From a virus, in the IMG/VR virus record IMGVR_UViG_3300007609_000080, positions 1-25,600 of that record: a DNA stretch of 25,600 nt. One strand, written 5' to 3'. Both the position numbers and the translations under genes were made by a program. Each line of letters starts with the position of its first letter. Within the stretch, counting starts at the first letter, position 1. This document shows positions 1 through 25,600 of this stretch, piece by piece. The notes beneath the pieces are model-generated. The model was not told where the DNA came from and made no database searches. It saw only the letters and a program-made list of their open reading frames with translations.

Positions 1-219
1 AGTGGCCGTCCGGGTCTATGGGATGACTACTGTAAGTTCCTAGCCAACCGTAAGCAACTCCGTGAGAACGAACGTAAGCGCATTGCCGCTAAGAAGGCAA
101 GACGCAAAAGACTAATCAAAGACTGGTGCATAGGCATCGCAGTATCTGTTGGAGTGCTTAGTGCAGTAGGTATTGCAGTATACATTTTGTACTGGCTCAT
201 CACAACCAAAGGCAGGTAG
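1..219 (+). CDS. Partial small membrane protein (C-terminal 72 residues)
   Basis: An open frame enters from the left edge and ends at the TAG at 217-219; its start lies outside the window. The visible part has a very basic stretch (about residues 18-40, many Arg and Lys) followed by one strong hydrophobic segment (about residues 44-66, including SVGVLSAVGIAVYILYWL) and a short Lys/Arg tail. This is the shape of a single-span membrane protein with a positively charged cytoplasmic segment. It sits six bases before the next gene and just upstream of the holin and lysozyme, so a role in lysis (extra holin or spanin-like part) is possible but not shown. No family is recognised. Confidence 0.6.
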   Translation, partial: SGRPGLWDDYCKFLANRKQLRENERKRIAAKKARRKRLIKDWCIGIAVSVGVLSAVGIAVYILYWLITTKGR

Positions 220-224
220 TTCAT

Positions 225-407
225 ATGTGGATGCTATTCGTAATCGTACTAGAAGCTGACAGGTATTTCGTAGCACCCCGTGGTCCGTACCCCACGATGG
301 AAGTTTGCTTTGAAGAGCGTGAGCGTATTCTCACTACGTTTCCAGAGCCTAAAATAAACTACGAAGCTGTGTGCATACACACTGATAAGGTAGGTGGAGC
401 AACATGA
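225..407 (+). CDS. Small conserved-type phage protein, unknown function
   Basis: A 60-aa protein with a hydrophobic start (MWMLFVIVLEA), a central charged part (FEERERI) and a Cys-containing end (EAVCIHTDK). A purine-rich ribosome site (AGG) lies about 8 bases before the ATG. Its stop overlaps the holin start by 4 bases (ATGA), so the two are probably co-translated. Small proteins of this general shape are common in phages, but I recognise no function. The short hydrophobic N-terminus could be a membrane anchor or a strand of a small beta/alpha fold. Confidence 0.65.
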   Translation: MWMLFVIVLEADRYFVAPRGPYPTMEVCFEERERILTTFPEPKINYEAVCIHTDKVGGAT

Positions 408-781
408 TTTGGGGAGCATTACTTGGTGGGGCAGTCGATCTCGCCAAAGACTTTATTAAAGGTAAGGTTGAAGAGTCTAAGATCAAGAGAGACATTAAGC
501 TAGAAAAGTTAGCGAATGATGCCGAATGGGAAAAGACTGCCGTATCAGGTATGGCAGGAAGCTGGAAAGATGAATGGTTTACTGTAGTCTTGTCCGCACC
601 TTTACTGTTCATTGGGTACGGCATTTGGGTTGACGATCCTCAAGTCATAGAACGAGTAAAGCTAGGGTTTCAAACGTTGCAAGAACTTCCCGAATTTTAT
701 CAATATCTCTTATACACAGTGGTAGGCGCCAGCTTTGGTCTCAAGCTAGGATCTAAAGTCACTGATTTTATTAAGAAGTAA
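404..781 (+). CDS. Putative holin (GTA/3TM holin-like)
   Basis: This 125-aa protein resembles the 'holin of 3TMs' family (PF11351) of alphaproteobacterial phages and gene transfer agents. It has a short hydrophobic N-terminus (MIWGALLGGA), a charged helix rich in Lys and Glu (about 20-45), then SWKDEW leading into a membrane segment (about 59-76) and a second one (about 98-116), ending in basic residues. Holins pore the inner membrane at a set time and let the endolysin reach the cell wall. The lysozyme follows 20 bases downstream and has no signal peptide of its own, which fits. The family call is from pattern memory, not a search. Confidence 0.75.
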   Translation: MIWGALLGGAVDLAKDFIKGKVEESKIKRDIKLEKLANDAEWEKTAVSGMAGSWKDEWFTVVLSAPLLFIGYGIWVDDPQVIERVKLGFQTLQELPEFYQYLLYTVVGASFGLKLGSKVTDFIKK

Positions 782-801
782 CTCTTTCAATTTAATTAAA
801 A

Positions 802-1326
802 ATGGATATAACTATGTCATTGAATAACGATACTACATTCCAAACCGTAATTGAAATGGTACTGAAGCACGAAGGTGGCTACGTAGATCATCCAAGTGAT
901 CCCGGTGGCGAAACAAACTTCGGTATTTCTAAGAGAGCTTACCCAGATGTCGATATTAAGAAACTTACCCCAAGCACTGCGGCAGAGATTTACAGACAAG
1001 ACTATTGGAATCGCATCTCTGGTGACTCTCTACCTGCTGGTGTTGGGGTCGTCGTTATGGATTACGCTGTTAATAGTGGAGTCTCTCGTGCCTCAAAGGC
1101 ACTCCAGTCAGTCTGTAATGCAGGAAAGGACGGTATCATCGGTCCACACACCCTCAACGCAGTACACATTGCATGTAACGACAACGGACAAGAGTTCGTG
1201 ATTGAAGGCGTAACAAACTTACGCAGAGAATTTATTCGTGGCTTGTCTATCTACGATACGTTCAGCAGAGGCTGGGAACGTCGTATTGATGAGACGTACG
1301 CCAAAGCAATGGAACTAATTAACTGA
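802..1326 (+). CDS. Endolysin, GH108 N-acetylmuramidase
   Basis: A 174-aa lysozyme of glycoside hydrolase family 108, which cuts the glycan strands of peptidoglycan. The family hallmark is clear: HEGGYVDHPSDPGGETNFGI with the catalytic Glu at residue 24, then DYWNRI (about 67-72), MDYAVNSG (about 86-93) and a C-terminal peptidoglycan-binding-like part around DGIIGPHTLNAV (110-121). Length is normal for the family. There is no signal peptide, so export depends on the holin upstream. The start is uncertain: ATG at 802 and ATG at 814 are both in frame and neither has a good ribosome site. Its last 20 codons are present again, in diverged form, at 1543-1599. Confidence 0.93.
   Translation: MDITMSLNNDTTFQTVIEMVLKHEGGYVDHPSDPGGETNFGISKRAYPDVDIKKLTPSTAAEIYRQDYWNRISGDSLPAGVGVVVMDYAVNSGVSRASKALQSVCNAGKDGIIGPHTLNAVHIACNDNGQEFVIEGVTNLRREFIRGLSIYDTFSRGWERRIDETYAKAMELIN
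1264..1323 (+). repeat. Lysozyme tail, copy 1 of an imperfect duplication
   Basis: The last 20 sense codons of the lysozyme (SRGWERRIDETYAKAMELIN). A second, diverged copy lies about 220 bases downstream, on the far side of a small gene. The copies differ mainly at silent codon positions. Confidence 0.85.
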
Positions 1327-1336
1327 GGTAAACACA

Positions 1337-1513
1337 ATGATGAATTCTAAGGCAAACAAAAAGAAAGCTGGTGGTGGTGGAGTAATGGTTCCTCGCTCTG
1401 CCCGTACACGTATGGCTAAAGGTGGCATGGCAACTTCTGCTAAAAAGAAAGTCAAAAAAACAAATGGTGGCGGAGTTATGGTGCCACGATCTGCTCGTCG
1501 CACAATGAAATAA
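1337..1513 (+). CDS. Small basic Gly-rich protein with two VMVPRSAR repeats
   Basis: A 58-aa reading frame. It starts at ATG 1337 (a second ATG follows at once) with a good ribosome site, GAGG, 8 bases upstream. The protein is very basic (many Lys and Arg) and consists of two similar halves: a Lys-rich run, then GGGGVMVPRSAR (12-23), then another Lys-rich run and GGGVMVPRSAR (44-54), ending RTMK. There are almost no acidic residues. A nucleic-acid- or membrane-associated small virion or lysis protein is possible, but I recognise no family. The flanking lysozyme-tail copies suggest the gene arrived by recombination. The stop codon shares a base with the ATG of the remnant frame that follows (TAATG). 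Confidence 0.7.
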   Translation: MMNSKANKKKAGGGGVMVPRSARTRMAKGGMATSAKKKVKKTNGGGVMVPRSARRTMK

Positions 1514-1602
1514 TGCAGATAATATTACGTATGGAGCAAGTATCACGTGGCTGGGAACGGCGTATTGATGAGACACGTGCTAAGGCAATGGAGTTAATTT
1601 AA
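1513..1602 (+). pseudogene. Remnant of a second lysozyme gene (C-terminal tail only)
   Basis: A 29-codon frame that begins at ATG 1513 (TAATG overlap with the gene before; another ATG at 1531) and ends at TAA 1600. Its last 19 codons read SRGWERRIDETRAKAMELI, matching the lysozyme end at 18 of 19 positions, with Tyr replaced by Arg and the last Asn lost. Nothing of the catalytic domain is present, so it cannot be a working lysozyme. Most base differences from copy 1 are silent, so it probably came from a related phage's lysozyme and was not copied recently from its neighbour. It may still be translated as a short peptide. Confidence 0.75.
1543..1599 (+). repeat. Lysozyme tail, copy 2
   Basis: The second copy of the lysozyme 3' end (compare 1264-1323), placed just before the large virion gene at 1604. 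Codon-by-codon comparison shows one clear amino-acid change (TAC to CGT) and several silent changes such as AGC/TCA, AGA/CGT, CGT/CGG, ACG/ACA, GCC/GCT, AAA/AAG, GAA/GAG and CTA/TTA. Confidence 0.85.
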
Positions 1603-1603
1603 G

Positions 1604-4399
1604 ATGGCCGTAACTAGAGCACAATTAGATAGTTTGTACAACAGCCTTTTGGGCCGGGCACCTAGGCAAGAGGCCTATGACTACTGGCTAAGTCCTCAGC
1701 ATGCAGACTGGACCCCTTACAATGTTGCTAGCGCCATTGTTCAAGGCACAGAGTATCAAGAACGTAAAGCTCGTTTAGAGGCAGAAAAAAATCAACCAAC
1801 ATATCAGCCGGTAAGCTCAGGGCAAATTAAAACTGCTTTGAATAACATATATACGGCTGAGACAGGAAGGCCAGTTAGAGCGGAAGGTTTATCTTATTAC
1901 ACAGCGGACTACAACAAATATCGTGCCGCTGGTGATACACATGACCGAGCAATGGAAAAAATACTGGATTCTGTAAGGAGATCCTCGGAAGCCTCTGATT
2001 ACCGGCAGGCTGAAGCAAGAAGGCAAGAAGCGGAAAGACTGGCACGAGAAGAAGCACAGCGACGGGCACAAGAAGAAGCAGAAAGACAGGCTGAAGCCCA
2101 GAGACAGGCTGAAGCCCAACGGCGTGCACAAGAGGAAGCCCAACGGCGTGCACAAGAGGAAGCCCAACGGCAGGCTGAAGCCCAACGGCGTGCACAAGAA
2201 GAAGCACAAAGAAGGGCACAAGAAGAGGCACAGAGACAGGCTGAAGCTCAGCGACGTGCACAAGAGGAAGCACAACGGCGTGCGCAAGAAGAAGCACAGA
2301 GGCAGGCTAGTGCCAATGCTATATCGGATTTAGATACTGTGTATCGTACCTATCTTGGAAGAACCCTTGGAGATGAGGGTAGATCCTTCTGGGTATCAGA
2401 AATTGAAAAAGCAGTTGCATCAGGAACACCCTATAACACTGCATTGAGCAATGCTGTTGCCGCAATTACGTCTTCTGATGAAGCGACTAACTTTGCAACA
2501 ACTGGTGTAGCACGAACAGATGTGCCCGGAAGTACTGCACTTCAACAACAACAACAGGAACAACAACAGGAACAGGAACAACAGGCTGAAACACCACAAA
2601 CGCCAGAAGAAACAGGATACACTTCAGAAGAACAAGCTCGGTACGATCAAGCAAATAATTTGTACCAGCTTATGTTTGGTCGCCCGTTAGCACAAGAAGG
2701 CGCAGATTATTGGGTTCGTGGAGGAGGTGCTAATGTACCCCTTACCTATCAACAGATTTTAGAATCTGCACAACAAGAAGACAAAGATCGCTTTGAAGCT
2801 AACGTACGTCAGCAAGTACTAGATCAATACGCAGGTGTAGGACGTACCGGATTCGGTACTGCCCCGAATCAAATTGATCAAGAAGGCTATGACTACTATG
2901 TTGATGAATTGCTTTCTGGTCAAGTTACGTTAAACGATTTTCCTGCAGTATTTCGGTCTGGGGTTGATGAATACATCGCAGAAAATCCTGACGATGAATA
3001 TTCACAAACAATGACTGACTACATGTCTCAACCTCGTGAGTCTTCAGTAGGTGCAGTTGTTGTAGGACAACCTCAAGTTGGTGAAGTGGGCGTTGTTGAA
3101 TATGCGGGCTTACAGGCAGGTGAACCTACTTTACCTGTAGGTACTAAGCTGACAGGGGATTTAGCTCAATTAGAAGCTACAGACGAAACACTACAAGCCT
3201 TAACCCCCCAAACTACGTTATCGGTTGAAGATCAGTATGTAGCGACTCCACCAGACATCACTGCAAGCATTGTAACGGCTCCTACGCCAACGGATGCTGT
3301 TACTGCTACCGCTAGTACCACAGACCTCGTAGAACAGCCTGAAGCGGCTCAGATGACCGCTGAGAAGTCTTTAGAGCAGATTAACGCAGAAGCTGATGCT
3401 TTACAGGCCGCTCGTCAAGACTTAAGCGAGATTGACCCGAAGGCAACAGTACAAGGGCAATTAACTCTACTACAAACTCAATTTGACGATGGCGAAATTC
3501 CTGTATGGGCTTCTGGTGCGTACAGACAAGTTAATGCCTTAATGGCACAGCGTGGTGTCGGTGGCTCTACGATTGCCGCTGAGGCGATTACAAACGCCCT
3601 CATGCAGTCTGCCTTACCGATTGCACAGCAGGATGCTTCGTTTTACCAGAACGTAACGATTCAGAACTTGAGTAACGAACAACAAGCGGAGATGGCTAAG
3701 TTCAATGCTCGTACGACTGCTATCTTCAACGATCAGGCGGCAGAGAATGCGGCTCGTAGTTTGAATACGCAATCGGAGAATGAACTGTCTCAGTTCTTTG
3801 CACAACTTGCTCAGAATGTGTCGCTAGCAAACACACAACAAGTTAACGCAATGGAGCAGTTTAACGCAACCGCTGAAAACCAAGCAACACAATTCTTTGC
3901 AGAGCTTGGCTTAACTGCAGATACCTTTAATGCGGATGCGATTAACGAACTGGCTACCTTTGATGCAGAGCAAGCAAACATCATTGCTCAGTTCAATGCA
4001 AACATGAAGAACCAACGTGAACAGTTTAACGTACAGAACCAGTTAGCGATTGATGCATCGAATGTACAGTGGCGTAGGGATGTCAATACACAGAACACTG
4101 CCGCTACCAATGCGGCATTGCAGTTTGACGCACAGAACTTACTGGCTGTACAGCAGACTGCCTTGAACAACATTTGGCAACACTACGATACACTACTGAG
4201 CTATGCGTTCACAGCAGAAGAGTCTGCAAAAGAACGTGCACTTAACTTAACCATTTCATCTATGAATGCTGAAATGCAACGTCAAATTGCAGAAGATAGT
4301 TCCTTCCTAGATTCTATTACAGGGATCGTAAGTGGAGGTGCTACTCTATTAGGTTCTGAATCAGGATTTAAAATTGCAGAAAGCTGGGGTCTAGTCTAA
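1604..4399 (+). CDS. Large modular virion protein: DUF4214-like repeats, coiled coil, Phe-Asn repeats
   Basis: A 931-aa protein, probably part of the virion. Parts in order: DUF4214-like modules (pattern LYxxxLGRxxxxEGxxYW) at about 8-52 and 77-130; a long Ala/Arg/Gln/Glu coiled coil (about 133-236); further modules at about 243-297 (LDTVYRTYLGRTLGDEG) and 350-395 (LYQLMFGRPLAQEGADYW), separated by a poly-Gln/Glu linker (about 314-328); a weaker fifth around 424-450; a Thr/Pro/Val-rich linker; and a C-terminal helical part with ASGAYRQVNALMAQRG, then FNA-type motifs about every 20 residues (roughly 690-850). The C-terminal part recalls internal or tail proteins of marine T7-like phages. No enzyme motif is seen. 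Whether it is tail, adhesin or internal protein is open. Confidence 0.7.
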   Translation: MAVTRAQLDSLYNSLLGRAPRQEAYDYWLSPQHADWTPYNVASAIVQGTEYQERKARLEAEKNQPTYQPVSSGQIKTALNNIYTAETGRPVRAEGLSYYTADYNKYRAAGDTHDRAMEKILDSVRRSSEASDYRQAEARRQEAERLAREEAQRRAQEEAERQAEAQRQAEAQRRAQEEAQRRAQEEAQRQAEAQRRAQEEAQRRAQEEAQRQAEAQRRAQEEAQRRAQEEAQRQASANAISDLDTVYRTYLGRTLGDEGRSFWVSEIEKAVASGTPYNTALSNAVAAITSSDEATNFATTGVARTDVPGSTALQQQQQEQQQEQEQQAETPQTPEETGYTSEEQARYDQANNLYQLMFGRPLAQEGADYWVRGGGANVPLTYQQILESAQQEDKDRFEANVRQQVLDQYAGVGRTGFGTAPNQIDQEGYDYYVDELLSGQVTLNDFPAVFRSGVDEYIAENPDDEYSQTMTDYMSQPRESSVGAVVVGQPQVGEVGVVEYAGLQAGEPTLPVGTKLTGDLAQLEATDETLQALTPQTTLSVEDQYVATPPDITASIVTAPTPTDAVTATASTTDLVEQPEAAQMTAEKSLEQINAEADALQAARQDLSEIDPKATVQGQLTLLQTQFDDGEIPVWASGAYRQVNALMAQRGVGGSTIAAEAITNALMQSALPIAQQDASFYQNVTIQNLSNEQQAEMAKFNARTTAIFNDQAAENAARSLNTQSENELSQFFAQLAQNVSLANTQQVNAMEQFNATAENQATQFFAELGLTADTFNADAINELATFDAEQANIIAQFNANMKNQREQFNVQNQLAIDASNVQWRRDVNTQNTAATNAALQFDAQNLLAVQQTALNNIWQHYDTLLSYAFTAEESAKERALNLTISSMNAEMQRQIAEDSSFLDSITGIVSGGATLLGSESGFKIAESWGLV
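2037..2309 (+). repeat. In-frame tandem repeat coding for an (A,Q,E,R)-rich coiled coil
   Basis: A run of near-identical short units (variants of CAAGAAGAAGCACAACGGCGT and CAGGCTGAAGCCCAACGG) coding for alternating RRAQEEAQ and RQAEAQ blocks. Neighbouring units differ at silent positions, so the repeat is not brand-new, but it is the kind of tract that gains and loses units by slippage or recombination. It forms the coiled-coil spacer of the 931-aa protein. Confidence 0.85.
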
Positions 4400-4624
4400 A
4401 TGAATGATTTATTTGATGCGCTGTACAAAGCAGTGGATGACTACATGAATATAGATACGTTGACTCCACGGCAACAACAACGCATTCGTGGTATCTACGA
4501 ACAGTATCACTACTCGTATGACGTAGTCGAAGATCTTGTACGCCTAGAGACTACTGCTAATGATGCTAAGGGTAAGTCTAAGGCAAAAAAGAAAAAGGAC
4601 GAGGATAACAATGAATCCAACTAG
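4400..4624 (+). CDS. Small charged protein between virion genes, unknown
   Basis: A 74-aa protein starting directly after the stop of the 931-aa gene (TAA then ATG, no gap) and overlapping the next gene by 14 bases. The first 50 residues look helical and carry several Tyr (YEQYHYSYDVVEDL). The end is a highly charged tail, Lys-rich (KGKSKAKKKKDED) then acidic and Asn-rich. The tight packing among structural genes suggests a minor virion or assembly protein. No family is recognised. Confidence 0.7.
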   Translation: MNDLFDALYKAVDDYMNIDTLTPRQQQRIRGIYEQYHYSYDVVEDLVRLETTANDAKGKSKAKKKKDEDNNESN

Positions 4625-5198
4625 ATTTCTTAAGGCTCCGATACCGGGCGAGAATCTAACTCAAGATACCCGTGGGTATGCATGGCATCGTCCTCCACAG
4701 TACCCTGACTTTGATGATGCCTTTGAGTATTTTATTGATACGGTACTCGGCGAAAAAGACAGACTACTGGCGGGTATAACACTTGTCAGTAGTGGTGTGT
4801 CCGCAATGAGTGCCCTGAACACTGTACTGCTTAATATGGTTGGTGCAGGCAAGATTACACCTGACATGTCCCTGATGATTGCAGGTCCTGCGTACAAAGT
4901 CTTTACGAGTGCCCTAGACGACATGGGTATTGAGTACCTGACAGGCTTTGACAGTCCAGATGACATGAAAGCCTTCTTAAGTAAAGAGCCTTCACAGCGT
5001 ACAAAGAAAAGCATTCAACTGACTGCAGAACAAGAAGAGCAGTTTGATAAGATGCAAGAGGAGCTAGAAGATGTTCGTATGCCTGTAGGTGGCTTAATGG
5101 GCGCACCCAGTGACGAAGAGCAACCGATTGACATTCCACGTGAGCAAACAGGTCGTGCATTGATTGAAGCTCCCGATGATAAAGAGGACAAAGCGTAA
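4611..5198 (+). CDS. Putative internal virion protein (gp14-like position and size)
   Basis: A 195-aa protein. I chose ATG 4611 (MNPTRFLKAPIPGENLT) and not the longer frame from 4560, because GAGG lies 6 bases before it and the extra residues would run through the Lys-rich tail of the upstream gene. Features: a Pro-rich start (APIPGENLT, HRPPQYPDF), one hydrophobic helix-prone stretch (about 53-82, LLAGITLVSSGVSAMSALN), a charged middle and a Glu/Asp-rich end. T7 gp14, a 196-aa ejection protein, also precedes two much larger ones, as here. The link rests on size, order and the hydrophobic stretch only. It overlaps the next start by one base (TAATG). Confidence 0.6.
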   Translation: MNPTRFLKAPIPGENLTQDTRGYAWHRPPQYPDFDDAFEYFIDTVLGEKDRLLAGITLVSSGVSAMSALNTVLLNMVGAGKITPDMSLMIAGPAYKVFTSALDDMGIEYLTGFDSPDDMKAFLSKEPSQRTKKSIQLTAEQEEQFDKMQEELEDVRMPVGGLMGAPSDEEQPIDIPREQTGRALIEAPDDKEDKA

Positions 5199-7105
5199 TG
5201 GCAGTAGGATTTGGTAGAGCCATAGCGGCGGCTGTAGCTGGTGGATTAACTGGCTTAGGTGAAGCCGCCTTACGGCGTGACGAAAAACGTGCCGAGGACT
5301 CTAAGCTCGTGTACGCAAGTGCTGTCAAAGAAGCAGATAGAATGCGAGAGAAGCGTGAAGAACTGATTGATGCTTCCATAGCAGAACGTAAAAAAGTTCA
5401 GGCACTGATGCTAACAAACGTAGACGGTAAGCGTTTAAACGAAGCTGAAGCTCTTGCTGTTGTCAAACGTGCAGATGCCCTAGGCATTGATAACCCAGAA
5501 GACGTATTAGAGAAGTACAACATAACTTCTGGAGATCAGACCACTATTGTAGAAGTACCCGGTAAGACTCGTAAGGTCGAAGTTGAAACCGAAGGACTAA
5601 TCGCTGAAGGCCGTGGACGTACTATCTTTGGTGATGATAGAGAAGTAGTGTCGTCAAAAGCTCGTGATTTGCTCAAGGCAACAGGTCGTGACCTTGAGTT
5701 TGAAATGCCTGCAGAGCGTAGGGTAGCTGGCGTAACCTTTGAGCCGAAGCCCGATCCATCAAAATACAAGCCTTCACTTGTACAGGTAGTCAATACCGAT
5801 ACAAAGGAAGTCGTACAGGATGTTGTGCAGACCATTTCCTTTGACGCAAACAATCAACCAAAAATTGAATACCATACCACTGATGGATCTAAGTTCACCC
5901 CCGGTGAAAACATGGTTGTCACAGACAATCCATCTGCATACACCAAGAAAGATACGCCAACAGGATTCCAGATTGGATCATATACTATACTTGACCCAGA
6001 AACAGAAGAACCTCGTGCCGTCGAAGGTCGCATAAATCCGAATACAGGTATTCGTGAAATACTGGACGACAAGACAGGTAAGTATGTATCTGCACCCGCT
6101 ACTGCACGTTGGAATGGCAAAACTCCAACAGTCACACGTCAAGAAGAAGATCCAAGATTTTTTGAGGTGTACGCAGGCGTTAAGGATTCTGTGTTTGAGG
6201 GCAAGGGATCTAAGCAGTTTACAGACCTTACCAGCGAGTACTTAAGCCAGCGAGGCGGTGTAGAGACCCTATTTAAAAACTACGAAATTCTTGCGCCACT
6301 TGCGCTAGATCGTAGGAACTATTCAGTTCTTAATAGATCAATTGGTAGCTTCGTGACAGGCGCACAAAACGAATTTGCCGGTATCAGTAGTGTCTTTATG
6401 TTTGAAACCGACGAAAACGGACAACCTAAACCTACAGAATTTGATGGGTTGGGTATACTAAGCCAGTTACAAGAAAACGAAGCAGGGCTTCGGGGCGCAC
6501 AGGATGCCGCATCAAAAGCTAAGCTCATGGAAAACTTAGCCTTGCAAATGGCAATTGCAGACATCATTGCAGATGGTGACCCACGTCCCTCTGACTTTGA
6601 TGTACGTGCCCGTATGGATCAATACAGAGCAAGTTCCCCTAAGTCCTTCTTGAGGAACTCCCGGTCAACTATTCAACGTAAAATGAATGCACTAGAAAGC
6701 AAGTTAGCAACAATTAAAGAGACAGGTACGTACAGAGAGTTGATTGCCAACTCTCAAGACTCAAGTATGTCTGATATGGAAATAAGAGCATACAATCGTT
6801 TGAAAGACATATACACACCACCTACAACAGAAGGGATCGAGTTACCTACCATTATGCAGGATGACTTTGATCCGTCTCAGTACACAGAAGACGAATACCC
6901 TGAAGTACCTCCAATATCTGAGATAACTGTTCCCGTAAGCATTCCCGGTCTTAACATTGTGAGTAGTCGAGTTGAGGGGTCAGACGTAATTCTCCAGACA
7001 CTCGACACAGACGGTAAAGAACAGTCTTCTAAGATCGATCTAGATGAAGCACTTAAACGCAAATACATCACTGAAGAAATCTACAACCAGTACAAAGGTC
7101 AATAA
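5198..7105 (+). CDS. Putative internal virion/ejection protein (gp15-like position)
   Basis: A 635-aa protein that starts at ATG 5198, sharing one base with the previous stop. It opens with a Gly/Ala-rich amphipathic stretch (FGRAIAAAVAGGLTGLGEAAL), then a long charged helix (about 25-75), followed by mixed beta-rich parts (about 110-320) with many Thr/Val/Asp and helical parts (about 330-535). The last 100 residues are acidic and Pro-rich (about 545-585) and then Val/Ser/Asp-rich. No catalytic motif is recognised. As the middle and mid-sized member of a 195/635/1112-aa trio it would match T7 gp15, part of the periplasmic ejection tube. This is inferred from layout, not sequence similarity. 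Confidence 0.6.
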   Translation: MAVGFGRAIAAAVAGGLTGLGEAALRRDEKRAEDSKLVYASAVKEADRMREKREELIDASIAERKKVQALMLTNVDGKRLNEAEALAVVKRADALGIDNPEDVLEKYNITSGDQTTIVEVPGKTRKVEVETEGLIAEGRGRTIFGDDREVVSSKARDLLKATGRDLEFEMPAERRVAGVTFEPKPDPSKYKPSLVQVVNTDTKEVVQDVVQTISFDANNQPKIEYHTTDGSKFTPGENMVVTDNPSAYTKKDTPTGFQIGSYTILDPETEEPRAVEGRINPNTGIREILDDKTGKYVSAPATARWNGKTPTVTRQEEDPRFFEVYAGVKDSVFEGKGSKQFTDLTSEYLSQRGGVETLFKNYEILAPLALDRRNYSVLNRSIGSFVTGAQNEFAGISSVFMFETDENGQPKPTEFDGLGILSQLQENEAGLRGAQDAASKAKLMENLALQMAIADIIADGDPRPSDFDVRARMDQYRASSPKSFLRNSRSTIQRKMNALESKLATIKETGTYRELIANSQDSSMSDMEIRAYNRLKDIYTPPTTEGIELPTIMQDDFDPSQYTEDEYPEVPPISEITVPVSIPGLNIVSSRVEGSDVILQTLDTDGKEQSSKIDLDEALKRKYITEEIYNQYKGQ

Positions 7106-7108
7106 GTT

Positions 7109-10100
7109 ATGTCTATGACAGAAGCAGAAATGATTGAGTTAGGTCTTGTACCTCTGTCTACAGAAATGGAACCTGAGGAAGAAGAGAAAGATACTGCCGA
7201 AGTAACAACGGCACCTACTCAACAACCTGCAGTTACATCAGACACAGATCTTGGCTTAACTCCTGTACGTGAAGTACCTATGACTCGTCAAGAGTTGTAT
7301 GGTGACTTAGAACAAGAACTGAGCCGTGCAGAATCACAAATGGGTGGTGTGTCTTTAGGACCTACCGGTCGCCCTGTTGTAGAAGAAGATGCGTTTGCCG
7401 TCGAAGATGTTGAAGAGATTGAGCGCATACGTAAGGAACTTCAAGAGCGATACAACGAAGCAACGCAAGGCGGAGAGCAACTTACAACTACAGACAGCAA
7501 AGGTAATGTTGTACTGATTCCACCCCCAGCCATGGCAGATAACCCTGCATTGGCTACGGCGGCTCGTACAGTAAGTGAGTTAGGACGTGGTTTAGCCGCT
7601 ACGATCAGTATAGCTGTTCCGGGTGTTACCGCAGAAGAAGCACAAAACTTAATTCCAGCTATTCGTGATGAGTCTGACGTTGTTAACGTAGGATCAGAAG
7701 CGTTGCAGTTGATTGCTGGTGCAGGGACTGGTGCACTGGGTGCCGCTAAACTGATGGATTCTGTATTGCGTAAGACACCTAAAGCGGCTCGTTGGGTTGC
7801 TTCTGTTGTAGGCGCACCTTTAGGCGAAGCGGCTGTAGCTACTGAAGAGACAGGTACGCTAACTGGCGACGAAGAAGATACAGTATTACAGCGCAAGCTA
7901 CGTGTTTTAGCAGAAGGTGCCGCATTTGGTACGTCTTTAGAGATTGCAGGTCAAGGTATAAAGACCATTTCAGAACTGTCCCCAATGGCTCGTATTTTCC
8001 GGTCACTACCCGTTGCATTAATGGGTACACGTGAGGGGGCAGAGCGTCTAACGGCGGATACCCTTGCAGATTTAATTGCTCGTGCAGAAGACGCAACAAC
8101 CCCAGAAGATAAAGTAAAAGCATTAGAAGCATTACAAGATCGTATTGCTACTAACTTTGAATCTCAGACAGGTGTTAACTTCAAAGACTATGTAGAAGGA
8201 CGTGTTGAACTTCCTAAGGATGCCTTTGAACCTACACTGGGTGGTGTTGCAGGAAGTGATATCCTTGCTCGTGTAGAACGTGGCGTATCTCAACGTGAAG
8301 GAATTGCTGAGTTTTCAGGTCGTGCGCAAACACAACGAGAGTCTATGCTACGAGATATCCCTAGAGCAGTAGAGCAAGTTGTACCCCCTGCACAAAGAAT
8401 TGAAGGTGAGACTACACGTCAAGCCTCAGAACGGTTAGGTGCAGAAGCACGTGAAGAGATTGGTGCCGAAGTAACAGCACGTATAGAACCTGAGCGTACA
8501 CAGGTTGTAAGCCTAGAAGATCAATTAAGTCAGGCAGTAAGAGAGGTTGATGCCAAGTTTGCACCTGAAGCTGAGGCAACCTTTGCAGGTTTAAATCGTT
8601 CTCGTTCAAACGCACAAGTAGCCAACAGTGCGGCTGAAGAAGCAACTGAAACTGTAGAATCTGTGTACTTAGCAGGTCGTGAGCAGAAGAATAAGGTATA
8701 CACCGATTACCTAGATCAGGCAGAAGAAATTGAAATTCCTGCAGAACAGTTTGAGCAAGCACTTACGAGTATTACTGACCCTGCAGAAATTGCAGACATG
8801 GCAAAGCTGGTTGCTTCTTCAAACCCTGCGTATGGACGTGTACTACGTCAACTAAGTTCTCAACGTAAACGTTTAGATGACGCAATAGAGAGCCGTGTTA
8901 ATCAGATAGCAGGTGAAGAAGCGTCTTCTGCTCAACGTGCAAAAGCACGTGAATCAATTAACGTTGACGAACTGAAAGAAGAGATTGGGTACCAAGACGT
9001 TAAGCTCAGCAACTTAGAAGGATTACTGCAGGCAGTTAACTCTGTACAAGCACGGACAGGTGCAGAGATCGGTGCAGTTAACCTTCTGAAGTCAGGGTTA
9101 GAGCAAAGCATTGACCGTGCAATCGGAAATAACGAAGCCTTACGTGCAAGCAGAGAAGGTGCAATTCAGTACTTTCAAAACTTCCAAGACTTGTACAAAA
9201 CTGCTACGGGTAGTCAAGTCATTCCGAACTTCCGGTTTGGGGACAAGATATCCGAGCAACAGTTTAAACAAGCACAAGCTGGACTATCTTCTGTATTGAA
9301 GGATGCGGGTTCTGATCCTGCGTCAGCACAGTTTTTAACAGATATACGTGCTTCTATGGACGAAGACACGTTAAGGGAGTTTAATGATTCTGTAGCTAAG
9401 TTCTACCGCCACGATATCTATAGTAGCGTAAAGTATGACCCTAGTACGCAATTAGCCCGTGGCAATCCCCAGAATGCCGCTCAGTCTTTATCTGCAGGAT
9501 TAACTCGTGCGTTAACTAAATATCCTAACCTAGAGCAAATTGCACCGGGTGTCGCAGAAGAAATTACAGCATTGACTCGTAGTCTAGATCAGTCTGCGGA
9601 CAATGTAGCCAGTGCACAGTCTGCAGTTACTACTGCACAAAATCGGTTAGAAGAAGCAATTAAACTTGCAGAGGAAACACCTGAAGCACAATTTGCACGT
9701 CCTGCATACACAACGTCTGCGACAAAAGCTGTCAAGTCTCTAATCCTAGATGAAAACTCTGTACGCCAATTCCCTGATATCTGGAGATCTGCTGGACGCA
9801 CTGGGCGTGTAGGACCTGATGGGTTGACGGACACGCAACGCAAACTTAAAGCAACCGTTGCTCAAGGCACAATGGAAATTGTGTACCCTGCGGCATCACG
9901 TGGTGCAGAAAAAGGTGAGTTATCACTAGCTAAGATTGATGCGGCAATTGAAGAAAACCCTGTGTTTGAACTTGTATTTCCAGAGGGGTCTGCAGACAGG
10001 GAAATGTTTGATACCCTTGTTGCACGAACTCGTGCGATTGCCAAAAGAGACGTACGTCAACTAGGCGGGGAATCAGCTACAGCTACTATTGAGAACGTAG

Positions 10101-10447
10101 GACAGTTAGTTTCTGAATTGATTAACTACGTAGAAGGCCCACTGAGTGAAGAAGGCCGTAGGTCTAAGATCTTGTCTCGCACATTCTTTAAGCTGGCTGG
10201 TGGACCTGAACGAGCACGGGAAGTTATTACTGAAACATTCCTAGACACTCGTCTCGCAAATCGCTTACTGGAACAAGCGAAAGAGCGGGTACGCATGACG
10301 GGTGAAAGTTTGGAGGAAGCAAAGGTGAAAGCCTTGGGTACGTACTTACTAACTCGGTTTGGCGTACGAAGCATTGAAGAACTTAATAACGAAGTGCAGA
10401 GTGTTGCAGTTGAAGAAGAAACAGAGGGAGCTTTCCCTGCGGAGTAG
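7109..10447 (+). CDS. Very large internal virion/ejection protein (gp16-like position)
   Basis: At 1112 aa this is the largest protein in the window. A ribosome site (AAAGG) lies about 10 bases before ATG 7109. The start is acidic (EPEEEEKD near residue 21), followed by an Ala/Gly-rich, weakly hydrophobic region (about 146-245) that could touch membranes. Most of the rest is Gln/Glu/Ala-rich and helical, with long predicted coiled coils (about 360-860). I see no transglycosylase motif, unlike T7 gp16, where one sits at the N-terminus. It is the last late gene before the terminator. The ejection-protein role is inferred from size, order and helical make-up; a tape-measure or scaffold-like role cannot be excluded. 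Confidence 0.6.
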   Translation: MSMTEAEMIELGLVPLSTEMEPEEEEKDTAEVTTAPTQQPAVTSDTDLGLTPVREVPMTRQELYGDLEQELSRAESQMGGVSLGPTGRPVVEEDAFAVEDVEEIERIRKELQERYNEATQGGEQLTTTDSKGNVVLIPPPAMADNPALATAARTVSELGRGLAATISIAVPGVTAEEAQNLIPAIRDESDVVNVGSEALQLIAGAGTGALGAAKLMDSVLRKTPKAARWVASVVGAPLGEAAVATEETGTLTGDEEDTVLQRKLRVLAEGAAFGTSLEIAGQGIKTISELSPMARIFRSLPVALMGTREGAERLTADTLADLIARAEDATTPEDKVKALEALQDRIATNFESQTGVNFKDYVEGRVELPKDAFEPTLGGVAGSDILARVERGVSQREGIAEFSGRAQTQRESMLRDIPRAVEQVVPPAQRIEGETTRQASERLGAEAREEIGAEVTARIEPERTQVVSLEDQLSQAVREVDAKFAPEAEATFAGLNRSRSNAQVANSAAEEATETVESVYLAGREQKNKVYTDYLDQAEEIEIPAEQFEQALTSITDPAEIADMAKLVASSNPAYGRVLRQLSSQRKRLDDAIESRVNQIAGEEASSAQRAKARESINVDELKEEIGYQDVKLSNLEGLLQAVNSVQARTGAEIGAVNLLKSGLEQSIDRAIGNNEALRASREGAIQYFQNFQDLYKTATGSQVIPNFRFGDKISEQQFKQAQAGLSSVLKDAGSDPASAQFLTDIRASMDEDTLREFNDSVAKFYRHDIYSSVKYDPSTQLARGNPQNAAQSLSAGLTRALTKYPNLEQIAPGVAEEITALTRSLDQSADNVASAQSAVTTAQNRLEEAIKLAEETPEAQFARPAYTTSATKAVKSLILDENSVRQFPDIWRSAGRTGRVGPDGLTDTQRKLKATVAQGTMEIVYPAASRGAEKGELSLAKIDAAIEENPVFELVFPEGSADREMFDTLVARTRAIAKRDVRQLGGESATATIENVGQLVSELINYVEGPLSEEGRRSKILSRTFFKLAGGPERAREVITETFLDTRLANRLLEQAKERVRMTGESLEEAKVKALGTYLLTRFGVRSIEELNNEVQSVAVEEETEGAFPAE

Positions 10448-10450
10448 GAA

Positions 10451-10484
10451 TTAAAAAGGGGCCTTTCGGCCCCTTCTTCGTTTT
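10451..10484. terminator. Bidirectional hairpin terminator between convergent operons
   Basis: A perfect 8-bp stem AAGGGGCC/GGCCCCTT with a TTTC loop (10456-10475). On the minus strand it is followed by TTTTTAATT, a strong U-tract that would end the nrdB transcript. On the plus strand it is followed by CTTCGTTTT, a weaker tract that would end the virion transcript. It fills the 35 bases between the two stop codons. Confidence 0.92.
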
Positions 10485-11472
10485 AAGCAACTTGTTTCTG
10501 GTCTGGTTCAACTACTGGATCACTCCAGCCCCAGTCACCCACCATCCCTGCGGCATTGTAGTCCGTCACAACACCCTCAAAGAAGTTCTTGTGGCTGTCA
10601 CCACCAATGACCCAATCTAGCCATGGTAGTGGGTTCTCCTTAACCTTCCAGTTACCTTTGAGACCCAACTGGATAAGCCGCCGGTCTGCGATGTAACGAA
10701 TGTATTTCTTAACCTCTTCTGCCGTGAGACCCTCCACGACCCCCATCTCAAACGCCAAGTCAATAACTTTATCCTCAAGTTTAACTGCGTCACGAAACAT
10801 CTGATAGATATCTTTCTTAAACTCGTCAGTAACAATTCGTGGATGCTCTTCACAGAAAGTCCTAAATAGTTTTGTCATTCCTTCACAGTGCATAGACTCA
10901 TCACGCACTGACCATTCTACAATCTCACACATGCCTCGCATCTTACCGAAACGTTGGTAATTCAATAGCATTGCGAACGCACTAAACAGAGCCATGCCTT
11001 CATTCATTGCAGACCGTGCAACAGCCTTAGCAAGTCCTGCGTGGCTTGTTACGTCAATGTCCTGCATGAACTCAACTTTCTCTGCCATCTGCTGGTACTC
11101 TAGGAATGCACTGAACTCTTCTTCAGGTAAACCTAAAGTGTCATTCAGCAAAGCATAGCTACGCTGATGTACGAACTCACGATTCGCAAAGCTAGTCAGC
11201 ATGGCACGAACCTCGTTGTTCTTGAACTTAGGGATGTAGTACTCCAAGTAATTTGTACCGACAGCTACATCGGATTGCGTAAAGAGCCGCAAGATCTGTG
11301 TGATGTGATTCTTTTCTTCTGGGTTTAGTTTCCCATTCTTCCATTGAGCTACGTCTTCTTGTAGCTTGGCTTCCCACTCACCCCAGTGGACCTTCTCATG
11401 TGATACTGCATACTCAACAGCCCATGGGAATTTAAAAGGTTTGTACGTGGTATTCAATTCAAGTAGTGCCAT
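10483..11472 (-). CDS. nrdB: Ribonucleotide reductase class I beta subunit (radical-bearing)
   Basis: NrdB, 329 aa, holds the metal-tyrosyl radical cofactor that starts dNTP synthesis in the alpha subunit. All ligands fit the E. coli spacing: Asp68, Glu99 and His102 with radical Tyr106 (REFVHQRSY), Glu158 (NEGM), Glu192 and His195 (RDESMH). The start is ATG at 11472 (MALLELNTTYK), which has GAGGAG 10 bases upstream; a longer frame to 11490 exists but lies before this site. It overlaps the preceding small gene by 14 bases and is the last gene of the minus-strand operon, directly before the terminator. The intact Tyr argues against the radical-less subtypes. Confidence 0.96.
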   Translation of the reverse strand: MALLELNTTYKPFKFPWAVEYAVSHEKVHWGEWEAKLQEDVAQWKNGKLNPEEKNHITQILRLFTQSDVAVGTNYLEYYIPKFKNNEVRAMLTSFANREFVHQRSYALLNDTLGLPEEEFSAFLEYQQMAEKVEFMQDIDVTSHAGLAKAVARSAMNEGMALFSAFAMLLNYQRFGKMRGMCEIVEWSVRDESMHCEGMTKLFRTFCEEHPRIVTDEFKKDIYQMFRDAVKLEDKVIDLAFEMGVVEGLTAEEVKKYIRYIADRRLIQLGLKGNWKVKENPLPWLDWVIGGDSHKNFFEGVVTDYNAAGMVGDWGWSDPVVEPDQKQVA

Positions 11473-11671
11473 CTTGTGACTGCTCCTCATTTGTGGTGAT
11501 TATTGTCTTCCTTTTTAACTCTGCCCGTAACTGGTTGACCTCCTTGATCAGGGCAGTAATTACCTCCTCTGTCTCTACAAAAAACTGCGGAGGTGGTGTG
11601 TACTCTATACCACTCTGCGCAATTTCTCTATAGAACTTTAGTTTATCTAACACGCTGTCAGGATTTCTCAT
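11459..11671 (-). CDS. Small protein in the nrd operon, unknown
   Basis: A 70-aa protein with a helical, charged first part (DSVLDKLKFYREIAQSGIEY), a Pro-rich middle (TPPPQFF), a short coiled-coil-like helix (VITALIKEVNQLRAELKRK) and a polar Ser/Gln/Thr tail. It overlaps the 48-aa gene before it and nrdB after it by 14 bases each, so it is almost surely translated together with nrdB. The ribosome site is weak, as expected for a coupled gene. No family is recognised. Confidence 0.65.
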   Translation of the reverse strand: MRNPDSVLDKLKFYREIAQSGIEYTPPPQFFVETEEVITALIKEVNQLRAELKRKTIITTNEEQSQDGTT

Positions 11672-11804
11672 ATCTTTTTTCTAGCTCTAACTGAATCAGT
11701 CGGTTTTCTAGTTTATTTATCTTATTCGTTTTGTGCTTTACACTGGCCTTCAACAATTTAAGCCATGTCTTGTACAGCATAGATTCTACATCTTTGGATG
11801 TCAT
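11658..11804 (-). CDS. 48-aa coiled-coil protein in the nrd operon
   Basis: A short frame read directly from the sequence: MTSKDVESMLYKTW, then a Lys-rich helix and an Asn/Leu/Glu heptad-like end (KLENRLIQLELEKRYEKS). It begins 2 bases after the stop of the 147-aa gene (TAAGTATG), has GGAG 11 bases upstream, and overlaps the next gene by 14 bases, the same overlap as between that gene and nrdB. It fills what would otherwise be a 135-base hole in a fully packed operon. Both it and its downstream neighbour look like short helical proteins that could pair. Function unknown. Confidence 0.6.
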   Translation of the reverse strand: MTSKDVESMLYKTWLKLLKASVKHKTNKINKLENRLIQLELEKRYEKS

Positions 11805-11806
11805 AC

Positions 11807-12250
11807 TTAAGGCAACTCCATGTTATGCTCAATGGTCACGAAGGTTACCATGTCCAAAGGTACTTGATAAAAGTACTCTCCTTTGTACACGTACTTGTTA
11901 GGGACTTCTACAGGTTCTAAGTCTTTAATGTCTTCAGACCAGAACGTAGCCGCCCTGCGTAGGTTGTGATTCCATATAAAGAATTGAGTGGGTACGTCAA
12001 AGAATTTCTTTTTGCGTTGGGGTAGCTGGACATTCTCGTACGGAAACTCCTTAGTCTTCCAGATGAGCTTGACTTCGCATTCAGCACAAAACTCTTCTGT
12101 GTCTTTCGTTACAACAAGATCCTGTGCGTAACGATTCGGGTGCGGATTAACCGTACACCCTGTCTCGTTTAAGAATTGCTTGGTTGCTTGTTTTGCGAGG
12201 GAGTCATACTTTTGGTATAGCTCCCTGTCAAATCGCTTCCTTACAGACAT
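11807..12250 (-). CDS. Conserved-type phage protein, possible PD-(D/E)XK nuclease fold
   Basis: A 147-aa protein between nrdA and nrdB. It carries a D-x(14)-E-x-K pattern (Asp44 in YAQDLVV, then Glu59-Val60-Lys61 in CEVKLIW) followed by a Pro/Gln/Arg/Lys-rich loop (NVQLPQRKKKFF). This arrangement is typical of the PD-(D/E)XK fold, and similar proteins occur in marine cyanophages as hypothetical genes. It starts at ATG 12250, 6 bases after AGGGG, almost touching the nrdA stop. It could be a small endonuclease or a nuclease-fold protein without activity. Two Cys (55 and 58) lie just before the Glu. Confidence is high for the gene, low for the function. Confidence 0.8.
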   Translation of the reverse strand: MSVRKRFDRELYQKYDSLAKQATKQFLNETGCTVNPHPNRYAQDLVVTKDTEEFCAECEVKLIWKTKEFPYENVQLPQRKKKFFDVPTQFFIWNHNLRRAATFWSEDIKDLEPVEVPNKYVYKGEYFYQVPLDMVTFVTIEHNMELP

Positions 12251-12253
12251 GTG

Positions 12254-14011
12254 TTACCCCTGACACGAAAGGCATTCTTCGGCATCCTGAAGAGCCACCC
12301 GCTCCACTGCAAGGCCGACTTTATCTGCCTCGACTCCTGCATTAGTACGCAGGTAGTAAAGGCCCTTGAGTTCTCGCTTATAAGCTCGTAGATGTACGCT
12401 ATTGACGTACGAGGCAGGTGAACCTGACGGAAAGAACAGGTTGACTGACTGACCTTGACAGATGTAGTTCTGCCGATCTGCCGCATGATTAACGACTTCG
12501 CTTTGATCAATCTCAAACGCTGTTTTAAAAATTTCTTTGTCATCGGAACTGAGGAAGTCCAGATGCTGGACTGAGCCTTCATTCGATATGATGCTAGACC
12601 ACGTTTTATCATCGTTCTTTCCGTATCCTTCTAGTACAGACTCTAGGTGCCTATTCTTGATAAGATGAGCACCCGCACGAGTACGATGGGTATAAGCATT
12701 AGACTTAATAGGCTCAATACTAGCACTAGCATTACAGATAATGGAACTGTTAGCATTGGGTGCAATTGCAAGAAGGTGGGCATTACGCATGCCCGTACCT
12801 TCCATGTCAGGAGCCTCACCACGCTCTCGGGCGAGATCCATAGACTCAGCAACAGCTTCATCTTTAATCTCCTTGAAGATACGCATATTCAAGGATTGAG
12901 CACTGAACCAGTCCCATGCCATGCCTTTCTTCTGTAGCAGACCATGGAACCCCATGGCCCCTAGTCCTAACGAGCGTTCCCTTGAAGCACTGTATTTAGC
13001 TTTTCCAAGTTCTTCTGGTGCATGGTCGATAAAGTATTGGAGTACGTTGTCAAGGAATCTAACCAAGTCTGCAACCATTCCGCTTCCTGACCACTCGTCG
13101 TACTTTTCGAGGTTGATGCTGGAGAGGCAACAGACTGCTGTACGTGTTGTATCTGTCGGGAGGTGGATTTCATTGCAGAGGTTAGAGCCGTGAATGCGCA
13201 ATCCAAGTTCTCTTTGGTTTTCTGGTAAGCCTCTGTTGGCTGTGTCGATAAAGTTAAGGTAAGGACTGCCAGTTCTGAAGCGAGCTTCAAGTAAGTCTTC
13301 CCAAAGTCCTCTAGCTGAGACTGTGTCTCTAACAGATCCGTCATGAGGGTCTCTAAGTGTCCATTCTGTTCCATATTCTACCGCCTTCATAAAGTCATCG
13401 GTGATGTTCACGGCATTAAACAAGTTAAAGCACTTGCGATTAATGTCACCACCTGTGGGTACTTTAAAGTTTACGAACTCGACAATGTCAGGATGTGACA
13501 CATCGAGATATGCGGCGTACGATCCTTTACGGGTACGCCCTTGCTTCCATGCAGTCATCCCGCTATCAATGACTTTCATGAATGGGATTGGTCCGGGGGC
13601 TTTCTCTGAAATACCACGAACAGCAGACCAGTGTCCGCCTACGCCACCACCCTTTACAGAAAGCCAAGCCACTTCTTCTGGATGATCAATAAGAGAGTTG
13701 AGATTATCATCCACGTAAGAAAGGAAACAAGATATAGGTAATCCTGTTGCTTTGCTGTCAGGTGCTGGTGCGTTAGACAATACAGGGCTGGCAAACATAA
13801 ACCAGTTAAGACTAGCATAGTCATAGACCCTTTGTGCTAATGCGTAATCACCGTAGCAATAAGCCTCAGCCGCACGTGCATACGCTTCCTGCGGAGACTT
13901 TTCCCACGGAAGCATATAGTAGTCTTCCATGAGCTTGATTGCTTGCTCGGTTAAAAGGGCATCTCTTTCAAGATTGATTTTGATTCTTGTCTGGTTTTGT
14001 GGTTGGCTCAT
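12254..14011 (-). CDS. nrdA: Ribonucleotide reductase class I alpha subunit, short form
   Basis: The catalytic subunit reduces ribonucleotides to deoxyribonucleotides for phage DNA synthesis. Active-site residues are visible: Cys95 (PISCFLS), the SNLCNE motif with Asn277, Cys279 (thiyl radical) and Glu281, Cys294 (TAVCCLS), the radical-path Tyr pair in LYYLRT, and a C-terminal CLSC pair (580/583) for re-reduction by thioredoxin or glutaredoxin. At 585 aa it is much shorter than the usual roughly 750, mainly because the N-terminal ATP-cone is absent; the protein starts almost at the ERDALLTE core motif. The start is ATG 14011; a TTG two codons earlier lies closer to the ribosome site AGGGA. 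It overlaps the gene before by 44 bases. Confidence 0.95.
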   Translation of the reverse strand: MSQPQNQTRIKINLERDALLTEQAIKLMEDYYMLPWEKSPQEAYARAAEAYCYGDYALAQRVYDYASLNWFMFASPVLSNAPAPDSKATGLPISCFLSYVDDNLNSLIDHPEEVAWLSVKGGGVGGHWSAVRGISEKAPGPIPFMKVIDSGMTAWKQGRTRKGSYAAYLDVSHPDIVEFVNFKVPTGGDINRKCFNLFNAVNITDDFMKAVEYGTEWTLRDPHDGSVRDTVSARGLWEDLLEARFRTGSPYLNFIDTANRGLPENQRELGLRIHGSNLCNEIHLPTDTTRTAVCCLSSINLEKYDEWSGSGMVADLVRFLDNVLQYFIDHAPEELGKAKYSASRERSLGLGAMGFHGLLQKKGMAWDWFSAQSLNMRIFKEIKDEAVAESMDLARERGEAPDMEGTGMRNAHLLAIAPNANSSIICNASASIEPIKSNAYTHRTRAGAHLIKNRHLESVLEGYGKNDDKTWSSIISNEGSVQHLDFLSSDDKEIFKTAFEIDQSEVVNHAADRQNYICQGQSVNLFFPSGSPASYVNSVHLRAYKRELKGLYYLRTNAGVEADKVGLAVERVALQDAEECLSCQG

Positions 14012-14198
14012 ATTCAATTTGTTCCCTGTACATATTGACTATCTTATTTAGTATGTGCCGCAATTCTTTAGCGGCGTGTACTTCATGCTCACTTAGGTTG
14101 TCCATGTCGGATTCAATCATCGTAAGCATTTCGTCAGAGAAGCCCAATATTTTTTGTAGTTGGGTTTCTGGGACACGGAGATTAATCTTCTGTCTCAT
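13968..14198 (-). CDS. Small charged protein upstream of nrdA, unknown
   Basis: A 76-aa protein. I use ATG 14198 (MRQKINLRVPE), 5 bases after a GGGGTGA ribosome site; a GTG three codons earlier is also possible. It looks mostly helical, with an acidic middle (MIESDMDNLSEHEVHAAKEL) and a polar Lys/Asn/Gln tail. It overlaps the DUF3310 gene before it by 17 bases and the start of nrdA by 44 bases, so it is part of a coupled chain. No family is recognised. Confidence 0.65.
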   Translation of the reverse strand: MRQKINLRVPETQLQKILGFSDEMLTMIESDMDNLSEHEVHAAKELRHILNKIVNMYREQIEYEPTTKPDKNQNQS

Positions 14199-14544
14199 AA
14201 GACTCACCCCGTTTCTTCATTCGTTCTACGAGACGAGTCATATAATACAAGGACTTTTCCGCATCTTCTTTTCCGTTCTTAAAAAACATACGAGTCAAGT
14301 ATTCCCATGCTCGGTCCCAGTCAGACATGTCTGCGTAAGGCACCACAATGCCCTCTCGCTGGAGTTTTTCAAAGATGGCTGTCCGCACATCAATAACTTC
14401 TAAGCCCGGCTTCAGGACGTAGTGTGGTGGCTTGTTGACCATGTCTAAGTTTACAGTCATTTCATCTTGTGTATCTACGTCCACAAGTGTGATTGTGCTT
14501 AAGTCGTCAACAAGAAAGTCTTTATCGTAGTGCATTGACATCAT
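14182..14544 (-). CDS. DUF3310-type protein
   Basis: A 120-aa protein matching the DUF3310 pattern: NKPPHYVLKPGLEVIDV (37-53), then DWDRAWEYLTRMFFKNGKED (75-94) and a helix that ends in YYMTRLVERMKKR. The same domain occurs in T7 gp1.7, a nucleotide kinase, and in many phages as a small protein encoded near replication and nucleotide genes. A nucleotide-metabolism role fits its place just upstream of nrdA. It starts at ATG 14544 with AAGGAG upstream and overlaps the previous gene by 4 bases (ATGA). The first 35 residues are acidic and do not belong to the domain. Confidence 0.8.
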   Translation of the reverse strand: MMSMHYDKDFLVDDLSTITLVDVDTQDEMTVNLDMVNKPPHYVLKPGLEVIDVRTAIFEKLQREGIVVPYADMSDWDRAWEYLTRMFFKNGKEDAEKSLYYMTRLVERMKKRGESYETED

Positions 14545-14921
14545 GCTTCTCCTTGTGCAGTCATACTCATCAACTGCATTTGCTCCTCGGTTAAACTTGA
14601 GTAGAACTGAGTGTCTTCTGTATTTACGATAATGTCAAACACTTCGTTGTCTTCTGAGATGTACTTCATGCCAGCCTGCATCAAAGTGTCTGTGTCGTAT
14701 TGCAGGAAGTATGCAAGCCCTGCTGAACACAGTGTAAGCATTGTGTCTGGATCAATGTCAACCTCGTCATCAAAGTCTGCATCTTCTACTCGCTCTGAAG
14801 GAAACAGCCCAACCGTAAACTCTGTCGAGCTTGTGTCCTCGTTAAAGGCAAGGCGTAAGAATGCTTCACCGGGTATAAGGTTTAACTCAATCTTAGGTTG
14901 CTTATTCTCTTCGTTACTCAT
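14541..14921 (-). CDS. Acidic protein downstream of endonuclease I, unknown
   Basis: A 126-aa, strongly acidic protein. I chose ATG 14921 (MSNEENKQPKIELN) because GAGGAG lies 7 bases upstream and the frame before it runs through the endonuclease gene. It has beta-strand-like parts (KIELNLIPGEAFLRLAF, STEFTVGLF), then an acidic loop (ERVEDADFDDEVDIDPD) and helices. Its overlaps are 8 bases with the gene before and 4 with the gene after. Small acidic proteins in such a position can be DNA mimics or partners of replication proteins, but nothing specific is recognised. Confidence 0.75.
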   Translation of the reverse strand: MSNEENKQPKIELNLIPGEAFLRLAFNEDTSSTEFTVGLFPSERVEDADFDDEVDIDPDTMLTLCSAGLAYFLQYDTDTLMQAGMKYISEDNEVFDIIVNTEDTQFYSSLTEEQMQLMSMTAQGEA

Positions 14922-15378
14922 TAAACCACTCCTCAGGGATTTCCTTGTCCGCAAACAAGAATCCGTTTTTGTGACACCAATCTGCGTACGATGTCTTAGA
15001 ACCTTTGTACAGCTTTGCTCTAGAGTTACTAAACACAAAACGAATATCCATTTCTGTACCGTACTGTTCTTTGATCCACAGATGTTTATTCCTGTCATCT
15101 GAAACAAAGCGTCCTTTTGTCTCAATGATAATCCCATTGGGCAGGATAAAGTCTGGTGTGTACGTTCTGTTCTTAGCTGGCTGTACGAACTTGATCTTTG
15201 AATCAGGATCTTCGTACATGACCTTTATGCCTTGTGCTCTAATCTGAGCCGCAATCTGCATCTCCAAACCAGAGCGATAGCCTTGCTTCCTTGCGGCTAT
15301 CCTTCTGGCATTGTTGGTATGATTAAGAGAGCGACTCTTCTTTTTAGCCTGCGTTTTCTTCTTCGTCTGGACTGGCAT
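14914..15378 (-). CDS. Endonuclease I, Holliday-junction resolvase (T7 gp3-like)
   Basis: A 154-aa enzyme of the T7 endonuclease I family that cuts branched DNA, helps break down host DNA and resolves recombination junctions before packaging. Catalytic residues line up with T7 (Glu20, Asp55, Glu65, Lys67): here Glu39 (SGLEMQ), Asp76 (YTPDFIL), Glu86 and Lys88 (IIETKGR), with the same 10- and 2-residue spacings. The Lys/Arg-rich N-terminus (about 5-31) is suited to DNA binding. It starts at ATG 15378, inside the end of the Cas4-like gene (35-base overlap); a GGAGG lies 13 bases upstream, which is rather far. Length is normal. Confidence 0.93.
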   Translation of the reverse strand: MPVQTKKKTQAKKKSRSLNHTNNARRIAARKQGYRSGLEMQIAAQIRAQGIKVMYEDPDSKIKFVQPAKNRTYTPDFILPNGIIIETKGRFVSDDRNKHLWIKEQYGTEMDIRFVFSNSRAKLYKGSKTSYADWCHKNGFLFADKEIPEEWFNE

Positions 15379-16231
15379 AGACGGTGTAATACCTCCACGG
15401 TTTGTTCTTAGCTTGTGATGCTTCTACACGTCGATACTCTAGTGTAGGCCAGCACGAAAACTTGTAATCACAATACATGCAATTTTTTGCGATGTACCGA
15501 TTACCTGTGGATGTACCACGGTACGTCTCCTCAATGTCCTCATAGCATCGCTCAAAACCTTGGTCCGTAGCAATGTAATCGTAGGTGTCTTGGATCACAC
15601 CTACGTATTCGTCTGAGGCATCGGGGTCTGCTTCAACAAACTTCCACTCTCCAGTGGATTTGTTGATGACGATCCATCCACCAAACGGCAAGCCTGCCGC
15701 TTTTGCGTAGCCAAATCCTTGGGCTAGGTACCCGAATGAATCATCTTCTTGAAGTGCGGCAAAGCTCTTAAACTTATGCTCAAAGGCAAAAGGAGAAGCG
15801 GATTTGATATCCCATATTTTGCCATCTATCACGACATCGTATTCGCCGTTGATTACGCCATCGTTTTCTAACGGTAGCGTGACCTTTCCGTGATACGAAT
15901 CTACAGTTATACCAGCGGCCCGCATCAAAAGCAAGGCTAAAATTTCAATTGAGTCACCTAACAGCATCTTCATGATGAAGTCATACGACAAGCTCTGAGC
16001 CTTTTCTGGGTGATTCTTTTGCCACCACAACTGGCAACGTGGTCTCCCAGCGTTTGACATACGGACAGTAAAGTCCTTGTTGTCACGGTTAAATTGCTTG
16101 AGCAGTGCGTTACGAAAGTCCTCACACGCTTGGTCTATCAGTGCGTCATCGACAGGGGGAGCTTCCCCTGCCGACAACTTAGATAGATACTCACGTACCT
16201 GAACCTCGTATTTCGGAGGCATACTAGACAT
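15344..16231 (-). CDS. Cas4/RecB-like exonuclease with a likely Fe-S cluster
   Basis: A 295-aa nuclease of the PD-(D/E)XK superfamily. Motifs: GDSIE (92-96) for helix one, Asp132 (GEYDVVID), Asp141-Ile-Lys143 (WDIKSAS), and Gln171/Tyr175 (LAQGFGY) as the QxxxY motif. Four cysteines sit as in Cas4 and AddB proteins: Cys66 in the N-terminal part and Cys251, Cys254 and Cys260 (CMYCDYKFSC) at the end. They would hold a 4Fe-4S cluster. Such enzymes degrade DNA ends or single strands; in phages they act in recombination or host-DNA degradation. There is no CRISPR array or other cas gene here. Its start shares one base with the stop of the putative ssDNA-binding gene. Confidence 0.85.
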   Translation of the reverse strand: MSSMPPKYEVQVREYLSKLSAGEAPPVDDALIDQACEDFRNALLKQFNRDNKDFTVRMSNAGRPRCQLWWQKNHPEKAQSLSYDFIMKMLLGDSIEILALLLMRAAGITVDSYHGKVTLPLENDGVINGEYDVVIDGKIWDIKSASPFAFEHKFKSFAALQEDDSFGYLAQGFGYAKAAGLPFGGWIVINKSTGEWKFVEADPDASDEYVGVIQDTYDYIATDQGFERCYEDIEETYRGTSTGNRYIAKNCMYCDYKFSCWPTLEYRRVEASQAKNKPWRYYTVYASPDEEENAG

Positions 16232-17082
16232 TATGCTGTCTCATCAAAGTCAGCTTCTAAAATGTCTTCAACCTCTTCAACGACCTTGGCATCCTGCACA
16301 TCACGTTGCTTACCGTACAGGGCATCGTTGTGCTTCTGTATGACCTGCTTGTTCTCTGCGTTGACCGTATCAAGGATTTTGGTCATGAAGTGGAGGTCGT
16401 CTGTGGTGACCTCTACCTTGTTGCTGAAGTCAGGATCAAACTCAATCACAAAGTATGTGACAGATCCTTTCTTCTGACGCTTTGTAGTCAAAGCACTAGT
16501 GACCTGATTGAACTGTAGCTTTTGCGTACGGCAAGGCTCAATCACCTGCTCAGAGAATGACAGAAAGCTCGCACCCTTCACACGGAACAGGCAAGGCTCA
16601 TCGACAATCTCAACGTGTTCACCTGTCGCAGTCTGTGCATTCATGCTGACAGTAGAGTACAGGTACCGGAAGCACGTAATGTTAGCGTACTTCGCACGAG
16701 TCGTATCGTCTGCTTCACGCAGTTCACGAGACGTAGGCTTACCACAACGGATGCTACCTAACTCATCGACTGGCTCATCACCAACACGGTGAATGATTGT
16801 CTTATTGACCACAGCGTTTTGTTCTGGGTCATAGTCTAGGTATTGCATGTAGTCCGCAAACACACGGATCTTTGCATCCTTTGCGTACACGGGGCCATTC
16901 TCAGTTTGTAGCTGGAAGTATCCCTTCTTTAACTCATTACCGTCATCATCTTCTTCAGAGTAGTTAATCTTCAGAAGAGGCATACGGTTGCCGCTTTGCT
17001 GTTGTACTTGCACCTGAACGCCCATGGCTTCCATGAGTTGGTCTGGTGTCATTCCGTTATATGTTGCAACTTCGTTACTCAT
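16231..17082 (-). CDS. Putative ssDNA-binding/replication accessory protein
   Basis: A 283-aa protein between polymerase and nuclease. It has a Gln/Val-rich early part (VQVQVQQQSGN), a core with many beta-strand-like stretches, and a highly acidic tail (EEVEDILEADFDETA). An acidic C-terminus on a beta-rich core is the usual design of phage and bacterial ssDNA-binding proteins, which use the tail to contact polymerase and helicase. Aromatic residues (Tyr, Phe) are frequent in the core. A classic OB-fold signature is not readable by eye, so this is an inference from place and shape. It overlaps the polymerase end by 8 bases. Confidence 0.6.
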   Translation of the reverse strand: MSNEVATYNGMTPDQLMEAMGVQVQVQQQSGNRMPLLKINYSEEDDDGNELKKGYFQLQTENGPVYAKDAKIRVFADYMQYLDYDPEQNAVVNKTIIHRVGDEPVDELGSIRCGKPTSRELREADDTTRAKYANITCFRYLYSTVSMNAQTATGEHVEIVDEPCLFRVKGASFLSFSEQVIEPCRTQKLQFNQVTSALTTKRQKKGSVTYFVIEFDPDFSNKVEVTTDDLHFMTKILDTVNAENKQVIQKHNDALYGKQRDVQDAKVVEEVEDILEADFDETA

Positions 17083-19183
17083 ATATCACATTTCCATTTA
17101 GCCAATTTGATCCACTCTTTATTTCAATGGCGAGTGGAATTACCATCTCGTGATTATAGCGTACAAGCAATTCTTCTGCAACGTTTTCCATTCCGTCAAT
17201 CAGAATTTCTTTGACGATCTCCATCTCGTCTGGGTGTACGTCTACAACAATACTGTCGTGTACGGTGAGCACAAACAATGATTTGAGGTTTGCTTCCTGC
17301 ATCTTCTTGTGCACACGTATACAAGCAAGCGGTACAATGTCTGCCGTAGCAAACGATTGCACAGGATAGTTTACGATTTGTGTTGCGTACGTAACCCTAC
17401 CTCCTTGCTTGCGCTCTACGTTAGGCCAGTAGAACTGGCGACCTGAAGGCAAGGTAACTGTGCCATGCTTTAAGACATTCTTCTTGAGGCGTTCATGCCA
17501 CTGATGCAGTCCTTCATAAATGTTGAAGTACTCTCTGAAGTACGCCTGCACGTGAGGTGGTTCAGCCCCACCTTGTCCGCCATACAGTGGTGCAAAGGTG
17601 TACGCCTTAGCTTGTTGGCGCATGTCCTTGGTTACTTCGTCAATGTCACACTGGTTGATGATAGCGGCAGTCTGCTTGTGTACATCCTTACCTGACACAA
17701 TGTCTTCGTAGATCTGAGCATCTTTGGACAGCACACCAGCTACACGGAACTCAAGGCCACTGAAGTCAGCTTCCATGATCTCTCCGCCTTCAAACCGAGA
17801 GACAACGCATTTGCGAATCGGAAACGTACCGCCTCGTGGCTGGTTCTGGAAGTTCGGATCAGAAGAAGACAGTCGCCCTGTCGAAGTGATGCACTGGTTG
17901 TAGGTTGTGTGCAGGATACTATTACTACGTGTATTGCGTCGTATACCGCCACAGAAGGACGTGAGGTAGACGTTCAAGGCATTGAGCCTACGCATACCCT
18001 GTAAGAACTCAATCGCCTCGTCATAGCCCTTACGTTGCGCCTGAGCTAGCAAGAAGTTTAATGTGTTCTTGTCAGTGCTAAAGCCATTCGCTGAAACATC
18101 ACGTACTGAATTGGGTACCAGTTTGAATCCTGCGATCTTGTCAAGCTCTTGGTAGACAATACCTGTACCATTACAGTCAGTACACTTCGTACGATTCTTG
18201 TACGGCTTACCGTCTTTCTTGGTTTTCTGGACCGTTCCTAATCCTTCGCACACTAAGCATTGTGAACCCTTGGTACGGCGTATAACCTCACTGTTGTTCT
18301 TAACTGTCCGTGAAAACTCTTTGGGGTCTAAACGTGGTCGAGGCAATGGCTTGCCTCTTTTGTCTAGACCTACGTTAAATGTTTCACGCCACTGTACCTT
18401 GTCTGGAATACGACGAGAGTACACAACCTCAGACAGTTGGGCAGGACTGTTTAGATTGACAGGGGTGTCACCCATAACATTGAACACAAGTTCGTTGAGC
18501 CGTGTCTCTAAGGTGTTACGTTCCTTGGTGAACTCGTCCTCTACTGCATTGAGTGCGTCCATGTCGATGTGAATACCATTACGTTCCATGTCGAGTAGGA
18601 CCAACAGCATCTCATTCATCATGTCACGTGACTTACGTAACCCAGTAAACTCAGGACTACGGTAGTCATGCATCTGAGATTCGTAGACTTCTAGACAGGA
18701 TACAACGTCACCTCGACCGTAGACTTCTACAATCTCTGGGTCCATTTGCTCGTAGCCAATGCCTTTCTTGAAGGTCTCTTCCATTAAGTCAGAACGCTTG
18801 AGTGTAACCTTCCTGCGCTTGGCTGTCTCTTCTAGCGAGAGTGGCATCTTCTGACCACGAGCCAGTACGTATTCACCAATCATGGTGCAGTATACAGGAC
18901 ACTCTATGATAAACCCTGATTCTATCAACCACAGTAAATCGAACTTGATGTTATGGCCTACAAGGATGTCCGCCATATCAATCATACTTTGCAGTTCAAA
19001 CTTCGCTGTAACAGGATCGCACTCTACTTTGGAGTGATTGAAGAAGTAGTACTGGCCTACCTCTTCCCCTAAGAACTGAGCACCGCATGACACCATATAG
19101 TTGTCTGGGTTGAAGGGACTGTTGTCGTATCCCCTCTCTGTCTTCTGTACAGTGGTCTCGATGTCGATACCTAAGATGAACAT
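17075..19183 (-). CDS. polA: Family A DNA polymerase with DnaJ-type zinc insert
   Basis: A 702-aa replicative polymerase. The 3'-5' exonuclease part has Asp7 and Glu9 (ILGIDIETT), GHNIKFD (76-82) and YGRGDVV (155-161). The polymerase part has motif A at 473 (DFSGLEFR), motif B (Arg522, Lys526, Phe530, Tyr534, Gly535) and motif C VHDS (641-644). Between them (about 305-345) lie two CxxCxGxG motifs, CLVCEGLG at 309 and CTDCNGTG at 334, as in the zinc domain of DnaJ. This fusion is the known mark of HMO-2011-type phages. The start is ATG 19183, 6 bases after GAGAGGA; the longer frame to 19246 covers the end of the helicase gene. Phe530 predicts discrimination against dideoxynucleotides. Confidence 0.97.
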   Translation of the reverse strand: MFILGIDIETTVQKTERGYDNSPFNPDNYMVSCGAQFLGEEVGQYYFFNHSKVECDPVTAKFELQSMIDMADILVGHNIKFDLLWLIESGFIIECPVYCTMIGEYVLARGQKMPLSLEETAKRRKVTLKRSDLMEETFKKGIGYEQMDPEIVEVYGRGDVVSCLEVYESQMHDYRSPEFTGLRKSRDMMNEMLLVLLDMERNGIHIDMDALNAVEDEFTKERNTLETRLNELVFNVMGDTPVNLNSPAQLSEVVYSRRIPDKVQWRETFNVGLDKRGKPLPRPRLDPKEFSRTVKNNSEVIRRTKGSQCLVCEGLGTVQKTKKDGKPYKNRTKCTDCNGTGIVYQELDKIAGFKLVPNSVRDVSANGFSTDKNTLNFLLAQAQRKGYDEAIEFLQGMRRLNALNVYLTSFCGGIRRNTRSNSILHTTYNQCITSTGRLSSSDPNFQNQPRGGTFPIRKCVVSRFEGGEIMEADFSGLEFRVAGVLSKDAQIYEDIVSGKDVHKQTAAIINQCDIDEVTKDMRQQAKAYTFAPLYGGQGGAEPPHVQAYFREYFNIYEGLHQWHERLKKNVLKHGTVTLPSGRQFYWPNVERKQGGRVTYATQIVNYPVQSFATADIVPLACIRVHKKMQEANLKSLFVLTVHDSIVVDVHPDEMEIVKEILIDGMENVAEELLVRYNHEMVIPLAIEIKSGSNWLNGNVIYE

Positions 19184-19193
19184 ATCATTCCTC

Positions 19194-20420
19194 TCAATCA
19201 ACGTACCGAGACAGCTTTGGCTGTATCTCGCAAATAACGGTGCCATGCCACCCCGTGATCTTGTTCTTGCCTACAGTTAAGTGGCGGGTGTAATCAGGTT
19301 CTTCGTCTACACCTGAACTGTCGTGCTTACCAATACCGATAATAATATCTGCCTCAGCAAACTTGCCGGTCTTACTGCCTTCCATTTCAGATGGGTTTAG
19401 TTTCGTTTTGCCTTCTGCGTCCGCTGATGCTTGGCTAATGGCAATAAGTGCGAGATCGTGTCGCTTTGCGATTTCTCTAGCTTGCGTATAGATCTCTCGT
19501 AGTTTCTCGTCCGTACGAGAGAAATTGCCAGCCACTTGGACTTTATCCAATTGATCCACGACCAGAACATCAGGTTTGTGATTCTCGCAGTAAGCGTCGA
19601 TCTGTTCAATTGAGGTTCCTTGGGCATCATACATCTCCACATGATCTTTAATGACCTTCCACTCTTGTGCTACAAAGTGTGGATCTTCAAATATTTCTTC
19701 ACGTGTCAGTCCGGTAAAGGATGACATCGCACGAATCATCGTACGTGCCGCAGGTTCTTCATTGACAAACGTGTGTACCTTAGCTCCCTGCTCTGCAAAT
19801 CCGTCAGGGCCATAACAAAAGGATACGTGACTTGCTGTCTTGCCTGTCTCAGGCCGAGCAAAGATGATACAGAGTTCACCACCTGCAACACCCGGTAACT
19901 TTTCTCGCAATGCACGAATGTTAAAGTTCCAGCGGTTGTCATTAGATGTCTGCCTAAGTAACTCAAAGACATCCTTACTACACGCTTGTATATCCATGGC
20001 AGGCATGAAGTCGTCTTTGGTTTTCTCTAGGATACGCTTGATAGGGGTAAGATCACTTATTGCCCCGTCTTCGATCTCTAAACCAATGTTGGCAATATCT
20101 CTACCAATCTCTTGTCGCCACGCATGAGCAAGCACCTCGTCCGCAATCTCTAAGGACAGGGCTGGCTTGTCTGCTAGTTCACGCAACAGAATGCGTACGT
20201 TTTCCATCTTGGCACGTGACTCTGTCGGATTGCGTACTTCATACAATGCAGAGATATCTTGTACGGTTACATCATTGTCTGGGGACTTCTCGTGTGCCTC
20301 AATGATGCATTTGTATATGGGCAGGTAGTCAGAATCCTCAAACATGGATTTTCTGACCTTGTGCTTGTTTGCCTCGTAAAAATCCTTACGAAGCAATAGT
20401 TGAATAAGTTCAGGTTTCAT
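19194..20420 (-). CDS. Replicative DNA helicase, DnaB-like
   Basis: A 408-aa RecA-fold helicase that unwinds DNA at the fork. The N-terminal part (1-150) is helical and DnaB-N-like. The motor part has Walker A ARPETGKT (188-195), the DnaB-style form, Walker B DVLVVDQ (284-290), and a later AISQAS motif (327-332) followed by GSKTGKFAEAD (348-358), the region of the sensor and DNA-binding loops. In T7 the primase and helicase are one protein; here the primase is a separate gene about 3 kb upstream. GGAGG lies about 12 bases before the start. Ten bases separate its stop from the polymerase start. Confidence 0.94.
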   Translation of the reverse strand: MKPELIQLLLRKDFYEANKHKVRKSMFEDSDYLPIYKCIIEAHEKSPDNDVTVQDISALYEVRNPTESRAKMENVRILLRELADKPALSLEIADEVLAHAWRQEIGRDIANIGLEIEDGAISDLTPIKRILEKTKDDFMPAMDIQACSKDVFELLRQTSNDNRWNFNIRALREKLPGVAGGELCIIFARPETGKTASHVSFCYGPDGFAEQGAKVHTFVNEEPAARTMIRAMSSFTGLTREEIFEDPHFVAQEWKVIKDHVEMYDAQGTSIEQIDAYCENHKPDVLVVDQLDKVQVAGNFSRTDEKLREIYTQAREIAKRHDLALIAISQASADAEGKTKLNPSEMEGSKTGKFAEADIIIGIGKHDSSGVDEEPDYTRHLTVGKNKITGWHGTVICEIQPKLSRYVD

Positions 20421-20449
20421 TGGCTAGTGTCTCCTCCATTTACCTTACT

Positions 20450-20863
20450 TTAACTGGCAACTAAGTATTGTACCAGATTCATGCCGACAGCAGTACCACT
20501 AATTGCACTGCCTATCAGAATGGCCCTGTCGTTCCATACGCCTCCTACATATACCCAGCCTGCACTACTGATTACGTAGGCAAGCTGGCCGTACATAACT
20601 AAGTTTGAATTGATCAAGAACACACCGGCTACGGCTAACACCATAGACACCCACTTCACGTACCAATCAATCGTACCTGTGGGTGTGGTTGGCTTGATCT
20701 CTTCGTACTGTATTTGAAGATCATCCAGTTCTTGCTGTAAGCGTTTCTTCTCAGTAGCCAATTCCATCGCAAGTTTCCCTGCCTTGGACATGGTGCTCCC
20801 TTTGAATTGCTCTTGTGTCTCTTCTGAGACTAACTCTTCAGATGTTGGTATCAAACCTGTCAT
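20450..20863 (-). CDS. Membrane protein with N-terminal coiled coil, unknown
   Basis: A 137-aa protein: an acidic start (1-24), a coiled-coil-like helix (about 28-57, ATEKKRLQQELDDLQIQYEE), then two or three membrane segments (about 67-84, 87-107 and 114-133). Two starts are possible. ATG 20863 has AGGA 8 bases upstream and a 26-base overlap with the gene before. ATG 20791 (MSKAGKLAM) has a stronger AAGGGAG site and would leave a 46-base gap. Both could be used. It lies directly before the helicase, so it may tether replication to the membrane or act in host takeover; no family is recognised. Confidence 0.75.
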   Translation of the reverse strand: MTGLIPTSEELVSEETQEQFKGSTMSKAGKLAMELATEKKRLQQELDDLQIQYEEIKPTTPTGTIDWYVKWVSMVLAVAGVFLINSNLVMYGQLAYVISSAGWVYVGGVWNDRAILIGSAISGTAVGMNLVQYLVAS

Positions 20864-21149
20864 CTTTAAATTCCTGTGTAGTCAAACCCAATAACTCAGC
20901 AATCATGTGTAAACGCCTAGCTTGTGTTCCTGTTACTACGTCATAATTAACGTAAAGTCGGTCCATATCTATATTGTAGGACACAAAATCACGATCATCT
21001 CCACGTACACCGAATCCAATTACACCTCCGTCTGCTCGCATACCACATACTTCCAGTCCGGTGTCTTCTATAATAGAACTTGTAGTATATACAATCGTTC
21101 TAAACTTATTTAAATCTAACGTGTCTGTATTAAAAAGTTGATTACTCAT
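20838..21149 (-). CDS. Unknown protein, 103 aa
   Basis: A soluble, mixed alpha/beta-looking protein with alternating hydrophobic and polar residues (TIVYTTSSIIEDTGLEVCG, VIGFGVRGDDRDFVSYNID) and a helical end (ARRLHMIAELLGLTTQEF). The ribosome site is strong (AAAGGAGAG, about 6 bases before ATG 21149). It overlaps the next gene by 26 bases if that gene uses its first ATG. No family is recognised. The function may be tied to replication, given its position. Confidence 0.75.
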   Translation of the reverse strand: MSNQLFNTDTLDLNKFRTIVYTTSSIIEDTGLEVCGMRADGGVIGFGVRGDDRDFVSYNIDMDRLYVNYDVVTGTQARRLHMIAELLGLTTQEFKDDRFDTNI

Positions 21150-21195
21150 TTTTACTCTCCTTTAATTTTTGATACTAACTCTTCAGTGTCTGTCA

Positions 21196-21441
21196 TTAGT
21201 TGCCCAACTCGTAGTCATCTGAAGTGACGTATTCCGAACCACCCAACGGGTTGTAATTCTGCTTGCCCTCTTCCGATTCCTTGTGGAGTTTCAGTGCATG
21301 ATCTACGGTGATTCCTGTCACCGCAGAGACAATCGCCCACAGTATTCCGTTACGGCACATCGCATCAGATTCTTCTGGGGTCAAGTCTACAGTGTATGTT
21401 GCACCGCCATCTTCGTGTTCAATAATATCTCTTACTTCCAT
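21196..21441 (-). CDS. Unknown protein, 81 aa
   Basis: An acidic 81-aa protein with a beta-like start (ATYTVDLTPEESDAM), one hydrophobic helix (about 31-46, GILWAIVSAVTGITVD) and a polar, acidic tail rich in Gly, Glu, Asn and Tyr. The hydrophobic part is too short and mixed to be a sure membrane span. It begins 5 bases after the stop of the 189-aa gene, and its stop shares a base with an ATG (TAATG) of a 14-codon frame. No family is recognised. Confidence 0.65.
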   Translation of the reverse strand: MEVRDIIEHEDGGATYTVDLTPEESDAMCRNGILWAIVSAVTGITVDHALKLHKESEEGKQNYNPLGGSEYVTSDDYELGN

Positions 21442-21445
21442 TGTC

Positions 21446-22015
21446 TTAGTCCCATAGTGCTTCGTAATATTTACCGAACAGGCGGAACCCGTTGGATATC
21501 CGATCCTGTTCCTCCTTCATACGCTCATTCGTACTGCAACGCATAATAACGTCATCCTTGTTCGCTTTGCAATCAAATGCGTAGATCATCTCGTCCATGA
21601 CCCAATCCCAACGCTTGAAGAAGTTCTTGTCCGTTGATCCATCTTTCACGTACGCCTTGATCTCTTCATCGGTAGGCAGTAACTCTTCAGGCACATCTTC
21701 AAAGTCTACCTCAGGTGCACCGTGCTTCGTTTCCTTCAGTTGCTTCAGCATCGGCAGGATGATCGGTGCAAGAGTATGATCCATGCTCCATGTATCCCAT
21801 GGGTCAATGCGTATGTATTCGGGTTGTTTGTGACCCCTAAAGCGGTTTAATGTACCATCAATGACCCATTGGATAGCGTACTCTAGCTTCTCTAGGAAAC
21901 GCTCGTAGCGTGTGTATTCAGTCGGCCAGTTGATGTACCCATAACACTCAATCATGTAGTCCGTGAAGATACTACATCTGATTGGGTGCGGATATTTACC
22001 TATCTTGATTTTCAT
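21446..22015 (-). CDS. Conserved phage protein with DPWDTWSMDHTLAPI motif
   Basis: A 189-aa protein of a type common in phages but without a known function. It has the typical central motif DPWDTWSMDHTLAPIILPML (about 72-91), followed by a charged helix (KQLKETKHGAP), an acidic linker (VDFEDVPEELLPTDEE) and a second part with KRWDWVMDEMIYAF and many Asp, Glu and Lys. The many Trp, Tyr, Asp and His residues suggest a nucleic-acid or metal site but do not prove one. It stands in a chain of early minus-strand genes between small membrane proteins and the helicase. Confidence 0.85.
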   Translation of the reverse strand: MKIKIGKYPHPIRCSIFTDYMIECYGYINWPTEYTRYERFLEKLEYAIQWVIDGTLNRFRGHKQPEYIRIDPWDTWSMDHTLAPIILPMLKQLKETKHGAPEVDFEDVPEELLPTDEEIKAYVKDGSTDKNFFKRWDWVMDEMIYAFDCKANKDDVIMRCSTNERMKEEQDRISNGFRLFGKYYEALWD

Positions 22016-22028
22016 TATCTATGCCTCC

Positions 22029-22310
22029 CTAATAAAATCCCATTGCTCTACCGAACCCGAAGGCACTGATGCAAGCAAAGTATGTTGTGAGTATCATGAC
22101 CCACACTAATCCTCTACGCCAGTTTGCGTATGTCTGCACGACTACACCTACAAAAGATATAGGGTACACAATACGCATGTCTGGGTTACTGGCATTGATT
22201 GCTAGGTACATGCTCGCAATAACTGCAAGCACAAGCCCTATCAACTCACACCAGAAAGATATCCTGTCACTCTGGTAACTGTTTCTCCAGAACTCAGATA
22301 CACTAGGCAT
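22029..22310 (-). CDS. Small three-span membrane protein, unknown
   Basis: A 93-aa protein. I chose ATG 22310 (MPSVSEFWRN), 9 bases after GAGAAG; a longer frame from 22331 runs into the previous gene. After a short polar start come membrane segments of about 23-40 (ELIGLVLAVIASMYLAI), 47-62 (YPISFVGVVVQTY) and 67-90 (RGLVWVMILTTYFACISAFGF). The connecting loops carry Arg. It overlaps the preceding gene by 8 bases. Such small membrane proteins in early phage operons can alter the host envelope or stop superinfection, but no family is recognised. Confidence 0.75.
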   Translation of the reverse strand: MPSVSEFWRNSYQSDRISFWCELIGLVLAVIASMYLAINASNPDMRIVYPISFVGVVVQTYANWRRGLVWVMILTTYFACISAFGFGRAMGFY

Positions 22311-22542
22311 CTGTGTACTTCTCAATGGCATCTTCTAAGTCGTTGCACCATATACACGCAGGTGTAGGCTTGTTGGGTGCAGGCTTCAGTTGATCTACAA
22401 GTGTACGCCACCTGTCGTACGCCTCGTGGTCATCTTCCATGTTAGCTTCATTAGATAGGAACAGTGCCCATACGTAAGCACACTCCCCAGTCAATCCAAT
22501 ACTGTATCCATTCGGACGTTCTACATACGGTAGTTTACTCAT
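22303..22542 (-). CDS. Unknown small protein with CxxC, 79 aa
   Basis: A 79-aa protein starting at ATG 22542 (MSKLPYVERPN), which overlaps the upstream HTH gene by 4 bases (ATGA) and has GGGGGA about 8 bases before it. Features: TGECAYVWALFLS near the middle, a charged helix (NMEDDHEAYDRWRTLVDQL), a Pro-rich stretch and CIWCNDLEDAIEKY at the end. The C-x-x-C could bind a metal together with the earlier Cys, but it is a single pair. No family is recognised. Confidence 0.7.
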   Translation of the reverse strand: MSKLPYVERPNGYSIGLTGECAYVWALFLSNEANMEDDHEAYDRWRTLVDQLKPAPNKPTPACIWCNDLEDAIEKYTDA

Positions 22543-22853
22543 GCCGCTTTCCCCCATGGCTTAGTGATTGTCCAGTGGCCGAAAGGTACAGACCCATACC
22601 ACTCTTTTTCAAATAATTTCTGAGGTCTGCCCGGAGTAAACCTACCAGTCCTAGGTTGTAACCCCAGCCTGTCTCTGTACTTGGCCACATGTCTCTGTAC
22701 AGATCTTTTAGTTACTCCTAGCTCTTTTCCTATTTGCTGTGCGGGTAAATCCTGTTCCCACAACTCAATCAGCCTTTTCTCCCGCTCGTGATTCCATAAC
22801 TTTTTTGTATCCCGATCTGCTCTGTCTGGGTCAGACCAATATCCATCACTCAT
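22539..22853 (-). CDS. HTH DNA-binding protein, possibly GcrA-like
   Basis: A 104-aa protein with a helix-turn-helix: NHEREKRLIELWEQDLPAQQ, then IGKELGVTKRSVQRHVAKYR (about 41-60), then LGLQPRTGRFTPGRP. The layout W-x-L-x-ELW-x-x-L-x-A-x-QI-x-ELG-VT-x-x-x-V resembles GcrA, the alphaproteobacterial cell-cycle regulator that acts with sigma-70 at CcrM-methylated GANTC sites, though generic HTH proteins also look like this. The basic end after the HTH would hold DNA. It overlaps both neighbours by 4 bases. It may switch transcription between early and replication genes; this is inference. Confidence 0.7.
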   Translation of the reverse strand: MSDGYWSDPDRADRDTKKLWNHEREKRLIELWEQDLPAQQIGKELGVTKRSVQRHVAKYRDRLGLQPRTGRFTPGRPQKLFEKEWYGSVPFGHWTITKPWGKAA

Positions 22854-23371
22854 ATTGTGACTCCTTTGAGTTCGTACACGTTTAACAAATCTTCAATGTC
22901 GTGTAACTGGTTTGATTCTGCATACTTACGCATGCCGTGTCCATAATCTTTTTCTTTACACAACCCCATAAATTCTTTTTTGTTGATCCAACCGTAGAAG
23001 TCTACACAAGATCGTTTCTCTGTCGTGTAGCACAACACAGCAATATCTGCACGGAAACTATCAAAGCTGTCTATGATCAAGTCACCTTCCAGCTTACCGG
23101 TTGCTTTGACATCTACGGTACGATTGTCAGGGAGTACGTAATCAATGCCATCGTCTGCATCTTCAGTGACATCGGTAGGGGATAGTTCAAACAGTTTAGA
23201 GAATGCGTACTCACCTTTGAACCCTAGGAAGTTACTGTCTCTACGACTTCTTTTTTCTTTGAAGGGATTGATGCGAGCCTTTGCGCTCTGGTCTTCACAG
23301 ATCTGTACAGTGTCGTACCCCATCTGCTTGCACTTCATGTTCTCTTGGGGTGTAAGGAATACACGTATCAT
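22850..23371 (-). CDS. Putative PD-(D/E)XK endonuclease
   Basis: A 173-aa protein with a recognisable nuclease core: GFKGEYAF (50-57, Glu54 on the first helix), Asp77 (DGIDYVLPDNRT) and Asp87-Val88-Lys89 (VDVKATG), the usual E-x(n)-D-x(9)-[DE]-x-K. The start (RVFLTPQENMKCKQMG) and the FRADIAVLC strand complete a small alpha/beta fold. It could degrade or nick host or phage DNA; no specific family is named. The ribosome site AAGGAG lies 9 bases before ATG 23371. It is the first gene after the terminator that follows the primase, so it probably has its own promoter. Confidence 0.8.
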   Translation of the reverse strand: MIRVFLTPQENMKCKQMGYDTVQICEDQSAKARINPFKEKRSRRDSNFLGFKGEYAFSKLFELSPTDVTEDADDGIDYVLPDNRTVDVKATGKLEGDLIIDSFDSFRADIAVLCYTTEKRSCVDFYGWINKKEFMGLCKEKDYGHGMRKYAESNQLHDIEDLLNVYELKGVTI

Positions 23372-23427
23372 AAGCTATTGCTCCTTTGTATGGGTTAGCG
23401 TACAGGAGCATAGCAAAACGTGTAGAC
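23372..23427 (-). promoter_or_regulatory. Possible promoter for the minus-strand operon after the primase terminator
   Basis: Between the primase terminator and the next gene, the minus strand reads GTTTTGCTATGCTCC. TGCTATGCT would be an extended -10 element (TGnTATnnT), but no good -35 is visible. A separate start here is expected because the terminator before it should cut off transcripts from the primase. Weak evidence. Confidence 0.3.
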
Positions 23428-23453
23428 AAAAAAAAGCCCCTCCGAAGAGGGGC
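23428..23453 (-). terminator. Rho-independent terminator after the primase gene
   Basis: A perfect 7-bp stem GCCCCTC/GAGGGGC with a CGAA loop (23436-23453). On the minus strand it is followed directly by eight T's (23428-23435 as A's on the plus strand). The primase stop lies about 44 bases before it, so it ends a single-gene primase transcript or attenuates read-through into the replication operon. Confidence 0.9.
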
Positions 23454-23496
23454 AAGGAGACATAGTCATCAAAAGGAAACCACAAATGAAAGCCAT

Positions 23497-24291
23497 TCAC
23501 TTAGTGATTAATGACTTGACGCATTCTGGAGTAAAATACTTCAAGTCATCAGTTAAGAATAGTATCTCAGTTGATACGTGTGCGTCAAGCATTTTTTTCA
23601 TTTGAATTGATTTTTTTGACGCATCAGGGTCTAGAGCAACAATCACCTTACTGAATGCACGTAACTGGTACACATGCCCTGCACTTAAGGTTGTACCCAA
23701 TAAGGCAACCCCTGTGTATCCTGCGGCATACACTGTACAAGCACTCGCACAATCTTCTACTACAACGGCTGTGCCTTGCTTTGGGCCACAGATAAACATG
23801 AGATCTTTCCTTCTGTCGTAACGTTTCCACTTGGGTACGACACCTTTACGCAATGCTCTACCTACAGCACCAATGACATTCTTGTTGTCATCTGTGATTA
23901 AGAATACACATCTGTTTTCTTTGATGTCGTACAAGACATAAGCGTACGTATCATCAATGGCCGGTTGAACATGCATGTCTTCAATGTAGGACACACAGGT
24001 ATGATTGGTGTCTACTAGGGTCAGTGTATCAGGAATTACAAAGGAAGGGGGCACATCTTCGTTTTGCTTACGACACGAAGGGGATGCTAGACTCTCACGA
24101 ATAGAGGCAAGGCTACGGCGTACCCCGGCATTACCTCGTGCACGACACGATGCCTTATAGCAGTTATACAATACTTGACCACCTTGACGTGTGACTGTAA
24201 ATGTCTTGTACCCTCCACACACAGGACAGGATACACGTTTGGTTTCACTGTCCCGGATGTCGAGTCCTGAAATGAATTCTTTTATCTCCAT
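23497..24291 (-). CDS. DNA primase (T7-type: zinc ribbon plus TOPRIM)
   Basis: A 264-aa stand-alone primase. It has an N-terminal zinc ribbon (Cys22, Cys25, Cys44, Cys49: CPVCGG and NCYKASC), a linker, and a TOPRIM core with Glu179 (VVVEDCASA) and Asp221/Asp223 (VIVALDPDA). It makes RNA primers for lagging-strand synthesis together with the separate helicase gene at 19194. The start is ATG 24291 (MEIKEFISGLD); the much longer frame to 24459 begins with 56 residues unlike a primase that would cover the promoter region, so I reject it. A weak GAAGAGAG lies about 10 bases upstream. It faces the early plus-strand genes across an AT-rich spacer and ends before a strong terminator. Confidence 0.92.
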   Translation of the reverse strand: MEIKEFISGLDIRDSETKRVSCPVCGGYKTFTVTRQGGQVLYNCYKASCRARGNAGVRRSLASIRESLASPSCRKQNEDVPPSFVIPDTLTLVDTNHTCVSYIEDMHVQPAIDDTYAYVLYDIKENRCVFLITDDNKNVIGAVGRALRKGVVPKWKRYDRRKDLMFICGPKQGTAVVVEDCASACTVYAAGYTGVALLGTTLSAGHVYQLRAFSKVIVALDPDASKKSIQMKKMLDAHVSTEILFLTDDLKYFTPECVKSLITK

Positions 24292-24449
24292 GGTGTTGAC
24301 ACGCTCTCTTCTTTCGTTTAACGTCCTCAGTACAATACCCCCTGTTAAGGGAAAACACAAACATAAATAATATATACTAAGGTCTAATATATAATCTTGT
24401 ACGCAAAGACTATGATCTACAAACGAACTCAAGCAAGGAGATAACACAA
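24292..24449. promoter_or_regulatory. Divergent AT-rich control region
   Basis: A 158-base spacer between the primase (minus) and the first early gene (plus), the largest intergenic region. The core (about 24361-24395) is nearly pure AT and includes a perfect TATAAT at 24390-24395 (plus strand), but no clear TTGACA at 17 bases. Near-palindromic ATAATATATA and TAATATATAAT tracts could serve either direction. A ribosome site AAGGAG (24436-24441) precedes the plus gene. Main early promoters are expected here; a replication origin is also possible. Confidence 0.55.
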
Positions 24450-24719
24450 ATGCAATCAACTAAGGACATGATGATTACACTCAGAGAAACATTTGATGTA
24501 GTCTACAAATACAATCATTCTATGAATGAACATGAATTGCGTACATCAATTAATGCTTTACGCAATCTGTACTATATGTTGTACGAAGACTATACATTTG
24601 CTGAAGCCATTGACAACATGGCTAAAGTATACGATGAACACAAAGAAGCAGAAGAAGTAGCTCGTACCGAATCTGCATTATGGTTTGAACAAGGAGAGAA
24701 GTGCTATGAAATTGATTGA
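24450..24719 (+). CDS. First early gene, unknown acidic protein
   Basis: An 89-aa, mainly helical, acidic protein: QSTKDMMITLRETFDVVYKY, then NALRNLYYMLYEDYTFAEAI and a Glu-rich end (EHKEAEEVARTE). The strong AAGGAG site 8 bases before ATG 24450 and the place right after the divergent promoter region mark it as an early gene. It overlaps the next gene by 14 bases. No family is recognised; small acidic early proteins often bind and block host proteins. Confidence 0.8.
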   Translation: MQSTKDMMITLRETFDVVYKYNHSMNEHELRTSINALRNLYYMLYEDYTFAEAIDNMAKVYDEHKEAEEVARTESALWFEQGEKCYEID

Positions 24720-24981
24720 TAATGTAAATACATACGATAGTCAAACTCTATCGTTAGACACATTAGACTTACAACGTAATGTTGCGTACATGATTAACCA
24801 TCAAGAAGGTATGTCGTATGGTTCAGAGTTTGTACCTGAGCAACTCACAATGATTGCGGTACCACAAGGTGCTACACGTACTGAGATGTTATCCGCATTA
24901 TACCATTTTATGATTGGCATGGGGTATCAGTTTGAGTACGATGAGTACATTGATATTGTAAGACATGGAGATGATGACTGA
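24706..24981 (+). CDS. Early gene 2, unknown
   Basis: A 91-aa protein that starts at ATG 24706 (MKLIDNVNTYDSQT); AAGGAG lies 9 bases upstream inside the end of the first early gene, and a TTG seven codons earlier is less likely. It has a Leu/Asp/Ser-rich start, a middle with Gly, Pro and Val (GSEFVPEQLTMIAVPQGAT) and a helix (EMLSALYHFMIGMGYQF), ending in acidic DDD. It shares one base with the next start (TGATG). No family is recognised. Confidence 0.8.
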   Translation: MKLIDNVNTYDSQTLSLDTLDLQRNVAYMINHQEGMSYGSEFVPEQLTMIAVPQGATRTEMLSALYHFMIGMGYQFEYDEYIDIVRHGDDD

Positions 24982-25211
24982 TGAGACACATTGATTCGTA
25001 CACAATACTGCGTGAGTTATACGCTCGTGCATCAGATTACAAGTATGATCCTGAACCACAGTATGATGACTTAATGTACACACTGCACTCAGAAGGATTA
25101 CTGAGTGAGTTGATTCAGATTACAGCACAGTGTAGTGCAGTACAGTCACGTGCTATACAGGATCGTGTACAGGCATACAACACAGAGGATGAACAAAATG
25201 AATGCGCATGA
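24981..25211 (+). CDS. Early gene 3, unknown
   Basis: A 76-aa, mainly helical protein (IDSYTILRELYARASDYKYD, then LSELIQITAQCSAVQSRAIQ) with an acidic end (NTEDEQNECA) and two Cys. It begins with a one-base overlap with the gene before and ends with a 14-base overlap with the gene after, so it is translated as part of a chain. No own ribosome site is obvious. No family is recognised. Confidence 0.75.
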   Translation: MRHIDSYTILRELYARASDYKYDPEPQYDDLMYTLHSEGLLSELIQITAQCSAVQSRAIQDRVQAYNTEDEQNECA

Positions 25212-25527
25212 GATACTAGAAGAGTTCAGAGAGAAACACAGGATGTTCTTACAGGATCGTATTGATAACCAATATACCCCTGAGGTTGTCACAGATGGCT
25301 CACATCCGAATGACCCAGACGCAGAGTACGTTACCATTACAGATGAAGAGAAATGGAATACAGCAGAGTATATCGTGGATACGATTGATGACGTAGATAT
25401 TTTGAAAGACATGCTGTGTAGTTCTCTGTATGAGCAGTTCCGTGATCTTGATCCAATGGATGCTACCCTTGAAGCATCACTGATTGATTCATTCGTGGCT
25501 ATGTACCACAAAAGGGATCAGGTCTAA
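25198..25527 (+). CDS. Early gene 4, unknown acidic protein
   Basis: A 109-aa, strongly acidic protein. I use ATG 25198 (MNAHEILEEFREKHR) with AGAGGA 8 bases before it; the frame extends 21 codons upstream through the previous gene, which I do not accept. Features: an N-terminal charged helix, a Pro/Asp-rich loop (TDGSHPNDPDAEYV), then helices with many Asp and Glu (TIDDVDILKDML, FRDLDPMDATLEA). Dense negative charge can mimic DNA, as in some anti-restriction proteins, but this is only a hint. No family is recognised. Confidence 0.75.
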   Translation: MNAHEILEEFREKHRMFLQDRIDNQYTPEVVTDGSHPNDPDAEYVTITDEEKWNTAEYIVDTIDDVDILKDMLCSSLYEQFRDLDPMDATLEASLIDSFVAMYHKRDQV

Positions 25528-25537
25528 AGTATAAAAC

Positions 25538-25600
25538 ATGAAGGCGTCACGTCTCGGTTATAGGGCTTCTATCATTTTGAGAAATCATTTAAGCGACACG
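25538..25600 (+). CDS. Possible start of a further early gene (cut by the window edge)
   Basis: From ATG 25538 (MKASRLGYRASI) the frame stays open for 21 codons to the window edge. There is no clear ribosome site just upstream, and the peptide is basic, unlike the acidic genes before it. It may be a real gene or chance. Confidence 0.35.
   Translation, partial: MKASRLGYRASIILRNHLSDT

Follow-up and report, generated by a model that had tools for sequence, protein, structure and literature searches.

Why does a phage replicative DNA polymerase carry half of a DnaJ zinc domain, and what might that module do there? The question is raised by a marine phage's family A polymerase gene in IMG/VR virus record IMGVR_UViG_3300007609_000080, of which we analyzed positions 1 to 25,600 (hereafter, the window). 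The polymerases of HMO-2011-type phages have been described as carrying part of a DnaJ domain, marked by two CXXCXGXG motifs (PMC6918029, PMC9038755, PMC8528129), and two of these studies use the module as a criterion for the group (PMC9038755, PMC8528129). The link to HMO-2011-type phages drawn in the original prediction, which was made from the sequence of the window, is thus correct and published. In the GenBank record of HMO-2011 itself, PF00684 is already named on the polymerase gene. The feature is not new: it is a published hallmark, and the polymerase studied here adds a member to a known group. In the literature we searched, we came across no experiments on the module, and the only comment offered in PMC9038755 is an analogy, namely that DnaJ is needed for the replication of phage lambda.

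The polymerase and its genomic setting

Read from its most upstream ATG, the polymerase ORF encodes 723 aa (17075–19246, minus strand). A start at nt 19183, which gives 702 aa, is likely the correct one, since the nearest relatives begin at the same Met and match this shorter form from its first residue. Exonuclease and family A polymerase domains were identified both by Pfam (DNA_pol_A_exo1, PF01612, 7e-5; DNA_pol_A, PF00476, 6e-65) and by fold search, and PHROGs also supports the assignment as a family A DNA polymerase. The closest folds to the AlphaFold2 model of the 702-aa protein (pLDDT 90.1, pTM 0.83) are Bst and Klenow DNA polymerase I (Z 36; against 3ht3, Z 36 and 3.3 Å over 548 residues), with which it has exonuclease, palm, fingers and thumb in common. 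The catalytic motifs of both the exonuclease and the polymerase are all intact (Table 1), and the exonuclease residues listed there occupy invariant or nearly invariant alignment columns.

In a tblastn search against phage records, the 12 top records were HMO-2011-type (11 phages), and relatives of this type were 38–52% identical to the polymerase over 96–99% of the protein. What defines the HMO-2011-type polymerase was found here as well: family A and exonuclease domains and, between the two, the partial DnaJ domain with its pair of CXXCXGXG motifs. The polymerases of HMO-2011, CRP-1/2/3/235 and HTVC033P have the same domain order, the same two motifs and the same spacing; they differ from ours in sequence only, and in HMO-2011 the insert is missing its GLNxxGKPLxRPR segment. 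The neighboring genes also agree, with a helicase before the polymerase and a protein with an acidic tail after it.

In the window, a replication block on the minus strand comprises a primase-like (Toprim) gene, small genes, a DnaB-like helicase and the family A polymerase, followed by a 283-aa protein, a Cas4-type exonuclease, endonuclease I and ribonucleotide reductase genes. The core genes of the group are those for helicase, primase, DNA polymerase (DNAP), portal, capsid and terminase; the three replication genes were looked for in this 25.6-kb fragment, and a primase-like protein, a DnaB-like helicase and the DNAP are present. The large and small subunits of ribonucleotide reductase (10483–11490 and 12254–14017, minus strand; phrog_84 and phrog_86) are class I-like, whereas the enzyme of HMO-2011 is annotated as adenosylcobalamin-dependent. 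Besides its Toprim domain, the primase-like protein (23497–24459, minus strand) has an N-terminal CPVCGG..C....C zinc-finger-like stretch; its assigned start, a TTG far upstream, is doubtful.

Table 1 Features of the polymerase gene and of its downstream neighbor, with residues of the 702-aa form and nucleotide positions in the window.
Feature	Residues	Position (nt)	Strand	Basis
Polymerase of family A (702 aa), with 3'-5' exonuclease, insert-bearing thumb and palm/fingers	1–702	17075–19183	minus	
3'-5' exonuclease domain, with D7/E9, N78/D82, Y155/D159	~1–180	18644–19183	minus	PF01612
Thumb-tip insert (~110 residues), between H1 (247–255) and H2 (372–385)	~256–367	18083–18418	minus	
Zinc module proper (predicted): strand 302–308, two CxxC knuckles, strand 342–350	302–350	18134–18280	minus	AF2, PF00684, fold matches
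CLVCEGLG (= DnaJ motif 2)	309–316	18236–18259	minus	
Basic hairpin TVQKTKKDGKPYKNRTK	317–333	18185–18235	minus	
CTDCNGTG (= DnaJ motif 3)	334–341	18161–18184	minus	
Thumb helices H2 and I	372–417	17933–18070	minus	AF2 secondary structure; Bst Pol I alignment from 362
Palm and fingers	421–702	17078–17923	minus	
Palm/fingers motifs: A DFSGLEFR, B RQQAKAYTFAPLY, C VHDS	473 (A), 522 (B), 641 (C)			
283-aa protein with acidic C-terminal tail, candidate SSB, directly downstream of the polymerase		16231–17082	minus	

Two CXXCXGXG motifs and their likeness to DnaJ zinc center II

Both motifs lie at the residues first given for them, 309 and 334 of 702 (nt 18161–18259, inside 18100–18300), and no other CxxCxGxG motif occurs in the window's open frames of at least 60 aa. 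When the 702 residues of the polymerase (14 Cys and 50 Gly among them) were shuffled, two motifs arose in 0 of 100,000 shuffles and at least one motif in 141 of 100,000. The Pfam DnaJ_CXXCXGXG profile (PF00684) matched the polymerase over profile positions 13–55 of 65 at 1.4e-4 and 22.4 bits, under the curated cut-off of 32.7 bits, and it matched 46 of 46 inserts.

That the module amounts to half a DnaJ zinc domain, as first described, is correct, and the matching half can be specified: the profile aligns with 1exk residues 26–64 (E 0.039, a weak score), which places the two phage motifs opposite motifs 2 and 3 of E. coli DnaJ, the pair that makes up zinc center II. What the module shares with this center of DnaJ and type I Hsp40 proteins is a pair of CXXCXGXG motifs flanking a β-hairpin. 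Motifs 1 and 4 (zinc center I), the J-domain and the client-binding domains belong to DnaJ only and are absent from the phage module. In place of the four-motif, two-center arrangement of DnaJ we found two motifs, and a PF00684 match that is partial and below cut-off.

Within the module, confidence in the polymerase model is high (pLDDT 86–93), and the module folded alone reached a pLDDT of 88. Its best fold match was DnaJA2 (Z 4.6, 3.4 Å over 48 residues), followed in rank by UvrA, S. pneumoniae DnaJ, anti-TRAP, BSD2 and lambda Q. These matches to the isolated module are weak (Foldseek E at least 0.15, Z at most 4.6); nearly all of the ranked entries are CXXCXGXG zinc modules, with the unplaced 8xku as the exception. 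Nothing significant came from a search of the PDB with the module alone. Foldseek, run on the isolated insert against PDB and BFVD, had no match that reached E ≤ 0.001; we do not read this as evidence of a new fold. As far as fold alignment can show, the structure prediction that had been proposed as a check supports the zinc-module idea: the zinc modules of DnaJ, BSD2, anti-TRAP, UvrA and lambda Q all align with the module part of the AlphaFold model of the insert. With lambda Q, UvrA, anti-TRAP and BSD2 a CXXCXGXG-type module is shared by profile and by fold, at weak scores; the proteins that carry it are unrelated, and none is a polymerase.

A J-domain (PF00226) was absent from the polymerase and from the 25.6-kb record, while the same search found one in 12 of 14 control genomes. 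Because nearly all ranked matches are CXXCXGXG zinc modules and the J-domain is absent, we call the module DnaJ-center-II-like and not a DnaJ. The hairpin is probably zinc-binding.

Predicted placement of the insert in the thumb

The original prediction had placed the module between the exonuclease and polymerase domains. We aligned a profile of 41 polymerases with Klenow and Bst Pol I. The alignment with Klenow ends at profile position 257, chain residue 270 (Klenow ...TILFEKQ, the end of H1), and the profile alignment restarts at 421 (Klenow) or 362 (Bst Pol I). In the AlphaFold2 model, helices 208–237 and 247–255 are followed by two short helices, by strands 302–308 and 342–350 around the knuckles, and by helices 372–385 and 388–417. 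Since the profile alignment breaks at this point and the predicted secondary structure agrees, we place the insert in the loop that joins thumb helices H1 and H2. With the alignment and the model in hand, the reading as an inter-domain linker was dropped in favor of a thumb insert: the module is predicted to lie inside the polymerase domain. In Klenow and Bst Pol I the H1–H2 loop has about 14 residues, against an insert of about 110 here.

More distant relatives, the polymerases of VpV262 and Vibrio phage 1.209, have a short loop without cysteines at this place. The family A polymerases of ICP2 (L082) and MedPE-SWcel-C56 (L084) have other, cysteine-free sequence at the H1–H2 site, which suggests that the loop is a recurrent insertion site.

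The T7 gene 5 polymerase, also a phage family A enzyme, likewise has an extra domain on its thumb, but it lacks a zinc motif. Its thioredoxin-binding domain is located before H1 (between H and H1) and so represents a different insertion site from that of the phage insert, which comes after H1, between H1 and H2. In a MAFFT alignment, the insert segment RGKPLPRPRLD (residues ~272–290, 18312–18368, minus strand) resembles TGKPLPKYPRIK of the T7 thioredoxin-binding domain. We rejected this domain as a homolog of the insert and treat the likeness as chance or convergence, because the two lie on different sides of H1 and the segment is absent from HMO-2011. The Pol I of Thermus phage G20c (7r0k, Z 34.4) was also set aside as a precedent: its extra motif is near the end of the exonuclease domain, outside the thumb (PMC9629493).

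Conservation of the cysteines and of a basic hairpin

Polymerase loci of relatives were fetched from viral contigs and MAG contigs. The first search used a pattern inside the module and was hence biased towards carriers; the second, which used polymerase motifs only and also ranks the closest relatives first, again returned nothing but module carriers. All four cysteines are kept in 131 of 131 polymerase ORFs of the fetched loci, which answers the concern, voiced with the original prediction, that homologs might lack them. The spacing from the first Cys of one pair to the first Cys of the other is 25 residues in 130 of the 131 and 37 in the remaining one (L110), whose hairpin is longer by 12 residues and which retains the four cysteines. 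One DnaJ glycine is lost in 9 of 131 (L052, L080, L123, L133, L145, L153, L163, L164 and L165; L080 and L123 are the same contig, and some loci are re-fetched copies). With four cysteines kept in all and a glycine lost in nine, the putative metal site is the most strictly conserved element.

Statistics on the hairpin were computed from 101 distinct module sequences. Lys or Arg is found at positions +11, +13, +20 and +24 from the first Cys in 100, 99, 98 and 97% of them, respectively; all 101 carry Gly at +16 and an aromatic residue at +19. The net charge of the 17-residue hairpin averages +4.7 (range +2 to +7), so that the phage hairpin is strongly basic, unlike that of DnaJ (QMRQGFFAVQQT). 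This pattern of conservation indicates that selection holds the metal ligands together with the charged hairpin.

With the insert as query against 50,697 phage records, we recovered HMO-2011-type polymerases only; beyond these, the next matches had E values of at least 0.4, and none were polymerases. Identical HMO-2011-type polymerase contigs (L166, L167, L171 and L172) sit in unrelated MAGs (Flavobacteriales, Neomarinimicrobiota), a sign that viral contigs have been misbinned in genome collections.

A thumb-tip element that may grip DNA

Three functions had been left open for the module: contact with host DnaK, a grip on DNA, and a thumb or processivity element. The thumb position and the conserved basic hairpin lead us to favor DNA grip and processivity; DnaK contact is little supported, because the J-domain is absent from polymerase and record alike. 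We put at roughly 0.6 the probability that the module is a zinc-stabilized thumb-tip element that grips DNA for processivity. Four-cysteine conservation, thumb position, a basic hairpin and, in the predicted model, a DnaJ-like module fold are what the computation gives, and from them we infer metal binding, DNA contact and an effect on processivity.

In the mechanism that we propose, a one-zinc, DnaJ-center-II-like β-hairpin would sit at the tip of the polymerase thumb, where the two CxxC knuckles would hold one metal ion and so fix the basic hairpin. The hairpin would extend the H1–H2 loop, which in family A polymerases lies along the primer–template duplex. The module would most likely lengthen the thumb and supply lysines that touch the DNA backbone behind the active site, and the phage polymerase could thereby stay on its template without a separate clamp.

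This reading draws on what is known of other thumbs. In T7 polymerase, the thumb peptides H1/6c and 6d/H2 crosslink to the template (PMC9198812). As cited in PMC10061031, truncation of the E. coli Pol I thumb reduces processivity and fidelity (Minnick 1996), and E. coli Pol I gains processivity when the thumb-borne thioredoxin-binding domain of T7 is grafted onto it (Bedford 1997). Two fold neighbors of the module, UvrA and lambda Q, are nucleic-acid proteins, and the structure of lambda Q includes its DNA site. Counting against a grip on DNA, the CXXCXGXG modules of DnaJ, BSD2 and anti-TRAP have proteins rather than DNA as ligands, the fold matches of the isolated module are weak, and VpV262 and Vibrio phage 1.209 do without the module.

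Alternative explanations

In T7 polymerase, acidic tails of T7 proteins bind to basic loops of the thumb domain. On this model, and as the main rival to a grip on DNA, the basic hairpin could be a docking site for another replisome protein, most plausibly for the acidic C-terminal tail of the candidate SSB encoded downstream (Table 1). The downstream gene is conserved in the group and lies within 500 nt of the polymerase in 116 of the 134 loci that have both. Net charge over the last 24 residues is −4 or lower in 90% of 117 distinct relatives of the downstream protein (mean −6.3), compared with 16% of 647 other ORFs of at least 250 aa in the same loci, and some of the downstream proteins end in DIPF(N), EIPF or EVPF (L052, L106, L166), like the tips of bacterial SSBs. 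A contact between thumb tip and SSB has been predicted for the family A polymerase of C. perfringens (PMC10061031). However, we found no homology of the downstream protein to any SSB, Pfam or PDB entry, nor to PHROGs of known function. An acidic tail is moreover insufficient by itself for a contact, and the helicase or primase is a possible alternative partner; the helicase of the window lacks an acidic tail. On balance we consider docking unlikely to be the role of the hairpin, and we infer no more for the 283-aa protein than that it is a possible partner of the polymerase. Slightly more doubtful is the specific version in which the zinc hairpin would receive the acidic tail of the adjacent protein, itself a so far unrecognized HMO-2011-type SSB, in a two-part processivity system. 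If true, such a system would be unlike that of T7 polymerase and thioredoxin. A grip on DNA and the docking of a tail are not mutually exclusive.

The module might instead be a purely structural brace, in which zinc keeps the enlarged thumb folded and there is no direct DNA or protein partner. Cysteines that are kept more strictly than glycines or surface residues fit a brace, as does the good packing of the 702-aa model around the module, but the position-specific lysines and the invariant aromatic of the exposed hairpin exceed what a brace needs, and we find this explanation improbable.

A functional piece of DnaJ could, by analogy with lambda replication, recruit host DnaK or keep the polymerase in a chaperone complex. 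The lambda analogy was raised in PMC9038755, and the part of DnaJ matched here, zinc center II, is reported to be important for DnaK interaction (Linke 2003, as cited in PMC4428491). Yet DnaJ without most of its zinc domain remains a good DnaK co-chaperone (PMC4428491), the conserved features of the phage hairpin are basic where those of DnaJ are not, and the J-domain that 12 of 14 control genomes yielded is missing from polymerase and record. On this last ground we rejected the DnaK reading, to which we give hardly any credence; a chaperone role is unlikely.

That the four cysteines hold an iron–sulfur cluster or act as a redox switch, in place of structural zinc, seems very improbable. Two CxxC pairs are able to coordinate zinc as well as a cluster, and thiol-reductase activity is known for the DnaJ zinc domain (PMC4428491), but across the profile and fold matches both the CxxCxGxG pattern and the module fold agree with zinc proteins.

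Implications for HMO-2011-type phages

HMO-2011-type phages are among the dominant phages of the ocean, and the module has served for years to identify their polymerase without a proposed mechanism. What is new here is its exact location, the analysis of its conservation and a concrete, testable mechanism that replaces the chaperone analogy. Four cysteines, four Lys/Arg positions and a candidate partner gene can be named for a test. With its placement at the thumb tip, the "DnaJ domain in a polymerase" shifts from a chaperone puzzle to a testable question of processivity.

Follow-up and report, generated by a model that had tools for sequence, protein, structure and literature searches.

A cluster of small genes for acidic proteins, divergent from the primase in a marine phage of the HMO-2011 type, and the unnamed protein family of one of them

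Four short, overlapping genes (o1–o4) that face away from the primase of a marine virus record look like a real operon. We consider it an operon of an ordinary sort, whose point of interest is the unnamed protein family to which o3 belongs. The explanation that we favor, at about even confidence, is that o1–o4 represent a reduced version of an early accessory operon found in marine phages of the HMO-2011 type, encoding small acidic proteins that probably bind host or replication proteins. This explanation builds on the observed genes, their homology, order, and selection, the terminators predicted in relatives, and the placement of o3 and its sister genes in one HMO-2011-like contig (L125); timing, promoter use, and protein targets are what we infer.

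The cluster and the phage that carries it

The window—the whole stretch of DNA analyzed—is the entire virus record of 25,600 bases. A single module holds the core genes for DNA polymerase, primase, and a DnaB-like helicase, one of the features by which HMO-2011-type phages are recognized, and the closest isolates by polymerase and primase together are of that type (for example, CRP-235, CRP-3, and HMO-2011). Identity to these isolates, the best relatives found for the polymerase, is 38–52% for that protein and 30–40% for the primase. The Pfam domains of the window polymerase run in the order exonuclease (91–188), DnaJ_CXXCXGXG (325–366), and DNA_pol_A (385–716), with the first two scoring under their Pfam cut-offs (23.2 bits against 23.6, and 22.4 against 32.7). 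This order fits the HMO-2011 type because it matches the exonuclease/DnaJ-like/polymerase order given as typical of such phages in a published account (PMC9038755). On these sequence grounds, we take the carrier of o1–o4 to be a marine HMO-2011-type phage. One difference concerns ribonucleotide reductase: HMO-2011 and CRP-235 have one annotated gene, while the window has separate NrdA-like large and NrdB-like small subunits on the minus strand (10486–11490 and 12257–14017). The tetranucleotide TCGA is under-represented across the window (34 copies, where a maximal-order Markov count predicts 58).

The replication genes run leftward from the primase (23497–24291, minus strand; 264 aa; phrog_47, E = 1.8e-15), the divergent neighbor of the cluster, and meet the rightward genes, an endolysin gene and large genes most of which match no family, near 10.4 kb. 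The genes for TerL, portal, and major head protein were found in a relative, G001; the 25.6-kb record ends short of the core portal, capsid, TerS, and TerL genes. No phage RNA polymerase was seen among the window genes scanned, and a search for T7-type RNA polymerase gave no matches anywhere, controls included, and is thus uninformative.

The original prediction described four short, unrecognized, mostly acidic genes in a row opposite the primase, and each part of that description is borne out; its interpretation of the cluster is supported in part. Beyond a 158-bp divergent intergenic region (24292–24449; 64% A+T), which we aligned with those of relatives, the plus strand carries o1 (24450–24719; 89 aa), o2 (24706–24981; 91 aa), o3 (24981–25211; 76 aa), and o4 (25198–25527; 109 aa), with o2 and o4 starting at internal ATGs. 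Translational coupling is plausible because the reading frames overlap, by 14 nt between o1 and o2, by one base (TGATG) between o2 and o3, and by 14 nt between o3 and o4. A purine-rich, Shine-Dalgarno-like stretch is visible by eye before each start. Searches of o1–o4 against PHROGs and Pfam returned nothing beyond chance (best E = 0.012), no relative of o2 appeared in the sequences searched, leaving it an acidic orphan, and no literature evidently about the cluster was found, judging by titles. All four products are acidic, with pI values of 4.61, 4.22, 4.39, and 4.19 and net charges of −10, −11, −8, and −18 for o1 to o4, respectively. A charge per residue of −0.10 or lower is reached by 4/4 cluster genes and by 1/14 of the other window genes of up to 200 aa (Fisher ~0.0016, calculated by hand with a threshold picked after the data were seen).

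Relatives, a longer operon, and its limits

Taking the best 80 of 594 loci from a primase scan as relatives, we found the closest to be 11 loci at 56–65% identity (L002–L012) and a partial one, L013. L005, L009, and L139, the last of which was found through a search with o1, have homologues of o1, o3, and o4 that keep the window's gene order and, likewise, the strand opposite to that of the primase. Identity between the window proteins and these homologues is low (24–35%), with Smith–Waterman z-scores of 3.6–7.1 for o1, 13.6–14.4 for o3, and 6.7–8.8 for o4. At most 7 of 2000 shuffles reached the score of a true pair; the top score between non-corresponding cluster genes was 43 (o1 against the L139 o4), compared with 46 for the weakest true pair (o1 against the L139 o1). 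Within L005, L009, and L139, dN/dS was 0.11–0.29 where unsaturated, values that indicate purifying selection on o1, o3, and o4 in these relatives; pairs involving the window were mostly saturated, the two that could be computed giving 0.54 and 0.34. Because confirmation uses the first sequence, scans for o4 and o1 that started from the window found no relative. When the same three sequences were led by that of L005, o4 was recovered in two contigs and o1 in three, the contig of L139 being the only new one. A tblastn search of 50,697 phage records with o1 and o4 gave weak matches only, and no homologues of o1, o3, or o4 were found in the HMO-2011-type isolates.

In L005, L009, and L139, the operon is longer: ahead of o1 it has a gene for a C5-cytosine methyltransferase and four or more additional small genes. 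The order is g77, g69, one or more small genes, a gene of ~160 aa, and then the methyltransferase (PF00145; E = 3.3e-48 in L005), which directly abuts o1; o1 and o3 are separated by two further genes, g98 and g67. Upstream of the primase, g77 or g69 is present in 11/11 close relatives with sequence there (L002–L012), and g98 recurs in that position in the isolates CRP-207 and CRP-13. The window cluster, in turn, begins at o1, with the methyltransferase block missing beside the primase, and none of the ten genes of the long form that we sought in the window gave a convincing match (best E = 0.048). Separately, replication-side small genes of the window (20453–20863, 21449–22015, and 22306–22557, minus strand) recur in the o3-carrying marine contigs L096 and L085, so that several small genes seem to travel between lineages.

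A predicted intrinsic terminator follows o4 in all three relatives that reach that point: in L131, the contig of L005 (15160–15144, 35 nt past o4), in L009 (1368–1352, 49 nt past), and in L139 (7569–7586, 83 nt past). A second is predicted after a GP88-like gene (a PF17338 match below its cut-off) and before the packaging genes in L131 and L139 (2/2). Counts of terminator-like sites against shuffle expectation were 4 versus 2.6 in L131, 5 versus 3.2 in L009, and 9 versus 3.4 in L139, and in weighing these predictions we rely on the shared position and the near-identical GC stem rather than on overall counts. None was seen in the 73 bases of the window that follow o4. The arrangement in relatives suggests a self-contained operon that includes a DNA methyltransferase gene and has a predicted terminator of its own. 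In L131, a long, ORF-poor gap (12336–13894) separates the small-gene operons from the packaging genes; it contains TTGCGTACAAGACT twice as well as a predicted terminator and may be involved in late control.

These limits bear on whether o1–o4 could instead be the head of a late arm, encoding small assembly or lysis helpers co-transcribed with structural genes. The cluster strand in G001 does run on, past two terminators, to the genes for TerL, portal, and major head protein, and the structural arms of HMO-2011 and CRP-235 likewise begin with small hypothetical genes. Still, the predicted terminators after o4 and before the packaging genes, the fact that o3 homologues of L125 and of another lineage share the strand of the replication genes, and the lack of any PHROG match between o1–o4 and structural proteins together make this explanation improbable.

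The divergent gap and the case for early expression

The original prediction had placed the cluster just after the strongest promoter candidate. The candidate meant was probably TTGACA-17-TAACGT at 24296, which a home-made sigma70 score ranks in the top 1.2% of 646 chunks; against it, a scan for consensus promoters listed none within the 158-bp gap, and the TTGACA that would serve as its −35 element is simply the start region of the primase gene read on the complementary strand. A different promoter-like element, CTAAGGTCTAATATATAAT, faces the cluster (24377–24395, plus strand), with TATAAT at 24390–24395, 54 nt before o1. At the same place, relatives have a palindrome, AGTCTAATAGACT, followed by AAAG and likewise facing the cluster, of which the window element may be a half-site. 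The 16-base core of the palindrome is exact in 8/12 close relatives (L004–L010 and L139, out of L002–L012 plus L139), and L004, L005, and L139 have a TATA-like box after it, whereas L006 and L009 lack one. We regard the window element as a putative promoter on this evidence.

Part of the gap sequence recurs at the far end of the cluster. The sequence AGGTCTAANNTATAA has two exact matches in the window, before o1 (24380–24394) and across the end of o4 (25520–25534, plus strand), the second lying 3 nt ahead of an ATG at 25538 whose frame is open to the window end. Copies with up to three mismatches are not enriched (11 against 7.4), and it is the two exact copies that stand out. Another repeated word, TTGCGTAC, was rejected as a signal: its nine copies compare with 0.74 expected from dinucleotide shuffles, but the expectation rises to ~7.5 when longer words are allowed for. 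Finally, AGTCTAATAGACTAAAG is found exactly in six 38–39-kb IMG/VR records (L147, L152, L154, and L156–L158).

Gene placement elsewhere bears on timing, with L125 the most telling case. This contig, whose polymerase is 63% identical to that of HMO-2011, carries homologues of g77, o3, g159, and g69 on the same strand as the primase, and the genes for integrase, primase, helicase, and polymerase come after them; homologues of o1 and o4 were not seen in this contig. Short hypothetical genes also lie by the primase in the early regions of HMO-2011, CRP-1, CRP-207, CRP-345, CRP-603, and HTVC033P, and those of CRP-207 (a methylase near the primase) and CRP-603 (a C5-methyltransferase) include a DNA methyltransferase, as does the operon of the window's relatives. 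The window differs from the isolates in orientation: in the 8 of 11 HMO-2011-type isolates that were inspected, the genes immediately preceding the primase share its strand, whereas those of the window are divergent. Taken with L125, the isolate layouts suggest that this is an early-region gene set that, in the window clade, crossed to the other side of the divergent promoter.

Under the early accessory operon explanation, host RNA polymerase would probably read o1–o4 from the divergent gap, with the replication operon read the opposite way, and, early in infection, the small acidic products would probably act by binding proteins of the host or of the replication machinery. Their role may be host adjustment or counter-defense, together with the DNA methyltransferase in the full-length form, the presence of which hints at counter-defense. 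This explanation agrees with the occurrence of o3 in the replication arm of another lineage and among small genes of the Methylophilales phage Melnitz. Several observations point the other way—the cluster strand leads to head genes in G001, L125 is without o1 and o4, and the methyltransferase block is missing by the window primase, where 11/11 close relatives with upstream sequence have g77 or g69.

The o3 family and possible functions of the cluster proteins

The most widespread member of the cluster is o3. An alignment of 28 sequences shows invariant residues D23, P24, E25, P26, and D29, within a motif that reads DPEPQYD in o3 (25047–25067, plus strand), and one scan recovered the family in 45 contigs; a scan of genome contigs gave no match. 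The members tested against PHROG, Pfam, and NCBIfam matched no family. A tblastn search of the same 50,697 records with o3 itself gave weak matches, including Melnitz (E = 0.1) and a Lactobacillus phage (E = 0.2). The former was strengthened by searching all phage records with the L096 member, which matched a hypothetical protein of the cultured, T4-like Melnitz phages (Kyanoviridae; 141 kb) at 46% over 57 residues (E = 1e-8), and by the o3 profile (E = 6.7e-10). The Melnitz protein differs from o3 in its longer N-terminus, its motif (DEEPRSD), and its very different phage and neighborhood; in Melnitz-2 (L130, 3842–4174), the C-terminal half of the hypothetical protein is the o3 relative. As delimited by these matches, o3 belongs to an unnamed family that occurs in dozens of contigs of marine phages and spans three or more phage lineages, of which Melnitz is in culture.

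Genomic context raises the possibility that o3, and perhaps also o4, assists replication as a small helical adaptor that binds the single-stranded DNA-binding protein (SSB) or primase-helicase, for example in helicase loading. A gene for a gp2.5-like SSB (phrog_112) starts 0–3 nt from the o3 end in 34/45 distinct contigs; a primase-helicase gene comes next in 32 of these, while the remaining two contigs end before that point. In 3 more contigs o3 lies directly, or one gene, ahead of the primase-helicase. The 45 contigs are not independent cases, however, since many of them, also among those with the SSB link, are close kin. Two of the remainder have the window-type operon, one is cut, and five are without these markers downstream of o3; three of the five were inspected, namely the HMO-2011-like L125, L096, where a ParB-like gene immediately precedes o3, and L090, where a PhoH-like gene lies ~2.6 kb further on. 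Against such a role, the SSB profile has no match in the window, L005, L009, or L139, o3 of the window clade and the primase lie on opposite sides of the promoter, and the neighbors in Melnitz are small hypothetical genes and a PKHD hydroxylase. Moreover, position cannot fix the function of o3, because T7 gp2, an inhibitor of host RNA polymerase, also lies just before gp2.5. We consider a replication accessory rather unlikely. A proposed assignment of the L085 and L099 phages as SIO1-like was dropped; the L091 helicase is at best 37% identical to those of pelagiphage and roseophage isolates.

The T7 arrangement also invites comparison with gene 2 itself, as o3 of the other lineage stands immediately before the gp2.5-like gene and encodes ~60 aa. 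The proteins have no detectable similarity, o3 is predicted to be all-helical while Gp2 is not, and neither a family match among the members scanned nor a supportive PDB match links them. An AlphaFold model of o3 from the 28 sequences comprises three helices (mean pLDDT 89.7), for which Foldseek found no match below E = 1. In VIA-align, the helical half of the Thoeris anti-defense protein Tad1 matched the model in three chains (Z 5.8, rmsd 2.0–2.2 over 53–56 residues) and less closely in a fourth (Z 5.3, rmsd 4.2), but Tad1 is tied with unrelated helical proteins at Z 5.8–5.9, a range that the tool calls common, and only Tad1 residues from ~50 on are covered. No NCBIfam or PDB sequence match relates o3 to Tad1, and PDB sequence profiles gave chance-level hits for o3 and o4. 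The best profile match of o1, a designed TPR protein (E = 0.016), was judged a helical-repeat resemblance and set aside.

The acidity of the cluster, and of o4 in particular, recalls small acidic DNA mimics such as Ocr and ArdA, and o4 or others might accordingly block restriction or another DNA-binding host protein. With a net charge of −18 over 109 aa, o4 carries −0.165 per residue, its homologues are also acidic (−0.141, −0.167, and −0.144), and a methyltransferase shares the operon of the relatives. Ocr, though, has a higher charge per residue than o4; another small window gene (21199–21441) is similarly charged at −0.148; and charge varies from 0 to −0.147 within the o3 family. No PHROG, Pfam, or PDB sequence match connects o4 to a known mimic, and structure prediction gave an o4 model too unreliable (mean pLDDT 57) for fold comparison and no close structural match for o3. 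Mimicry by o4, as suggested by its charge, seems to us quite improbable.

The early accessory operon remains our preferred explanation. A broader reading, which we consider unlikely, is that o3 founds a widespread marine family, in podovirus-like and T4-like phages, that would switch host machinery early in infection, and that o1–o4 with the methyltransferase would form a mobile counter-defense cassette able to sit on either side of the promoter. The o3 family itself offers a compact, confidently modeled target (AlphaFold pLDDT 90) that is also present in a cultured phage, Melnitz.
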